Both the position numbers and the translations under genes were made by a program. From the NCBI GenBank assembly GCA_902576785.1, contig CACGWC010000006.1, forward strand, positions 1 through 64,000: DNA of 64,000 nt. The letters run 5' to 3'. The notes beneath the pieces are model-generated. The model did no database searches. It was given only the letters and a program-made list of their open reading frames with translations, and was not told the DNA's origin. Every line of letters starts with the position of its first letter. The first letter of the stretch is position 1. Shown here in pieces: positions 1-64,000 of this stretch. The stretch comes from an uncultured Pelagibacteraceae bacterium. GTDB lineage: Bacteria > Pseudomonadota > Alphaproteobacteria > Pelagibacterales > Pelagibacteraceae.

Positions 1-285
1 ACTTTAGGTAAGAAAGATACTTTGTCGAATACAAAAACATTAATCTCGAAGTTACAAGACATTAAATCTACAAATAAAGTTAAAAAAACTCTTTCTAAAA
101 GATATGAGAATAGAAAAGGCGGATATACGAGAATTATCAAGGCTGGATACAGATATGGTGATAATGCTCCAATGGCTGTGATTGAGTTTGTAGATAGGGA
201 TGTTGAAGCAAAAAGAATCGATAAAAAAAAGAAAGTTCCAGCTAAAGATCAAAAAAAAGAAGCTCCAAAAGAAGCAACAGTTTAA
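1..285 (+). CDS. rplQ: 50S ribosomal protein L17, C-terminal part (5' end outside window)
   Basis: The reading frame is open from base 1, so this is the 3' part of a gene that starts before the window. The first residues, [19 protein letters not shown], match the central part of bacterial L17, a protein of the large ribosomal subunit near the exit tunnel. The C-terminus is a lysine-rich tail ([13 protein letters not shown]). A TTG at position 22 is internal and should not be taken as the start. rluC begins 10 nt after the stop, so both may lie on one transcript. rplQ is usually last in the alpha ribosomal operon, which would lie to the left. Confidence 0.93.
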
Positions 286-295
286 AGTTAATCAA

Positions 296-1204
296 ATGAA
301 AAAACTATTAAACGTTGATAAAACGTTTAGTGGTATGCGTATTGATAGATTTTTAAGAAATCACTTCGGTCAAATTCCACAAAGTTTAATTGAAAAAAAT
401 TTAAGAAATGGAAGAATTAAACTAAATAAAAAAAAAATTAAAAGCTCAAAAAAAATTCAATTTAACGATAAAATTGAGTTATATAATTTTGAATTTAAAA
501 AAATTATAAAACAAAATAAAGTAAAATTTTATCCAAGCAATGAAATTATTAAAGAAAATGAAGATTTAATTATTGAAAATAATGACAATTTTGTTGTCCT
601 AAATAAACAAGCAGGAATTTCAGTGCAGGGTGGTACAAAATCTAAAAAGAATATAATTGATATATTCGCAAAAAGTAATTTTTTTAAAGATGAAAAACCT
701 TATTCTGTTCACAGATTAGATAAAGATACATCTGGTGTTTTTATAATTGCAAAGAATAGAGAAACAGCTCAACTGCTCACTTCACTTTTTAGATTAAGAA
801 AGGTTTATAAAACCTATCTAGCAATATGTAATGGTGAATTAATTTTAATCGACAAAGGTGTCATAAAAGATGATTTGATAAGATTTGAAAACAAAAAAAA
901 AATTGTTGAAAAAGCTGAAACAAAATATGAAATCTTAGATAAAAATAATAATGCTACCTTCATCAAGCTAAATCCAATAACAGGTAGAAAGCACCAATTA
1001 AGAAAACAATTATTTAATATAGGAAACTCCATTATTGGTGATAAAAAATATAATTCGACAAACAATTTAAAAATAAATAATAAAAATTTAATGCTACATT
1101 CATATGAAATAAAATTTAAAATTAATGAGAAAAAATATACATTTAGAGCTACTCCTCCTGATTATTTTAGAAATATGTTAAAAACAAAAAGACTTAATTT
1201 TTAA
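296..1204 (+). CDS. rluC: 23S rRNA pseudouridine synthase, RluC/RluD family
   Basis: This 302-aa protein isomerises uridines in 23S rRNA to pseudouridine. Residues about 12-60 resemble an S4 RNA-binding domain (MRIDRFLRN). The catalytic motif HRLDKDTSG is at residues 139-147, with the nucleophilic Asp at 142, and [12 protein letters not shown] supports the family. I chose ATG 296. Longer frames to position 200 run back through rplQ and add only Lys-rich residues. The 3' end overlaps the convergent lipB by 11 nt. RluC and RluD cannot be told apart here; RluC is the likelier name. Confidence 0.9.
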
Positions 1205-1817
1205 TATTTGATAAAAAATTTTTTATCAAATCATTCTCAATATTTTTATAATTTTGTTTTTTGATCTTATTTAAATTTGAAACCCCTCTATCTCTAACTC
1301 CACAAGGAACAATCTTTTTATACACATTAAGATCATTAGAAATATTTAGTGCAAATCCATGATAAGCAATCCATTTTTTTACTTTTATCCCTATAGCAGC
1401 AACTTTATCTATTTTACCAGATTTTTGCTTAAACCAAATTCCTATATTTTTTCTATCAGCAAAACAATCTATTTTGTAAATATTTAAAGTATCTATAATT
1501 GTTTTTTCTATTGCAGTAATTATTTTTTTTATATTTTTTCCTCTTTTGCTTAAGTCGATCACAAAATAAAAAACTAATTGACCAGGACCATGATATGTTA
1601 TTTTTCCACCTCTATTCGTTTTAATAAAGTTTATAGATTTATCTAAAATCTCATTATCACTAAAACTTGTTCCACCAGTATAAATCTCTTCATGTTCAAG
1701 TATCCAAATAAGTTCTTTATTTTTATTTACTTTGATTTGCTCCAATCTATCTTCAAGTATATCTATAGCAGATTTATATTTTATTGGTTTTACTGACTTT
1801 TTGATCTCTATTGTCAT
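1194..1817 (-). CDS. lipB: Lipoyl(octanoyl) transferase LipB
   Basis: LipB moves the octanoyl group from acyl carrier protein onto lipoyl domains of 2-oxoacid dehydrogenases and the glycine cleavage system. The signature [13 protein letters not shown] is at residues 69-81. The catalytic pair is visible as Lys145 (GIKVKKW) and Cys172 (VPCGVRDRG). At 207 aa the length is normal. The gene converges on rluC with an 11-nt overlap and is divergent from mgtE with a 61-nt gap that should hold both promoters. No oddity seen. Confidence 0.95.
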
Positions 1818-1878
1818 TATAAATTTGTATTATTTTTATTTTCTATTAATAGTGCCAACTAAATTATAGGTAAATTTT

Positions 1879-3252
1879 ATGACTATAGTAAAAAAAATAA
1901 AAGATAAAAAAGTTAACTTTGAATTTAACAAAGAATTCATCAAAGTTGTCACAGATAAAATTGCCTCAAATGATGCTGGATTTATTACAAATTCGTTCAA
2001 CGCTATGCATCCAGCTGATGCAGCTGACATAATTGAACATTTAAGTCAAAATGACAGAGAAAATTTAATAAAATTAAATAGTTTCAAAGTTGATCCTGAA
2101 GTTTTTGTTGAATTAAATGAGTCAATTCAGTCAGAGATGATTACATATTTATCATCTGACTCAATAGTAAACATACTAAAAAATTTAGAGTCTGATGATG
2201 CAATTAAAATTTTAGAAAATGTAGATGAAAAAGACAAAAATACAATTCTTAGTTCATTACCTCCAAAAGATCGATTTGCGTTACTTGAAAGTTTAAGTTA
2301 TCCAGAAGATTCAGCAGCTAGATTAATGCAACGTGAATTTACTGCAATACCAAGTAATTGGTCTGTAGGACAAACCATAGATTATTTAAGAGAGAATAAA
2401 GAGCTTCCTGAAGAATTTCTTGAAATATTTATTGTTGATGAAGAATTTAAACCTATAGGTACCGTTCCGTCTTCTAGAGTATTAAGAACACCAAGAGACA
2501 CAAAAATGATGTCTATAATGGCTGAATCTCAAACATTAATACCAGTAGATATGGATAGGGAGGAAGTTGGAAATTTATTTGAAAATTATAATTTGAGCTC
2601 AGCTGCTGTAGTAGATAAGTCAGAAAAATTAGTTGGAATGATAGCTTATGATGATGTTTTAACCGTATTAAAAGAAGAAGCCGAAGAGGATGTTCTTAGA
2701 TTAGCGGGTGTGGGTGATGAAGAAATAACTGATGGAGTAATAACAAAAACAAAGAGAAGATTTAATTGGCTATTATTAAACCTCTTTACTGCTTTTCTTG
2801 CAACCTATTGTATTAGTTTATTTGGTGCCACTATAGAACAAATGGTAGTTCTAGCTTTTTTAATGCCAATAGTAGCTTCAATGGGCGGCAATGCTGGAAT
2901 GCAAACATTAGCAGTTACTGTCAGATCGCTAGCCACTCAAGACTTAACAAAAAATAATTTTACAAATAATATTATTAAAGAATTTAATATTGGAGTTTTG
3001 AATGGAGTTATTTTTGCAATCATAAGCTCTTTAATAGTTCAACTGTGGTTTAATGATATTCAACTTTCACTTATAATTTCAATTTCAATGGTTCTAACAA
3101 TGATAGTCGCTGGCCTCTTCGGTATTTTAGTTCCAGTAACATTAAATAAAATGAAAATAGATCCTGCAATTTCATCCAGTGTATTTGTTACAACTATAAC
3201 AGATGTAATTGGCTTCGTATCATTCTTGGGTGTAGGAGCTTATTTTTTATAA
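1879..3252 (+). CDS. mgtE: Magnesium transporter MgtE
   Basis: MgtE is a Mg2+-gated inner-membrane magnesium channel. The 457-aa protein has the expected order: a charged N-terminal superhelical domain (about 25-150, with MHPADAADIIEHL), two CBS domains (about 150-270) and five membrane helices (about 290-457). The pore signature appears as PIVASMGGNAGMQTLAV. The stop codon abuts the stop of the convergent panC with no base between them (TAATTA, 3250-3255). Start ATG 1879 is the first in frame after the divergent lipB promoter region. Confidence 0.95.
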   Translation: MTIVKKIKDKKVNFEFNKEFIKVVTDKIASNDAGFITNSFNAMHPADAADIIEHLSQNDRENLIKLNSFKVDPEVFVELNESIQSEMITYLSSDSIVNILKNLESDDAIKILENVDEKDKNTILSSLPPKDRFALLESLSYPEDSAARLMQREFTAIPSNWSVGQTIDYLRENKELPEEFLEIFIVDEEFKPIGTVPSSRVLRTPRDTKMMSIMAESQTLIPVDMDREEVGNLFENYNLSSAAVVDKSEKLVGMIAYDDVLTVLKEEAEEDVLRLAGVGDEEITDGVITKTKRRFNWLLLNLFTAFLATYCISLFGATIEQMVVLAFLMPIVASMGGNAGMQTLAVTVRSLATQDLTKNNFTNNIIKEFNIGVLNGVIFAIISSLIVQLWFNDIQLSLIISISMVLTMIVAGLFGILVPVTLNKMKIDPAISSSVFVTTITDVIGFVSFLGVGAYFL

Positions 3253-4056
3253 TTAAAAATTATCAATTAATCTTACTCCATTAATATGATAGGCGATAAA
3301 AAGTCTGAATTTAGAATTAAAGTTATTTAATTTCAATTTTTTTTCATCTCTAAATTCAAGATAATCAATTTTAATTTTAAATTTATTTTCAAGCTCATTT
3401 TTATATTTTGATAAGTCCAATAATTTTCCACTTTGTGATAATTTTTTTAATTTATTCAATTTGATAGCTATTTTTGATGCAGCTTTTATGGATGATTTAT
3501 TTAATAATTTATTTCTTGTAGATAAAGCAATTTTGTTGCTTTCTCTAATAGTAGGACATCCAATAATATTTATTTTATATTTTTTACCTAATATTTTTTT
3601 AATTAGTCTGTATTGTTGAAAATCCTTTTCACCCATAAAAACATTTTTAGATTTAATTACTGATAGCAATCTATTCATTACATTTAATACACCTTCAAAA
3701 TGGCCTTTTCTAAATTTTGCACATAAAATCCTATCAGATTTATTTAGTTTAAAATTTTTCAATCTTTTTTTATATATTTCATTAACCTCAGGTAAAAATA
3801 GATAAGTAACCTTAAGTTTTTTTAATATTGAAATGTCTTTTTTAATATTTCTTGGATAATTCTTGAAATCTTTTTTCTGATTAAATTGTGTTGGATTTAC
3901 AAAAATACTTACTATTGTTTCTTTGTTATTTTTTTGAGAAATTTTTATTAAAGACACATGTCCTTTATGAATTCCTCCCATAGTAGGCACAAATCCAACA
4001 TTTTCGTAATTTTTAACTGCTTTATTTAGCTCAAAAACGTTTTTTAAAATTTTCAT
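3253..4056 (-). CDS. panC: Pantothenate synthetase (pantoate-beta-alanine ligase)
   Basis: PanC joins pantoate and beta-alanine with ATP to make pantothenate (vitamin B5). Seen: VPTMGGIHKGHVSLI with the nucleotide-binding HxGH at His30-His33, then MGEKDFQQ and STRNKLL. I chose ATG 4056; an in-frame TTG at 4062 adds two residues. The 267-aa length is typical. The gene is divergent from galU with only a 34-nt gap. No panB is nearby, so whether the pathway is complete cannot be judged from this window. Confidence 0.93.
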   Translation of the reverse strand: MKILKNVFELNKAVKNYENVGFVPTMGGIHKGHVSLIKISQKNNKETIVSIFVNPTQFNQKKDFKNYPRNIKKDISILKKLKVTYLFLPEVNEIYKKRLKNFKLNKSDRILCAKFRKGHFEGVLNVMNRLLSVIKSKNVFMGEKDFQQYRLIKKILGKKYKINIIGCPTIRESNKIALSTRNKLLNKSSIKAASKIAIKLNKLKKLSQSGKLLDLSKYKNELENKFKIKIDYLEFRDEKKLKLNNFNSKFRLFIAYHINGVRLIDNF

Positions 4057-4090
4057 TTTCAATAAATATGATTATAAGTAAAACATCCTA

Positions 4091-4906
4091 ATGATTAAAC
4101 AAGCTATTATTCCTCTTGCTGGTTTGGGTACACGTCTGTTACCTTTAACTAGTGTATTTGCAAAAGAATTGCTCCCTATAAACGGCAAGCCAGGTATTGA
4201 ATATATTTTAGACGAATGCATAGAAGCTGGAATTAATGATATAATATTTATCATATCAAAAAAAAAAGAAATAATAAAAAAATATTTCTATAACGATAAA
4301 TTTTATAAAAAAATTATTAAAAAAAAAAAGGATCCAAGAATCATTAATGAATATAAAAAAATTTTATTTTATAAGAAAAAAATTAAATTTGTTTATCAAA
4401 ACATGCCTTTAGGAACAGGTGATGCTGTTATTAAAACTAAAAAACACATAAAAGATAAGTTTTTTCTATTACTTTTGCCGGATGATTTAATTGTAAAAAG
4501 AAATTGCTCAAAGGATATGATCAATGCATATAAAAGATATAGATGTTCAATGATGGCTAGCATGAAAGTGAATAAAAATAATGTAGATAGGTGGGGTATA
4601 TTTAAAATTGAAAAAATATTGAATAAAAAAAATTTTACAATTAAAGATGTTGTTGAAAAGCCAACTAAGGTGGAGGCACCCTCAAATAATGCTGTTATAG
4701 GAAGGTATATTTTAAGCAAAGATATATTTAAATATTTAAAAAATCAAAAAAAAGGTAAAGGTGGTGAAATACATATAACAGATGCAATTAGAAAAATGAT
4801 ATTTAATAATTATAGATTTATTGGTCATAAATTTTCAGGTCAATATTTAGATTGTGGTTCTATGAGTGGATATATAAATTCAGGCATAAAAATTTCAAAA
4901 TTATGA
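4091..4906 (+). CDS. galU: UTP-glucose-1-phosphate uridylyltransferase
   Basis: GalU makes UDP-glucose from UTP and glucose-1-phosphate. Residues 11-18 carry the nucleotide-binding GLGTRLLP, followed by FAKELLPINGKP, the usual KEMLP-type segment. Near the end, GQYLDCGSMSGY matches the family C-terminus. At 271 aa the protein is close to the bacterial norm. It overlaps ugd by 4 nt (ATGA at 4903), which indicates translational coupling: its product UDP-glucose is the substrate of the next enzyme. Confidence 0.92.
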   Translation: MIKQAIIPLAGLGTRLLPLTSVFAKELLPINGKPGIEYILDECIEAGINDIIFIISKKKEIIKKYFYNDKFYKKIIKKKKDPRIINEYKKILFYKKKIKFVYQNMPLGTGDAVIKTKKHIKDKFFLLLLPDDLIVKRNCSKDMINAYKRYRCSMMASMKVNKNNVDRWGIFKIEKILNKKNFTIKDVVEKPTKVEAPSNNAVIGRYILSKDIFKYLKNQKKGKGGEIHITDAIRKMIFNNYRFIGHKFSGQYLDCGSMSGYINSGIKISKL

Positions 4907-6192
4907 AAATTTGTATGATAGGCTCTGGATATGTGGGACTTGTGAGTGGTGCTTGCTTTTCTGATTTGGGTAACAATGTAATATGTGCAGATATTAATAA
5001 AGATAAAATTAACAAATTAAATAAGGGTGTTATCCCCATTTATGAACCAGGTTTAGAAGAAATTGTTAAAAGAAGTATTAAACAAAAAAGACTTTCATTT
5101 TCTTCAAATATTTCAAATTCTATTGTAAAATCAGACATAATTTTTATTTGTGTTGGTACTCCTACCAAAAATAATAAAGCTGATTTAAAATATGTATTTC
5201 AAGTTGTTAATAAAATTAAAAACAATCTGAATAAATATAAAATAATAGTTACCAAATCTACTGTACCAGTAACAACAGGTGATAAAATTGAGCAAATTTT
5301 AAAAACAAAGAAAAATAAAAATAAATTTGATGTTTTATCAAATCCAGAGTTTTTAAGAGAAGGCGAAGCTATAAGAGATTTTCAATTTCCTGACAGAATT
5401 GTTATTGGAACTGATAGTAAAAAAGCAAATAAATTGATGAAAAAATTGTATTCACCATTAATTAAAAAGGGGAGTCATTATTTGAATACTTCAAGACGAG
5501 CTGCAGAACTAATAAAATATGCATCTAATGCCTTTTTGGCTACAAAAATTACATATATTAATGAAATTGCAAATTTATGTGAAAGATCAAATATAGACGT
5601 CCAAGATGTAGCAAAAGGTATGGGGCTAGATGAAAGAATTGGAAGTAGATTTCTAAGAGCTGGACCTGCTTATGGTGGATCTTGTTTTCCAAAAGATACT
5701 AGGGCTCTTGTGACTACTGCTAGAGATTTTAAAACTGATTTAACCATTGTCAATTCTGTAATTAATTCAAATAAAAATAGATATAAATTACTTAATTCAA
5801 GAATTAAAAAAATTATGAATAATAATTTTAAAAAAAAAAAAATTACATTTTTAGGTGTTACCTTTAAAGCAGGGACAGATGATATGAGAGAGTCATCAGC
5901 TCTAGATATTATTCCTTATATTGTAAAACAAGGAGGAATTATTAATTATTATGAACCAACGGGTCCTAAACCAGAATTTAAAAATATAAAAATAACCTAT
6001 TGTCCTGACATAAAGACTGCTTGCAAAAATTCAGACTTAATAATTATTCACACCGAATGGAATGAATTTAAACAATTGAATTTTAAAAAACTGTCAAAAA
6101 AAGGAAAATTTAAAGTATTTGATATGAGAAATTTGTATTCTCCTGCAGAGATGAGAAAAGATAAAATTAATTACTTCAGTATTGGAAGATAA
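4903..6192 (+). CDS. ugd: UDP-glucose 6-dehydrogenase
   Basis: This enzyme oxidises UDP-glucose to UDP-glucuronate with two NAD+, supplying surface-polysaccharide precursors. The Rossmann motif GSGYVGLVSG is at residues 7-16. SNPEFLREGEA and the catalytic cysteine motif YGGSCFPKD (Cys261) follow, and GVTFKAGTDDMRESS marks the C-terminal UDP-binding domain. I chose ATG 4903 (MKICMIGSG); an upstream in-frame ATG at 4852 lies well inside galU. The 429-aa length is normal. The stop abuts that of convergent ridA exactly (TAATTA, 6190-6195). Confidence 0.95.
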   Translation: MKICMIGSGYVGLVSGACFSDLGNNVICADINKDKINKLNKGVIPIYEPGLEEIVKRSIKQKRLSFSSNISNSIVKSDIIFICVGTPTKNNKADLKYVFQVVNKIKNNLNKYKIIVTKSTVPVTTGDKIEQILKTKKNKNKFDVLSNPEFLREGEAIRDFQFPDRIVIGTDSKKANKLMKKLYSPLIKKGSHYLNTSRRAAELIKYASNAFLATKITYINEIANLCERSNIDVQDVAKGMGLDERIGSRFLRAGPAYGGSCFPKDTRALVTTARDFKTDLTIVNSVINSNKNRYKLLNSRIKKIMNNNFKKKKITFLGVTFKAGTDDMRESSALDIIPYIVKQGGIINYYEPTGPKPEFKNIKITYCPDIKTACKNSDLIIIHTEWNEFKQLNFKKLSKKGKFKVFDMRNLYSPAEMRKDKINYFSIGR

Positions 6193-6654
6193 TTAATTAA
6201 GATCAAATATTGCATCAACTTCAACTGCAACACCCAATGGAAGGCTATTAGTACTTACAGCAGCTCTTGCATGTGAGCCAGCTTCATCAAATACACTTTT
6301 TATTAGATCTGAGGCTCCATTTATGACTTTTGGTTGTTCAGTAAAATCATCAGTAGAATTTACATATCCAGTGAGTTTCAAACATGATTTAATTTTGGAT
6401 AAATCATCACTACATGCTTTTTTTGCTTGAGATATTATACTTAATGCACATCTTTTAGCTGCCTCGTAACCTTGTTCAGTATTATAATCTTTTCCGAGTT
6501 TTCCCTTAATTAATTTTCCATTCTCATCAATTGATATTTGACCAGATATGTATAGTAAATTTCCAGATATTCTTGTAGCAGCATATGATCCAACAGGATC
6601 GTTAGCTTTTGGTAATTTGATATTTAAATTCTTTAAATTTTCATCTGCCGACAT
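6193..6654 (-). CDS. RidA family (YjgF/YER057c/UK114) protein
   Basis: RidA-family proteins are small trimeric enzymes, many of which hydrolyse reactive enamine/imine intermediates from amino-acid metabolism. Seen: GSYAATRISGNLLYISGQIS near the N-terminus and ARAAVSTNSLPLGVAVEVDA near the end, containing the Arg expected in active members. At 153 aa it is longer than canonical RidA (about 128 aa), typical of an alphaproteobacterial subfamily. Its ATG shares one base with the topA stop (TAATG), so it is the last gene of the minus-strand run from ruvX. Confidence 0.88.
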   Translation of the reverse strand: MSADENLKNLNIKLPKANDPVGSYAATRISGNLLYISGQISIDENGKLIKGKLGKDYNTEQGYEAAKRCALSIISQAKKACSDDLSKIKSCLKLTGYVNSTDDFTEQPKVINGASDLIKSVFDEAGSHARAAVSTNSLPLGVAVEVDAIFDLN

Positions 6655-9221
6655 TATTTGCCTTTCTTTTTTTTTTTATTTCTATCGTATTCTTTTCTTT
6701 TCTCAATTAAAATTAATGCTTCTTCCATAGTTAATTCAACAGGATCTTTTTCTTCTGGAATAGTCGCATTTAATGATTTGTATTTAATGTAAGGACCATA
6801 CTGACCTTTCATGACTCTAACTGGCTTTTTATCTTCAGGGTGTTCTCCTAAATCTTTTATCATAGAAGATGAAATTCTTCCTGGTTTAGCTTCAGCAATT
6901 AATGTAACAGCTCTATTTAATCCAATTGTGAATAATTCATCCACATTTTCTAGTCTAGCAGATTTATTTTCACATTTAAGGTAAGGACCAAATCTTCCAA
7001 CATTCACAGTAATATCTTTATCATTTTCAGGATTTTTACCTAAACTTAATGGTAACGAGCATAAGTATTTTGCCTTTTCTAAATCAATATTTTCAATCTC
7101 AATTCCTTTAGGGATAGAAACATTTTTTAAATTATTTTCTTCTTTCTTTAATTTTCTTTTTTTCTTTTTAGTTTTTTCATCTTCCTCTCTGATTTCTTTC
7201 TCAAATTGTAAATATGGACCAAATCTTCCATTTTTAAGAAAAATATCTTTACCTTTGTCATTTTTCCCAATGAATTTAGGTTCTGCTAGTGTCAATTGTT
7301 GTGCTGCTTTAGATTTTGATAGTGGTCTTGTGAATTTGCATTCTGGATAATTTGAGCACCCAATAAAAGCACCACCTCTAAAACTATTTTTTAAACTTAA
7401 TTGCCCGGATTCACAAAGCTTGCATTTTCTATCAATATTTCCATCCTTATCGACCTCAAATATTAGTGATCCAAGACTTTCATTTAATAGGTCTAATACT
7501 TCTCTGGTTCTTTTTTCTTTCACACCTAAAACATTAGAATTAAAGTCTTTCCAAAAGTTCTCTAAAACTTTTATCCAATTTTCCTTACCTGATGTTATAT
7601 CATCTAATTGATCTTCTAATTTTGCAGTAAAATCATAATCAACATATTTGGTAAATAATTTTTCTAAAAAAGCAGAAAGTAATTTCCCTCTATCGGTTGG
7701 AAAAAATCTTTTATTATTTATATCTGCATAACCTCTATTAGCTATTACTGAAATTATGCTTGCATAAGTAGATGGTCTTCCAATTCCTAGCTCCTCTAAT
7801 TTTTTAACTAGACTTGCCTCTGAATATCTAGGAGGTGGTTGTGTATAGTGCTGTTCATCAATATGATCTTCAAACATTACATCACCTCTTTCAACATCAG
7901 GCAAATTATTTTCATTGTCATCATCATTTTCATCGATCTTATAAAGTTTAAGGAAACCATCAAATTTTAATGTTGAACCACTCGCTTTGAATATATTTTT
8001 ATCGTCATTAGAATTGATTGTAATCGTTTTTCTATCAAATTTTGCTGACTGCATTTGTGATGATAAAGATCTAGACCATATTAAATTATAAAGTTTATAT
8101 TGATCGGTACTTAAGTATTTTTTCATATCTTCTGGTTTTCTAATTATTTCTGTTGGACGTATAGCTTCGTGAGCTTCTTGAGCATTCTTTGCTTTTTTGC
8201 CACTATAATTTAGAGGTTGTTCTGGTAAATATTTATCACCATAATTATGCATTATAAAATCTCTAAAAGATGTTATTGCATCTCTTGAAATATTAGTTCC
8301 ATCAGTTCTCATATAAGTAATTAATCCTACCGTTTCACCTTCAATATCAATTCCTTGATATAGTCTTTGAGCAATTTGCATTGTCCTTGATGCTCCAAAA
8401 CCAAGTTTACTCGATGCTGTTTGTTGTAATGTTGATGTAGTAAAAGGCCCAGATGGATTTCTGTTATAAGTTTTTGAACTTATATCTGTTATTTTATATT
8501 TTTTATTTTTTATTTTAGATAAAGCGTCATTAATATCTTGTTTGTTTTTAAATGAAAATTTTTCAACCTTATTTCCATCTAATTGTGAAATAGTTGTATT
8601 TATTTTCTCATTTTTGTTATTTTTAAAAATTATATTTAAAGTCCAAAATTCTTTTGGTTGAAAAACTTCTATTTCCTGTTCTCTTTCCGTCAAAAGTCTT
8701 AGAGCTACAGACTGAACTCGACCAGCAGATTTAGAACCTGGTAATTTTGTCCAAAGAATGGGGGAGATATTAAATCCTACTAAATAATCTAGAGCTCTTC
8801 TTGCCATATAAGCATCAACTAAATGTGGCTCTATTTTTCTTGGATTATCTATTCCATTTGTAACTGCTTTTTTTGTTATTTCGTTGAAAACAACTCTTTC
8901 AACTTCTTTATCTTTTAATAATTTTTTTTCTTTAAGAAACTCTTTTACATGCCAAGCTATTGCTTCACCTTCTCTGTCAGGGTCTGTAGCTAGAATAATT
9001 TTTTTTGAATCTTTAGCACTATCTGTAATTTCTTTTAAATATTTTTTTGAAAAACTATCTACTTCCCAAATCATTTTAAAATCATTTTCAGGATCAACAG
9101 AACCATTTTTCGAAGGCAGATCTCTTATATGTCCATAGCTTGCAAGAACTGTATAATCTGATCCTAAATATTTATTAATTGTTTTTGCTTTTGCTGGACT
9201 TTCAACGATTACTAGATTCAT
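6654..9221 (-). CDS. topA: DNA topoisomerase I
   Basis: This type IA topoisomerase relaxes negative supercoils. The 855-aa protein begins with a TOPRIM domain (VIVESPAKAKTINKYLG, then DPDREGEAIAWH). It carries the active-site region GLITYMRTDGTNISRDA with the nucleophilic Tyr. A four-cysteine zinc finger (CKLCESGQL, then CSNYPECKF) follows, then several repeats of the FGPYLKCENK type common in alphaproteobacterial TopA. The ATG is 40 nt after the plsY stop on the same strand. That spacer holds a small inverted repeat (ACAGTTTAACTGT), too weak to call a terminator. Confidence 0.97.
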   Translation of the reverse strand: MNLVIVESPAKAKTINKYLGSDYTVLASYGHIRDLPSKNGSVDPENDFKMIWEVDSFSKKYLKEITDSAKDSKKIILATDPDREGEAIAWHVKEFLKEKKLLKDKEVERVVFNEITKKAVTNGIDNPRKIEPHLVDAYMARRALDYLVGFNISPILWTKLPGSKSAGRVQSVALRLLTEREQEIEVFQPKEFWTLNIIFKNNKNEKINTTISQLDGNKVEKFSFKNKQDINDALSKIKNKKYKITDISSKTYNRNPSGPFTTSTLQQTASSKLGFGASRTMQIAQRLYQGIDIEGETVGLITYMRTDGTNISRDAITSFRDFIMHNYGDKYLPEQPLNYSGKKAKNAQEAHEAIRPTEIIRKPEDMKKYLSTDQYKLYNLIWSRSLSSQMQSAKFDRKTITINSNDDKNIFKASGSTLKFDGFLKLYKIDENDDDNENNLPDVERGDVMFEDHIDEQHYTQPPPRYSEASLVKKLEELGIGRPSTYASIISVIANRGYADINNKRFFPTDRGKLLSAFLEKLFTKYVDYDFTAKLEDQLDDITSGKENWIKVLENFWKDFNSNVLGVKEKRTREVLDLLNESLGSLIFEVDKDGNIDRKCKLCESGQLSLKNSFRGGAFIGCSNYPECKFTRPLSKSKAAQQLTLAEPKFIGKNDKGKDIFLKNGRFGPYLQFEKEIREEDEKTKKKKRKLKKEENNLKNVSIPKGIEIENIDLEKAKYLCSLPLSLGKNPENDKDITVNVGRFGPYLKCENKSARLENVDELFTIGLNRAVTLIAEAKPGRISSSMIKDLGEHPEDKKPVRVMKGQYGPYIKYKSLNATIPEEKDPVELTMEEALILIEKRKEYDRNKKKKKGK

Positions 9222-9261
9222 AATTAGAGAACGTACTTAAAACAGTTAAACTGTCAAATTA

Positions 9262-9834
9262 TTAAATTTTTGTCTTAGTTTCTTCTTTATTTATCAAGCG
9301 TTTAACGTTTTCTCTATGAGTGTAAAAAATTAAAATAAACATTATGAAGTAAAACATAATATTATCATTGCTATAAAAAAATATAAAAATAGGAACACTT
9401 AATGACCCAAGAATTGATCCTAATGATGAGTATTTAGAAATTAAATATGTAATTATCCAAACAATACCAAAAACAATACCAAAAAAATAATTTAAGATAA
9501 TCAAAATTCCCACATATGTTGCAACACCCTTACCACCTTTAAATTTTAACCATATTGGAAAAACATGCCCTAAAAAAACAGATAATGAACAAATGTAAAT
9601 AAATTCTGGATAATTTAATTTAACATAAATTATTGGCAAAACTGCTTTTAAAATGTCTAGTAATAAAGTTGAGTAACCTAAAAATTTATTACCAGTTCTT
9701 AAAGCATTTGTGGCGCCTATATTACCTGATCCTATTTCTCTTATATCTTTTTTTAAAAAAATTTTTGTTAATAAAAAACCAAAAGGAATAGAACCTAATA
9801 AATATGATAAAAGTGATAAAATAAAAATTTCCAT
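9262..9834 (-). CDS. plsY: Glycerol-3-phosphate acyltransferase PlsY
   Basis: PlsY acylates position 1 of glycerol-3-phosphate using acyl-phosphate, the product of PlsX (encoded at 45 kb in this window). The 190-aa integral membrane protein shows the family motifs GSIPFGFLLTK, EIGSGNIGATNALRTGNK and KFKGGKGVATYVG. Its ATG directly follows the pyrX stop (TAA ATG), so translation is probably coupled to the pyrimidine genes upstream. About five hydrophobic helices are visible. Confidence 0.95.
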   Translation of the reverse strand: MEIFILSLLSYLLGSIPFGFLLTKIFLKKDIREIGSGNIGATNALRTGNKFLGYSTLLLDILKAVLPIIYVKLNYPEFIYICSLSVFLGHVFPIWLKFKGGKGVATYVGILIILNYFFGIVFGIVWIITYLISKYSSLGSILGSLSVPIFIFFYSNDNIMFYFIMFILIFYTHRENVKRLINKEETKTKI

Positions 9835-11124
9835 TTAAATATTGTAAAGCTCTTGTCCTTTTACGTATGTATTGGTTACTTTTCCTTGTAATCTTTTATT
9901 TTCAATTGACGTATTTTTTGATTTAGAAACCAAGTTTTCCTGCTTTACTATCCAAGGTTTATTTATATCCACAATACAGAAATCTGCATCATTACCTACG
10001 GATAAATTACCTTTATTAATTTTCAAAATTTTTGCTGGATTTGAGGTTAATGCAGCAATAATTTTTTCAAGTTTTACAGATCCATTGTGATATAATTCTA
10101 ATGACAAGGATAATAACGTTTCAATACCAGTTGCTCCTGTTGCGGCTTGAGCAAATGTTAATCTTTTTTGCTCCTCATCTTCAGGTTTGTGATCTGAAAC
10201 TATTACATCGATTGTACCGTCATTTAACCCTTGCACTAAACTCAATCTATCATCCTCAGTTCTAAGTGGCGGTGATAATTTTAAAAAAGTTCTAAAGTCA
10301 CCAATATCATTTTCATTTAAAGATAAATTATTTATTGATACCCCACAGGAAAATCTTACCTTATCTTTTCTATCTTTAATAATTTCAACTGCTTTTCCTG
10401 AAGAAATCTGAGAAATGTGATAACGACAATTATATTCCTCTAATAATGTTAAATCTCTCTCTATAATTATTAGTTCTGCTATTTCTGGGATACCTTGCAA
10501 ACCAAGTTTTGTCGAAATTATTCCATCGTTTATCATGCCATTTTCAGCTAATTCTTGATCTTCCGCATGTTGCATTATTAAAGATCCTAAATCTTTTGCT
10601 GAATTCATTATTCTGGACATAACTCTTGTATTCTGAATTGTTCTAATTCCATCTGTAAATGCTATTATCCCTTTACTTTGCAGTAGACCAAACTCTGTCA
10701 TATTTGTACCTTCAGTGCCCTTTGTTAGAGATGCTGTGGGAAATATATTTATTTTTGATTTATCTCTACCTCGTCTTTTTAAAAAATCTACTATAGAAAC
10801 GTTGTCAATTATTGGATCAGTATTAGGCATTGTTACAACTGAAGTTACTCCCCCAGACAATGCAGCATTGCTCAAAGTTCTAAAATTTTCTTTATATTCA
10901 TAACCTGGTTCACCAACAAATACTCTCATATCAACTATACCTGGGAAAATATAATTCTCTTTTAAATCAATAACTTTTTCTCTACTAGGAATGTTGTTTT
11001 TATTCACTTTTTTTCCAACACCTTCAATTTTTCCATCTTCACCTATTATTAATCCTCCTATCTCACTTATGTTGTTATGAGGATCAATTATATTTGCGTT
11101 AATAAAGTATTTCTTTTTCATCAT
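9835..11124 (-). CDS. pyrX: Dihydroorotase-like protein, predicted non-catalytic (PyrX/PyrC' type)
   Basis: The 429-aa protein has the amidohydrolase fold of type I dihydroorotase, but key metal ligands are missing. The usual D-x-H-x-H-x-R-x-P-G reads [10 protein letters not shown], so both histidines and the substrate Arg are replaced. The later catalytic His of the H-V-S motif reads SQIS. The last motif, [11 protein letters not shown], keeps its Asp but loses the second His. Family knowledge: inactive homologues beside pyrB (pyrC' of Pseudomonas) hold aspartate carbamoyltransferase together structurally. The 4-nt ATGA overlap with pyrB fits that role. A true PyrC should exist elsewhere in the genome. 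Confidence 0.85.
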
Positions 11125-12059
11125 TCACAAAAAATTTTTAAACATGCCATTCTTATCGCAACACCTAATTCAACTTGTTCTTTTACAACACTCATATTGG
11201 TGTCATCAGCTAGTTTTGTATCAATTTCAATACCGCGGTTCATTGGACCAGGATGCATAATAATTGAATCTGATTTTGCATATTCTAATTTATCCTGTGT
11301 TAGTCCATAGTATTCATAATACTCTCTATTAGATGACAGGAATGAACTACTCATTCTTTCATTTTGAAGTCTAAGCATCATTACTATGTCGCAATCTTTT
11401 ACACCTTTCTTCATATTTGAAAAAATATTAACCCCAAATTTTTCTATATCTTTAGGTAAAAGGTTTGAAGGAGCTACAATATTAACTTCGGCACCCAACA
11501 TGTTTAGCAAGTAAATATTAGATCTTGCTACTCTTGAATGTAGAATATCTCCACAAATTGCAACCCTTAATCCTTGAATTTTTTTTTTCCTATTCAATAT
11601 AGTTAATGCATCAAGTAATGCTTGGGTAGGGTGCTCTCTCCTTCCATCACCAGCATTTAAAACAGCACAATTAACTTTTTGAGATAAAAGATTACAAGCT
11701 CCTGAATCTTGATGTCTAATAACTATTATATCAGGATGCATTGCATTTAATGTCATTGCAGTGTCTATTAGCGTTTCACCTTTTTTAATTGCTGAGTTTG
11801 TTATATTCATTGACATAACATCTGCACCTAATCTTTTTCCTGCTAGCTCAAATGAGCTTTGTGTTCTTGTTGATGGTTCAAAAAAGAGGTTAATTTGAGT
11901 TTTCCCCTTAAGTAAATCTAATTTTTTATTTTTGCTTTTGTTTAATTCAATAAATTTTTCAGCTTCTTTCAAGATTAAATTAACATCATTTATTGATAAA
12001 TCTTGAATACCTAGGAGATGTTTTTGAGAAATTTTAATAGCTTTGGTTTTAGTTGCCAT
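11121..12059 (-). CDS. pyrB: Aspartate carbamoyltransferase catalytic subunit
   Basis: PyrB condenses carbamoyl phosphate and aspartate, the committed step of pyrimidine synthesis. Seen: the carbamoyl-phosphate loop [18 protein letters not shown], the [12 protein letters not shown] motif, and [12 protein letters not shown] near the C-terminus. I chose ATG 12059 (MATKTKAIK, 312 aa). An in-frame GTG at 12080 would add seven residues and cannot be excluded. It overlaps pyrX by 4 nt. No regulatory pyrI gene is adjacent, as expected for the PyrB-PyrX class. Confidence 0.93.
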
Positions 12060-12101
12060 TAAAACCAACTCTATAGCCACTAAGGTTGATTAATGCAAGT
12101 A

Positions 12102-12557
12102 TTAATTATTAATAAAATCTATGGCACCCTGTAAGATAAATGCAGCAGCATTTTTATCTATATTTTTTTCTCTTTTAGTTACGTTAATACCTAAATTTTC
12201 GGTTAATTTAAACGCTCCAACTGTTGATAATCTTTCATCCCAAAGACTTATTGGAAGATCAATTTCTTTTGATATTGCTTTTGACACATCATTTACTGAT
12301 TGAGAAGATTTACCAAAGGTTCCGTCCATATTAATTGGATTTCCAATAATTATTCCTTTAATGTTATTTTCTTTAATAATATCCTCTAATTCATTGATAA
12401 GATCTTCAAATTTGGATTTGTTTATTGTTTTAAGCGGTGTGGCAATTTTTTGATTTTCATCACATATAGCTACACCAATTCTCTTTGAACCTAAATCAAG
12501 ACCAATTAATCTAGATGTATTTAGCTGTTTCTTTTTAAATTCCTCAATTGTGATCAT
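12102..12557 (-). CDS. ruvX: Holliday junction resolvase-like YqgF / pre-16S rRNA nuclease
   Basis: YqgF has an RNase H-like fold and is implicated in 16S rRNA 5'-end maturation. The 151-aa protein has LIGLDLGSKRIGVAICDE (first catalytic Asp), GNPINMDGTFG, LWDERLST (Glu) and KNIDKNAAAFILQ with the last Asp. It is the first gene of the minus-strand run to ridA. It is divergent from gatC with 49 nt between the starts, so the promoters of both operons must lie there. Confidence 0.92.
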   Translation of the reverse strand: MITIEEFKKKQLNTSRLIGLDLGSKRIGVAICDENQKIATPLKTINKSKFEDLINELEDIIKENNIKGIIIGNPINMDGTFGKSSQSVNDVSKAISKEIDLPISLWDERLSTVGAFKLTENLGINVTKREKNIDKNAAAFILQGAIDFINN

Positions 12558-12606
12558 ATTGTATATTATTTACTTAAGTGATAGTTTGCGGCAATATTTT
12601 TACCAT

Positions 12607-12894
12607 ATGAGTATAGATCTTAAAACAGTAAAGCACATTTCGAAATTAGCAAGAATTTCTATTGATGATGAAAAAGCTAATAAATTAAAGGGTGACTTAA
12701 ATAATATATTTGAATTTATAGAAAAATTAAATGAATTAAATACTGATAATGTTCAAGCCTTAACATCAATTGCTGAAACCACCCTAAGATTTAGAAAAGA
12801 TGAAATTAAATCAGAAAATATTAGAGAAAAAATTTTAAAAAACTCTCCTGAAGAAAATAAAGATTTTTTTGTTGTACCAAAGGTTGTTGAATAA
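12607..12894 (+). CDS. gatC: Glutamyl/aspartyl-tRNA amidotransferase subunit C
   Basis: GatC is the small scaffold of the GatCAB complex that converts Glu-tRNA(Gln) and Asp-tRNA(Asn) to the amide forms. The 95-aa protein starts MSIDLKTVKHISKLARI and contains LNNIFEFIEKLNELNTDNV, the usual GatC core. I chose ATG 12607; an upstream in-frame start at 12550 falls in the divergent promoter region and adds residues unlike the family. Its stop shares one base with the gatA ATG. Presence of gatCAB suggests Gln-tRNA or Asn-tRNA is made indirectly. Confidence 0.94.
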   Translation: MSIDLKTVKHISKLARISIDDEKANKLKGDLNNIFEFIEKLNELNTDNVQALTSIAETTLRFRKDEIKSENIREKILKNSPEENKDFFVVPKVVE

Positions 12895-14354
12895 TGTCAG
12901 ATATAACAAGTCAAAGTTTATTCGAATTAACATTGAATATAAAAGAAAAAAAACTATCTTCAGGGGAAATTACAAAAGCATTTATAGACCGTGCTGAAAA
13001 ATCAAAAAAATTAAATATTTATGTTACGGATAATTTTGAAAAAGCAATAGATCAATCAAAGAAATTTGATTCTAATCCTAACTTTGATTTAAAACTACCA
13101 GGTATTCCCATTGCTGTTAAAGATTTATTTTGTACAAATGGAGTTAGAACAACAGCAGGTAGCAAAATATTAAATAACTTCGTTCCCACATATGAGTCTA
13201 CAGTTACTCAAAATTTGTGGAGTCAAGGAGCAATACTTCTTGGTAAACTTAATTGTGATGAATTTGCTATGGGCTCTTCAAATGAAACTAGTTTTTTTGG
13301 AAATGTTCAAAATCCGGTAGGAGAAAATTTAGTCCCTGGTGGATCTTCAGGAGGTTCTTCTGCAGCTGTCGCTTCAAATTTAACTCCAGTTACCATTGGA
13401 ACAGATACAGGTGGATCTATTCGTCAACCAGCATCATTTACAGGAACTGTTGGACTTAAACCTACATATGGAAGTTGTTCTCGTTATGGAATTGTAGCAT
13501 TTGCTTCGTCTTTAGACCAAGCAGGACCTATGACGAAAAATGTAAGAGATTGTTCTATGCTTTTAGAGGTGATTTCTTCATTTGATCAAAAAGATTCAAC
13601 CTCAATTGATTACAAAAGAAATAATTATTCAAAAGAATTATCAAAAGATATTAAAGGAAAGAAAATTGGTATTCCTAAAGAATATAGAGTTGACAATATG
13701 CCTGACGAAATTGAACAGCTATGGAAAAATGGTATCTCATATGCAAAAGATTGCGGAGCAGAAATTATCGATATTTCGCTTCCACATACTAATTACGCAT
13801 TACCAACTTATTATATTGTTGCACCAGCTGAAGCATCTTCAAATCTAGCAAGATATGATGGTGTTAAATATGGATTTAGATCTCCTGGTCAAAATTTAAT
13901 AGAAATGTATGAAAAAACTAGATCTGAAGGTTTTGGTGATGAAGTTAAAAGAAGAATTATGATTGGAACTTATGTTTTATCTTCTGGTTACTATGATGCC
14001 TATTATCTAAAAGCGCAGAAAGTAAGACAATTAATAAAAAAAGATTTTGATGATGCCTTTTCTAAAGTTGATGCAATTTTAACTCCATCTACTCCAAGCT
14101 CAGCATTTAAAATTGGTGAAAAAACAAATGATCCAGTATCAATGTATTTAAATGATATATTTACAGTTCCAATAAATCTAGCGGGCTTACCAGGTATTTC
14201 TATACCAGCTGGTAAAGATAAAAATAATTATCCTTTAGGCCTTCAAGTAATTGGAAAACCTTTTGATGAACAAAATATACTTAATATTTCTTATGCATTA
14301 GAAGATAAGATTAATTTTAAAAATGATATTTCAGATTGGTGGTTAAGTGAGTAA
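12894..14354 (+). CDS. gatA: Glutamyl/aspartyl-tRNA amidotransferase subunit A
   Basis: GatA is the amidase that releases ammonia from glutamine. The 486-aa protein carries the Ser-cisSer-Lys triad: Lys in PIAVKDLF, and the Gly/Ser-rich [14 protein letters not shown] and [14 protein letters not shown] segments. The C-terminus with LPGISIPAG and YPLGLQVIG is typical. It overlaps gatC by one base and gatB by 8 nt. The length is normal and no oddity is seen. Confidence 0.97.
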
Positions 14355-15813
14355 AAATAGTGAATATCTTATTGAAAGAGAAAATAAACAATATGAAGTG
14401 ATAATTGGTTTAGAAGTGCACGCTCAAGTTACTTCAGAATCAAAACTTTTCTCTCAATCATCAACAAAATTTGGTGCAGAACCAAACACTCAAGTTAGTC
14501 TCGTAGATGCAGCATTTCCAGGAATGTTACCAGTTATAAATGAATTTTGTATTGAACAAGCAATTAAAACTGGAATAGGACTTAAAGCCAAAATAAATAA
14601 AAAATCTGTCTTTGATAGAAAAAATTATTTTTATGCAGATTTACCCCAAGGATATCAAATCTCTCAATACAAATATCCAATTGTCGGTGAAGGAAAAGTA
14701 ATTTTAGATATGCCGAATGGTCAAAAAGAAATTGGAATTGAAAGATTACACTTAGAGCAAGATGCAGGTAAAAGTATTCATGATATTGATCCAAATAATA
14801 CATTAGTTGATTTAAATAGATCTGGAGTGGCTTTAATGGAAATAGTAAGTAAGCCTGATTTGAGATCTCCAGATGAAGTAAACGTTTATATAAAAAAATT
14901 AAGATCGATAATGAGATATTTAGGAACATGTGATGGCAATATGCAAGAAGGTTCTTTGAGGGCAGATGTTAATGTATCAGTAAGATTAAAAGGGGAGACT
15001 GAATTTGGCACCAGGTGTGAAATTAAAAATGTTAATTCAATAAAATTTATGCAAATGGCAATAATATCCGAAGCAAATAGACAAATAGATTTGTTAGAGG
15101 AGGGGAAAGACATAGATCAAGAGACAAGACTTTTTGACACTAAAAGAAATGAGACAAGATCTATGAGATCAAAAGAAGACGCGCATGATTACAGATATTT
15201 TCCTGATCCAGATCTATTACCGCTTGAAATAAGCCAAGAATTAATTGAAAAAATAAAATCAGATATACCTGAATTACCAGATGAAAAGAAAAAAAGATTT
15301 ATAGATAAATTTAATCTTTCACCATATGAAGCAACAATTTTGGTATCTGATATTGAAACATCAAATTTCTTTGAAGAGGTTATAAAAAATTCAGATGTTA
15401 AATTAGCAACAAACTGGATTACAGGTGAATTATTTGCAGTTTTAAATGAAAAAAATTTAGAAATATCTCAAAGCCCAGTTAGTGCTAAAAATCTATCAAA
15501 ACTTATAAACCTTATAAAAGATGGAACTATATCAGGAAAAATAGCTAAAACGGTTTTTGAACAAATGATAGATGGAGATCAAGATCCATTAATAATAGTA
15601 AAAGAAAAAGGTTTAAAACAAGAAAGCGATCCAAAAGCGATAGAGGAATTGATAAATAAAGTTATTGAAAATAATTCAGATAAGGTTGCTGAATATAAAT
15701 CTGGTAAAGATAAATTATTTGGTTTTTTTGTTGGTCAAGCCATGAAAGAAAGTAAAGGAAAAGGCAATCCTCAATTAATAAACAAAATATTAAAAGATAA
15801 GTTGAATGGATAA
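14347..15813 (+). CDS. gatB: Glutamyl/aspartyl-tRNA amidotransferase subunit B
   Basis: GatB activates the mischarged aminoacyl-tRNA by phosphorylation and completes amidation. The 488-aa protein shows [40 protein letters not shown], and the C-terminal YqeY-like tail domain ending [16 protein letters not shown]. Translation starts at GTG 14347, inside the last codons of gatA. No nearby ATG gives a complete N-terminus, so the GTG start is well supported. Confidence 0.96.
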
Positions 15814-16453
15814 AAATTTCATAATTGATCAAAATATGATCAATTATATTTTTTCACATACAAATAATCTTCACAAAGTACAAAAAAAATTATTAAAATA
15901 TAACGAAAAACTTGGTCATATTAAAAAATTACAAATTTCAATTCTACAAGCTAACTTCATACAATTTATCATAAAAATTAATAACTATAAATCATATTTA
16001 GAAATTGGCACTTTTACAGGTTACAGTATTTTATCTGCTGCACTTGCCTTACCTAAGAATTGCAAATTAATTGGTATAGATAAAAATTTAAAAACTAACA
16101 ATGAGGCAATTAAGTTTTTTAAAGAAGCAAAGCAAGATAAAAAAATAAATCTTCTTTGTGAAAATGGAAAAATTGCTCTTGAAAATCTAATTAAGAAAAA
16201 GGAAAAATATGACGTGATATTAATTGATGCAGATAAAGAAAATTATATAAATTATTTTAATCAGTCTCTTAAATTAAAAAGCAAAAAGGGTATAATTTTA
16301 ATTGATAATACACTTTGGAAAGGAGATGTTGCAAATCCAAAGATAAAAGACAAATTAACTATAAAATTAAGAGAATTTAATAAATACATAAAAAAATTAC
16401 CTATTAATAAGTATATTTTACCAATTGGTGATGGTTTTACAGTTTGTTGGTAA
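15806..16453 (+). CDS. SAM-dependent O-methyltransferase (caffeoyl-CoA OMT / class I family)
   Basis: The 215-aa protein fits the family 3 O-methyltransferases: a helical N-terminus, SAM-binding [20 protein letters not shown] (about residues 66-85), [21 protein letters not shown] with a metal-binding Asp, and [14 protein letters not shown], which carries the second metal-binding Asp-Asn pair. The usual requirement is a divalent metal and a catechol-like acceptor; the real substrate is unknown. It overlaps gatB by 8 nt and is followed by trhO, so it is probably co-transcribed with gatCAB without an evident functional link. Confidence 0.88.
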
Positions 16454-16455
16454 TT

Positions 16456-17328
16456 ATGTTTGAAATCCTATCTTTTTATAAAATATCAAAACTTAATAAA
16501 TTAAAAATTATTAAAAAAAATATTTTAAAAGAAACTAATAAGCTTGATATTAAAGGTCTTATAATATTATCTCCTGAAGGAATTAATGGTACAATATCAG
16601 GTAGTCATAAAAAAATTAAACTTACAATTACAAAAATAAAGAATATCTTATCAATTGATAGATTTGATATTCAAAATAAATTTAACTCAAAAATATTACC
16701 ATACACAAAAAATAAAGTTAAAATAAAAGATGAGGTAGTTCCAATTAATGAAAAAATTAATTTTAAAAATTTTTTTAATAAGAAATATTTATCTCCTAAA
16801 AAATGGGACGAATTTATATCTAAAAAAAATATTAAACTGATTGATGCCAGAAAACCTTTTGAATATAAGATTGGTACATTTAAAAATGCTCTTAATCCAG
16901 AAACTAAAAATTTTAGAGATTTTAAAAATTATTTATCAAAATTTAGTAAAGATGAATCAATAGGGATGTTTTGCACCGGAGGTATCAGGTGTGAAAAAGC
17001 GTCTAATTATCTTAATAATAAAGGTTTTAAAAATGTTTATATGCTTAAGGGTGGTATCTTAAATTATCTTAACAAAACTGATCCAAAAAAAAGTAAGTGG
17101 AATGGTGAATGTTTTGTTTTTGATAAAAGAGTTACTATTAAAAAAAACCTAGAAATTGGAAATTATACTGTTTGTGGTGGTTGTAGAATGCCATTGCATA
17201 AAAAACTAACTAAATCAAAAAAGTATAAAGTAGGCCTATCATGTCCAAATTGTTTTGATAAATTGACAAATGATCAAATAAAACGTTTCACAATGAGGCA
17301 CAATCAAATAATAAATTCAAAAAAATAA
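16456..17328 (+). CDS. trhO: tRNA uridine(34) hydroxylase TrhO (rhodanese-domain, YceA type)
   Basis: TrhO hydroxylates wobble U34 of some tRNAs at C5 in an O2-dependent reaction. The 290-aa protein has an acylphosphatase-like N-terminus with LSPEGINGTISG, a rhodanese domain with the active cysteine in GMFCTGGIRCEKAS, and a Cys-rich C-terminus (VCGGCRMPL, then SCPNCFDKL). I chose ATG 16456; an in-frame TTG at 16444 lies inside the preceding gene. It is 2 nt downstream of the methyltransferase stop. Confidence 0.92.
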   Translation: MFEILSFYKISKLNKLKIIKKNILKETNKLDIKGLIILSPEGINGTISGSHKKIKLTITKIKNILSIDRFDIQNKFNSKILPYTKNKVKIKDEVVPINEKINFKNFFNKKYLSPKKWDEFISKKNIKLIDARKPFEYKIGTFKNALNPETKNFRDFKNYLSKFSKDESIGMFCTGGIRCEKASNYLNNKGFKNVYMLKGGILNYLNKTDPKKSKWNGECFVFDKRVTIKKNLEIGNYTVCGGCRMPLHKKLTKSKKYKVGLSCPNCFDKLTNDQIKRFTMRHNQIINSKK

Positions 17329-17332
17329 TATC

Positions 17333-18682
17333 ATGAATATATTAAGTGATGACATCAAAGAATTAATTAAAAAATTAGCGATACCTGCATCTGTAGGCAC
17401 ACTCTTTCAAACGTTATATAATATTGCTGATACATATTTTGCAGGAAAAATATCACCTGAAGCTTTGTCAGCTTTAACAAAATCTTTTCCAATTTATTTT
17501 ATTATTATTGCCTCATCTATTGGTATCACAGTTGCAGGTACATCACTGATAGGTAATAGCATTGGAGAAAAAAATAATAAAAATGCTTCAATTTATTTCT
17601 GCCAATTAATTTTCTTTTCTTTTTTGATAATTCTGTTGATTACTTTTATTGGTTTAAATTATGCATCAGACCTTTTTTCAATTATGGGTTCAACTAACGA
17701 GGTAATAAATCTTGGCTTACAATATACAGATATCATTTTCCTTGGTTCATTTATTTTTATTTTAGTTGTTGCATTAAATTCATTACTTCATGCAGAAGGC
17801 GATACGAAAACTTATAGAAATGCTTTAATATTATCTTTTTTTTTAAACATATTGTTAAATCCAATTTTAATATTTGGATTTTATTTCATACCAGCTTTGG
17901 GTATGAAGGGTATTGCTATAGCAACTCTAATTGCTCAAACAGTCGCTTTTTTAATTATATTTAAAAAAGTTTTAAAAAGTAAATTAATTAAAAATATACT
18001 TATTTCTTATTTTATTCCTAAATTTTTTTTTTTAAAAAATATTTTTTTTCAATCTATGCCAATAATAATTTCAATTTGTGGTTATTCTATTGCTTCTGCT
18101 ATTGTATTCAAATATGCAGGTTTATCAGGAGAATATGCAGCAGCTGGTTATGGAGCTGGCACTAAAATTGAACAAGTGGTTTTATTGCCAATCTTGGGAA
18201 TAAATACAGCAATTATCACAATTATTGCTCAAAATTTTGGTGCACGAAATATTTTAAGAATTAAAGAAACGTACTTCCAAGCTATAAAATATGCTTTCAT
18301 TATAATGATTATTTCTTCTTTTATTATTTATTTTGGTGCTGAAATGATAACAAAATTATTTTCAAAAGATTTAGAGGTCGTTGAATTTGGAAAATTATAT
18401 TTGGAGATTTCAGCCTTTGTGCTACCAGCTTATCCAATATTTTTTTTATCAAATGGTTTTTTTATGGCTTTAAAAAAAGCTGAAAACGCATTAATTGCTA
18501 ATATTTGCCGAAATGGAATTTTTCCATTTGTCGTATTTTATACTGCAATTTATTTTAATTCTGACTTTTCTGAATTTTTTTGGTTATGGGTAATATTCAA
18601 TTGGATTTTCTCTCTGATGTATCTTGGTTATACTTATTTTTATTTGAATTATAAATTAGACAAAATTAGAGCTATCAACTAA
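17333..18682 (+). CDS. MATE family multidrug/Na+ (or H+)-coupled efflux transporter
   Basis: The 449-aa polytopic protein has about 12 hydrophobic segments. MATE-type features are the N-terminal KLAIPASVGTLFQTLYNIAD, then HAEGDTKTYRNALILS, and in the second half GYGAGTKIEQVVLLPILGI. It resembles the NorM/DinF-like branch. The substrate cannot be read from sequence. It starts 4 nt after trhO. Its last 27 nt overlap the 3' end of the convergent soxG. Confidence 0.9.
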   Translation: MNILSDDIKELIKKLAIPASVGTLFQTLYNIADTYFAGKISPEALSALTKSFPIYFIIIASSIGITVAGTSLIGNSIGEKNNKNASIYFCQLIFFSFLIILLITFIGLNYASDLFSIMGSTNEVINLGLQYTDIIFLGSFIFILVVALNSLLHAEGDTKTYRNALILSFFLNILLNPILIFGFYFIPALGMKGIAIATLIAQTVAFLIIFKKVLKSKLIKNILISYFIPKFFFLKNIFFQSMPIIISICGYSIASAIVFKYAGLSGEYAAAGYGAGTKIEQVVLLPILGINTAIITIIAQNFGARNILRIKETYFQAIKYAFIIMIISSFIIYFGAEMITKLFSKDLEVVEFGKLYLEISAFVLPAYPIFFLSNGFFMALKKAENALIANICRNGIFPFVVFYTAIYFNSDFSEFFWLWVIFNWIFSLMYLGYTYFYLNYKLDKIRAIN

Positions 18683-19204
18683 CCATTCATAAAGGTGTTC
18701 TGAAAACGATCTTCTTACAAATAAATTAACATTATTCTTTGACTTGTGATGAAGAATTACATCAATATGATTTACTATCGTTTGTGTTGATGAACCAACA
18801 TTATTTTTAAATTTTTCGAAATTAAAAGGTGATCCAGATGATAATAATTCAAATATATTTTCTCCTTTTATATTTATGCAAATTAATTGTGAAGAGATAT
18901 CAGTAATTGATCCAAAATTTAAAGACGAAATATCTTTATAAAGTTGATCAAAAATATTTGAATTTTTATTTTCATCAAAATATATCATCCATTCATCCGG
19001 ACTTAGCCACAAAACATCATAGTTTTCATTTGATGAACTGGTATTTGACTCAGAAGGTAAAATAATAGATAGAATTTTACCCACTTTGGTAAAAAATTCT
19101 TTATTTTTTCCCCTGATATTAATTTTAATTTTTTCTTCAGATAAATTAATATCGATATTGTTTTTATTAATATTCGAAATATTTGGATGTAAAATGTCAA
19201 GCAT
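18656..19204 (-). CDS. soxG: Sarcosine oxidase gamma subunit
   Basis: SoxG is the small accessory subunit of heterotetrameric sarcosine oxidase. The 182-aa protein has the family segments WLSPDEWMIYF, ITDISSQLICINIKGEN and LFVRRSFSEHLYEWL. ATG 19204 overlaps the soxA end by 8 nt. It is the last gene of soxB-D-A-G, and its 3' end overlaps the convergent MATE gene by 27 nt. The assignment relies partly on position, because gamma subunits are poorly conserved. Confidence 0.92.
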   Translation of the reverse strand: MLDILHPNISNINKNNIDINLSEEKIKINIRGKNKEFFTKVGKILSIILPSESNTSSSNENYDVLWLSPDEWMIYFDENKNSNIFDQLYKDISSLNFGSITDISSQLICINIKGENIFELLSSGSPFNFEKFKNNVGSSTQTIVNHIDVILHHKSKNNVNLFVRRSFSEHLYEWLVDSSNFV

Positions 19205-22199
19205 TTAGTCTTTTATTCTCCTTGTCTAAAAAAATTGTGTCAGAAACGGTCACATTAATGTTTTTGTTTTCCATTGGAATAATTAACTTTTGACCCTTCA
19301 TTGTTTTACCACTTCTAACTACAGCCAAGGCAATTGATTTATTTAGGTTTGGACTAAAATAGCTTGAAGTTACATGTCCTAGCATATCTATAGGCTTTGA
19401 TTTAATGTCTGAAACAATTTGAGCACCTTCTTCCAAAATTTCTTTTGGATCATCTGTAAGTAGTCCTACCAATTGCTTTCTATCTTCTCTAATAGTATCA
19501 CTTCTATATAAAGATCTTTTACCAATGAAGTCATATTTCTTTTTACTTACAATCCAATCCATCTGTAAGTCTGAAGGAGTCATTGTGCCGTCTGTATCTT
19601 GTCCAACAATAATGAAACCTTTTTCAGCTCTGAGTAGGTGCATTGTTTCAGTACCATAAGGTGTCAAATTAAACTCTTTCCCAGCTTCTATACACATTTT
19701 CCATAATGAATTTCCATATTTCGACTCTATGTTAATTTCATAGCTTAGTTCACCCGTAAAACTTATTCTCATTATTCTACAATTTATATTTTCAAGTTTA
19801 TCTTCTTTAAATGACATATGAGGAAAGTTTTCATCACTTAAATCTAAATTTGGAAAAAGTTTGTTAAGAATTTTTTTTGAATTTGGACCACAAATACTTG
19901 CTGTAGAATAATGATCTGTCACTGATGTTAAATAAACATCTAACTCTGGCCACTCCGTTTGTAAATAATCCTCAAGTTTGCTTAATACATTTGCGGCTCC
20001 CCCAGTAGTAGTTGTCATAAGATAATGATTTTCAGATATTCTTGTAGTAACTCCGTCGTCATAAACCATACCATCCTCGTTTAACATAAGTCCGTATCTA
20101 CATTTTCCGATTGCAAGTTTTGACCAAGCATTTGTGTAAACTCGATTTAAAAATTCTGATGCATCTGTTCCTTGGATATCAATTTTTCCTAGAGTTGATG
20201 CGTCTAAGATACCTGCACTGTCACGTGCCGCTTTACTTTCTCTTTGAACAGCATCATGCATATTTTCTCCATTTTTTGCATAGTACCAGGGTCTTTTCCA
20301 CTGACCAACATTTTCAAATTCTGCATTATTTTCTACATGCCATTCATGCATGGATGTTTTTCTTACTACTTCAAAAAATTTTCCAACATTTCTCCCAACT
20401 AGTGTTCCGAAAGTTAATGGTGTGAATGGAGGCCTAAATGTAGTTGTTCCCAATGTACCCATTTTTACACCAGCTGTATCAGCTATAATCCCAAGTGCGT
20501 GCATATTAGATAACTTTCCCTGATCTGTTGCCATACCAGTCGTTGTATATCTTTTTACATGTTCAATTGATCTAAAGCCTTCTTTTAAGGCTAATTTAAT
20601 ATCTTTTGCAGTTGAGTCGTTTTGAAAATCTATAAAGCATTTTGTTTTACCTAAAGGTATTTTATTTGGTAAAAGCCATATATTTCTTTTATCATTTTCT
20701 TTAGAGCAAATTATATTTGTTTCTTGGTAATCTTGATTATCTATATCTAAGAATTTATTAATTTTATTGACTGTTTTATCTATAATATTTTCTAAATCAA
20801 AATCTCCATTGCATGAACCAACAGAAATTTGATCCTCACTTTTTTCTTTTGGTAAGAATACTTGGTCTTCATCTCTAAAATCTAATTTACCTCCAGATTG
20901 AGTATGCATATGCACCATAGGTGTCCATCCACCACTCATTCCTAAACAGTCACAACTTAATCTAATTTTATTGCCTACAGTAGTATTTCCATCTTCTGAT
21001 AGTTTCATGATTTCTAATGAATTTATTTTTCTGTATCCAAAAGTATTTGTTACTACATGATTAAAGTAGATTTTTATTCCTAGACTTTCTGCTTGTTTGA
21101 TTAATTCAGAGCTAGCAGATTTCCTTAAATCAACAATTATATTCTTTATACCTTTTTTATGAAGTGAAATTGAAGTTTCGTATGCACTATCATTATTTGT
21201 AAATAATATTATATTTTCTCCACAGGTAACACCGTAATAATCCAAATATTTGTTTATAGAATTAGATAATAATATTCCTGGTCTATCATTATTGTTGAAT
21301 ACAAGTGGTCTTTCAATTGATCCAGTTGCAATTACAACTTTCTTTGCTCTTATTTTCCATAATCGTTGTCTAATCTTATTTTTCTTTTTTTCCTCTGGTA
21401 AATGATCTGTTAAATTTTCTTTAGCTAAAAGAAAATTGTATCCATGATAAGCTGCAATACTTGTTCTTGTCTTAATTGTTAAATTACTTAGTTTTTTAAT
21501 TTCTTGAATTTCATTTTTTAACCATTCACTTGATAATTTATCATCAATCTTAATATTTTCATTATTTTGATAAATTGTAGAACCACCTAGTATTTTTTTG
21601 TCATCTACTAATAAAGTTTTTAAATTATTTTTTGCAGCCATTTTTGCAGCAATAATACCTGAAACTCCACCACCGATTACCAATACATCGTAGTGAACAT
21701 GTTTGTGATCATATATATCAGGATCTGGTTCTGTAGGAGATTTTCCTAAACCTGCAGATAATCGTATTAATGGTTCATATACTTTTTTCCAAAAACTCTT
21801 TGGCCACATAAATGTTTTATAATAAAAGCCAGCAGGAATTAACGGTGATATAAAGTTATTAATTCCCCCAATATCAAATTTTACGTTAGGCCAGCAATTT
21901 TGAGAACTTGCTTCTAATCCTTCATACAATTCTAACTCAGTTGCTCTTACATTTGGTTCAGTTAAGTCTTTTTTACTACCAATTTGACAAATTGCATTAG
22001 GTTCTTCTGCTCCACAAGAAACTATGCCTCTTGGTCTGTGATATTTAAAACTTCTACCGACTAAATGGATACCATTTGCTAAAAGTGCTGACGCTAAGGT
22101 ATCACCTTCATATCCAAAATAAGTCTTACCATCATATTTAAATGAAACTCTTTTAGTTTCATCAATATATTCAGTTTTATGTATTCTATAATTGGGCAT
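19197..22199 (-). CDS. soxA: Sarcosine oxidase alpha subunit
   Basis: The 1000-aa subunit carries the NAD-binding module and the folate-binding half of sarcosine oxidase, which demethylates sarcosine to glycine with 5,10-methylene-THF and H2O2. Residues about 15-100 form the N-terminal small domain (TYFGYEGDTLASALLANG). A Rossmann motif VLVIGGGVSGIIAAKMAAK lies near residue 170. The C-terminal third is GcvT-like (about 620-1000, GDASTLGKIDIQG-like segment and HLLRAEKGFIIVGQD). The ATG shares one base with the soxD stop. Confidence 0.96.
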   Translation of the reverse strand: MPNYRIHKTEYIDETKRVSFKYDGKTYFGYEGDTLASALLANGIHLVGRSFKYHRPRGIVSCGAEEPNAICQIGSKKDLTEPNVRATELELYEGLEASSQNCWPNVKFDIGGINNFISPLIPAGFYYKTFMWPKSFWKKVYEPLIRLSAGLGKSPTEPDPDIYDHKHVHYDVLVIGGGVSGIIAAKMAAKNNLKTLLVDDKKILGGSTIYQNNENIKIDDKLSSEWLKNEIQEIKKLSNLTIKTRTSIAAYHGYNFLLAKENLTDHLPEEKKKNKIRQRLWKIRAKKVVIATGSIERPLVFNNNDRPGILLSNSINKYLDYYGVTCGENIILFTNNDSAYETSISLHKKGIKNIIVDLRKSASSELIKQAESLGIKIYFNHVVTNTFGYRKINSLEIMKLSEDGNTTVGNKIRLSCDCLGMSGGWTPMVHMHTQSGGKLDFRDEDQVFLPKEKSEDQISVGSCNGDFDLENIIDKTVNKINKFLDIDNQDYQETNIICSKENDKRNIWLLPNKIPLGKTKCFIDFQNDSTAKDIKLALKEGFRSIEHVKRYTTTGMATDQGKLSNMHALGIIADTAGVKMGTLGTTTFRPPFTPLTFGTLVGRNVGKFFEVVRKTSMHEWHVENNAEFENVGQWKRPWYYAKNGENMHDAVQRESKAARDSAGILDASTLGKIDIQGTDASEFLNRVYTNAWSKLAIGKCRYGLMLNEDGMVYDDGVTTRISENHYLMTTTTGGAANVLSKLEDYLQTEWPELDVYLTSVTDHYSTASICGPNSKKILNKLFPNLDLSDENFPHMSFKEDKLENINCRIMRISFTGELSYEINIESKYGNSLWKMCIEAGKEFNLTPYGTETMHLLRAEKGFIIVGQDTDGTMTPSDLQMDWIVSKKKYDFIGKRSLYRSDTIREDRKQLVGLLTDDPKEILEEGAQIVSDIKSKPIDMLGHVTSSYFSPNLNKSIALAVVRSGKTMKGQKLIIPMENKNINVTVSDTIFLDKENKRLNA

Positions 22200-22480
22200 T
22201 ACTTATAATTTACAGGAGGTTTTTCACCCATTTTATAAACAGATAATATTTTATCATTAGATGTATCTCTAACAACGTTGAACCATTTCCTACATCCGTG
22301 AACATGATTCCATCTTTCAAATTGAATACCTTTAATATTTTTTCTCATAAATAGATATTCCGCCCATTCATCATCGCTAAGTTCAGTTGGTTGTTTTGGT
22401 CTAACTATATGAGCTTCGCCACCTGAAGAAAATTCACTTTGATCTCTCTCTCCACAAAATGGACAATTAATTAAAAACAT
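22199..22480 (-). CDS. soxD: Sarcosine oxidase delta subunit
   Basis: SoxD is the zinc-containing small subunit that helps close the folate cavity. The 93-aa protein has NCPFCGERDQSEFSSGGEAH, with CxxC and a downstream His, and HVHGCRKWFNVVRDT with the further Cys/His ligands, all as in the family. It sits 2 nt after soxB and overlaps soxA by one base, consistent with fixed stoichiometry. Confidence 0.95.
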   Translation of the reverse strand: MFLINCPFCGERDQSEFSSGGEAHIVRPKQPTELSDDEWAEYLFMRKNIKGIQFERWNHVHGCRKWFNVVRDTSNDKILSVYKMGEKPPVNYK

Positions 22481-22482
22481 TA

Positions 22483-23736
22483 TTAATGTGCAACTGCTGC
22501 AGCACCATGTTCATCAACAAGATCACCGCTTACAAATCTATTTAAATTAAATGCTGCATTTAATTTATGTGGCTCATCATTTGCGATTGTATGAGCGAAT
22601 AAATCTCCCGATCCTGGAGTAGCTTTAAAACCACCGGTACCCCAACCACAATTAAAATATAAACCTTTTATATTAGTTTTACTTATAATAGGGCTTGCAT
22701 CTGGACATATATCAACAATTCCTCCCCATTGTCTTAACATCTTCATTCTACTAAAAATAGGGTAGAGTTCTAAAATAGCCTTTAAAGTTTCTTCAACAAT
22801 ATTATGACTACCTCTTTGAGTGTATGAAACATATGAATCTGTTCCCGCACCTATAACTAATTCGCCTTTATCCGATTGACTTACATAAGCATGAACTGCA
22901 TTTGACATTACAACAGTATCAATAATTGGTTTTACTGGTTCTGAAACTAACGCTTGTAATGGTTTGCTTTCAAGAGGCAGTTTTAATCCAGCCATATTTG
23001 CAATTACACTTGAGTGACCTGCAGCAGCAACTCCAATTTTATTAGTTTTTATAAATCCTTTAGTTGTTTCTAATCCTTCAACTTTATCACCATTTCTTTT
23101 TATTCCTTTAACTTCACAGTTTTGAATTATATCAACACCCATATCGCTTGCGCCTCTTGCATAACCCCAGGCAACAGCATCATGTCTTGCTGTTCCTGCT
23201 CTTCTTTGTAATGTTCCGCCCAAAACTGGGTATCTGATATCAGGTGATGTATTTATAATTGGGCAAAATTTTTTAACTTCCTCAGTATTTAACCAAACAG
23301 CGTCAATTCCGTTTAGTCTATTAGCATGTGTTCTTCTTTTTAAATCTCTTACATCTTGAAGATTGTGAGCTAAATTCATTACACCTCTTTGACTGAACAT
23401 CACATTGTAGTTTAGCTCTTGAGATAAATTTTCCCATAGTTTAAGCGCATGATCGTATAAACCAGCACTAGCATCCCATAAATAATTTGATCTAATGATT
23501 GTAGTGTTACGCCCTGTATTTCCACCACCAATCCAACCTTTTTCTAAAACTGCAATATTTTTTAAATTATGTTTCTTTGCCAAATAATAAGCAGTAGCTA
23601 AACCGTGTCCGCCACCACCCACAATAATAGCATCGTATTCTTTTTTTGGCTCTGGATTTCCCCAAGCTTGTTGCCAATTCTCATGCTGTGATAAAGCATT
23701 TTTTATAAGAGAGAATACTGAATATTTGTTTTTCAT
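22483..23736 (-). CDS. soxB: Sarcosine oxidase beta subunit
   Basis: SoxB binds FAD and covalent FMN and oxidises sarcosine. The 417-aa protein has the dinucleotide motif [20 protein letters not shown] at residues about 35-54, then [18 protein letters not shown], and a C-terminal [18 protein letters not shown] that closes the FAD site. It is the first gene of the sox operon. The 64 nt between its ATG and tRNA-Ser contain a 12-bp palindrome that may be its operator. No clear Shine-Dalgarno sequence precedes the ATG. Confidence 0.96.
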
Positions 23737-23752
23737 ATTTTGGAGAAATTAC

Positions 23753-23774
23753 TTGAATATGATTGAATATTCAA
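23753..23774. promoter_or_regulatory. Palindrome with extra half-site upstream of soxB (candidate operator)
   Basis: TTGAATATTCAA at 23763-23774 is a perfect 12-bp palindrome, preceded two bases earlier by another copy of its left half (TTGAATAT, 23753-23760). It lies 17-38 nt upstream of the soxB ATG and 27 nt before tRNA-Ser. On the minus strand a TTGAAA (23783-23778) and a weak TATTCA (23759-23754) could be promoter boxes, which would place the palindrome between them. A role as repressor site is inference; AT-rich palindromes also arise by chance. Confidence 0.4.
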
Positions 23775-23800
23775 TGATTTCAAGTTACACATATTATCGT

Positions 23801-23895
23801 GGAAGGATGGGTGAGCTGGTTTAAACCAGCGGTTTGCTAAACCGCCGTACGCTTGAAAAGGTGTACCGAGGGTTCGAATCCCTCTCCTTCCGCCA
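23801..23895 (+). tRNA. tRNA-Ser (GCU anticodon)
   Basis: The 7-bp acceptor stem GGAAGGA/TCCTTCC, D-stem GGT/ACC, anticodon stem GCGGT/ACCGC with loop TTGCTAA (anticodon GCT), a long variable arm and T-arm GAGGG-TTCGAAT-CCCTC give a complete class II tRNA. CCA is encoded (23893-23895). The last base is directly followed by the stop codon of the convergent slt gene, so there is no room for a separate terminator. Confidence 0.97.
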
Positions 23896-26097
23896 TTAAT
23901 AGAGCGGATTATTTCTAAAAAAATCTTTTAAAAATATTGGTTTTTGAGACAAAATGTATCTATAAACATTGTAGTTCTCCATAACCCTCTGAACATAGTT
24001 TCTGGTCTCTTTAAACTTAATAAGCTCTACCCAATCAACATAATCGATTTGTTTCTTTTGAGGATCTTTATTTATTTTTTTCCAATACTTCACTCTTTTT
24101 GGTCCTGCATTATATGCTGCTACAGCGAAAGGGTAGGATCCATCATAATCAAGAATTAAACCTGCGATATAAAAAGATCCTAAATTTATATTATACTCAG
24201 GACTTGTTGTTAAACGAGATTTTGAATAAGAAACTTTTGCCTGCTTAGCAACTGTCTTTGCGGTATAAGGCATCAACTGCATTAAGCCTTGTGCTCCAAC
24301 TCTACTTCTTGCAGATATATCAAACTCACTTTCTTGTCTTATAATAGATAATATTAAAGCTTGTTCTGGTATTTTTCTTGATCCAACTTTATTTGGAGTG
24401 CTTATTACTGGATAATTATATTTGTTATGAAACCTTTTTTGATAAGATGCTATTTTAGAAACCTGAATAGCAAAATCAAATCTAGAGATGTCAGTTGCTA
24501 GTTTTGCTGCCAATATTTCACTCCCTGCTGAAACATTGTCATTAGCTAGAAATCTTAAAATATGTTTCGTATATTTATCTTTTTTTACTTCATCTAATAA
24601 ATGTACTATTGCGACTAATTTATTTTTGTAAAAACTTTCAGCATAATTTTTATCAACTTGAGTACTTTCTTTAAGTTCAAAAGTTTTATTTGGATATATT
24701 TTCATATGAGATAATTGACCATAATAGGTTGTTAGATATTTTGAACCTTCTTTAAACCATTTATCTGCTTCCTCCTTATTATTTAGTGCTAAATTCGCTT
24801 TTCCAAGCCAATAAGCACCTCTTGATAAACTAATTGGATATCCAACATTATTATAAAATTTAGTAAAATGACTTTTTGCTAAAATTGGGTCTTTTAAGAA
24901 ACTTAAAGCAATCCATCCACTCATCCATTCAGCTTCAGCTAATTCGGCACCCTCTGATAGACCATGTTTACTTGTAATTTTATAAGCTTGCTCATATCTT
25001 TTCTTATAAATAAGTGATCTTGCAATTATTGATCTTTCAACCCACCATTTATCTGGGCGAACCATATAGTCTTTATTATTTTTGATACTTAATAAAATTT
25101 CTAAAGAACTATCAACTCTTCCTCTTTTCCTTCTCCATTTGAGTCTATCATAATTTAAACCTGCATCCCTTTTTAAACTTGCGGGCACATTCGATATAGC
25201 GCTATCAACACCATAAGATCTGCTCATTAACAGTTGCCTTGCTGTATATAAAAGTTGATAATCTTTAGGTAGATATCTTAACATTCTTTTAAGGTCCCAA
25301 TATTTATTCTCCCAAGCTAAATAATCAGCTCTTTTAATATAATCACTACTGTTCAAATATTTTTTAAATTTCTTTCTAAAAAAAATAAGATCATTTTTAC
25401 TTAAATCAGCTGTAATAAATCCTTCTTTTATTAAATTTATAGCTGTCTCTTTATTTTTTGATAACAAAGCATCGCCTAGCATCATTTTTCCAAATCCACT
25501 TAAAGGAGGGTGCTTATCGAACCACTGTATAATTTCATTTTTAGTATGATTTTTAGAATTTATTTTATGCTCTCCTAAGTAACGAACTCTATCTATTCTT
25601 GGATAATCTTTTACTCTTTCGATAAACTGTTTATATTCTGTAAAAGTAGCCCTGTTACCGGTTGTAAGTAGATGTCTCCATTGAATAAAATCATAAATAG
25701 ATTTTGCTCTTGCTTTACTTGCGGCTTTTTTCGCATCCTTCCAATTACTTTTCTCCATAAATGAAATAGCTTGTTTTGCATATTTCAAATCTCTATCGCT
25801 ATAAAATTTTTGTTTTTTAATCTTTCTTAATTTTTCTTTAACTATTAGAGGCTTATTTTTTGGAATTATTACACCATCAATTTTCTTAAATATCTCTGTG
25901 GTAGTAATTTTTATTTCCTTTTGAATTTCATCTTCTTTTTCAGATGGTTTTGGTAAAGGAATGATTTCAACTATTTTTTTTGTTGTATTTTTTTCATTTA
26001 AATCTGGTTTTTTAATAGGAAGTATATTTTCATTTGAAAAAGCAGATTGAAACGACAAGAAAAAAAGGATAATTGTTGTTAATAATTTTAAATACAT
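23896..26097 (-). CDS. slt: Soluble lytic murein transglycosylase, Slt family
   Basis: The 733-aa periplasmic enzyme cleaves peptidoglycan glycan strands. The N-terminus MYLKLLTTIILFFLSFQSAF is a signal peptide (about residues 1-21). A long helical superhelix region (about 100-560) follows, then a goose-lysozyme-like catalytic domain with the Glu in SIIRQESEFDISARSRVGAQ, GLMQLMPYTAK and PFAVAAYNAGPKRVKYW. All Slt motifs are intact. The gene is divergent from dapA (35 nt) and its stop codon touches tRNA-Ser. Confidence 0.94.
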   Translation of the reverse strand: MYLKLLTTIILFFLSFQSAFSNENILPIKKPDLNEKNTTKKIVEIIPLPKPSEKEDEIQKEIKITTTEIFKKIDGVIIPKNKPLIVKEKLRKIKKQKFYSDRDLKYAKQAISFMEKSNWKDAKKAASKARAKSIYDFIQWRHLLTTGNRATFTEYKQFIERVKDYPRIDRVRYLGEHKINSKNHTKNEIIQWFDKHPPLSGFGKMMLGDALLSKNKETAINLIKEGFITADLSKNDLIFFRKKFKKYLNSSDYIKRADYLAWENKYWDLKRMLRYLPKDYQLLYTARQLLMSRSYGVDSAISNVPASLKRDAGLNYDRLKWRRKRGRVDSSLEILLSIKNNKDYMVRPDKWWVERSIIARSLIYKKRYEQAYKITSKHGLSEGAELAEAEWMSGWIALSFLKDPILAKSHFTKFYNNVGYPISLSRGAYWLGKANLALNNKEEADKWFKEGSKYLTTYYGQLSHMKIYPNKTFELKESTQVDKNYAESFYKNKLVAIVHLLDEVKKDKYTKHILRFLANDNVSAGSEILAAKLATDISRFDFAIQVSKIASYQKRFHNKYNYPVISTPNKVGSRKIPEQALILSIIRQESEFDISARSRVGAQGLMQLMPYTAKTVAKQAKVSYSKSRLTTSPEYNINLGSFYIAGLILDYDGSYPFAVAAYNAGPKRVKYWKKINKDPQKKQIDYVDWVELIKFKETRNYVQRVMENYNVYRYILSQKPIFLKDFFRNNPLY

Positions 26098-26132
26098 TTT
26101 ATTAAATCAAACAACTTATGTTATAAATAATT

Positions 26133-27020
26133 ATGTTTAAAGGATCAAATGTAGCATTAATTACACCGTTTAAAGACAACAAGCTTGACGAAGAAAGTTA
26201 CATAAAAATAATAAATCATCATCTGGAAAATGGAACAAATGGGTTAGTTCCAGTTGGAACAACAGGTGAGTCACCAACATTATCACATGATGAACATGAG
26301 AGAACAATTGAATTATGTATAAAAGAAGCTACCGGTAAACTTCCCATAATAGCTGGCACTGGATCGAATTCTACAGAAGAAGCTGTATCATTAACTAAAC
26401 ACGCTGAAAAAGCTGGTGCAGATGGTGCTTTAGTTGTTACACCATATTATAATAAACCTACTCAAGAAGGATTATATCAACATTATAAATCAATCAATGA
26501 TAACTGTGGAATTCCAATTATAATTTATAATATTCCAAGCCGTTCAGTAATCGATATGAGTGTTGAAACAATGGCTAGATTATATGAACTAAAAAATATA
26601 GTTGGAGTTAAAGATGCAACTGGTGATCTAAATCGTGTTGATCAACAAAAAGAAAAAATGGGTAATGATTTCATTCAACTTACTGGAAACGATGATAATG
26701 CTTTTGAATTTAATAAACGAGGAGGTGTTGGAACAATTAGTGTTACAGCAAACGTAGCTCCTAAATTATGTTCTGAATTTCAAAAATTATCAAAATCTTC
26801 AAATGAGGATGATTTAAAAAAGGCTCAACAGCTTGATGATATGTTGCAACCGTTGCATAAAAATTTATTTATAGAAAGCAATCCTTCACCAGTTAAGTAT
26901 GCTGCTAAATTACTTGGTCTATGTGATGACACTGTAAGATTACCTTTGGTAAAAATAACTGAAAATACAAAAAAGGAAGTCGAGAAAGCATTGAAAGTAG
27001 CAAAACTTATTGATGAGTGA
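26133..27020 (+). CDS. dapA: 4-hydroxy-tetrahydrodipicolinate synthase
   Basis: DapA condenses pyruvate and aspartate semialdehyde, the first step to diaminopimelate and lysine. The 295-aa TIM barrel has [28 protein letters not shown] (Tyr), [10 protein letters not shown] and the Schiff-base lysine in [10 protein letters not shown]. The C-terminal half includes [13 protein letters not shown]. It is the first gene of a ten-gene plus-strand run (dapA to recO) and overlaps smpB by 8 nt. Confidence 0.97.
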
Positions 27021-27483
27021 TAAATCTACATCTGGCATCAAGATCATTACAATAAATCGAAAAGCATCTTTTAATTTTTTCTTTAAGGAAATCTTAGAAG
27101 CAGGAATTGTACTAAAAGGTTCTGAAATAAAATCTGTAAGGGATGGAAAAATAAATATTGCAGAGTCATACGCAGTAGAAAAAGAAGGAGAAATTTTTTT
27201 AATTAATTCACATATACCCATATATAAACAAGCCAGTTATTCAAATCACAATCCTTATTCAGAAAGAAAATTATTATTTAACAAAAGGGAAATTAACAAA
27301 CTAATTGGTAAAATGAACGAGGATGGTCTAACTTTAGTTCCAACTAAAATGTATTTTAAAAAAGGTAAAGCTAAAGTTGAAATAGCAGTTGCAAAGGGCA
27401 AAAAACAATTCGATAAACGACAAACCAAAAAAACTAAAGATTGGAACCGTGAAAAAGCAAGATATTTCAGACGCTCAAGTTAA
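27013..27483 (+). CDS. smpB: SsrA-binding protein SmpB
   Basis: SmpB delivers tmRNA to stalled ribosomes for trans-translation. The 156-aa protein has the OB-fold segments [29 protein letters not shown] and [13 protein letters not shown]-like residues, [19 protein letters not shown], and a basic C-terminal tail ending [14 protein letters not shown] chose ATG 27013 over an in-frame TTG one codon earlier. Its tail overlaps the likely folK start by 35 nt. The tmRNA gene is not recognised in this window. Confidence 0.95.
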
Positions 27484-27976
27484 AAATGTATATCTATCAA
27501 TAGGTTCTAATTTAGGAAATAGAATACATTTCTTGGAAAAATCTAAATATTTATTGGAAACTCATGATATTAAAATTATCAAAACATCTAGTTATTATGA
27601 GACTGAGTCATGGCCAGATCCTAGTTTTCCAAAATTTATTAATGCTGTATTGCTGATAAAAACAAAATTAAATCAATTTGAGCTGTTTAAAATAATTAAG
27701 TCTATAGAAAAAAAATTAGGCAGAAAAATAGCTCCTAAAAATCATCCAAGAAATTGTGATATTGATATATTAGATTTTAATGGAAAGATTACTAAATCAA
27801 ATAACAAATTGATTAATTTAGAGATCCCACATCCAAGAATGCATAATAGAAACTTTGTACTTATGCCACTGTTTGAAATATGCAAAAATTGGTCTCACCC
27901 AAAATTAAAAAAAAATATAGTAAAACTCTTAACTTCTTTAAAAAAAAATAACTTAAGAAGTATTAAAGTTATCTAA
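27449..27976 (+). CDS. folK: 2-amino-4-hydroxy-6-hydroxymethyldihydropteridine pyrophosphokinase
   Basis: FolK pyrophosphorylates the pterin precursor of folate. Seen: [19 protein letters not shown] at the N-terminus and [18 protein letters not shown] with the Mg2+-binding Asp pair, then [19 protein letters not shown]. No ATG stands in frame before the conserved start, so I chose GTG 27449 ([17 protein letters not shown], 175 aa), inside smpB. A TTG or longer start is possible. The gap to rel is 20 nt. Confidence 0.88.
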
Positions 27977-27996
27977 ATAAGTGATATAATAAATTG

Positions 27997-29739
27997 ATGC
28001 TAAATTCTGACGAATTAATAAATAAGGTTAAATCATACAATAAGTTTCTTAACCCAGAGACTTTAAGCAAAGCATATGATTTTGCAGTGAAAGTTCATAA
28101 AGATCAAAAACGACAATCAGGAGACCCCTACGTCATTCATCCTGTTGCTGTTGCAAATATTTTAACCGAACTTAAGTTGGATAGTGCGACGATAGCAACT
28201 GGTTTACTTCACGATACCATAGAAGATACTTATGCAACTTATAAAACTATAGAAGAACAATTTGGAAAAGAAGTTGCTGATTTAGTTGATGGAGTTACAA
28301 AAATTTCAGTTTTTGAAAACCAAGCTATTTCTAATTCAAAAGCTGAAAATTTTAGAAAACTCATCCTGGCAACTTCTAAAGATATCAGAGTCCTCCTTGT
28401 GAAACTTGCAGATCGTTTGCATAATATGCGAACTTTGAAGGCTATTGATAAAGAGGAAAAAAGAAAAAGAATTGCAAAAGAAACTATGGAAATTTATGCT
28501 CCTCTAGCTGATAGAATGGGAATGAACAGAATAAGAGATGAACTTGAAGATCTTTCTTTCGATATTTTAAATCCTGAAGCAAGAAAAATGATCAAAGATA
28601 GATTAGACACAATAAAAGATAATAATTTGATTAATTATAATTCAGTTCTTAGTGAATTTGAAAATCTATTAAATGAAAAAAATATTCTTTTTAAAATTTA
28701 TTCTAGAGAAAAAACACCTTTTTCTATTTGGAGAAAAATACAAAAAAAAAGAACCTCACTAGAGCAAATTACAGACATAATTGGTTTTAGAATAATTTTA
28801 GATAATGTTGAAAATTGTTACAAAACTTTAGGCGTAATTCATAATAAATGGAATTGCATACCTGGTAGATTTAAAGATTACATTTCATCTCCAAAAATAA
28901 ATAATTATAAATCTCTTCATACAGCAGTGATCGGTCCAAATAAAAGACCTATTGAAATACAACTAAGAACACAACAAATGCATGAATTTGCGCAAAGAGG
29001 TATAGCTTCTCATTGGAAATATAAATCATCAGAAAAGTTTAACTCTTTAACTTGGAAGGAATATGATTGGTTAGCAGATCTAGTAGAAATTATTGATAAA
29101 AATGAAAATCCTGAACATTATTTTGAGTATACAAAACTGCAAATGTTTCAAGAAAATGTTTTTTGTTTTACACCAAAAGGCTCAGTTATAAAATTACCCA
29201 AAGAAGCAAGTCCAATTGATTTTGCTTATGCCGTTCACACTAAAGTAGGTGATACAGCAATTGGATGCGAAATAAATGGAAAGGAAAGTCCTCTACAATC
29301 AATATTGCGAAATGGAGATGTGGTTAAAATATTAACATCAAAAAAAGATTCACCTTCTTTGCATTGGATAACAAGTGCTAAAACCGGTAAAGCTAGAGCT
29401 GCTATAAGAAGATACTGGCAATACAAAGAAGACAGCAAGCCTACTGAAAAAAAATATAACACTACACTTTGGATGTCTTTACCTGACAGACCTGGAATAT
29501 TAGGTGACGTTACAACAATGATTGGAACGAATAATGTAAATATTTCAAGTGTTGAAATGGTGGAAAAGACTAAAAGAACCATTAATTTTAGATTCAACCT
29601 AATTATTCAAGATTTGAAAAACTTTACAAAACTTATTAGTGAGCTAAAACAGAAAGAATATAACTTCAAAATAATTAGACATAAAAACAAAAAATATGCT
29701 TTCTTTAAAAGATTCTTTAGCGGTTTTAAAAAAAACTAA
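27997..29739 (+). CDS. rel: Bifunctional (p)ppGpp synthetase/hydrolase, Rel/SpoT family
   Basis: The 580-aa protein makes and degrades the stringent-response alarmone. An HD hydrolase domain is complete (VIHPVAVANIL, HDTIEDT, KLADRLHNMRT). The synthetase domain follows (DIIGFRIIL, NYKSLHTAVIG, PIEIQLRTQQM), then TGS (VFCFTPKGSVIKLP) and a C-terminal ACT domain (SLPDRPGILGDVTTMIG). At 580 aa it is shorter than the usual 700+ aa because the stretch between TGS and ACT is reduced. A TATAAT ends 7 nt before the ATG, so a leaderless transcript is possible. It overlaps pyrE by 44 nt. Confidence 0.93.
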   Translation: MLNSDELINKVKSYNKFLNPETLSKAYDFAVKVHKDQKRQSGDPYVIHPVAVANILTELKLDSATIATGLLHDTIEDTYATYKTIEEQFGKEVADLVDGVTKISVFENQAISNSKAENFRKLILATSKDIRVLLVKLADRLHNMRTLKAIDKEEKRKRIAKETMEIYAPLADRMGMNRIRDELEDLSFDILNPEARKMIKDRLDTIKDNNLINYNSVLSEFENLLNEKNILFKIYSREKTPFSIWRKIQKKRTSLEQITDIIGFRIILDNVENCYKTLGVIHNKWNCIPGRFKDYISSPKINNYKSLHTAVIGPNKRPIEIQLRTQQMHEFAQRGIASHWKYKSSEKFNSLTWKEYDWLADLVEIIDKNENPEHYFEYTKLQMFQENVFCFTPKGSVIKLPKEASPIDFAYAVHTKVGDTAIGCEINGKESPLQSILRNGDVVKILTSKKDSPSLHWITSAKTGKARAAIRRYWQYKEDSKPTEKKYNTTLWMSLPDRPGILGDVTTMIGTNNVNISSVEMVEKTKRTINFRFNLIIQDLKNFTKLISELKQKEYNFKIIRHKNKKYAFFKRFFSGFKKN

Positions 29740-30286
29740 GGCACTTTTAGAAGGACATTTTGTTTTATCTTCAGGTTTACATTCACCTCAGTATGTTCAG
29801 TGTGCTAAATTATTAAGTTATCCAAAAAAATCAGAAGAGTTTTGTAAATCATTAAGCACTAAAATAAAAAAAAAATTCAAAAAAATTGATATAATTTTGT
29901 CACCAGCTATGGGCGGTATTGTAATAGGTTATATTGTTGGAAATTTATTAAATAAGGAAACAATATTTTGTGAGAGAGTTAATGGGAAATTTATTTTAAG
30001 AAGAGGTTTTTCAATTAAAAAAAATTCTAAAGTTTTGATAGTAGAAGACGTAATTACTACAGGTAAGTCAAGTTTAGAATGTGCTCGACTTGTAAAAAAA
30101 TATAAATCAAAAGTAGTTGGATATGCGTGTTTGATTAATAGATCTAGTAAACCAAGTTTAAAAATTAAAGATAAAAATATTGTTTCGCAAATTAAATTAG
30201 AAATACCAACTTATAAAAAAAATGATTTACCAATTGAGTTAAAAAAAATTCCAATTACAAAACCTGGAAGTAGATATTTAAAATGA
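29696..30286 (+). CDS. pyrE: Orotate phosphoribosyltransferase
   Basis: PyrE converts orotate and PRPP to OMP. The 196-aa protein has ALLEGHFVLSSGLHS, LSPAMGGIVIGYIVG and the PRPP loop VLIVEDVITTGKSS. The start MLSLKDSLAVLKK fits the family N-terminus, so the 44-nt overlap with the end of rel, in another frame, appears real. It complements pyrB/pyrX at 10-12 kb but is not linked to them. The 3' end overlaps pdxJ by 4 nt. Confidence 0.93.
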   Translation: MLSLKDSLAVLKKTKALLEGHFVLSSGLHSPQYVQCAKLLSYPKKSEEFCKSLSTKIKKKFKKIDIILSPAMGGIVIGYIVGNLLNKETIFCERVNGKFILRRGFSIKKNSKVLIVEDVITTGKSSLECARLVKKYKSKVVGYACLINRSSKPSLKIKDKNIVSQIKLEIPTYKKNDLPIELKKIPITKPGSRYLK

Positions 30287-31002
30287 AATCTAGACTAGGT
30301 GTTAACGTAGACCATATTGCAACATTAAGAAACGCCAGAGGAGAGGGGCATCCTGATCCTATTTCATATGCAAGACAAGTTATGAATTTCGGTGCAAATT
30401 CTATTACTATTCATTTAAGAGAAGATCGTAGACATATTCGAGATGAAGACGTAGCTATATTTTCAAAAATTAAAAGAGTACCAATAAATTTAGAAATGGC
30501 TGCTAACAATGAAATGCTTAAAATTGCATTAAAATATAAACCTAATTTTGTTTGTATAGTTCCTGAAAAAAGGAATGAAATAACCACCGAAGGAGGTTTA
30601 AATATCACAAAAAATAAAAAAATAATTAAAAAAGTAATTAGTAAATTAAATTCAAAAAAAATTAGAACAAGTCTTTTCATCAATCCAAATATTAAAGATG
30701 TTTTTGCATCAAAAGAATTAAATGCGAAATGTGTGGAACTTCATACAGGAAAATTTGCTTTAAAAGTTAAAAATAACAAAAATTATTTAGCCGAGTTCAA
30801 AAAAATAAAAAATTGTGCCACGTTAGCAAAAAAACTAGGAATGGAAGTTCATGCAGGTCATGGCCTAGATTATAAATCAACTAAAATTTTAAGAAAGATT
30901 AAATCTATAGAGGAATTTAATATTGGGCATTTTATAATTGGAGAGGCTATCATGTTTGGTATGAAAAAAGTAATCACTAATTTTAGAAAAATATTAAACT
31001 AA
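30283..31002 (+). CDS. pdxJ: Pyridoxine 5'-phosphate synthase
   Basis: PdxJ closes the pyridine ring of vitamin B6 from 1-deoxyxylulose-5-phosphate and an aminoacetone phosphate. The 239-aa barrel shows RLGVNVDHIATLRNARGEG, SITIHLREDRRHIRDEDV, the KCVELHTGKFA segment, and MEVHAGHGLDY. All family landmarks are present. It overlaps pyrE by 4 nt and acpS by 1 nt. The pdxJ-acpS-lepB-rnc order is classical in proteobacteria. Confidence 0.96.
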   Translation: MKSRLGVNVDHIATLRNARGEGHPDPISYARQVMNFGANSITIHLREDRRHIRDEDVAIFSKIKRVPINLEMAANNEMLKIALKYKPNFVCIVPEKRNEITTEGGLNITKNKKIIKKVISKLNSKKIRTSLFINPNIKDVFASKELNAKCVELHTGKFALKVKNNKNYLAEFKKIKNCATLAKKLGMEVHAGHGLDYKSTKILRKIKSIEEFNIGHFIIGEAIMFGMKKVITNFRKILN

Positions 31003-31388
31003 TGATAATTGGTAACGGTGTTGATATTATTGATAATAAAAGAATAGAAAAATCCCTAAAAATTAAAGGTTTTAAAAAAAGACTCTTTACATTAAATGAA
31101 ATTAAACAATCAAAAAAATACAGAAATAAAACGAATTACTTTGCAAAAAGATTTGCTGCTAAAGAAGCTTTTGTTAAATCAATAGGCACAGGCTTTAGAG
31201 ATAATATTAATTTTAATGATATTGAAATATACAATAATAAGAAAGGATCACCTAAAATTAAAATTTCGCAGAAAATACAATATATATTAAAAAAAAAATT
31301 TAAATTAAAGAATTACGATATACATCTTTCACTTTCAGATGAAAAAAACCACTCAATTGCATTTGTTATATTGAATAGAAAAAAATGA
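31002..31388 (+). CDS. acpS: Holo-[acyl-carrier-protein] synthase
   Basis: AcpS transfers 4'-phosphopantetheine from CoA to acyl carrier protein. The 128-aa protein has IIGNGVDIIDNKRIEKSL with the Mg2+-binding Asp and FAKRFAAKEAFVKSIGTG, the second signature with the Glu. ATG 31002 shares a base with the pdxJ stop; the end overlaps lepB by 4 nt. Length is normal. Confidence 0.95.
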   Translation: MIIGNGVDIIDNKRIEKSLKIKGFKKRLFTLNEIKQSKKYRNKTNYFAKRFAAKEAFVKSIGTGFRDNINFNDIEIYNNKKGSPKIKISQKIQYILKKKFKLKNYDIHLSLSDEKNHSIAFVILNRKK

Positions 31389-32113
31389 AAAATTTCATAA
31401 TTGATAATACTAAAACATTATTTTATGCATTAATGATTGCAGTATTTATAAGATCAATATTAATCCAGCCATTTTATATACCATCATCATCAATGGAAAC
31501 TAATTTGCTTGTGGGTGACAGATTATTTGTTACAAAATTTTCTTACGGATATAGTAAACATTCATTTCCTTTTAGTCCTCCTATTTTTAAAGGACGTATA
31601 TTAAATAAAAACCCTAAAAGAGGAGATGTTATAGTTTTTAAAACACCTGCTGATAATCGTACAGATTATATTAAAAGATTGATTGGTTTACCAGGTGATA
31701 CAATACAATTTATTGATGGTGATTTATATATAAATTCTAATCAAGTATTAAAAACAATTAAAAGCAAAAATGATAAGTTATATTGTGGATCATCCCAAAT
31801 TGATGTCAATATATTTGAAGAAAAACTTCCAAATGGAAAAAGTTATTTAGCTGCATATAGAACCGATGTAACTTTTTCTAATTCTGATAAATACATTGTT
31901 CCTGAAAATCACTTTTTTTTCTTAGGTGACAATAGGGATTGTTCTAAAGACAGCAGATTTCTATCTGAGGTTGGTTATGTTAATCAAAATAATTTAGTTG
32001 GAAAAGCACAAATTTTATTTTTTTCATCTAATCCAAGGAAAGGAAGTATCTTTAACATTTTCAAATGGAATGAAATAGTTCGATTTGAAAGATTTTTTAA
32101 TAAAATAATTTAA
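31385..32113 (+). CDS. lepB: Signal peptidase I
   Basis: LepB cleaves signal peptides of exported proteins at the outer face of the inner membrane. The 242-aa protein has one N-terminal membrane helix (about residues 11-30), the catalytic Ser36 in IPSSSMETNLLVGD, the Lys general base in DYIKRLIGLPGD, and the C-terminal FFLGDNRDCSKDSR box. It lies between acpS and rnc, the usual setting. Confidence 0.96.
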   Translation: MKNFIIDNTKTLFYALMIAVFIRSILIQPFYIPSSSMETNLLVGDRLFVTKFSYGYSKHSFPFSPPIFKGRILNKNPKRGDVIVFKTPADNRTDYIKRLIGLPGDTIQFIDGDLYINSNQVLKTIKSKNDKLYCGSSQIDVNIFEEKLPNGKSYLAAYRTDVTFSNSDKYIVPENHFFFLGDNRDCSKDSRFLSEVGYVNQNNLVGKAQILFFSSNPRKGSIFNIFKWNEIVRFERFFNKII

Positions 32114-32117
32114 ATAA

Positions 32118-32780
32118 ATGAAGTTAAACAAACTACAAAAGAAAATAGGTATTAGCTTTAAAGATGATAAACTATTGATACAAGCCTTAACACACAAAAG
32201 TTTTGATACAAAAAATAATTATGAAAAACTAGAATTTTTAGGTGATAGAGTTTTAGGGTTTGTTATATCAAAGAAACTTTTAGAATTATATCCAAATGAA
32301 AAAGTAGGTATGATTGATAAAAAACTTGCAAATTTAGTTAATAAAAATAAGTGTTTTGAAATTGGCAAGGAATTAGAATTGGATAATTATATTTTAACAG
32401 GAAACACAGAAAAGACAAAAAAAGTCAATATTGAAAAAAAAATTATATCTGATTGTTGTGAGTCTTTGATTGGAGCAATTTATATAGATAGAGGTTTTGA
32501 GGTTTCGTCAAAATTTATATTAAATTATTGGAAAAATTATTTAAATTTATCAGATATTACTGTAATTGACTCCAAAACAAGATTACAAGAATATTCATTA
32601 AAAAAATTTAAAGCATTGCCAATATATAAACTCATTTCTAATACAGGACCAAGACATAAACCAAATTTTAAAATTAGTGTAAAAATTAAGGATAGCAAAA
32701 TAGTTATCGCTGATGGTAGTTCAAAAAAAAATGCAGAACAAGCCGCAGCTATGAAACTTTTAGAAACTATTAAAATATAA
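32118..32780 (+). CDS. rnc: Ribonuclease III
   Basis: RNase III cuts double-stranded RNA, including rRNA precursors. The 220-aa protein has the signature NYEKLEFLGDRVLG at residues 34-47, the second acidic cluster SDCCESLIGAIYIDRG, and a C-terminal dsRNA-binding domain (about 150-220, KTRLQEYSLKKF and KNAEQAAAMKLLE). The recO ATG shares its last base. The GTPase gene era, normally next in most proteobacteria, is missing from this position. Confidence 0.96.
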   Translation: MKLNKLQKKIGISFKDDKLLIQALTHKSFDTKNNYEKLEFLGDRVLGFVISKKLLELYPNEKVGMIDKKLANLVNKNKCFEIGKELELDNYILTGNTEKTKKVNIEKKIISDCCESLIGAIYIDRGFEVSSKFILNYWKNYLNLSDITVIDSKTRLQEYSLKKFKALPIYKLISNTGPRHKPNFKISVKIKDSKIVIADGSSKKNAEQAAAMKLLETIKI

Positions 32781-33460
32781 TGAATTGGCAAGATAAAGGT
32801 TACTTACTTTCAAAAAATAAATATAATGAAAATTCTGTAATATCTGAATTTTATACTGAAGATCACGGAAAAATTTCAGGAATTATTTTTGGAGGGACTT
32901 CAAAAAAAATAAAAAACTACTTATTCGAGGGTAATAAATTGCATATAAATTATAATTCAAAATCTCAATCAAAAATTGGTTCTTTAAAAGTTGAAATTGA
33001 TGAATTTAAAACTCCTTACTTTTTAGAAGATAAGCAAAAACTCCTATGTATAATTTATACAATGAATTTGATTAAAATTTTAACAGTAGAGAACGAAAAA
33101 AATAGAGAGATTTATTACTTAATTGATAATTATTTTGAGATATTAAAAGATGAAGAGTGGCTTTCAAAGTTTGTAAATTGGGAGTTAAACTTTTATAAAT
33201 TAATTGGATATGACATAGACTTTAGTGATTATGTAGAAAAAGTTTCTGAAGATAATAAAATTAATTATAAATTAAAAAATTCTGGCAAAATCATTCCAAA
33301 TTTTTTAGTAAATAAAGATGAAGAAGATATAAGCTTTGAAGATACTTTTGATGCTTTAAAAATTGTAGGAGATTTTTTAGATAAAACAATAGTTAAACCG
33401 AACAATCTTAATTTTCCCAAAACAAGATTTAATTTTCAAAATTCTTTAAAATTGATCTAG
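32780..33460 (+). CDS. recO: DNA repair protein RecO
   Basis: RecO loads RecA on single-stranded DNA with RecR. The 226-aa protein starts with an OB-fold (WQDKGYLLSKNKYNENSVIS, FYTEDHGKISGIIFGG) followed by a helical region with FVNWELNFYKLIGYDIDF. No zinc-binding cysteine cluster is seen in the C-terminal part, which several RecO branches lack. It directly follows rnc by a one-base overlap. Its 3' end overlaps hemB by 15 nt. Confidence 0.88.
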   Translation: MNWQDKGYLLSKNKYNENSVISEFYTEDHGKISGIIFGGTSKKIKNYLFEGNKLHINYNSKSQSKIGSLKVEIDEFKTPYFLEDKQKLLCIIYTMNLIKILTVENEKNREIYYLIDNYFEILKDEEWLSKFVNWELNFYKLIGYDIDFSDYVEKVSEDNKINYKLKNSGKIIPNFLVNKDEEDISFEDTFDALKIVGDFLDKTIVKPNNLNFPKTRFNFQNSLKLI

Positions 33461-34438
33461 TTTTATTTGATCAGCAAAATAGGTTATAATTGCACTTGCT
33501 CCAGCTCTTTTAAAGGAAACTAGACTTTCATATATCGATTTTTTATCTAATATACTCTTTGAAATTGCATTTTGTATGAGACTATATTCTCCTGATACCT
33601 GGTATGCAATAACTGGAATTTTAAAATTATTCTTAACTTCCCTAATTATATCAAGATAAGGCATCCCTGGTTTTACTATAATCATGTCTGCACCTTCTTT
33701 TATATCTAATGCAACTTCTCTTAATGATTCATAATTATTTTTAAAATCCATTTGATAAGTTTTTTTGTCTCCTTTTAAGAGACTTCTTGATCCAACAGCA
33801 TTTCTGAATGGGCCATAAAAACTTGATGCATACTTAACAGCATATGATAAAATTTGAACATCTTTTAGATTATTCTTATCTAAAGCTTTACGAATTTTTA
33901 AAACTCTACCATCCATCATATCTGATGGTGCAATCACATCACAACCCATTTTTGCTTGCAATATTGATTGTTTAATCAAGATTTCTAATGTTTCATCATT
34001 TAGAATTTCGTTTTTTTTTATTATTCCATCATGGCCATGTGATGTATATGGATCTAATGCAACATCACACATTATTCCAATTTCGTTCTTATAATTTTTT
34101 TTGATGAATTTTATTGCTTGGCAAACTAAATTATTTTCATTTAATGCTTCATTTCCATATTCATCTCTTTTTCTTGGATTTGTATAAGGGAATAAAGCCA
34201 CCATTGGTATTCCCAATTTTAGTGCTTTATCAACTACACTTTTTAATTTATCAATAGAATATCTAAAAACATTTGGCATTGAATTAATTGGAACTTTTTT
34301 TGCTTTTCCTTCAGTAAGAAAAATAGGTAAAATAAAATCATTGTATGATAGATCATTATCTTGAACTAATCTTCTAGACCAACTGAATTTTCTTGATCTT
34401 CTCAATCTTAAATTAGGATAGCTACCTGTGATAATCAT
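33446..34438 (-). CDS. hemB: Delta-aminolevulinic acid dehydratase (porphobilinogen synthase)
   Basis: HemB condenses two aminolevulinates to porphobilinogen for haem. The 330-aa barrel has LRRSRKFSWSRRLVQDNDL, VALFPYTNPRKRDEYG, MCDVALDPYTSHGHDGI, the first Schiff-base Lys region RSLLKGDKKTYQMD, and MIIVKPGMPYLDII with the active Lys. The zinc-type triple-cysteine site is replaced (DVALDPYTSHGHDG), as in Mg-dependent forms. I chose ATG 34438 over an in-frame TTG two codons upstream. Confidence 0.95.
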   Translation of the reverse strand: MIITGSYPNLRLRRSRKFSWSRRLVQDNDLSYNDFILPIFLTEGKAKKVPINSMPNVFRYSIDKLKSVVDKALKLGIPMVALFPYTNPRKRDEYGNEALNENNLVCQAIKFIKKNYKNEIGIMCDVALDPYTSHGHDGIIKKNEILNDETLEILIKQSILQAKMGCDVIAPSDMMDGRVLKIRKALDKNNLKDVQILSYAVKYASSFYGPFRNAVGSRSLLKGDKKTYQMDFKNNYESLREVALDIKEGADMIIVKPGMPYLDIIREVKNNFKIPVIAYQVSGEYSLIQNAISKSILDKKSIYESLVSFKRAGASAIITYFADQIKLDQF

Positions 34439-34478
34439 TATCAATTAATTTTTTTGATGCGACAATAGTAATATTTAA

Positions 34479-34484
34479 TATAAT
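34479..34484 (+). promoter_or_regulatory. Probable -10 box upstream of the 2OG oxygenase operon
   Basis: A perfect TATAAT lies 25 nt before the ATG at 34509 in the 70-nt divergent region between hemB and the oxygenase gene. A TTGATG at 34454-34459 could be the -35 box, but the 19-nt spacing is long. The ten-gene run to thiL may start here. Confidence 0.45.
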
Positions 34485-34508
34485 AGTCTATAAGATAGTA
34501 GAGCACCG

Positions 34509-35099
34509 ATGTCACAATTATTCAATGATTTTCAAAAACAAGACGTAAAATTTGATATCATAAAATTAAAACAAGCTTGCGATGAAGTATTAAAAATAAA
34601 AGGTTTTGATACAAGTCTTGGAATACCTCACTTCGCTGGTATACCTTTAAATCAAATTCCAGGTGATCCAGATTCTGTTAAAGGAAATAATGTAAGAGGC
34701 ATTTATTGGACTAAGCCAGATAGTACAGGTGTTGAGGTACAGAGGGAAAGTAAAATTGATGAACATAAATATACAGAATTTGTTGACGATTTTAAAAATA
34801 CTTATTTCAAAGAAGTTTATGATCAATTAACAAAAAAGTTTAAATTAGGTAGGATGAGACTTCTTCTTAAAGAGCCAAGATCAACATTGAGTTGGCATAG
34901 AGATCCTGAGCCAAGGCTTCATATACCAATATACACAAATCCCGGAGCAATAATGGTCGTTGATAATGTTGCAAAACATATGCCAGCAGATGGCTCTGTT
35001 TGGATTACTAATAATACTAAATATCACAATGCATTTAATGGGGGTGAAGAAAATAGAGTTCACCTTGTTGCTTGTGTTTTAAATTACAAATTTAATTAA
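34509..35099 (+). CDS. Aspartyl/asparaginyl beta-hydroxylase-like Fe(II)/2-oxoglutarate oxygenase
   Basis: The 196-aa protein has the double-stranded beta-helix signature of 2OG oxygenases. His130 and Asp132 in SWHRDPEPRLHIPI and His173 in KYHNAFNGG would bind iron, and Arg183 in ENRVHLV would hold 2-oxoglutarate. This resembles the aspartyl/asparaginyl hydroxylase fold, not the JmjC or PHYH groups. The substrate is unknown. It heads a run with rpiB, one nt downstream, and glyA; no functional link is evident. Confidence 0.78.
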   Translation: MSQLFNDFQKQDVKFDIIKLKQACDEVLKIKGFDTSLGIPHFAGIPLNQIPGDPDSVKGNNVRGIYWTKPDSTGVEVQRESKIDEHKYTEFVDDFKNTYFKEVYDQLTKKFKLGRMRLLLKEPRSTLSWHRDPEPRLHIPIYTNPGAIMVVDNVAKHMPADGSVWITNNTKYHNAFNGGEENRVHLVACVLNYKFN

Positions 35100-35100
35100 A

Positions 35101-35526
35101 TTGAAAAAAATTTTTATTGCTTCAGATCATGGTGGATTTAATTTAAAAAAGAATATTTTAAAATACTTTAATAAAAATTATCCAATAAAAGATCTGGGAC
35201 CAAAACAAAATAAGAAGTCCGTTGATTACCCTGATTTTGCTCACAAACTTTGTAAACAAGTGGCGAAAAATAAGAATCATGTAGGAATACTTGTTTGTGG
35301 TTCAGGAGTAGGAATGTCTATTGCTGCAAACAAAAATAAGGGAATACGCGCAGCTTTATGCTATTCAGTAAAAAATGCCAAATTATCGCGATTGCATAAT
35401 GATGCAAATGTTATAACATTAGGAGAAAGGCTTATTAAAAAAACAGTTGCCTTAAAATGTGTTGAGAGCTTTCTAAAAACCGAGTTTGAAGGCGGTAGAC
35501 ATATAAAAAGAATTAAAAAAATATAG
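35101..35526 (+). CDS. rpiB: Ribose-5-phosphate isomerase B
   Basis: RpiB interconverts ribose-5-phosphate and ribulose-5-phosphate. The 141-aa protein starts KKIFIASDHGGFNLKK, the family N-terminus, immediately after a TTG at 35101. No ATG is available before the conserved part, so a TTG start is needed. The catalytic Cys is in GILVCGSGVGMSIAANK. The start lies one base after the oxygenase stop. rpiB before glyA is a common alphaproteobacterial order. Confidence 0.93.
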   Translation: MKKIFIASDHGGFNLKKNILKYFNKNYPIKDLGPKQNKKSVDYPDFAHKLCKQVAKNKNHVGILVCGSGVGMSIAANKNKGIRAALCYSVKNAKLSRLHNDANVITLGERLIKKTVALKCVESFLKTEFEGGRHIKRIKKI

Positions 35527-35534
35527 GTAAATAA

Positions 35535-36845
35535 ATGTCTAGTGAAAAAAAATATTTAAATACACAATATGAAAACTTTTTTGAAAAAAAATTGTCTGAA
35601 GCTGATCCAGAAATATTTGATGCAGTAAATAAAGAATTAATCAGACAGCAAAACCATATCGAATTAATCGCATCTGAAAACATCGTTTCACAAGCTGTTT
35701 TAGAAGCACAAGGTTCTGTACTAACAAATAAGTATGCTGAAGGTTACCCAGGTAAAAGATATTATAACGGTTGTGAACATGTTGATGTTGCCGAGTCGCT
35801 TGCTAACGATAGGTTAAAAAAACTCTTTAATTGTAAATTTGCGAATTCTCAACCTCATTCCGGTGCTCAGGCTAATGGAGCGGTTTTTTTAGCTTTATTA
35901 AAGCCAGGTGACACATTTATGGGAATGAGTTTAAATTCTGGAGGCCACATTACTCATGGTCTTAAAATTGCAATGTCAGGCAAATGGTTTAATGCAATAA
36001 GTTACGATGTGGACAAAACATCTGAATTAATCGATTATGACGAAGTTGAAAGATTAGCAATTGAAAATAATCCTAAACTTATAATTGCTGGAGGTAGCGC
36101 ATATTCTAGGGTGATTGATTTTAAAAGATTTAGAGAAATTGCTGATAAGGTTGGAGCATTCTTTATGGTAGATATGGCTCACTTTTCAGGTCTTGTTGCT
36201 GGTAAAGGTTATCCAAATCCTGTTGATCATGCTCATGTCGTTACATCAACAACTCATAAAGTTTTTAGAAGCGCCAGAGGTGGAATTATTTTAACAAATC
36301 ACGAAGATATTTATAAAAAAATTAATACAGCTGTATTTCCTGGTTATCAGGGTGGCCCTCTGATGCATATAATAGCAGCAAAAGCAGTTGGATTTAAAGA
36401 GGCATTAGAACCTTCTTTCAAAGAATATATATCTAATGTTTTAGCTAATGCAAAAATACTTGCAGAAACATTAAAAACAAATGGATTTAAGATTTATTCT
36501 GGAGGAACTGATACTCATTTAATGTTGGTAGATTTAAGACCTTTTGGTGTTAAAGGTAATGCTGCAGCTGAAAGTTTATCACGTGCTAATATAACGTGTA
36601 ATAAAAATGGAATTCCATTTGATACAGAAAGTCCAATGGTAACGTCAGGTATAAGACTAGGTTCTCAGGCAGCAACTACTCGAGGATTTGGTTTAAATGA
36701 ATTTAAAATAGTTGGTGAGTTAATTACTAAAGTAATTAAAGGTTTGTCATCCAACCCTGATGATAATACTAAAATAGAAGACGAAGTAAGAAAAGAAGTT
36801 GTTGATTTATGTTCAAATTTCCCAATTTATAAGAATTTGGGATAA
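35535..36845 (+). CDS. glyA: Serine hydroxymethyltransferase
   Basis: GlyA is a PLP enzyme converting serine and glycine with tetrahydrofolate; here it could use the glycine and methylene-THF made by sarcosine oxidase. The 436-aa protein has [35 protein letters not shown], and the PLP lysine in [16 protein letters not shown]. The segment after the lysine reads KVFRSARGG where most family members have KTLRGPRGG, a modest substitution. It is 8 nt after rpiB and 6 nt before nrdR. Confidence 0.95.
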
Positions 36846-36851
36846 TGAATT

Positions 36852-37310
36852 ATGATTTGTCCCTGTGATAAAAAAGGTGAAACTTCAGTTGTAGATTCTA
36901 GACCTACTGAAGATGGAACAGCTATAAGAAGAAGGAGGCTTTGTAGCTGTGGTCAAAGATTTACTACATTTGAAAGAGTTCAATTTCGTGAGCTAACAAT
37001 TGTAAAAAAAAATGGAAGAAAATCTCCATTTGATAGAGATAAATTGTCTAAATCCATTTATGTAGCTCTAAAAAAAAGACCTCTTGATACTGAAACAGTA
37101 GAAAAATTTATTTCTAAAATTTCTCGATCATTAGAAGAATTTGGTCAAAGTGAAATTTCTTCGAACACAATAGGCACAATGGTAATGGACGGATTAAAAG
37201 AATTGGACCCAGTTGCTTATGTAAGATTTGCATCAGTATATAGAAATTTTAGAGAAGAAAAAGACTTCGTTCAATTTGTTGATAAAATCGATGTCTTTAA
37301 GAAAAGATAA
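36852..37310 (+). CDS. nrdR: Transcriptional repressor NrdR with unusual C-x-C zinc knuckles
   Basis: NrdR represses ribonucleotide reductase genes via a zinc ribbon and an ATP-cone. The 152-aa protein has [30 protein letters not shown] and an ATP-cone starting [15 protein letters not shown]. The zinc ribbon differs from the family pattern: the usual CPxC is CPC (Cys3, Cys5) and the usual CxxC is CSC (Cys31, Cys33). Both pairs are one residue closer. The raw codons confirm it. It is followed by ribD with a 20-nt overlap, the common nrdR-rib arrangement. Confidence 0.92.
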
Positions 37311-38385
37311 ATCATCAGAAAAAAATAAAGCATTCATGAGATTGGCACTAGAACTTGCCAATCAAAATAAAGGGTTAACAGGACTAAATCCATCGGTTGG
37401 ATGTGTAGTAACCCATAAAGATGAAATCATTTCTTACGGAAAGACAGATATTAATGGCAGACCTCATGCTGAAGTAGCTGCCTTAAAAAATAATAAAATA
37501 AATTTCAAAAATTCAAATATGTATGTAACATTAGAACCCTGTATTCATTATGGAAAAACACCACCTTGTACAAACATTATTATAAAAAAAAAGATTAAAT
37601 TAGTTAATTATTCCATTGAAGATTTTGATAAACGAACAGCAAAAAAAACAAAAGGTGTTTTAAAAAAAAATAATATTATGGCTAAAATTGGTTTAATTAA
37701 AAATGAGGCAAATCAATTTTATAAAGATTATAAATTTTCAAAATTTAATGATATTCCATACGTTACTGGAAAATTAGCTGTTTCTAAGAATAATAAAATT
37801 TATTTATTTAAAAAAAAAATTACAAATGAACATTCTCATAAAGTGTCTCATTTATTAAGATATAGAAATCAAGCAATTTTAACATCTTATAAAACTATTA
37901 ACTCTGACAATCCTAATTTAAATTGTAGAATTCAAGGTTTAGAAAAGTTTTCACCAGTAAAATTTATCATCGATAAAGATTTAAAGACTAAAATAAATTC
38001 TAAAGTATTAAAACCTAGCTCAAATAAAACTTATATTTTTCATAATAAAAAAGATAAAAATATTATTAATAAATTTAAGAATAAAAATGCAAAACTTATT
38101 TTTATGAAAATAGAAAATAATAGTTTTGATTTAAATACAATTTTAAAAAAAATATACTCATTAGGTTATGCAAATTTATTACTTGAGTCGGGTCCAAATC
38201 TTTTAAAATCTTTTTTAAGCAACAATTTAATAAATGATTTTTATTTATTCAAAGCTGATTGTAAAATTAATTTAAAAAATTCAGTTGCTTTGAATTCTTT
38301 TATTGATTTATTGTCTAAAAAATTTAAAAAAAGATCGCAAATTAATACTTTTTTAGATAAAGAAAAACTTTTTAGGTATCATTAA
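37291..38385 (+). CDS. ribD: Bifunctional riboflavin deaminase/reductase RibD
   Basis: RibD deaminates then reduces the pyrimidine intermediate of riboflavin synthesis. The 364-aa protein has an N-terminal deaminase with the zinc site HAE at 59-61 and [11 protein letters not shown] (Cys84, Cys93), and a C-terminal reductase domain (about 150-364) with [14 protein letters not shown] chose ATG 37291, which overlaps nrdR by 20 nt. A longer frame from 37228 lies wholly inside nrdR. It is the first gene of the rib cluster. Confidence 0.93.
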
Positions 38386-38979
38386 ATGTTTAATGGAATC
38401 ATTTTTAATAAAGGTAAAATTACAAATATTACCAAAAGAGCCAAAGGAATAAACGTCTTTATCAAGTCAAAATTAAAATTATCTAATAAGCAATTAGGAA
38501 TATCTATTTCTTGTGATGGTGTCTGCTTAACATTAATATCATATAAAAAAGGTATATCTGAATTTTATTTATCAAATGAAACTATTAGAAAATCGAAATT
38601 TAAGAAATCTAATGTTGGTGATTATGTTAATTTAGAACTACCTTTAAAGTATGGACAAAATATTTCAGGTCATATTTGTCAAGGTCATGTTGATACAGTA
38701 AGCAAAGTTACAAATTTAACAAATGTAGATAAATCTACAATTTACGAATTTAGTATTGATAAAAAATTTTATAAATTTTTAGTTGAGAAAGCATCAATTC
38801 TGATAAATGGTGTATCTTTAACTATAGCCAAGATTAAGAAGAATAAATTTGAAATTTGGGTTATTCCACATACATTAAAACTCACAAATTTAGCAAACAT
38901 TAAAAAAAATGATTTAGTTAATATTGAAATTGATATTTTGTCTAAATATGTAAAAAAATTTATTAATGATAAAAAATAA
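38386..38979 (+). CDS. ribE: Riboflavin synthase alpha subunit
   Basis: This enzyme dismutates two lumazines into riboflavin. The 197-aa protein starts MFNGIIFNKGKI and has two similar lumazine-binding halves: ISCDGVCLTLISY and ISGHICQGHVDTV in the first, SILINGVSLTIAKI in the second. The ATG directly follows the ribD stop. Its end overlaps ribBX by 14 nt. Confidence 0.93.
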   Translation: MFNGIIFNKGKITNITKRAKGINVFIKSKLKLSNKQLGISISCDGVCLTLISYKKGISEFYLSNETIRKSKFKKSNVGDYVNLELPLKYGQNISGHICQGHVDTVSKVTNLTNVDKSTIYEFSIDKKFYKFLVEKASILINGVSLTIAKIKKNKFEIWVIPHTLKLTNLANIKKNDLVNIEIDILSKYVKKFINDKK

Positions 38980-40069
38980 ATTTAGCCCTATAGAAAAGAT
39001 TATTTCTATCTCAAAAAGAGGGGGAATGTATATTCTTGTTGACGATGAAAATCGAGAAAATGAAGGGGATTTAGTATTTAATGCCAGTGATGTTAATTCT
39101 AAAAAAATTAATTTTATGGCAAAAAACGGTAGAGGTTTAATTTGCTTAACGCTAAATAAAAACCAAGCAAATAAACTAGGCCTAACATTTATGGCTCCTG
39201 TTAATCAATCGAGAAATCAAACAGCATTTACAATTTCAATAGAGGCCAAGAAGGGTATAACTACTGGTATTTCAGCTAAAGACCGATCACGAACAATAAA
39301 AGTTGCTACAAAAAAAAATGTATTAAAAAATGAAATAGTTTCCCCTGGTCACGTATTTCCAATTATTTCTCGAGAAGGAGGCGTGCTAGTTAGGGCCGGT
39401 CATACAGAAGCATCTGTCGACATAGCTAGACTCGGCAACAAAATTCCAGCCGCTGTAATATGTGAGATTATGAATGAAGATGGTTCTATGGCAAAAGGCG
39501 ATGACTTATTAAAATTTGCAAGTAAACATAAACTCCATATTGCTAAAATTGAAGATTTAATTTCATACAGACTAAGAAAAGAAAATCTTATTAAATTAAA
39601 AAAAACATCTACAATTAATTTAAATAATCAAAAATTTAAAATTTATGTTTTTGAGAACTCAATTGATGGTTCTGAACATTTTGCATTAGTTAAGGGTAAA
39701 GTTAATAAAAGTAAATCACCAAGAGTAAGAGTTATTTCATCTAATGTAGTTCAAAATTATCTAATTAATCAAAAACTTCCTAACTCATTTGAAAAAACTT
39801 TAAAATACTTTAAAAACTATAGCAATTGCGTTATGATTTTTATAAGAGATCCAAATTTAAAATCCGTTACTCAAACACTTAAAGAATTTAAAGATAAAAA
39901 GTCTAAAACCAAGGAAAAGGATCAATTAATAAAAAGTTATGGTATTGGAGCTCAAATAATTAAATCTTTAAAAATAAAGAAAATGATATTAGTTACTAGA
40001 ACTCTAAAAAAGGTTGTTGGGTTGGATGGTTATGGTATCAAGATTATTAAACAAGAAATTATCAAATGA
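38966..40069 (+). CDS. ribB: 3,4-dihydroxy-2-butanone-4-phosphate synthase fused to a degenerate GTP cyclohydrolase II domain (RibBX)
   Basis: Residues 1-205 are an intact RibB, with DDENRENEGDLVFNA, ISAKDRSRTI, and GHVFPIISREGGVLVRAGHT. Residues about 210-367 align with GTP cyclohydrolase II only at the ends (EHFALVKG; GIGAQIIKSL, KKVVGLDGYGI). The three zinc cysteines of the ECLTGD...RCDCG region and the GEGRG-like motif are absent; the corresponding part reads RVRVISSNVVQNYL. Such RibB-X fusions are known in proteobacteria, where a separate RibA supplies the cyclohydrolase activity. None is seen in this window. Confidence 0.88.
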   Translation: MIKNKFSPIEKIISISKRGGMYILVDDENRENEGDLVFNASDVNSKKINFMAKNGRGLICLTLNKNQANKLGLTFMAPVNQSRNQTAFTISIEAKKGITTGISAKDRSRTIKVATKKNVLKNEIVSPGHVFPIISREGGVLVRAGHTEASVDIARLGNKIPAAVICEIMNEDGSMAKGDDLLKFASKHKLHIAKIEDLISYRLRKENLIKLKKTSTINLNNQKFKIYVFENSIDGSEHFALVKGKVNKSKSPRVRVISSNVVQNYLINQKLPNSFEKTLKYFKNYSNCVMIFIRDPNLKSVTQTLKEFKDKKSKTKEKDQLIKSYGIGAQIIKSLKIKKMILVTRTLKKVVGLDGYGIKIIKQEIIK

Positions 40070-40452
40070 AAAAGAAAGTATTAATTATACAAGCAAACTA
40101 CTATAAAGATATTTCAACAGCTCTTCTTAAAAGTGCCAAGAATGAACTAAAAAATTTTGCAAAGATTAATGTAATCTCTGTTCCAGGTGTATTTGAAATA
40201 CCAGTAGTTATTTCTAAAAATTTAAAAAAATATGATGGTTTTGTAGCACTTGGATGTGTAATTAAAGGTCAAACGCCTCATTTTGATTTTATATCTAAAT
40301 CAACAACTGATGCAATTATGAATATATCTGTGGAGTCAAAAAAACCTGTTGGTAATGGAATAATTACTTGTTTAAATAAAAGTCAAGCTATAGCACGTGG
40401 CAAAAAGGGTAGAGAAGCAGCCAACGCAGTAAAAACAATATTATCTTTATAG
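40066..40452 (+). CDS. ribH: 6,7-dimethyl-8-ribityllumazine synthase
   Basis: RibH makes the lumazine precursor of riboflavin. The 128-aa protein has VPGVFEIPVVISKNL, the phosphate-binding GCVIKGQTPHFDFIS with the catalytic His, and GNGIITCLNKSQAIAR. It overlaps ribBX by 4 nt and is followed by nusB after 1 nt, the classical ribH-nusB-thiL order. Confidence 0.94.
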   Translation: MKKKVLIIQANYYKDISTALLKSAKNELKNFAKINVISVPGVFEIPVVISKNLKKYDGFVALGCVIKGQTPHFDFISKSTTDAIMNISVESKKPVGNGIITCLNKSQAIARGKKGREAANAVKTILSL

Positions 40453-40453
40453 A

Positions 40454-40849
40454 ATGCCACTTCATTTTAGTAAAAAAAATAATCCAAGAGTTATTATAAT
40501 TCAGAAGCTATACAGCAAGTATTATAACAATGAAGTAGAATTAAATTTTCCAAAACATCGTTTCAAAAAATTTATAAAAGATGTAGTAAACGGTACAATT
40601 GAAAGAGATGACGTAATTCATGAGGAAATTATAAATCATTTAAATGAAGATTTAAAAATATCAAACCTAGATAAAGTTTTTCAAGTAATAATAAAAAGTG
40701 CGATTTTTGAATTAATGTATAAACCAAAAATATCCTCAAAGATAATTATTAAAGAATACCTTAATGCTTCTAATTTCTTTATCGATTTATCACAAACAAA
40801 ATACTTAAATGCTTTGCTTGATAAAATTTCAAAGAAATTAAGAAACTGA
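40454..40849 (+). CDS. nusB: Transcription antitermination protein NusB
   Basis: NusB with NusE binds boxA in rRNA leaders to prevent termination. The 131-aa helical protein shows FIKDVVNGTIERDDVI and IIIKEYLNASNFFIDLSQ-type segments with the terminal LNALLDKISKKL, a usual NusB ending. Conservation is modest, but the position between ribH and thiL makes the identity firm. It shares one base with thiL. Confidence 0.9.
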   Translation: MPLHFSKKNNPRVIIIQKLYSKYYNNEVELNFPKHRFKKFIKDVVNGTIERDDVIHEEIINHLNEDLKISNLDKVFQVIIKSAIFELMYKPKISSKIIIKEYLNASNFFIDLSQTKYLNALLDKISKKLRN

Positions 40850-41808
40850 TGAATGAAGAATTCTTAATAAATAGTTATTTAAAAAAATTATCTAAAAATA
40901 ATCCATCTTCGCTTAATTTAAATGATGATGTTTTTTTTGATAAAAATAAAAAACTAGTTATCTCTGTTGATACTTATAATGAGGGTATACACTTTTTAAA
41001 TTTTAATAAACCTGATCTTGTTATAAGAAAAATAATAAGATCATCTATATCAGACATTTATGCAAAAGGGGTAAAGCCGAATTATTTCTTTTTAGCTGGC
41101 TCAGGTAACAAAAAACATTTTACAAAAAAAAATATGTCATTAATTAACAAATCTTTATCAAATGAACAAAATAGATTTAATATAAAACTATCAGGTGGTG
41201 ATACTACATCCTCAAAAAATCTAAGTTTTACAGTTATATCTTTAGGATATTCAAATAAAATTGTTTATAGAAACAAAGCTAAAAATGGAGATGATATTTA
41301 TGTAACAGGCAATATAGGTGATAGTTATATTGGATTAAAAGCTTTACAAAACAAAATCAAATTAAATTCAAATCAAAAAAAATATTTTATTGATAAATAT
41401 TATTCACCTAATCTACCTATAAAGTTTAGTTTACATCTTTTTAAAATTGCAAAGTGCTCTATGGATATATCTGATGGATTGGTAATTGATCTGAATAAAT
41501 TAATAAATAAACAAAAACTTGGCTATTTACTTGATATAGATAAGATCCCTATATCAAATCATTTAAAACAATTAATTAAACATAAAAAATTGAAGACATT
41601 AGACTATTTATTTAATGGTGATGATTATCAAATTTTATTTACAGCTTCCAAGTCAAAGAGAAAATATATAAAAGCTTTATCCTCTAAAATGAATCAAAAA
41701 ATTTCTATTATTGGGCAAATTAATACTAAATCAAAAAGTTACCTATTAGATAATAGGAGAATTCCAATAAAATACCTCAAATACCAGGGTTATTCTCATA
41801 TATTCTAA
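40849..41808 (+). CDS. thiL: Thiamine-monophosphate kinase
   Basis: ThiL phosphorylates thiamine monophosphate to the active diphosphate. The 319-aa protein has the metal-binding LNDDVFFDK and VISVDTYNEGIHF, SGGDTTSSKNL, YVTGNIGDSYIGL and CSMDISDGLVIDLNKL. It is the last gene of the run starting at 34.5 kb. Neighbouring thiamine synthesis genes are not seen, which suits an organism that salvages precursors. Confidence 0.93.
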   Translation: MNEEFLINSYLKKLSKNNPSSLNLNDDVFFDKNKKLVISVDTYNEGIHFLNFNKPDLVIRKIIRSSISDIYAKGVKPNYFFLAGSGNKKHFTKKNMSLINKSLSNEQNRFNIKLSGGDTTSSKNLSFTVISLGYSNKIVYRNKAKNGDDIYVTGNIGDSYIGLKALQNKIKLNSNQKKYFIDKYYSPNLPIKFSLHLFKIAKCSMDISDGLVIDLNKLINKQKLGYLLDIDKIPISNHLKQLIKHKKLKTLDYLFNGDDYQILFTASKSKRKYIKALSSKMNQKISIIGQINTKSKSYLLDNRRIPIKYLKYQGYSHIF

Positions 41809-41827
41809 CAAGTTAAATATTGCCTTT

Positions 41828-41833
41828 TATAAT
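41828..41833 (+). promoter_or_regulatory. Probable -10 box of hppA
   Basis: TATAAT at 41828-41833 lies in the 82-nt gap between thiL and hppA, 57 nt before the ATG. No convincing -35 box stands 17 nt upstream. AAGGAA at 41880-41885 is a plausible ribosome binding site. Confidence 0.4.
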
Positions 41834-41890
41834 CTTTTTTGTAATGTCCGCATTTTAAAAAATAACTAAAACACTTATTTAAGGAATTAT

Positions 41891-43990
41891 ATGTCTGTTG
41901 ATACCATTTTACTATACACAATTTTTGCTGGGATTTTATCTATTGTATATGGATTTGTTACTGGATCCTCAATTTTGAATGCAAGTGCAGGAAATGCTAA
42001 GATGCAAGAAATTGCTTCTGCTATTCAAATAGGGGCAAAAGCTTATTTAAACAGACAATACAAAACAATCGCTATAGTTGGTGTTGTTGTTTTAGTTATA
42101 ATTAGTTTTGCATTTTCAATATTAGTTGGAATTGGATATTTAATTGGAGCAGCATTATCTGGTATAGCTGGTTACGTTGGGATGTTAGTTTCTGTTCAAG
42201 CAAATGTACGAACTGCTGAAGCATCAAGAAAAGGTTTATCTCAAGGTCTTTCAATAGCATTTAAATCTGGAGCAATTACAGGAATGTTAGTTGCAGGTTT
42301 AGCTTTGTTAGCAATTGCAGTTTATTATTATATATTATTATCAGCTGGTGTTGATGAAAGAGAAATTGTAAACGCATTAGTTGCATTAGGTTTTGGAGCT
42401 TCTTTGATATCGATTTTTGCTAGACTAGGTGGTGGAATTTTTACAAAAGGTGCTGATGTAGGTGCAGATTTAGTTGGAAAAGTAGAAGCTGGTATTCCAG
42501 AGGACGATCCTAGAAATCCTGCTGTTATAGCAGATAACGTCGGTGATAATGTTGGAGACTGTGCAGGTATGGCAGCCGATCTTTTTGAAACATATGCTGT
42601 TACAATTGTTGCAACTATGGTTCTTTCATCAATATTCTTTGTTTCAGATTTAAATATGATGGTTTATCCATTAAGTATTGGTGCTGCTTGTATATTAACA
42701 TCTATAGCAGGTACTTTTTTTGTAAAACTTGGACAATCAAAAAATATAATGAATGCATTATATAAAGGTTTTGTTGCTACAGCCATCCTGTCTTTAGTAA
42801 TTTTATATCCTATTACAGATTATGTAATTGGATTAGATACTAACTATTCTGTTAATGGAGTTTCTTTTAATGGTATGAGTTTATATTATTGTGGTGTTAT
42901 AGGTTTAATTATCACTGGATTGTTAATCTGGATTACTGAATATTACACTGGTACAGATTATAGACCTGTTAAGAGTGTTGCGGAGTCCTCAACAACGGGT
43001 CATGGCACTAATGTAATTCAAGGTTTAGCTATATCAATGGAGGCAACGGCTATTCCAGCAATAATAATTGTTGCAGGTATTTTATTAACTAATTCAATAG
43101 CTGGTTTATTTGGTATTGCCATTGCTGTAACAACTATGCTTGCATTAGCTGGTATGGTTGTTGCACTTGATGCTTATGGTCCTGTAACGGATAATGCAGG
43201 TGGAATTGCCGAAATGTCAAATCTTCCAAAAAATGTAAGAAAAACCACTGATGCTTTAGATGCAGTTGGAAATACAACTAAAGCTGTTACCAAAGGTTAT
43301 GCTATTGGTTCAGCAGGTTTAGGAGCACTAGTTTTATTTGCAGCATATACTGAAGATATAAAACATTTCTCTAAAGAGGCAGGATCAAAATTAGAAGGAA
43401 TAGTTGTTACATTCGATTTATCAAACCCTTTTGTTGTAGTTGGATTACTAATTGGAGGAATGCTCCCATATTTGTTTGGATCAATGGGTATGCAAGCAGT
43501 AGGTAGGGCCGGTGGTGCTGTTGTTATTGAAGTAAGAAGACAGTTTAAAAAAATACCAGGTATAATGAAAAGAAAAGCAAAACCTGATTATGGAAAATTA
43601 GTTGATTTATTGACTAAAGCAGCGATAAAAGAGATGGTTATTCCATCATTATTACCTGTTTTATCACCAATTGTTTTATATATGATAATTTTACCTATTG
43701 GTGGACAAGTTGCAGCTTTATCTTCAGTTGGAGCAATGTTGCTAGGTGTAATTATTACAGGCCTATTTGTTGCAGTATCAATGACAGCCGGAGGTGGTGC
43801 ATGGGATAATGCAAAAAAATATATTGAGGACGGTAAATTTGGAGGAAAAGGTTCAGAAGCTCATAAAGCTGCTGTTACAGGTGATACTGTTGGAGATCCG
43901 TATAAAGATACAGCGGGTCCTGCCGTAAATCCAATGATTAAAATAACAAACATTGTTGCATTATTATTGCTTGCGGTAATTGCAGGTTAA
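41891..43990 (+). CDS. hppA: Proton-translocating membrane pyrophosphatase, K+-independent type
   Basis: The 699-aa integral membrane enzyme couples PPi hydrolysis to proton pumping. Seen: [49 protein letters not shown] and the C-terminal [18 protein letters not shown]. In [15 protein letters not shown] the lysine at residue 464, in place of alanine, is the known mark of K+-independent pumps. About 16 helices are present. It stands alone with its own promoter, and its stop codon abuts that of bamE (TAATTA, 43988-43993). Confidence 0.95.
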
Positions 43991-44455
43991 TTATTTGCTT
44001 CTATTTTTAGCTGGTGCATTAATTTTTTCTCTAAAAGATGAGAAAATATTATAAAGTAAGTTATCATTCTTAAACTCTTTTTGCGTAATTTCTTTAATGT
44101 ATTTTATATCCTTCATGTCGTTTAAATTTAATAATTTTTTACTTTTTAAAACACCTTTATTATCCAGTTCAACTATCAAAACATTATTTTTTTTAATTTT
44201 TTGAGTACCAAGTTTGGCTATTGACTGATTTGTTTTTAATCTTTCAATATAAAACCATTTATTTTTATTAAAATCACTTATTGAAGATGGAGGTCCTATA
44301 ATTTTTAATAAGTCATTCTTATTTGAACTATCAACTTTTATTTTATCAAATTTACTTTCTAATTGTTTTATTCCATGATAATTAGATACTTTATTACCAC
44401 TACAATTAATTATAAAAATAAAAAATAATATATACAACCATTTTATGAGCGACAT
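43991..44455 (-). CDS. bamE: Outer membrane assembly lipoprotein, BamE (SmpA/OmlA) family
   Basis: BamE stabilises the BAM complex that inserts outer-membrane proteins. The 154-aa protein starts with a hydrophobic signal sequence ending at Cys18 (LFFIFIINCSGN), a lipobox that is atypical at -1 (Asn). The BamE-like core follows: KVDSSNKNDLLKIIGPPSS, KWFYIERLKT and LIVELDNKGVL. It extends at its C-terminus. Its ATG (44455-44453) overlaps the start of the opposite-strand gene at 44445, head to head by 11 nt. Confidence 0.8.
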   Translation of the reverse strand: MSLIKWLYILFFIFIINCSGNKVSNYHGIKQLESKFDKIKVDSSNKNDLLKIIGPPSSISDFNKNKWFYIERLKTNQSIAKLGTQKIKKNNVLIVELDNKGVLKSKKLLNLNDMKDIKYIKEITQKEFKNDNLLYNIFSSFREKINAPAKNRSK

Positions 44456-44909
44456 ATATTTAAATATTTACAACAATTTAATCAAACTAACCAGAAATAA
44501 AAATTTATATAATAAAAAAAAACAAGATACTTTTTACGACAGAATGATTATATTTTTTTTTCATTTAAGCTTTTTGTTAAAAAATTTCAAAAATAATGAG
44601 ACAAAAGATGAATTACAAAATTTTTTTGATTTTTGCATAAGACAAGTTGAACTTTCAATTAGGGAAATAGGATATGGCGATGCAACAATTAACAAAAAAA
44701 TGAAAGAATATATAAATCTACTTTTTTCTATCATTGATAAAATTGATAGTTGGGATAAGGAAGATAATCAAAATAAAATTAGTATATTTAAATTTTATAT
44801 AGACGATATGGAAAATTATGAAAATTATGTCGATTATTTTGATAAATATAGGATATTTCTTTCAAAAAACACTTTCAATCGCCTTTCAAAAGATATAATA
44901 ACCGAATAA
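44445..44909 (+). CDS. Ubiquinol-cytochrome c chaperone family protein (Cbp3-like)
   Basis: The 154-aa helical protein matches the bacterial relatives of mitochondrial Cbp3, which helps cytochrome bc1 biogenesis. Seen: DTFYDRMIIFFFHLSFLL, aligning with the family DRFDLLVLHLFL motif, and FDFCIRQVELSIREIGYGD, aligning with the MDRSLREMGVGD motif. Alphaproteobacteria commonly place it between bamE and DUF177/plsX, as here. Family motifs near the N-terminus support ATG 44445, although this places the start codon inside bamE. Confidence 0.8.
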   Translation: MSDIYLNIYNNLIKLTRNKNLYNKKKQDTFYDRMIIFFFHLSFLLKNFKNNETKDELQNFFDFCIRQVELSIREIGYGDATINKKMKEYINLLFSIIDKIDSWDKEDNQNKISIFKFYIDDMENYENYVDYFDKYRIFLSKNTFNRLSKDIITE

Positions 44910-44918
44910 AATTTTATT

Positions 44919-45098
44919 ATGGCTGTACCAAAACGTAAAACAACTAAATCTAGAGCTGGCAAAAGAAGATCTCATAGTAGATTAATTGTAAAAAATATAA
45001 TTGAAGATAAAAAATCTGGTGAATACAGACTTTCTCATCATATGGATCTTAAAACCGGATTTTATAAAGGTAGACAGGTTCTAGATCCAAAAGAATAA
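44919..45098 (+). CDS. rpmF: 50S ribosomal protein L32
   Basis: A 59-codon gene starts ATG GCT GTA CCA AAA, giving [19 protein letters not shown], the L32 signature, and ends [14 protein letters not shown]-like ([15 protein letters not shown]). It lies 9 nt after the Cbp3-like gene and 6 nt before plsX, the usual rpmF-plsX pairing. The DUF177 gene that often precedes rpmF is absent. No zinc-binding cysteines are present, as in most alphaproteobacterial L32. Confidence 0.97.
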
Positions 45099-45104
45099 TT
45101 ATTT

Positions 45105-46112
45105 ATGAACAACCCAATTAAAATTGCAGTAGATGCAATGGGTGGTGAAAATTCTCCAAATAAAATAATTAGAGGAATTGAAATCCACAATAATAAATCA
45201 AAAAATATATTTTATAATATTTTTGGAGATGAAAATTTAATTATCCCTTTAATAAAAAAAACTAAATTAAGGACTGATAGCTATCAGATAAATCATACAC
45301 AAAATTTTATAAACGATGAAGACAGCCCTCTTTCTGCAGCAAAAAAAGGTAAAGATACTAGCATGTGGCTTTCAATTGAGAGTTTAAAAAATCAAGAGTC
45401 AGACGCAATTGTATCTGCGGGAAACACGGGAGCTTTATTTGTAATTGCTAAATTGAATTTAAAAATGATAGAAAAAATTGATAAACCAGCCTTGTCTGCA
45501 TTATGGCCAAACAAAAATGGAATGAATATTGTTTTAGATTTAGGTGCAAATATTGAATGTAATGAAAAGAATTTAGTTGATTTTAGTTTAATGGGATCTG
45601 CATTACATAAATCATTATTTGAAAAAGAAGAATCTAAAGTAGCTTTATTAAATATTGGATCAGAAGAACTTAAAGGAAATAATATTATAAAAAATACATA
45701 TCAAATACTTAATGAAAATAAAAATTCACTATTTAGCTTTAAAGGGTATATCGAGGGAAATCATATTATGGATGGTAATGTAAATGTAATTGTAACTGAT
45801 GGTTTCACAGGAAATATTGCATTAAAAACAGCAGAAGGTACCGCAAATTTTATAACTTCAGAATTAAAATTTGCTTTTAATTCATCAATTTTGGGTAAAA
45901 TTTCTGCTTTACTAAATATTAATAATTTAAGAAAATTTAAAAATAAACTTGACCCAAGATTATATAATGGAGCTATTCTCTTAGGTTTAGATAAACCGGT
46001 AATTAAAAGCCATGGTTCTACAGACGCAGTTGGATTTGCAAATTCCCTTAAAGTTTGTGAAAAAATTATTAAGGGAAAACTAATAGATAAAATTAAAAAA
46101 AATATTATTTAA
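45105..46112 (+). CDS. plsX: Phosphate acyltransferase PlsX
   Basis: PlsX makes acyl-phosphate from acyl-ACP, the donor for PlsY (at 9.3-9.8 kb). The 335-aa protein begins IKIAVDAMGGENSPNKII and has SAGNTGALFVIAKLNLKMI, LDLGANIECNEKNLVDF and NVIVTDGFTGNIALKTAEG. The next gene is ihfA by a one-base overlap. fabH, which normally separates plsX and ihfA in alphaproteobacteria, is not here. Confidence 0.96.
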   Translation: MNNPIKIAVDAMGGENSPNKIIRGIEIHNNKSKNIFYNIFGDENLIIPLIKKTKLRTDSYQINHTQNFINDEDSPLSAAKKGKDTSMWLSIESLKNQESDAIVSAGNTGALFVIAKLNLKMIEKIDKPALSALWPNKNGMNIVLDLGANIECNEKNLVDFSLMGSALHKSLFEKEESKVALLNIGSEELKGNNIIKNTYQILNENKNSLFSFKGYIEGNHIMDGNVNVIVTDGFTGNIALKTAEGTANFITSELKFAFNSSILGKISALLNINNLRKFKNKLDPRLYNGAILLGLDKPVIKSHGSTDAVGFANSLKVCEKIIKGKLIDKIKKNII

Positions 46113-46405
46113 TGAGAATTAATCTAACAAAAAAGGAAATTATTAATTCTATTTATATGCAAATTGGCTATTCAAAAAAAATTTCTGAAAATCTATTAGA
46201 AGATCTTTTGTCAGTAATCTTAAATGAATTGATTTTAAAAAAAAAAGTAAAAATTCCTAAATTTGGAACATTTATTTTAAGAAATAAAAAAAGTAGAATT
46301 GGTAGAAATCCAAAAACCAGAGAGGAAAAGGTTATATCTGAAAGGAATGTGATTCTTTTCAAAGTTTCAAAAGAATTAAAAGATTATATAAACTCAAATG
46401 ACTGA
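46112..46405 (+). CDS. ihfA: Integration host factor alpha-type DNA-binding protein
   Basis: The 97-aa HU/IHF-fold protein bends DNA. KIPKFGTFILRNKKSRIGRNPKTREE is the conserved arm region (shown in part: KFGTFILRNK and GRNPKTREE), with the Pro that intercalates DNA in RNPKT. The position between plsX and a MerR gene is that of ihfA in alphaproteobacteria. It overlaps the MerR gene by 8 nt. Whether it pairs with an IHF beta or acts as an HU-like homodimer cannot be read here. Confidence 0.9.
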   Translation: MRINLTKKEIINSIYMQIGYSKKISENLLEDLLSVILNELILKKKVKIPKFGTFILRNKKSRIGRNPKTREEKVISERNVILFKVSKELKDYINSND

Positions 46406-46766
46406 AAACAGAAAAATTTATAAATCTATTGGTGAGGTTGCAAAAATGTTGAATTTAATAGATAAAAATTCCGGTAAACTATCGACCCATACATTAAGAT
46501 ATTGGGAAAAAGAATTTAAACAGATAAAACCATATATTTTTGCTGGAAAGAGAAGATATTATGATGCAAAATCAATCGATTTATTAAAAAATATTCATTA
46601 TCTTTTGAAAAATAAAGGTATGACCATTAAAGGTGTAAAAAATCTTTTAAATAATAATCAAACAGAACTTGACGAAGATAATAATCAAACTATAAACAGA
46701 AAAATTATAAAAACAAAGATATTTAAAATATCAAATTTATTAAAAAAATTAAAAAATAATGGCTAA
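46398..46766 (+). CDS. MerR family transcriptional regulator
   Basis: The 122-aa protein has an N-terminal MerR winged helix (YKSIGEVAKMLNL, THTLRYWEKEFKQIKP, GKRRYYDAKSIDLL), then a short tail without a clear effector domain or cysteines. It belongs to the conserved ihfA-linked MerR group of alphaproteobacteria; its regulon is unknown to me. It overlaps ihfA and rpmG by 8 nt each. Confidence 0.88.
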   Translation: MTENRKIYKSIGEVAKMLNLIDKNSGKLSTHTLRYWEKEFKQIKPYIFAGKRRYYDAKSIDLLKNIHYLLKNKGMTIKGVKNLLNNNQTELDEDNNQTINRKIIKTKIFKISNLLKKLKNNG

Positions 46767-46950
46767 AAAAACTCATGTAAAAGTAAGACTGGTGCCAGAA
46801 TCTAAACCTGATAGTCCTTTTTTTTATTATGTAAAAAAACCCGCTGGAGGTGAAAAAGCTAAAATTAAACTAAAAGCAAAGAAATATAATCCTGCTACAA
46901 GAAAACATGAAGTTTTTGTTGAGAAGAAGCTACCTCCTCATAGTAAATAA
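46759..46950 (+). CDS. rpmG: 50S ribosomal protein L33
   Basis: The 63-aa protein MAKKTHVKVRLVPESKP... ends with KKYNPATRKHEVFVEKKLPP, matching the L33 C-terminal KKYDPVARKHVEF pattern. It has no CxxC pair, so it is the zinc-free form. It carries a short insertion (SPFFYYVKKPAGGEKAK region) and a PPHSK tail compared with E. coli L33. Its stop abuts that of the chorismate mutase gene (TAATTA, 46948-46953). Confidence 0.9.
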   Translation: MAKKTHVKVRLVPESKPDSPFFYYVKKPAGGEKAKIKLKAKKYNPATRKHEVFVEKKLPPHSK

Positions 46951-47241
46951 TTATTTTTTTTTAAAATTTCTTCTCTCAAAATCAATATAAGACATAATCA
47001 TATTTTTCCATATTCGATTAGTAATCTTTGGATCAATTTTATTTTTAATTGATTTTTTTTTTATATTTTTAAGAATTAATGAAATTCTTTTTTTATCAAC
47101 AATTTCATGTTTGTAGGTTTTGAGTTTAAGAACATCTTTAACTATATTAGTTCTAATTTTTATCAATTTAATAAGCTTATTATCAAGTAGATCTAATTTC
47201 TTCCTTAGGATGTTTAATTTTTTTTTGTTATCAGGCGACAT
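46951..47241 (-). CDS. Chorismate mutase, AroQ type (stand-alone)
   Basis: The 96-aa helical protein fits monofunctional AroQ chorismate mutase, which makes prephenate for Phe/Tyr. LNILRKKLDLLDNKLIKLI and KIRTNIVKDVLKLKT carry the two active-site basic residues, DKKRISLILKNI follows, and the C-terminal helix has IWKNMIMSYIDFE. The gene is divergent from ctaA with 43 nt. No prephenate dehydratase is attached. Confidence 0.85.
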   Translation of the reverse strand: MSPDNKKKLNILRKKLDLLDNKLIKLIKIRTNIVKDVLKLKTYKHEIVDKKRISLILKNIKKKSIKNKIDPKITNRIWKNMIMSYIDFERRNFKKK

Positions 47242-47284
47242 TTGATCAATTGGATTTATAAATAAATATTATATTTAAACAATT

Positions 47285-48301
47285 ATGTATACCGAAATAA
47301 ATACAAAATACAGAATATACATATCTAATTGGTTGCTAATTATGTTTATTTTGATCTCAGCGATGATAGTCGTTGGAGGTTTAACAAGACTTACAGATTC
47401 TGGTCTATCAATTACAGAATGGGAATTTTTTAAAGGCTTTTTTCCACCTATCAACAATGATGCATGGATAGCTTATTTTGAAGCTTATAAGCAAATACCA
47501 GAATTTAAACTTCAAAATTATTCAATGACTTTGAGTGAATTCAAGGTAATATTTTGGTGGGAGTGGGCACACAGATTTTTTGGACGCATTATTGGCCTGG
47601 CTTTTCTGATGCCTCTAATTTTCTTTTCTATCAAATTAGGTGTTAAAAAACTTTATAATTTTTATTTTATCTTTTTTTTGATTTGTTTTCAGGGACTTTT
47701 AGGTTGGTACATGGTCCAGAGTGGTCTAGTGAATAATATAGATGTGAGTCATTTTAGGTTATCAGTTCACCTTTTATTTGCATTTATTATTTTATCTTTA
47801 ATTTATTGGAATTATTTAAGTTTAGTAAATTTAAATATAAAGGATAAAAAAATTAATAATTATATACCTGAATTTTTTTTATCATTAATTTTCTTACAAA
47901 TTATTATTGGTGCATTCGTTTCGGGAATGGATGCGGGAAAAATATATAACACTTGGCCACTAATGGGTAATTCATATTTTCCAGATGACAATAAATTTAT
48001 AAATTTATTTAAATTATCTGCTTTTAGTGATCCATCACTAGTTCAATATTTACATCGAAATTTAGCTTATTTAATATTGATTATCTTTATAGTCATTTCA
48101 TATATAACTTATCGAAATAAAATTTCTTATTTATTTAAAGCTGTATCTATTTTAGGTTTAATTATTTTATTACAAATTTTATTAGGAATTCTTACCGTTT
48201 TGTCTGGCGCCAGTATTTTAGTGGCGTCTTTGCACCAATTTAGTTCAATATTATTATTAACATCATCATTATATTTTTTGTACAAGAATAGATTTAGTTA
48301 A
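47285..48301 (+). CDS. ctaA: Haem A synthase (CtaA/Cox15)
   Basis: CtaA oxidises haem O to haem A for aa3-type cytochrome oxidase. The 338-aa protein has eight hydrophobic helices. Motifs are VVGGLTRLTDSGLSITEWEF, FWWEWAHRFFGRIIGL with the haem-binding His, VSHFRLSVHLLFAF, GAFVSGMDAGKIYNTWPLMG and QYLHRNLAYL. It abuts the next convergent gene (stop TAA at 48299-48301 followed by TCA). Confidence 0.95.
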   Translation: MYTEINTKYRIYISNWLLIMFILISAMIVVGGLTRLTDSGLSITEWEFFKGFFPPINNDAWIAYFEAYKQIPEFKLQNYSMTLSEFKVIFWWEWAHRFFGRIIGLAFLMPLIFFSIKLGVKKLYNFYFIFFLICFQGLLGWYMVQSGLVNNIDVSHFRLSVHLLFAFIILSLIYWNYLSLVNLNIKDKKINNYIPEFFLSLIFLQIIIGAFVSGMDAGKIYNTWPLMGNSYFPDDNKFINLFKLSAFSDPSLVQYLHRNLAYLILIIFIVISYITYRNKISYLFKAVSILGLIILLQILLGILTVLSGASILVASLHQFSSILLLTSSLYFLYKNRFS

Positions 48302-49411
48302 TCATTTTTTTTCAATAACAAATAATTCATTGTTAAAATATAATCCTTTATTTTTATTGACGATATCTTTTACAACTTTTTGGTAATATTTTTTTCTTTC
48401 TGCATTCATTATTTGCTCATCAGATATTTGGTTAACATACACCGCTGCATTCCATGCTGAAAATATTAATGAAGTAGCAATACCACCACTAATTTCATTT
48501 GGTAATGCACGCAGGATATATTTAATAGTTTGTTTTTTATTAAATTTTAAACTTTTCAAAATTTTACTGTCAGTATTGTTTTTTATATATTTAATTATTG
48601 AGCTGTATAGTGATGGAAATGGCTTTTCTTTTGGCCAGATTTTCTTAATAATTTTGCTTCCTGGATCATTTCCACATGCATGAACTACCACCAATTTACC
48701 TTTCGTATCTAACGATTTTATCATTGGATCAATTACATACTTTACTTTTTTCTCTGCAGATATTCTTGATCTATAAGGTTGTGACGCAATAATTAAATCG
48801 TAACTATTTTTCCCGTTATTTTTTTTTGGAATAACATTTTTTAATGAAAATTCCTGATCTTTTCTATAAATCACAATAACAGAAGGTTCTTTATATGTAG
48901 GATTACCATTTTTAGGGTTTCTCTCTATTTGCCATTTTTTACTTAAAAATTCTTGATTTAGTTTTCTCAATTGATTTGAAAAATCTAATGAAGAATTACC
49001 TTTTAACTTTACTATTTTCCAATTCATTTTTTTTTGTTTTTTTTTGTCATTTGATTTGAGTGCAGTGGATTCAACGTAATTTAGATTTGAGATAACAAAT
49101 ACTGTGTTTTTATGTTCGATAAATCGATCTGGAAGTTTTTCAAGTCCTAATCTAACATCTTCCATGCTTATTTCCTTTGTACTTACTAGTAAAGGAATTT
49201 GAGGCAGTTTCTGATGACATTGCCTCATTACACTCATCAATAATGATCCATCACCCATACCTGCATCAAATATTTTTAATGCTGGAAATTTTGGTTTTAA
49301 TTTTTGAACAATAGGTTTTAACGCATCAGCTATTTTGTTCTTTTCGTTAGTTGTTGTAACGAAAAGTAAATATTTTTGTCTATTATCAAAAAATCTAAAA
49401 TTTTTTTTCAT
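48302..49411 (-). CDS. Predicted class I SAM-dependent methyltransferase, function unknown
   Basis: I do not recognise a characterised family for this 369-aa protein. LKIFDAGMGDGSLLMSVMRQ (about residues 45-64) looks like a SAM-binding motif I, and YDLIIASQPYRSRI plus KGKLVVVHACGNDPGSK look like later parts of a Rossmann methyltransferase. A Lys-rich middle segment separates the halves. It lies 19 nt downstream of a hydrolase and metY on the same strand. That neighbourhood uses SAM-cycle sulfur metabolism, but a link is speculative. Confidence 0.6.
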   Translation of the reverse strand: MKKNFRFFDNRQKYLLFVTTTNEKNKIADALKPIVQKLKPKFPALKIFDAGMGDGSLLMSVMRQCHQKLPQIPLLVSTKEISMEDVRLGLEKLPDRFIEHKNTVFVISNLNYVESTALKSNDKKKQKKMNWKIVKLKGNSSLDFSNQLRKLNQEFLSKKWQIERNPKNGNPTYKEPSVIVIYRKDQEFSLKNVIPKKNNGKNSYDLIIASQPYRSRISAEKKVKYVIDPMIKSLDTKGKLVVVHACGNDPGSKIIKKIWPKEKPFPSLYSSIIKYIKNNTDSKILKSLKFNKKQTIKYILRALPNEISGGIATSLIFSAWNAAVYVNQISDEQIMNAERKKYYQKVVKDIVNKNKGLYFNNELFVIEKK

Positions 49412-49430
49412 AAATGCAAATTTGCAATTA

Positions 49431-50243
49431 CTAATTTGCTGGATAATTTGTTGTTATGAATTTTTTCAAAACATTTAATACTCGATCTGCTTCCTCTAAT
49501 AACATCATATGTCCGCAATTATCTATTATATCTATTTGACTTCCTTCAATTAAATTAGCTAGTTTTTTACCTTCTTTTACTGGACACATTTTATCGTCTG
49601 TGGCAAGTATAGAAAGGGTAGGTATCTTAATTTGTTTTGCAGCCTCAAAACCATTTTTGTAATTATCACATGCTCTAAAATCTACACCGAGGGTATTTTT
49701 TATTGTTCTAGTTTTGGCTAACATTGAACCAGTATTAATATGATATAATCCCGGTACAGGATGGCCGCCAAAATGGCCAGCTGGCCCATGTGCCCAGTCC
49801 ATCATTAGTTCAACGGCCTTAGGATTATTATTTTCCGCTAAAGACAATAATTCAGGATTCATCGGAATTGCACCAGCTCCACCCATTAAACTTAAAGTTT
49901 TTATTTTATCAGGATTTCTCGCTGTACACTCTACAGTAACTAAACAACCTTGAGAATGACCAACTAAAGAAGCTTCCTTGTATCCAACTGCATCAATAAC
50001 ATCACTAACCCAATCGGCCATATCTTCAATTGATTTTAAACTTTCACCTCCTGACAATCCATGTCCAGGCATATCTAAAGCTAAAACGCTATATCCATGG
50101 AATGCAAAATATCTTGTTTGCAAAACCCACGTCATATGAGTTAGTCCACTACCATGCACAAATATTATTAATGGCTTATTCTTATCGAAAGGTCTACCTC
50201 CCGTAGAGGCATAAACCTCGTTATTGTTTACCTGAAACTTCAT
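49431..50243 (-). CDS. Alpha/beta hydrolase
   Basis: The 270-aa protein has the canonical fold: oxyanion region PLIIFVHGSGLTHMTW, nucleophile elbow ASLVGHSQGCLVT with Ser, a catalytic Asp in LSILATDDKMCPVKEG, and the His in DNCGHMMLLEEADRVL. The substrate is unknown. It overlaps metY by 4 nt (ATGA), so it is translationally coupled. Acyl-homoserine or ester hydrolysis linked to MetY is conceivable but not shown; homoserine O-acetyltransferase motifs were not recognised. Confidence 0.85.
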   Translation of the reverse strand: MKFQVNNNEVYASTGGRPFDKNKPLIIFVHGSGLTHMTWVLQTRYFAFHGYSVLALDMPGHGLSGGESLKSIEDMADWVSDVIDAVGYKEASLVGHSQGCLVTVECTARNPDKIKTLSLMGGAGAIPMNPELLSLAENNNPKAVELMMDWAHGPAGHFGGHPVPGLYHINTGSMLAKTRTIKNTLGVDFRACDNYKNGFEAAKQIKIPTLSILATDDKMCPVKEGKKLANLIEGSQIDIIDNCGHMMLLEEADRVLNVLKKFITTNYPAN

Positions 50244-51568
50244 TGATTGGAAACGAGTCTAGGTTTCCTAGCAGCTCTAAATCCATTTTCAAAGTCATTT
50301 TTAATATCATCTATATCTTCAATACCGACTGATAATCTGATCATATCATGAGATAAACCCGCAAATTTTAACGTAGCTTCATCCATTTGAGAATGTGTTG
50401 CTGATGCTGGATGAATTACCAAGGTACGTGTATCCCCAACATTTGCTAAATGAGAAGCAAGTTTAACGTTATTAATAAATGCTTCACCTGCAGCTTTTCC
50501 TCCTTTAATACCAAACGCAATCATTGATCCTTTGCCATTTGGTAACAATTTGCTTGCTAAATCATGATCGGGATGATCTGGTACACTTGGATGTGAAACC
50601 CAAGCAACACTTTCATGACCTAATAAATACTCGACCATTTTTTCTGCATTCTCACAATGTTTTTTCATTCTTACTGAAAGTGTCTCTATACCTTGTAAGA
50701 CATTCCATGCATTTTGAGGGCTTAGACAAGGACCAAAATCTCTCATACCCTCTGCTCTTGCTTTCATTGTAAATGCTGTTGGTCCAAATTCTTCAGCAAA
50801 AGATAATCCATGATAACCTTCATAAGGCTGAGTCATTGTTGGAAATTTATCATTTTGCATCCAGTCAAACTTACCACCTTCAACAATTATACCAGCCATT
50901 GAAGATCCATGACCTGCCATCCATTTAGTAAGTGAATGAACTACAATATCAGCACCGTGTTCTATAGGTTTGCATAAATAAGGTGTTTGATAAGTTGCAT
51001 CTACCATTAAAGGAATACCTGCGTCATGAGCTATTTTAGCAATCTCAGGCATATTCATTATTTCATTTCCTGGATTACCTACAAGTTCTCCAAAAATACC
51101 TTTTGTATTTTTTTGAATTGCTTTTTTAAATCCTTCTGTGTCTCTTGGTTTTACAAAAGTTGTTTTAATTCCAAATTTTGGAAGTGTTAATCTAAATAAA
51201 TTTACAGTTCCTCCATATAGTTGGGATGATACAACTAAATGATCACCTGCTTCACAAAGAGTCATTACTGCAAGAAATATTGCACTCATACCAGACGATG
51301 TAGCAAGCGCAGCTGTTCCACCTTCTAATGAAGCAACTCTCTCTTCTAAAACGGCAACTGTCGGATTTGATATTCTACTATAAATATGTCCACCTCTTTC
51401 TAAATTAAATAATGCTGCAGCATGATCTACATCATCAAATAGATATGAAGTTGTTTGGTATATTGGTACTTGTCTTGAACCAGCATTTTTATGAGGTTGA
51501 TAACCTGCGTGTAAACTTAGGGTATCGAATTTATATGTTTTGGGATCCATTCCTTTTTTATCTGACAT
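50240..51568 (-). CDS. metY: O-acetylhomoserine sulfhydrylase / aminocarboxypropyltransferase
   Basis: This PLP enzyme makes homocysteine from O-acetylhomoserine and sulfide. The 442-aa protein has DTLSLHAGYQP, RQVPIYQTTSYLFDD, YSRISNPTVAVLEERVASLE, ATSSGMSAIFLAV, the PLP lysine in VVHSLTKWMAGHGSSMAG, and HPASATHSQM near the end. GGAGCAAC stands 5 nt before the ATG as the ribosome binding site. Known SAR11 metY genes carry SAM riboswitches; the 115-nt leader here shows no fold I can support. Confidence 0.93.
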   Translation of the reverse strand: MSDKKGMDPKTYKFDTLSLHAGYQPHKNAGSRQVPIYQTTSYLFDDVDHAAALFNLERGGHIYSRISNPTVAVLEERVASLEGGTAALATSSGMSAIFLAVMTLCEAGDHLVVSSQLYGGTVNLFRLTLPKFGIKTTFVKPRDTEGFKKAIQKNTKGIFGELVGNPGNEIMNMPEIAKIAHDAGIPLMVDATYQTPYLCKPIEHGADIVVHSLTKWMAGHGSSMAGIIVEGGKFDWMQNDKFPTMTQPYEGYHGLSFAEEFGPTAFTMKARAEGMRDFGPCLSPQNAWNVLQGIETLSVRMKKHCENAEKMVEYLLGHESVAWVSHPSVPDHPDHDLASKLLPNGKGSMIAFGIKGGKAAGEAFINNVKLASHLANVGDTRTLVIHPASATHSQMDEATLKFAGLSHDMIRLSVGIEDIDDIKNDFENGFRAARKPRLVSNQ

Positions 51569-51683
51569 TTAGTTGCTCCTGTTTAAATTTTAAGATTTAT
51601 AATAAATAAATATTATCGCTTATTTATAGCCTATTTATTAGTTAAAACTATCAAAAATGACTTAAGTTCTAACTGTATATAGT

Positions 51684-51712
51684 TTGACAATATATCGATT
51701 TATAAGTATTAA
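51684..51712 (+). promoter_or_regulatory. Promoter of rplM-rpsI
   Basis: A perfect TTGACA -35 box (51684-51689) is followed after 17 nt by TATTAA (51707-51712). Transcription would begin about 51718-51720, only a few nt before the rplM ATG at 51723, implying a very short or absent 5' leader. The box lies in the 154-nt divergent region shared with metY. Confidence 0.6.
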
Positions 51713-51722
51713 TCCCGCAATT

Positions 51723-52181
51723 ATGACTAAATTTCTTAAAAAAGATGACCTCAATAGTAAATGGTTTGAAATTGACGCAACTGGAGCTGTAGTTGGAAGA
51801 TTAGCAACTGTTGTATCAAAAATTCTTAGAGGAAAAAACAAAGCAACATTTACTCCTCATATGGATAGTGGAGATTTTGTTGTTGTTAAAAACGTAGATC
51901 AATTAAAATTTACAGGGAATAAGTTTTTAAACAAAAAATATTATAGACACACTGGGCATCCCGGTGGAATTAAAGAAACAACACCTGAAATATTACAATC
52001 TTCAAAACCAGGTGAAGTATTAAAATTGGCAGTAAAAAGAATGTTACCTGGCGGTCCTTTAGCTAAAAAACAACTAACTAAACTTAAGGTTTATTCAGGA
52101 TCGGATCATCCTCATTCAGCACAAAACCCTGAAGTAATAGAAATTGGAAAACTAAATTCAAAAAATATTGCAAGAAATTAA
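51723..52181 (+). CDS. rplM: 50S ribosomal protein L13
   Basis: The 152-aa protein MTKFLKKDDLNSKWFEID has VVGRLATVVSKILRGKNK, FVVVKNVDQLKFTGNK, KYYRHTGHPGGIKE and RMLPGGPLAKKQLTKL, all L13 hallmarks. I chose ATG 51723; an upstream in-frame start at 51684 is within the promoter. It is paired with rpsI, 1 nt downstream, as in nearly all bacteria. Confidence 0.97.
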   Translation: MTKFLKKDDLNSKWFEIDATGAVVGRLATVVSKILRGKNKATFTPHMDSGDFVVVKNVDQLKFTGNKFLNKKYYRHTGHPGGIKETTPEILQSSKPGEVLKLAVKRMLPGGPLAKKQLTKLKVYSGSDHPHSAQNPEVIEIGKLNSKNIARN

Positions 52182-52182
52182 A

Positions 52183-52614
52183 ATGGAAACAAATCAATCT
52201 ACATCTTCAAAATTGAAATTAGATTTTAAAGATGCAAAATATGCAACAGGTAGAAGAAAGACTTCAATTGCAAAAGTTTGGTTAAAAAAAGGGACTGGTA
52301 AAATTTACGTTAATGGTAAAAATTTAGATGATTATTTCACAAGAGCTACTCATAAAATGCAAATACTAAGACCTTTTGAAATTATCAATCAATCCACAGA
52401 ATACGATGTTAGATCCCAAGTTGTTGGTGGTGGACACACAGGTCAAGCAGGAGCATTAGTACATGGTATATCAAGAGCACTATTACAATTTGATGAAAAT
52501 CTAAAACCAACACTTAGAAAAGAAAAACTTACCACGAGAGATTCTAGATCAGTTGAGAGAAAAAAACCTGGTCGTGCAAAAGCTAGAAGAAGTTATCAAT
52601 TCTCTAAAAGATAA
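52183..52614 (+). CDS. rpsI: 30S ribosomal protein S9
   Basis: The 143-aa protein has YATGRRKTSIAKVWLKKGTG, VGGGHTGQAGALVHGISRAL, LTTRDSRSVERKKPGRAKA and the C-terminal RRSYQFSKR that reaches the ribosomal P site. I chose ATG 52183. About 15 N-terminal residues precede the common S9 core, a short extension also seen in other alphaproteobacteria. Confidence 0.97.
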   Translation: METNQSTSSKLKLDFKDAKYATGRRKTSIAKVWLKKGTGKIYVNGKNLDDYFTRATHKMQILRPFEIINQSTEYDVRSQVVGGGHTGQAGALVHGISRALLQFDENLKPTLRKEKLTTRDSRSVERKKPGRAKARRSYQFSKR

Positions 52615-52647
52615 TATCATTTTATTAAACAACTGTTATATTACAAT

Positions 52648-53670
52648 ATGTCTAAGATTAATGCATTAGTTGCTGGAGCTACCGGATACATAGGTATTCA
52701 ATTGGTCAAATTATTAACCAAACATAAAAGAGTTAAAATTAAATATCTTTGTGGTGATACCTCTGTAGGTAAGAAAATTAGTTCATATGATAAATACTTT
52801 AATAAATATAAACTACCAAATATTGTTAAATTTAATAAAAAGTTGTTAAAAAATGTTGATGTTATATTTACTGCATTACCTAATGGAGAGGCTCAAAAAA
52901 TTTCAAAAAATTTACAAAATAAAAATATTTTAATTGATTTAGCGGCAGATTTTAGACTTAAATCGGCCAGTGATTATTTGAAATGGTATAAAATCAAACA
53001 CAATGCTCCTAAATTAATCAAAAAAAGTATTTATTCTTTACCTGAGTTAAATAATCAGGACATTAAAAAATATAAGATAATTTCTTGTCCAGGCTGTTAT
53101 CCAACATCAATTTTATTACCCCTAGTACCTTTAATTAATAAAAATATTGTTAAATCAAACAATATCATAATTGATTCTAAATCTGGTTATTCAGGTGCAG
53201 GCAGAAATATTCATAAAAAATATAATAACAAATTTTTAAATGAGACATTGAGTGCTTATGGTTTAGCTTATCACAGACACAATTCAGAAATTGATCAGGA
53301 ACTTAAAACAAAAACTGGCAAAAAGGTAAAATTTCAATTTACACCTCATCTTTCACCAATGTTTAGAGGAATATTAACTACTATATATTTAGATCTAAAA
53401 AGAAATGATTCTATTGAAAAAATTTATTCTTTTTTAAAAAAATATTATAAAAATAATAAATTTATTAAAATTTTGAAACCAAATACTTTTTTAGGAACTA
53501 ATGAAGTAATAAACACAAATAACTGTTATATTTCTGTGTGTGAGAGTAAATATAAGAATAAAATTATTATATTGTCAGCAATAGATAATTTGATTAAGGG
53601 TGGTAGTGGACAGGCCGTTCAAAATATGAATATTTTATTTGGATATAAGTCTGACGAAGGATTAAACTGA
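52648..53670 (+). CDS. argC: N-acetyl-gamma-glutamyl-phosphate reductase
   Basis: ArgC reduces N-acetylglutamyl phosphate in arginine synthesis. The 340-aa protein has NALVAGATGYIGIQLVKLL (NADP site), ALPNGEAQKI, and the catalytic Cys150 in ISCPGCYPTSILLPL. SKSGYSGAGRN and FTPHLSPMFRGILTT follow. It is commonly placed after rplM-rpsI in alphaproteobacteria, as here. It overlaps the small lipoprotein gene by one base. Confidence 0.95.
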   Translation: MSKINALVAGATGYIGIQLVKLLTKHKRVKIKYLCGDTSVGKKISSYDKYFNKYKLPNIVKFNKKLLKNVDVIFTALPNGEAQKISKNLQNKNILIDLAADFRLKSASDYLKWYKIKHNAPKLIKKSIYSLPELNNQDIKKYKIISCPGCYPTSILLPLVPLINKNIVKSNNIIIDSKSGYSGAGRNIHKKYNNKFLNETLSAYGLAYHRHNSEIDQELKTKTGKKVKFQFTPHLSPMFRGILTTIYLDLKRNDSIEKIYSFLKKYYKNNKFIKILKPNTFLGTNEVINTNNCYISVCESKYKNKIIILSAIDNLIKGGSGQAVQNMNILFGYKSDEGLN

Positions 53671-53873
53671 TGAGAATACTGATAATTTTATTAATTTTTT
53701 TATTTATAAATAATTGTTCTAACCAAGACTTTGGTTCTATTTTAAAGAAAAAAAATGATGATATGGTTGAAAAACCAAATTTAGATATTGATAAAAATAT
53801 TTCTTTCGAGGATTTTAAAAATAAAATTATTAACTATGGAAAAAATAGTAGTTTTCCAAGTTTAGATGATTGA
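53670..53873 (+). CDS. Small predicted lipoprotein, unknown function
   Basis: The 67-aa product has a hydrophobic start (MRILIILLIFLFINNCSNQ) that looks like a lipoprotein signal with Cys16, again with Asn at -1 as in the BamE candidate. The rest is polar and acidic/lysine-rich, with no known domain. It is wedged between argC (1-nt overlap) and hom (8-nt overlap), and this tight packing supports a real gene. I do not recognise it. Confidence 0.65.
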   Translation: MRILIILLIFLFINNCSNQDFGSILKKKNDDMVEKPNLDIDKNISFEDFKNKIINYGKNSSFPSLDD

Positions 53874-55164
53874 TATGACTAAAAAGCTTAATATAGCAAT
53901 TGTTGGATTAGGTCAGATTGGTAATTATCTCTATAATGAATTAAATTCAAAAAAAAAAGATATTCTAAAAAAAACTGGAAAAATTATCTCTGTTTCTGCA
54001 ATTTCAGCTAAAAATATTAATAAAAAAAGAAAATTTAGAATTAATAAGAAAATATTTTATAAAGATCCCTTTAAAATTTTTAAAAATAATAAAATTGATA
54101 TTTTAATTGAAGCCATTGGTCAATCTGATGGTATATCAAAAAAAATTGTAGAATTTGCACTTAAGAATAAAATTCATGTTGTAAGTCCTAATAAGGCATT
54201 AATTTCTAAACATGGCAATAATCTTTCTAAACTTGCTGAAAAAAATAAAGTTAATTTAGAATTTGAAGCGTCAGTGGGAGGCGGCATTCCTGTATTAAGA
54301 ACTATTAAGGAAGGGCTAGCAACTAACAAGATAAGTAAAGTGTATGGAATCTTAAATGGTACCTGTAATTATATATTATCTGAAATGGAAGAAACTAAAT
54401 CTGACTTTTTAACTGTATTAAAAAAAGCTCAACTATTAGGTTATGCTGAACCAGGAAATCCAAAATTAGATTTAAATGGTTACGATGCTTTAGCTAAAGT
54501 TAAAATTCTTTCTGCTTTAGCATTTAATAATAAAGTTTCAAATTCAAAATGTTTAATGGAGGGTATTGAAAATATTGAATACAAGGATTTAGAAATTGCT
54601 AATCAATTAAATTATAAAATTAAATTATTGGGAATAACAGAAATTGTTAATAATAAATTATTTGAGAGAGTTCATCCATGTTTAATTAAAAAAAATACTT
54701 ACATTGCAAATGTTAATGGTGTAATGAATGCAGTTATAATCGAGGGTAATCCAGTAGGGGAGAGTATTCTGCAAGGAGAAGGCGCTGGACCTGGTCCAAC
54801 ATCATCTGCTTTGATGTCTGATCTTTTGTCAATTTTACGTGGAAATATAAAATACCCTTTTGGGATTTCAGACAATAAAAGAAAATCTCCTTCAATTTAT
54901 AATACAGACAATTATTCTAATGCTTTATATATTAGGCTTGAAGTTAAAGATAAACCAGGTGTTCTATCTGAAATCACTAAAAAATTTTCTAAAAATAAAA
55001 TTTCTGTTCAAAGATTAATACAAATACCGAATAATAGAAATAAAACTGCTTCTATTGTGATTATTACTCATAAATCCTTTGAAAAGGATTACCAGAAATG
55101 TATTAAATCTTTCAAATCTAATAAAAATGTTATTAAAAACCCTATATTATTAAGACTTTTTTAA
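53866..55164 (+). CDS. hom: Homoserine dehydrogenase
   Basis: Hom reduces aspartate semialdehyde to homoserine for threonine and methionine. The 432-aa protein has IAIVGLGQIGNYLYNEL, VSPNKALISKHG, FEASVGGGIPVLRTI, LNGTCNYILSEM and AKVKILSALAF. A C-terminal ACT domain (LYIRLEVKDKPGVLSEITKK) is present, usual in the long form and suggesting allosteric feedback. Start ATG 53866 or ATG 53875 are both possible; the first overlaps the lipoprotein gene. Confidence 0.95.
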   Translation: MIDMTKKLNIAIVGLGQIGNYLYNELNSKKKDILKKTGKIISVSAISAKNINKKRKFRINKKIFYKDPFKIFKNNKIDILIEAIGQSDGISKKIVEFALKNKIHVVSPNKALISKHGNNLSKLAEKNKVNLEFEASVGGGIPVLRTIKEGLATNKISKVYGILNGTCNYILSEMEETKSDFLTVLKKAQLLGYAEPGNPKLDLNGYDALAKVKILSALAFNNKVSNSKCLMEGIENIEYKDLEIANQLNYKIKLLGITEIVNNKLFERVHPCLIKKNTYIANVNGVMNAVIIEGNPVGESILQGEGAGPGPTSSALMSDLLSILRGNIKYPFGISDNKRKSPSIYNTDNYSNALYIRLEVKDKPGVLSEITKKFSKNKISVQRLIQIPNNRNKTASIVIITHKSFEKDYQKCIKSFKSNKNVIKNPILLRLF

Positions 55165-56063
55165 TGGAACTTTATTTAAAGCTCTTTGAAGTTTTATTTC
55201 CTGTATTTTTTATTGTTGGAATTGGTTTTTTTTTAGGCAAGAAAAATCCAAATTTAGATACCGCATTTATAACATCTTACGCTGCAAATTTTGGAACGCC
55301 AGCTTTAGTAGTATTTGCACTTACTTCTACAGATGTAACATTTGATATATTTGCAGAATATTTTACATATTCACTAATATTACTTTCGTCATTCGCATTA
55401 ATCGGACTTATTTTTTTAGTCCTTATGAAAAAAGATTTTATTAGAGAATTGCCAACGTTCTTTTTGCCAAATACTGGTAATATGGGTATTCCAATATGTT
55501 TTTTTGCATATGGTAAATTAGGTATGGGTGTAGCTGCAACTATATCATCTTTAGTTATACTCTTACATTTTACTGCAAATATATTTCTTGCAAAAAGAAA
55601 ATTTGATTTCTCGATAATTGCAAAAAGCCCTTCATTTTATGTAATTATTCTTACTGTTGCCTTTTTGTATTTTGGAAAAGAGATGCCAAAATTTGTATTA
55701 AATACAACAATGCTTTTATCTTATGCAATGATAGTAATGGTTTTAATGTCTTTAGGTATTGCTCTTACACAAATGAAAATATTTTCTTTGAAAGATTCAA
55801 TTATAACTTCCATAGGCAGGGTAATTCTTGGTCCAATTGTAGGTTTTTTTATTATAAAATTTTTTAATTTATCTGGTTTTGCAGCTGGGGTTTTACTAAT
55901 TCAATCTTCTATGCCTAGTGCAATATTATGTTATTTGGTTGCTTCAATGTATTCACCAAAAAAAAATGTAGACAATATTTCCAGCACAATTGTTGTTTCT
56001 ACTTTAATGTCATTGGTTACAGTACCAATTACAGTATTTATCGCCCTTAAATATTTCGCTTAA
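55164..56063 (+). CDS. AEC family transporter (auxin efflux carrier-like permease)
   Basis: The 299-aa protein has about ten hydrophobic helices in the AEC pattern. PNTGNMGIPICFFAYG is the characteristic central motif, and SMPSAILCYLVASMY fits the second repeat. Family members move organic acids such as malate or auxin-like compounds; the substrate cannot be assigned. It overlaps hom by one base, so it may be in the same transcript. Confidence 0.88.
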   Translation: MELYLKLFEVLFPVFFIVGIGFFLGKKNPNLDTAFITSYAANFGTPALVVFALTSTDVTFDIFAEYFTYSLILLSSFALIGLIFLVLMKKDFIRELPTFFLPNTGNMGIPICFFAYGKLGMGVAATISSLVILLHFTANIFLAKRKFDFSIIAKSPSFYVIILTVAFLYFGKEMPKFVLNTTMLLSYAMIVMVLMSLGIALTQMKIFSLKDSIITSIGRVILGPIVGFFIIKFFNLSGFAAGVLLIQSSMPSAILCYLVASMYSPKKNVDNISSTIVVSTLMSLVTVPITVFIALKYFA

Positions 56064-56912
56064 ATGAAAGCGATATTTTTAAATTTATCTGCATGGATGG
56101 TTTTGCCCTTTATGGATGCCATTGCAAAATACTTATCTTCGGATTTATCTTTTTTTCAAATAACGTGGGCTAGATATTTTTTTACAGTTGTATTCACAAC
56201 TTTTTTTATGTTTTTATTTTTTAGAGAGCAATTGAAGTTTTCTCAAAATATCAAATTACAAATAATTAGAGGTTTGTCATTATTTTTTGCAAATATATGT
56301 TTTTTTTACTCCATTTCTGTAATTTCAATGGCAAAAGCGTTAACATTGGCATTCGTTGCTCCATTGGTCACAACTGCTCTTTCTCCATTTTTACTTAACG
56401 AAAAAGTCGGATATAGAAGGTGGACTGCTGTATTAGTCGGTTTTTTTGGTATTTTAGTTGTCATAAGACCTGGAATTATAGAGATTAATCTTGCTAGTAT
56501 AGCAGCTGTTGGAACAGGCTGTTTTTACGGATTTTATCTAATAATAACTCGAAGATTACATTCAACAGATAGTCCCTTACTCACATTACTGATTACGGGC
56601 GTAGTAGGGGCCATTATCGCGTCTTTTTTTGTTCCTATTGTTTGGATTAATCCTACTTTAATTCAATGGTCTTGGATGGCTCTAATGGGTATATTTGCCT
56701 GTTTAGGCCATATATTAATCATATTGTCTCTCCGTTACGCTGATGCTTCAAAATTAGCACCATTTGGTTATTTTGAGATAATTACTAACCTTATTTTAGG
56801 GTATTATGTGTTTTCGGATTTTCCTGATAAATATGTTTTTATTGGACTTTTCATAATAGTTTCATCTGGGTTATATGTTTTTAAAAGAGAATATTATCAT
56901 AAACATAGGTAA
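56064..56912 (+). CDS. EamA/DMT superfamily transporter
   Basis: The 282-aa protein has ten hydrophobic segments in two EamA repeats. FQITWARYFFTVVFTTFFMF, ALTLAFVAPLVTTALSPFLL and GFFGILVVIRPG mark the first repeat, and SLRYADASKLAPFGYFE the second. This is a drug/metabolite transporter of the 10-TM type; specificity is unknown. Its ATG directly follows the AEC stop. Confidence 0.88.
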   Translation: MKAIFLNLSAWMVLPFMDAIAKYLSSDLSFFQITWARYFFTVVFTTFFMFLFFREQLKFSQNIKLQIIRGLSLFFANICFFYSISVISMAKALTLAFVAPLVTTALSPFLLNEKVGYRRWTAVLVGFFGILVVIRPGIIEINLASIAAVGTGCFYGFYLIITRRLHSTDSPLLTLLITGVVGAIIASFFVPIVWINPTLIQWSWMALMGIFACLGHILIILSLRYADASKLAPFGYFEIITNLILGYYVFSDFPDKYVFIGLFIIVSSGLYVFKREYYHKHR

Positions 56913-57443
56913 AGATATATTTACTATATATTAATATAATACTTTAATTAATTGCTGTAAACCATTGTATTTATTGAATTTAATATAATATCTAAAAAGT
57001 AGTTTTATTTATATAAAATACAAAATAATGAAATAAATTAGAAAATTTTCAATTAAATCAGCTTTGGTAACTTAAAATAAATAATAAATATGCAGTTATT
57101 TGAACTCTAAAAAATAGATATTAAAATTGGATTATGAAATAGGGAACAATAATTCAATAAAATCAATAATTATTAGGAAATTTTAGAGCAGAGCTATTGA
57201 TAATGAAAGCTCAGTTTTAATTTGATATCGAAATTCCTTAATATTGATTGATATAAATATACAAAAAAATAATAATTTTCTTAATAATTAGCTAAGTAAT
57301 GCAATTTATGAATATAGCGTTTAATGCCCCAAATATAGGGCTTATTTAGAGATTTCAATTTAAAAGCTGCAACCAATAGGGGAAATTGAAATTGTAATAC
57401 TAAATATTGTTAAAATTAAAAAAAACGTTGGTATTGCTAGCTT
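56913..57443. other. Gene-free AT-rich stretch of 531 nt
   Basis: No ORF of convincing length or composition is present in either strand. It contains a 10-bp inverted repeat at 57352-57392, a GCCC/GGGC pair at 57326-57341 and a GAGCT/AGCTC pair near 57190-57213. It is unusually long for this compact region and borders the ogt-integrase section, so it may be decayed accessory DNA. Confidence 0.6.
57352..57392. repeat. 10-bp perfect inverted repeat with 21-nt loop
   Basis: ATTTCAATTT (57352-57361) is followed after 21 nt by its exact reverse complement AAATTGAAAT (57383-57392). A GCCC/GGGC hairpin lies just upstream (57326-57341). Together they could be part of a transcript end or a small RNA, but there is no T-run and no further evidence. 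Confidence 0.5.
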
Positions 57444-57719
57444 TTAGAGCAAAATTCCTTCAGATTCGAGTAGTTTTTTCTTGGTTTTTATACCACCTTT
57501 GCCAGAATATCCTCCAAGAGATCCGTCGGACCTGATTACTCTATGACAAGGGATTTTAGGAGCATATGGGTTTTTTCCAATAGCATTAGCTACAGCTCTA
57601 ACAGCTTTAGGCTTATTAATTCCCTTTGCAACGTCAGAATAGGTTAAAACACTACCTTTTTGAATTTTTTTTAAATATTTCCAGACTTTAATTTGAAATT
57701 TTGTACCTTTAAGGATCAT
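57444..57719 (-). CDS. ogt: Methylated-DNA-[protein]-cysteine S-methyltransferase, C-terminal-domain-only form
   Basis: The protein repairs O6-alkylguanine by transfer of the alkyl group to its own cysteine. From ATG 57719 it has 91 aa: FQIKVWKYLKKIQKGSVLTY, NPYAPKIPCHRVIRSDGSLG with the acceptor Cys, and GYSGKGGIKTKKKLLESEG. The PCHRV Cys is kept, so it is not an alkyltransferase-like (ATL) protein. The N-terminal domain of Ogt is absent. The frame stays open 31 more codons, but those run through the structured RNA candidate and have unlike composition. A T9 tract stands directly before the ATG. Confidence 0.85.
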   Translation of the reverse strand: MILKGTKFQIKVWKYLKKIQKGSVLTYSDVAKGINKPKAVRAVANAIGKNPYAPKIPCHRVIRSDGSLGGYSGKGGIKTKKKLLESEGILL

Positions 57720-57720
57720 A

Positions 57721-57900
57721 TAAAAAAAAACCCTGTATCTCTGCACCCTTTCAGGTACAAAGATCAGTAGTTTTTGGCACGTCGTTGTATGCGCTACCGC
57801 CATGCCTTCCACCCCGCAATTTTAGCGCTACTCTGCGTGGTTTTCTGCCCTCTGGGCTTGAATCTCTCGATTTTTCCCCAGATGGTCAGTTAAGAGTTGC
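57721..57900 (-). ncRNA. Candidate structured RNA, class not recognised
   Basis: Of positions 57731-57890, 82 of 160 bases are G or C, far above the surroundings. On the minus strand, hairpins are CTGGG(57881-57877)/CCCAG(57856-57852) enclosing AATC-GAGA-GATT, CCAC/GTGG (57840-57837 with 57812-57809), GGCAT/GTGCC (57806-57802 with 57780-57776), and TGTACC-T-GAAA-G-GGTGCA (57759-57742). It ends with T9 (57730-57722). GNRA loops appear only on this strand, which sets the orientation. A further perfect hairpin CTCTTAA/TTAAGAG (57901-57919) may be its 5' end. I could not match tmRNA, RNase P, SRP or 6S RNA. Confidence 0.6.
57722..57759 (-). terminator. Terminator-like hairpin plus T9 directly before the ogt ATG
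   Basis: Minus strand: TGTACC/GGTGCA stem closed by a GAAA loop (57759-57742), 11 nt spacer with CAGGG, then nine T residues (57730-57722). An alternative pairing of ACCTG with CAGGG would disrupt the first stem. It could end the structured RNA, or act as an attenuator or ribosome-site switch for ogt. The spacer is longer than in a classic intrinsic terminator. Confidence 0.45.
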
Positions 57901-58001
57901 CTCTTAATTCATTTAAGAGATTATCATAGTGCAAATATGATTAGTATCACTTTATAGTTGATTATTAAGGGTTTTTAACAGCTGTGAATAGCGTTAACAA
58001 A

Positions 58002-58181
58002 TTATCTAGGTCCAACGAAAATTAGAATAAAATAAGATAAATAGAAAATTATTGTTAAAACAGACAAAAAATATACTTCTAATGATTTTCCATTTTTTTT
58101 GTAAACTAAATAACTCAATATAGTTAAACCTAAAGATATAATTAAAAAATAGCTTGTAGGAACTTCACCATCTATAGTCAT
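58002..58181 (-). CDS. Small membrane protein of 59 aa, two predicted helices
   Basis: An ATG at 58181 opens 59 codons ending TAA at 58004-58002. The product has a polar start (MTIDGEVPTS), a hydrophobic helix (YFLIISLGLTILSYLVY), a short basic linker (KKNGKSLEV) and a second helix (YFLSVLTIIFYLSYFILIF), ending VGPR. The two-helix layout with a positive loop is protein-like. It lies about 100 nt upstream of the structured RNA on the same strand. No homologue is recognised, and chance in AT-rich DNA is not excluded. Confidence 0.5.
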   Translation of the reverse strand: MTIDGEVPTSYFLIISLGLTILSYLVYKKNGKSLEVYFLSVLTIIFYLSYFILIFVGPR

Positions 58182-58264
58182 AAAATTTTTGTTTTAATTC
58201 ATTTGACATTTAAAATCACTTAATATATTATTAATGATAATTAATTGTTATCAATAGTAATTAT

Positions 58265-59218
58265 ATGAATGAACTGACAACAGACCTAAAATCGCTTCAT
58301 GAGGCAACTTTAAATAACCTTAAAAGCTCAAAGGCAAATAACACTTTAAGAGCTTATAAATCTGACTTTAAAGATTTTGGAGCTTTTTGTGCTAAGCATG
58401 GATTAGATTCATTACCATCAGAGCCAAAAATAGTTTCCTTATACCTAACCCATCTATCTAAAAACTCAAAAATAAGTACTTTAAGACGTAGATTAGTATC
58501 AATAAGCATGGTTCATAAGCTTAAAGGACATTACTTAGACACAAAACATCCAATCATCGTTGAAAATTTAATGGGAATAAGAAGGGTCAAAGGAAGTATT
58601 CAGAAAGGTAAAAAACCGTTATTAATCAATCATTTAAAAACAATTATTAATGTAATAAATGAACAAAAAACTTACGAAATAAAAAAACTAAGAGATAAAT
58701 CAATAATCTTAATTGGCTTTGGAGGAGGCTTTAGAAGAACTGAGCTCATTTCAATTGATCATGAGGATTTAGAATTTGTTCCTGAGGGCCTAAAGATCAC
58801 TGTTAAAAGATCAAAAACTGACCAATTCGGAGAAGGAATGACTAAAGGGCTACCCTATTTCGATAATAAAATTTACTGTCCTGTTACAAATCTAAAAAAA
58901 TGGTTAGAAATTTCTAAAATTAAGTCTGGACCTATTTTTAGAAGATTTTCTAAAGGTTTATCATTAACAGACAAAAGATTAACCGACCAATCTGTAGTTT
59001 TATTAATGAAAGACTATTTAAAGTTAGCAGGTATCGAAAACAAAAATTTTTCAGGTCATAGTTTAAGGTCGGGTTTTGCAACAGTGGCTGCTGATTCTGG
59101 TGCTGATGAGCGAAGCATAATGGCTATGACAGGTCATAAAACGACTCAAATGGTTAGAAGATATATTAGAGAAGTAAATATATTTAAAAATAATGCATTA
59201 AATAAAATTAAATTATAA
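58265..59218 (+). CDS. Tyrosine recombinase/integrase
   Basis: The 317-aa protein has an N-terminal SAM-like core-binding domain (about 10-110, NTLRAYKSDFKDFGAFCAKH) and a catalytic domain with all key residues: Arg in GGGFRRTELIS, the HxxR in SGHSLRSGFATVAADSG, His in MTGHKTTQMV and Tyr in RRYIREVN. It is phage- or island-type rather than XerC/XerD by length and neighbourhood. It is a lone integrase; no excisionase, phage genes or clear att repeats were found. It converges with the glycosyltransferase (5-nt gap). Confidence 0.9.
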   Translation: MNELTTDLKSLHEATLNNLKSSKANNTLRAYKSDFKDFGAFCAKHGLDSLPSEPKIVSLYLTHLSKNSKISTLRRRLVSISMVHKLKGHYLDTKHPIIVENLMGIRRVKGSIQKGKKPLLINHLKTIINVINEQKTYEIKKLRDKSIILIGFGGGFRRTELISIDHEDLEFVPEGLKITVKRSKTDQFGEGMTKGLPYFDNKIYCPVTNLKKWLEISKIKSGPIFRRFSKGLSLTDKRLTDQSVVLLMKDYLKLAGIENKNFSGHSLRSGFATVAADSGADERSIMAMTGHKTTQMVRRYIREVNIFKNNALNKIKL

Positions 59219-59223
59219 TAATA

Positions 59224-60261
59224 TTAAATTAGCTCATATCTGTATCTATCAATTTTTTTTGAAATATAATTATTCGTTAAGTAAAAATGTTTATAAATCG
59301 TTTTTTGTAATGATTTTTTTAAAGTTTCATTTTTAATAAGTTTTTCGATTGAATTTTCAATATTTTTAACTTTTAAAGATTTTATCTTCAGAGCTTTTGG
59401 AGATGCCTCACTAAGTCCACCTTTATCTGTAATAATTACAGCACATCCTGCACTTGAAGCTTCTAAAGCAGTTCTTCCAAAGGGTTCATCCCATCGAGAG
59501 CAAACAACTGAAATATCTGATTTTACAAACCATCTTGTTACAGTATTATATTTTTGAAAACCTAAAATTTTCAAATTTTTGTGTTCAAAAATGTGATTTT
59601 CTCTAGGTTCATCACCAATAACAACGGCTTTCCAATAAGGATTATTATTTAATACATTTATAATAGCCTTTCCAAATAAATCATAACCTTTAGAGGAATT
59701 TAATCTACCAACAAACAAAATTATTTTTTTTTTATTTTTAAAATTAATTATTTTTTTACTTGTTGATTGATTAATAACTTCAAGTTTATTCGTATTGTAT
59801 TTTTTATTTAAACCTTTCATAAATTTATTTAGAGTCCAATTACTATTAAATATTATTTTTTTTGTTTTGTTATATATATTAATTCTTTCCTTCACTGTTT
59901 TCGATGATTTCATTTCTAGTGGATTATTATGAAAATATAGAACGATATTATTATTTATATCATAAATAGAATTTATATAATCCGGTCTATTATGTATTTC
60001 TATTAAATTTGATTTTTTTATTTTTTCAATATCCAGAAATTTTTTTACATATGCTTTACTACTGCTTCTGAAGAATATTTTCGAAAAATTTAAATTAGTA
60101 TAATTAGGTAATAATTTTTTTTTAAAAGATGTATTACCATATACTTGAATATTTTTTTTGTATTTACTTAGTTTGATTGTATCGTTTAAAAAAAGGGAAA
60201 CTGCACCTGCATAATTTGGGGTAAAATTTTCTTTGTAAGGAAGTAGAATTGAGATTTTCAT
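59224..60261 (-). CDS. Glycosyltransferase, GT4-like (GT-B fold)
   Basis: The 345-aa protein has an N-terminal half starting MKISILLPYKENFTPNYAGA. The C-terminal half has the donor-site pattern IILFVGRLNSSKGYDLFG and WDEPFGRTALEASSAGCAVI with the EPFG/E-x7-E region. The sugar and acceptor are unknown. It is not near other polysaccharide genes; ugd and galU at 4-6 kb could supply its donor. It begins right after the stop of the GIY-YIG gene, so co-transcription with it and tRNA-Glu is likely. Confidence 0.88.
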   Translation of the reverse strand: MKISILLPYKENFTPNYAGAVSLFLNDTIKLSKYKKNIQVYGNTSFKKKLLPNYTNLNFSKIFFRSSSKAYVKKFLDIEKIKKSNLIEIHNRPDYINSIYDINNNIVLYFHNNPLEMKSSKTVKERINIYNKTKKIIFNSNWTLNKFMKGLNKKYNTNKLEVINQSTSKKIINFKNKKKIILFVGRLNSSKGYDLFGKAIINVLNNNPYWKAVVIGDEPRENHIFEHKNLKILGFQKYNTVTRWFVKSDISVVCSRWDEPFGRTALEASSAGCAVIITDKGGLSEASPKALKIKSLKVKNIENSIEKLIKNETLKKSLQKTIYKHFYLTNNYISKKIDRYRYELI

Positions 60262-60513
60262 TTATAAATAATTAGATTTTATTTTATTTCTAAGTTTATA
60301 GTTTTTTTTAAGTTTGTATTCCTCACTCATTGCCTTAGATTTTGAATCATAACTAATACTATAGGCCAATATCCATTTTCTACCTCTAGTAAATTTTGCT
60401 CCTTTCGAAGCATTATGTTTTGCCAATCTTTTCTTTAAATTGTTAGTATATCCAACGTAACTAAGATATTTCTGTTTATTTTTAGATATGATTAAATAAA
60501 CAAAGTATTTCAT
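60262..60513 (-). CDS. GIY-YIG domain protein (UPF0213-like)
   Basis: The 83-aa protein has KYFVYLIISKNKQKYLSYVGY, the GIY-YIG variant (VYL...YVGYT), then TNNLKKRLAKHNASKGAKFT with the conserved Arg and a Glu in SEEYKLKKN. This is the small stand-alone type common in bacteria, with uncertain function. Its ATG lies 2 nt after the 3' CCA of tRNA-Glu, so its mRNA could come from the tRNA transcript. Confidence 0.88.
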   Translation of the reverse strand: MKYFVYLIISKNKQKYLSYVGYTNNLKKRLAKHNASKGAKFTRGRKWILAYSISYDSKSKAMSEEYKLKKNYKLRNKIKSNYL

Positions 60514-60515
60514 TA

Positions 60516-60590
60516 TGGCGGTCCCTAGGGGAATCGAACCCCTCTTTCATGGATGAAAACCATGTGTCCTAACCGATAGACGAAGGGACC
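60516..60590 (-). tRNA. tRNA-Glu (UUC anticodon)
   Basis: On the minus strand the acceptor GGTCCCT/AGGGACC, anticodon stem ACATG.../CATG with loop containing TTC, and T-arm GGGGT-TCGATT-CCCC form a normal 75-nt tRNA including an encoded CCA (60518-60516). The acceptor AGGG stands 9 nt before the next ATG and might serve as a ribosome-binding sequence. Confidence 0.97.
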
Positions 60591-60625
60591 AGTGATGGAG
60601 TTTCTATTGCAATTATTAAAAATAA

Positions 60626-61570
60626 TCAAGCTATAGCTTCCTCACTTTTTATAATTTCTATTGAAGATTCTTTGTGTGTGACAAGAGTTTCTGTAATAAA
60701 TTTTGTTTTTTCTTTTTTTATAGCTGCCACCATTTCAGTACTGGTAATACCTGTCGCACAAAAAATACTATCGCCTTTAACTATTTCATTTAATTCATAT
60801 TTTTTATTTAGGTCAGATATTCCCATTTTTTTAGCTCTAGCTTTATCTTGATCAGTTTCAAATAAAAATCTTCCCTGAAATTTACAACCATAAGCATCCA
60901 ATGCTGCTGCAGAGATTACTCCTTCAGGACCCCCTCCAATACCTAAAAATAAGTCTATATTATACTTATTTTTAGTAACCAAGAGAGCGCCACAAATATC
61001 ACCATCTGAAATTAATTTTAAATTTACATTTAAAGATTTTAATTCTTCTATAATCCCTTTATGTCTTGGTCTATCAAGCATACATACTGTTAATTCATTA
61101 ATATTTTTGTTTTTGGCTTCTGCAATATTAGAAATATTTTTTTTTATAGGATAATCTAAGTCTGTTGCATCAAATGGAATATCTTTACCTACTGCAATTT
61201 TATTCATATATGTTTCTGGTGCATTAAATAAATTTCCTTTTTCTGAAATTGCTAACACTGATATGGCTCCTGGAATATTTTTTGCAGCAAAATTTGTTCC
61301 TTCAAGTGGATCAACCGCTATATCAAGGTTTGGTCCATTACCTTTTCCCAATTTTTCACCTATATATAACATTGGTGCTTCATCCAGTTCACCCTCACCT
61401 ATCACTACTTCTCCGTTAATTTCTAAATTATTTAAATCATTTCTCATTGAGTCTGTTGCCGCTTTGTCAGCTATTTTTTTATTTCCTTTGCCAAGAAATT
61501 GATAACAATTTATTGCAGCTCTAGAAGTAACTTTTACAAGTTTATTAATTAGATCTTTATTTAAAGACAT
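60626..61570 (-). CDS. glpX: Fructose-1,6-bisphosphatase class II
   Basis: GlpX hydrolyses fructose-1,6-bisphosphate in gluconeogenesis. The 314-aa protein has GNKKIADKAATDSMRNDLN, GEVVIGEGELDEAPMLYIGE (metal ligands), IAVDPLEGTNFAAKN and the GIGGGPEGVISAAALDAYG segment. The ATG shares a base with the sbmA stop. The downstream 35 nt to tRNA-Glu hold nothing obvious. Confidence 0.95.
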   Translation of the reverse strand: MSLNKDLINKLVKVTSRAAINCYQFLGKGNKKIADKAATDSMRNDLNNLEINGEVVIGEGELDEAPMLYIGEKLGKGNGPNLDIAVDPLEGTNFAAKNIPGAISVLAISEKGNLFNAPETYMNKIAVGKDIPFDATDLDYPIKKNISNIAEAKNKNINELTVCMLDRPRHKGIIEELKSLNVNLKLISDGDICGALLVTKNKYNIDLFLGIGGGPEGVISAAALDAYGCKFQGRFLFETDQDKARAKKMGISDLNKKYELNEIVKGDSIFCATGITSTEMVAAIKKEKTKFITETLVTHKESSIEIIKSEEAIA

Positions 61571-62568
61571 TAAATATTTTCAAAAGTAGATTCTTCTGAA
61601 TTATATTTCAATCTAGCTTCAAATTCACTTAATCTTTTCCAAACTGAAATCAATTCTACTATTGTAGACCAGCTTCTAACTAAATATTGTAATGAATTTT
61701 CAACCCTACCAAAGGCTCTGGTTATTTGTTGAACGAAACCTAATGTAATTGCACCAGATACTATAGTTGGTGCTAAAGCTAAATATGGTACTATAACCAT
61801 GCCTTGGAAATAACTCCACTTGACTGCATTAAAATATAAATAGTGAAAATATGATTTATAGTGAATACCTCTCACTCTATCATACAATTGACCTATAGTT
61901 GGCGGAGCAGCCCTTATAGGATCATCTTCTCCATGAACTAATTCTTTTCTATAACCAGCTTCTTCTTTTTGGATATCATATTCAATACCTGGCAATTTTA
62001 TACCTACAGCTGCCAATAAAACTGTTCCACCAAGTGCAGATATTATCGCAACCCAAACTAAGGCATGATCAACCTCACCAATCCATGGAAGAACATCGAC
62101 TTGTTTAGATAATCCCCATAATATTGGTAAAAAGGCTACTAGTGTCATTATACTATCTAAAAGTCCAACACCAAGACCTTCCATTATTCTTGCAAATTTT
62201 AAAGTGTCTTCTTGAACTCTCTGTGAAGCTCCTTCTGTTAGACGAGCTTTTAACCATTGAGAATGATAATATTCAGCCATTGAAGTTCTCCACCTAAATA
62301 CCCAATGAGATACAAAAAATCCTGTTATAATTGCTATTATAATCCAAAGACCTGCAACCTTTGCAAATGTAAACAAATATCCAATAAACTCAGTTTCTGT
62401 GACTGAACCAGGTTCTGTTAAAGCTTTTTGAAGAGTATCGTAAAATTCACCAAACCATTCATTAATTTTTACATCTAATTGTACTTGATACCAAGTTGAA
62501 ACTAATATGAAGATAGATCCAAATATGCTCCAACCGTACCATCTTTTTTCTGTAAAAAATTTAAACAT
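61570..62568 (-). CDS. sbmA: SbmA/BacA-like inner-membrane peptide transporter
   Basis: SbmA/BacA proteins are proton-driven importers of peptides and modified peptides, with an ABC-transporter membrane fold but no ATPase domain. The 332-aa protein has several helices (about 10-30, 65-90, 130-155, 165-190, 235-275). It shows the family segments WRTSMAEYYHSQWLKAR, RVQEDTLKFARIMEGLG and FGRVENSLQYLVRSWSTIVE. It is shorter than E. coli SbmA (about 400 aa), mainly at the C-terminus. The neighbours give no substrate hint. Confidence 0.88.
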   Translation of the reverse strand: MFKFFTEKRWYGWSIFGSIFILVSTWYQVQLDVKINEWFGEFYDTLQKALTEPGSVTETEFIGYLFTFAKVAGLWIIIAIITGFFVSHWVFRWRTSMAEYYHSQWLKARLTEGASQRVQEDTLKFARIMEGLGVGLLDSIMTLVAFLPILWGLSKQVDVLPWIGEVDHALVWVAIISALGGTVLLAAVGIKLPGIEYDIQKEEAGYRKELVHGEDDPIRAAPPTIGQLYDRVRGIHYKSYFHYLYFNAVKWSYFQGMVIVPYLALAPTIVSGAITLGFVQQITRAFGRVENSLQYLVRSWSTIVELISVWKRLSEFEARLKYNSEESTFENI

Positions 62569-62849
62569 TATTTTGTAAAATTATCAGCGTAAGATTTTAA
62601 AGTAATTTTTCTTTTATTTGGTTCTATTACCTCAAAATTAATATTATTTTTTTTTGCATATTCAATTGCTAATTCTTTTGTGGAAAATTCTAATTTTAAT
62701 TCACTATAAGTATCTGTAGAACTCTCCCACCCCATCAAAGGATTAGTACCTGGATCATCGGTAATGTATTCAATAATCCATTTGTCAAATTTCTTCAATC
62801 CTGACTGCATAGCAGTTTTAGATGGTTTATAAATTTTAGCTTTTTTCAT
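62568..62849 (-). CDS. Complex I accessory subunit-like protein (NDUFS4 / ETC complex I family)
   Basis: The 93-aa protein matches the alphaproteobacterial relative of mitochondrial NDUFS4: AKIYKPSKTAMQSG, WIIEYITDDPGTNPLMGWESS, TDTYSELKLEF and ATKELAIEYAKKN-like (STKELAIEYAKKN). Its presence supports an alphaproteobacterial origin. ATG 62849 (MKKAKIYKP) is chosen; a longer frame runs into tRNA-Pro. The ATG is only 4 nt from the tRNA 3' end. It shares a base with sbmA. Confidence 0.92.
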   Translation of the reverse strand: MKKAKIYKPSKTAMQSGLKKFDKWIIEYITDDPGTNPLMGWESSTDTYSELKLEFSTKELAIEYAKKNNINFEVIEPNKRKITLKSYADNFTK

Positions 62850-62853
62850 AAAA

Positions 62854-62930
62854 TGGTCGGGGTGGTAGGATTTGAACCTACGGCCCCTTGGTCCCAAACC
62901 AAGTGCGCTACCAGGCTGCGCTACACCCCG
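62854..62930 (-). tRNA. tRNA-Pro (UGG anticodon)
   Basis: The minus strand gives CGGGGTG/CACCCCG acceptor, D-arm GCGCAGCCTGGTAGCGC, anticodon arm CTTGGTTTGGGACCAAG (anticodon TGG) and T-arm GTAGG-TTCAAAT-CCTAC. CCA is encoded (62856-62854). Four T residues separate it from the next ATG. Confidence 0.97.
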
Positions 62931-63025
62931 AATTGAGTACTAATACAGTAGATAAAAAAAATTTCAAAGTATATTAATCACTATTTAAAAGGAAATTTTA
63001 TCAAAATTACTATATATAAGTATCT

Positions 63026-63520
63026 ATGATCATTGAATGTCCGGCTTGTTCTAAGAAGTTCAATATTGATGAAAAATTAATTCCAGATGAAGGTAGACTT
63101 TTAAAGTGCGGCAATTGCGATCATACATGGTTTTTTAAAAAGGAAGGAAATATAAAATTAGAGGCTGAAACAAAAAAAATAAATGAAACTGAAGAAAGTA
63201 AATCAGAGATCAATATTGAGCCAGTTGAAGAACCTATAAAACAAACAAAAAAAATAAGAAAAAAAGTTTCAAAAAAATCTTCAACAAAAGAGAGTACATC
63301 AAAAGAATTAGTGTCTATTGATAAAAGTTCAGTTTCAAGAGAAAACAATATTATTAAAAAAATATTTCTAATTATTATTTCTATTATAGCATTTATATTA
63401 CTTTTAGACACATTTAAAAATCAGATATCTGTAATATTTCCAGGTATATTAAATATGTCAGATAGTTTGTCTCTAGTAATAAATGACTTGAAATTATTTA
63501 TTAAAGATTTACTCAGGTAA
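63026..63520 (+). CDS. MJ0042-type zinc-ribbon membrane protein
   Basis: The 164-aa protein has an N-terminal zinc finger ([19 protein letters not shown], then [12 protein letters not shown]; Cys5, 8, 28, 31). A long Lys/Glu/Ser-rich linker (about 40-110) follows, then a membrane helix ([20 protein letters not shown]). Alphaproteobacterial proteins of this layout are widespread but of unknown role. It is divergent from tRNA-Pro (95 nt) and directly upstream of nhaA (2 nt). Confidence 0.85.
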
Positions 63521-63522
63521 AA

Positions 63523-64000
63523 ATGATTCAGATAATTACAAAACCATTTAGGTGGTTTTTCAAGCTTGAGGCCGCAAGTGGTCTTGTTTTACTTTTTGCA
63601 GCGATAATAGCTTTAATTGTAAGTAACTCTAATTTGTCTGAATTATATTTTTCTACATTAAATAAATATTTATTTTTAGGAATAAATAATTTTGGTTTAA
63701 AATTGTCAGTTTTACATTGGATAAATGATGCTTTAATGGCAATATTTTTTTTCTTTGTTACGTTGGAAATAAAAAGAGAATTCTTACAAGGAGAGCTGTC
63801 AAATATAAAACAAGCACTTCTTCCGATTATTGCTGCAGTTGGAGGAATGTTAGTGCCTGCATTATTTTATGTTTTTATTAATTTTGGAGATAGTGAAACA
63901 ATAAATGGTTGGGCTATTCCATCTGCAACTGATATTGCATTTTCTTTAGGTGTACTTTCTCTATTAGGAAAAAGAGTTCCATTATCTTTAAAAGTTTTTT
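63523..64000 (+). CDS. nhaA: Na+/H+ antiporter NhaA, N-terminal part (3' end outside window)
   Basis: The frame opens at ATG 63523 and runs off the window after 159 codons. The translation shows [40 protein letters not shown] and [20 protein letters not shown], all NhaA signatures including the ATD region with the transport aspartates' vicinity. NhaA exports sodium in exchange for protons, important in sea water. It starts 2 nt after the zinc-ribbon gene. Confidence 0.95.

What the first reader, a model, noticed from the sequence alone, without database searches (positions are those of the whole stretch)
57721..57919. Unclassified G+C-rich structured RNA candidate upstream of ogt
In an AT-rich genome, a 160-nt island with 82 G/C bases, four or more hairpins, two GNRA loops (GAGA, GAAA) and a terminal T9 is the classical sign of a structured RNA. 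I could not match it to tmRNA, RNase P RNA, SRP RNA or 6S RNA by their conserved sequences. It lies between a 59-aa membrane ORF and ogt, next to a tyrosine recombinase.
Basis: partly seen in the sequence, partly recalled or inferred. Interest (0 to 1): 0.7.

Follow-up and report, generated by a model that had tools for sequence, protein, structure and literature searches.

The report
IMES-2 small RNA of SAR11 bacteria
The G+C-rich patch is a known but unexplained ocean RNA called IMES-2, sitting as its own small gene in a marine SAR11 bacterium, and comparing about ninety relatives shows that two of its loops pair with each other, a feature absent from the structure line that the library search returned.

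Summary
In detail: 57731-57890 has 82 G+C of 160, the maximum of the window. It is not unclassified: Rfam places IMES-2 (RF02035) at 57774-57914 minus, 141 of 141 model positions, 162.9 bits against a cut-off of 54.7. The minus strand folds far better than shuffles (z -6.35). R1, a model built here, finds it in 259 of 397 genomes of the host's family and 3 of 385 of the class, all in that family. Added here: (1) the loops of hairpins 3 and 4 form a loop-loop helix, usually 5-7 bp, with compensatory changes; (2) upstream elements, RNA and 3' hairpin stay together in three gene neighbourhoods (ogt; mnmA; selO side), so it is not simply an ogt leader; (3) DnaA-box-like sites, at most one mismatch, in 52 of 55 non-redundant upstreams; (4) in six IMES-2-less congeners ogt directly follows the small ORF. 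Best explanation: a standalone, compactly folded, trans-acting small RNA of unknown partner. Transcription, DnaA control and mode of action are inferred.

The parts
57774..57914 (-). IMES-2 RNA core (RF02035), hairpins H1-H4
   Evidence: cmscan 162.9 bits, model 1-141/141, E 5.8e-43
57890..57907 (-). H1, 7-bp hairpin with GCAA (GNRA) loop
   Evidence: Rfam structure; 99.7% of cells paired, 5 of 7 pairs with double changes; coordinates
57845..57889 (-). H2, long hairpin with GAAA/CAAG internal loop and GAGA (GNRA) apical loop
57842..57844 (-). invariant AAA joining H2 and H3
   Evidence: 3 columns invariant in 92 distinct sequences
57811..57841 (-). H3, hairpin whose loop carries GCGCUA (57828-57823)
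57776..57806 (-). H4, hairpin whose loop carries UAGCGC (57796-57791); one drawn pair is a fixed mismatch
57791..57828 (-). loop-loop (kissing) helix, 57828-57823 with 57796-57791
   Evidence: covariation with slid and shuffled controls; loop-swap and self-pairing comparison
57722..57775 (-). H5 3' hairpin (57775-57726) and T9 (57730-57722), probable intrinsic terminator; outside the Rfam model
   Evidence: 64-nt downstream stretches fold at mean -22.4 kcal/mol in 93 loci against -8.4 for mononucleotide shuffles; the simple terminator scan found none
57923..57950 (-). promoter-like pair GTGATA, 16 nt, TATGAT (9 of 12); an extended -10 a few bases downstream is an alternative reading
   Evidence: one of 9 promoter-like sites in 57600-58260, 3.6 expected
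57946..57960 (-). conserved upstream element CAACTATAAAGTGAT
   Evidence: its RGNGAT part lies 34-37 nt before the RNA core in 55 of 55 non-redundant upstreams; only exact match of CAACYAWWARGTGAT in this genome
57983..57991 (-). DnaA-box-like CTATTCACA (one mismatch to TTWTNCACA); the more distal copy (57992-58000, TTGTTAACG) is degenerate here
57444..57719 (-). ogt, downstream gene; ATG 2 nt after the T run
   Evidence: PF01035 E 7.4e-33, sequence
58002..58181 (-). 59-aa ORF, upstream neighbour; 282 bp separate its stop from the ogt ATG
   Evidence: (no Pfam match)
58265..59218 (+). tyrosine recombinase, divergent neighbour
   Evidence: PF00589 E 5.9e-19

Best explanation
The feature is the gene for IMES-2, a small RNA of roughly 190 nt of the SAR11 family Pelagibacteraceae, on the minus strand, with its own promoter and its own 3' hairpin. 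It folds into hairpins H1-H4 plus the 3' hairpin; the loops of H3 and H4 pair with each other, usually over 5-7 bp, which together with GNRA-capped H1 and H2 should give a compact shape. Because the whole unit (upstream elements, RNA, 3' hairpin) stays together while the surrounding genes change, it most likely acts in trans and not as a leader of ogt. The most likely mode of action is as a shaped RNA that binds a protein (sequestration or scaffold) rather than as a simple antisense RNA. Shown: family membership, structure, loop-loop covariation, independence of context, 3' hairpin, conserved upstream DNA. Inferred: transcription and its ends, termination, control by DnaA, trans action, protein binding.
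For: Rfam match 162.9 bits against 54.7. Minus-strand fold z -6.35. Covariation: 92 distinct sequences, 93.8% of cells paired, 649 double-change cells against 168.7 in shuffles; slid structures 31-41% paired. Loop-loop helix: 94.4% of cells paired in the 6-pair version, 84.0% in the 7-pair version, where two pairs carry 15 and 19 double-change sequences, 0 of 500 shuffles reach the covariation score, and slid versions pair at most 51%. Over 40 distinct loop pairs the mean longest Watson-Crick run is 5.9 bp against 4.3 when loops are swapped between RNAs; in the 16 pairs whose loop 3 pairs with itself over fewer than 5 bp it is 5.9 against 3.8. Contexts over 94 loci: mnmA upstream in 42 (next gene convergent in 40), ogt downstream in 42, SNase-like/SRAP in 6, selO in 3, one cut by a contig end; the next gene is convergent in 47 of 94. 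3' structure: mean -22.4 against -8.4 kcal/mol. One copy in every matching genome listed. Upstream elements recur across contexts.
Against: No transcript was seen with these tools. No protein partner or target is known. In the window ogt starts 2 nt after the T run, so read-through could couple IMES-2 to ogt. The simple terminator scan found nothing; only 43 of 93 loci have at least 6 T in the 12 nt after the first predicted hairpin, and a cut-off of -8 kcal/mol does not discriminate (93 of 93 loci, but also 248 of 465 shuffles). Many congeners lack the RNA, so it is not indispensable in the genus. For the loop-loop helix alone, the number of pairs with double changes and of pair types is reached by 134 and 163 of 500 shuffles; 3 of the 16 non-palindromic loop pairs keep a run of only 4 bp. 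The upstream element gave no regulon, and no exact DnaA box was found around dnaA in 6 of 8 loci. The 94 sequences were hand-picked for variety out of 246 IMES-2 loci held.
Confidence: 0.6

Rival explanations
1. Base-pairing (antisense) small RNA: IMES-2 pairs with mRNAs, perhaps with Hfq, through its unpaired segments; the hairpins only stabilise it.
For: Own promoter-like elements, 3' hairpin plus U run and a location independent of one target gene are typical of such RNAs. Unpaired conserved bases exist.
Against: The conserved unpaired bases are short runs, mostly A, or lie in GNRA and internal loops, and the longest loop motifs are complementary to each other.
Confidence: 0.3
2. The loop-loop pairing is intermolecular: IMES-2 works as a dimer, loop 3 of one copy on loop 4 of another.
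For: Covariation cannot tell intra- from intermolecular pairing; the linker between H3 and H4 is only 4 nt in the window and loop 3 is a palindrome in the commonest version.
Against: Loop 3 to loop 3 pairing as the conserved contact is disfavoured: 16 of 40 distinct loop pairs have a loop 3 self-run under 5 bp, and 13 of these 16 keep a loop 3-loop 4 run of 5 bp or more. A swapped dimer remains open.
Confidence: 0.2
3. Cis-acting leader or attenuator of ogt (riboswitch-like).
For: In the window's genus IMES-2 lies directly upstream of ogt on the same strand (42 of 94 loci); in the window the T run ends 2 nt before the start codon.
Against: In 47 of 94 loci the next gene is convergent. In six congeners ogt stands without the RNA.
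Confidence: 0.07
4. A DNA element (recombination or DnaA-titration site) whose RNA structure is incidental.
For: Tyrosine recombinase nearby in the window's genus; conserved DnaA-box-like sites.
Against: Compensatory changes that keep RNA pairs, G-U included; recombinase not beside IMES-2 in the mnmA and selO-side loci; about 222, 234 and 671 kb from dnaA in three single-contig genomes.
Confidence: 0.03

Closest known systems
IMES-2 RNA motif, Rfam RF02035
   Same: Full-length match to the covariance model, same four hairpins
   Different: Described here with a loop 3-loop 4 helix, a fifth 3' hairpin and conserved upstream DNA, none of which is in the 141-position nested model as cmscan prints it. 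Whether the Rfam seed or the original paper annotates a pseudoknot could not be checked
Adjacent hairpins joined by kissing loops, as in purine riboswitches (recalled)
   Same: Two neighbouring hairpins with complementary apical loops
   Different: Usually 5-7 consecutive Watson-Crick pairs; no ligand or regulated downstream gene is implied
6S RNA and CsrB-type protein-sequestering RNAs (recalled)
   Same: Standalone, structured, trans-acting in the proposed mechanism
   Different: No Rfam match to any such family; by eye, not tested, no repeated GGA hairpins and no long open bubble

Membership tests
IMES-2 (RF02035) | Covariance-model score above the curated cut-off | tested here: met
   162.9 bits against 54.7, whole model
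IMES-2 (RF02035) | Four nested hairpins with covariation | tested here: met
   A2 was aligned to a model of this structure, so the counts lean towards it; A1 (MAFFT, no structure) agrees
IMES-2 (RF02035) | Found in marine bacteria | tested here: met
   119 of 119 named loci held are titled Pelagibacteraceae or Pelagibacterales; the marine habitat of SAR11 is recalled
IMES-2 (RF02035) | Expressed RNA | not testable with these tools
   no expression data; abundance of IMES RNAs in the ocean is recalled from Weinberg et al. 2009, which is not held
tmRNA, RNase P RNA, SRP RNA, 6S RNA | Match to their covariance models | tested here: not met
   only IMES-2 matched in 57400-58200, also at E up to 5; ARAGORN found no tmRNA in the window
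Cis-regulatory leader / riboswitch | Constant downstream gene on the same strand | tested here: not met
   ogt downstream in 42 of 94 loci, convergent gene in 47 of 94
DnaA-regulated gene | DnaA boxes at the promoter | tested here: inconclusive
   52 of 55 upstreams within one mismatch, 20 exact, but DnaA binding not shown and exact boxes absent around dnaA in 6 of 8 loci

The most novel reading that the evidence does not exclude
IMES-2 is a replication-linked small RNA of SAR11: DnaA binds two box-like sites about one helical turn apart upstream of its promoter and sets its level, and the RNA, held in a compact kissing-loop fold, sequesters a protein so that growth of these streamlined cells follows chromosome replication; some Pelagibacter lineages have discarded it.
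Probability: 0.15. Interest if true: 0.7.

Novelty: new member of a known kind. Interest (0 to 1): 0.42.

Why it matters
SAR11 bacteria are among the commonest cells in the sea (recalled) and IMES-2 is one of their unexplained RNAs. The loop-loop helix, the gene boundaries, the conserved upstream DNA and the natural presence/absence contrast within one genus turn a Rfam entry of unknown function into something that can be probed, mutated and screened for partners.

Tried and rejected
Rejected: ogt riboswitch as the family's function (context); other Rfam families. Phage or plasmid carriage found no support: two exact patterns gave 0 in viral contigs (each fits only some of the known variants), and blastn of 180 bases gave no match in 50,697 phage and 72,556 plasmid records. 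A promoter pattern allowing 3 mismatches was no better than chance in the window as a whole (2 found, 2.37 expected). A search for other genes sharing the upstream element found no regulon: exact matches in 6 of 24 genomes, 3 of them at IMES-2 itself (of 12 IMES-2-bearing genomes searched); the backward control pattern hit 6 times. An origin-of-replication link was not supported. Divergent copies in IMES-2-less genomes: model R1 found nothing below E 0.1 in 22 genus-g1 and 13 other-family genomes and found both positive controls.

Literature, open-licence PMC library only: IMES-2 (1 paper, giant squid; passage seen); IMES-1 or noncoding RNA or Pelagibacter, two of three (34 papers, 20 listed, none of those listed holding IMES-1); SAR11 + small RNA + IMES (0); IMES-1 + structured RNA (0); IMES + Rfam (5; by listing only the squid paper concerns the RNA); SAR11 + noncoding RNA + metatranscriptom (4); Pelagibacter + sRNA + Hfq (4); 'Exceptional structured noncoding RNAs' + Pelagibacter (2); psRNA/SAR11/Station ALOHA, two of three (139, 10 listed). 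Passages seen: PMC2704228, PMC2864571, PMC5069720, PMC6962438; a term search of PMC2996960 returned no passage. The original description, Weinberg et al. 2009 Nature, is not held and is recalled only. In the passages and listings seen I met no description of a loop-loop helix in IMES-2.

Rows dropped and limits: IMES-2 loci held number 246 (67 + 119 + 30 + 30), some of them the same genome place fetched twice; one search printed 80 of the 119 named ones and only these 80 were used. L066 (contig edge) and L017 were left out of the alignment. The 94 loci of A2 were chosen by hand. One of 94 was dropped for short downstream and one for short upstream; 93 upstreams were thinned to 55 below 70% identity. 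One search used mononucleotide shuffles. Searches over more than 40 genomes used stricter filters. The element consensus CAAYNANWNRGTGAT was derived from the sequences on which it was counted, so its shuffle test is circular; the DnaA consensus TTWTNCACA is recalled from the literature.

Full report
Observation. The region is real and exceptional within the window: 82 of 160 bases at 57731-57890 are G+C, rank 1 of 6384 stretches of 160 nt taken every 10 nt, in a window of 27.9% G+C. The minus strand is the more strongly folded one: z -6.35 (57721-57914) against -3.93 for the plus strand (57721-57919).

Identity. cmscan places IMES-2 (RF02035) at 57774-57914 minus, over the whole model, 162.9 bits against a gathering score of 54.7; no other Rfam family appears in 57400-58200 even at E up to 5. 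ARAGORN sees no tmRNA.

Distribution. RF02035 matches 200 of 397 genomes of the order (75 of 151 at least 90% complete) and, among the nearest genomes, 21 of 37 of the same genus (own genome included) and 0 of 24 of a second family of the order. With model R1, built here from 27 divergent copies, 259 of 397 genomes of the family match, in 12 of 14 genera, and 3 of 385 of the class, all three in that family. These samples overlap, many genomes are incomplete, and these calls used the stricter filters. Every matching genome listed has one copy. Of the seven single-contig genomes of the window's genus listed (177 non-matching genomes were not listed), only one has the RNA; its absence from the other six was repeated with laxer filters and with R1 (in one search two of the six gave only sub-threshold matches, best E 0.67).

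Empty site. In 12 of 12 IMES-2-less genomes of the genus ogt is present. Reading the sequences by eye, in six of them (L082-L087) the region upstream of the recombinase, a small ORF like the window's 59-aa ORF and ogt follow each other with no room for the RNA; in the other six (L076-L081) ogt follows another gene that looks like an acetyltransferase (not scanned). In the window 282 bp lie between the small ORF and ogt, and this interval holds the upstream elements, the RNA and the 3' hairpin.

Contexts. Over 94 loci: mnmA upstream in 42, ogt downstream in 42, SNase-like gene upstream with SRAP downstream in 6, selO upstream in 3, one cut off by its contig end. The SNase-like arrangement has selO two genes further upstream, so these last two are one neighbourhood, and three distinct neighbourhoods remain. 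The next gene is convergent in 47 of 94. Pfam confirms the neighbours in representatives. A leader role for ogt cannot be the family's function; an extra coupling to ogt in this genus is not excluded.

Structure. On A2 (94 matches, 92 distinct) the nested hairpins plus the loop-loop helix have 93.8% of cells paired, 36 of 45 pairs with double changes and 649 double-change cells (shuffles 168.7); sliding the partners drops pairing to 31-41%. A2 was fitted to the nested structure; the structure-free alignment A1 of 27 sequences gives 93.5% and 32 of 45. One drawn pair of H4 is never a standard pair (0 of 92), so H4 contains a fixed mismatch.

Loop-loop helix. Loop 3 GCGCUA faces loop 4 UAGCGC. 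The two sides change together: GUGCUA/UAGCAC, GUACUA/UAGUAC, GUUCUA/UAGAAC, GAACUA/UAGUUC, GCACU/AGUGC, UCGCUG/UAGCGA. In 93 of 94 rows at least 5 of 7 positions pair (G-U included). The loop-loop pairs were not part of model R1, so its alignment does not favour them. In A2 two pairs carry 15 and 19 double-change sequences; the covariation score is 0.204 against 0.097 in shuffles (0 of 500) and at most 0.086 in slid versions. Two measures are less clear: the numbers of pairs with double changes and of further pair types are reached by 134 and 163 of 500 shuffles. Over 40 distinct loop pairs the longest Watson-Crick run is 4 bp in 3, 5 in 9, 6 in 19, 7 in 8 and 8 in 1. Because the commonest loop 3 is a palindrome, self-dimerisation was tested: 16 of 40 distinct loop pairs have a loop 3 self-run under 5 bp; their loop 3-loop 4 run averages 5.9 bp against 3.8 (maximum mean 5.1) after swapping, and 13 of the 16 keep 5 bp or more. 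A loop 3-loop 4 contact is therefore the conserved one; whether within one molecule or between two is open. Ten rows of one type pair weakly (4 Watson-Crick plus one G-U).

Gene boundaries. A 3' hairpin outside the Rfam model is predicted: the 64-nt stretches after H4 fold at mean -22.4 kcal/mol in 93 loci against -8.4 for mononucleotide shuffles, and T-rich DNA follows in many but not all (43 of 93 with at least 6 T in 12); the simple terminator scan missed it in the window. Upstream, an element of consensus CAACTAAAAAGTGAT keeps its RGNGAT part 34-37 nt before the core in 55 of 55 upstreams (searched within 25 nt), and the window has a promoter-like GTGATA-16-TATGAT at 57950-57923, one of 9 such sites where 3.6 are expected. 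Further upstream, 52 of 55 sequences have a site within one mismatch of the DnaA box TTWTNCACA (20 exact), against 10.9 (0.7 exact) in shuffles; 25 start at -89 to -83, 25 at -79 to -74 and 2 elsewhere. Each sequence was counted once; that both registers are often filled in the same upstream is read, where the second copy is the weaker. The background in the surrounding DNA of 80 loci is 0.005 exact per 75 nt and strand. This makes a DnaA link worth testing but does not show it: dnaA is not near, exact boxes around dnaA are missing in 6 of 8 loci and no regulon emerged.

Function. The pattern (one copy, own promoter-side and 3' elements, location-independent, loop-loop fold, invariant A-rich joints and GNRA loops) suits a shaped trans-acting RNA that binds a protein better than a pure antisense RNA. 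I put identity at 0.99, the loop-loop helix at 0.93, the standalone gene at 0.9, and protein binding as the main mode at about 0.4; these are judgements.

Verdict. On re-checking, the count of neighbourhoods was lowered from four to three and the GAAA loop was re-assigned to the 3' hairpin; neither changes the odds.

Noticed in passing
window 58265-60261 and loci L001-L050, far side of the recombinase: In the window's genus the tyrosine recombinase is found again and again beside IMES-2 while the ORFs beyond it fall into different clusters between genomes, as at the edge of a variable island.
   Followed up: no
window 58002-58181 (minus); loci L002-L062: The small ORF between recombinase and IMES-2 belongs to cluster c3 in many genomes but is replaced by other small ORFs or by two ORFs (clusters c5, c6) in others; no Pfam match for the window copy.
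   Followed up: partly
L051-L060, L245-L268: In the mnmA arrangement the mnmA reading frame ends 50-95 nt before the RNA core, so the DnaA-box-like sites overlap or abut its end.
   Followed up: partly
L063-L065, L067, L270-L274: A divergent IMES-2 form in genera g5 and g11 lacks the GAGA-capped upper part of hairpin 2 but keeps the loop 3-loop 4 complementarity.
   Followed up: partly
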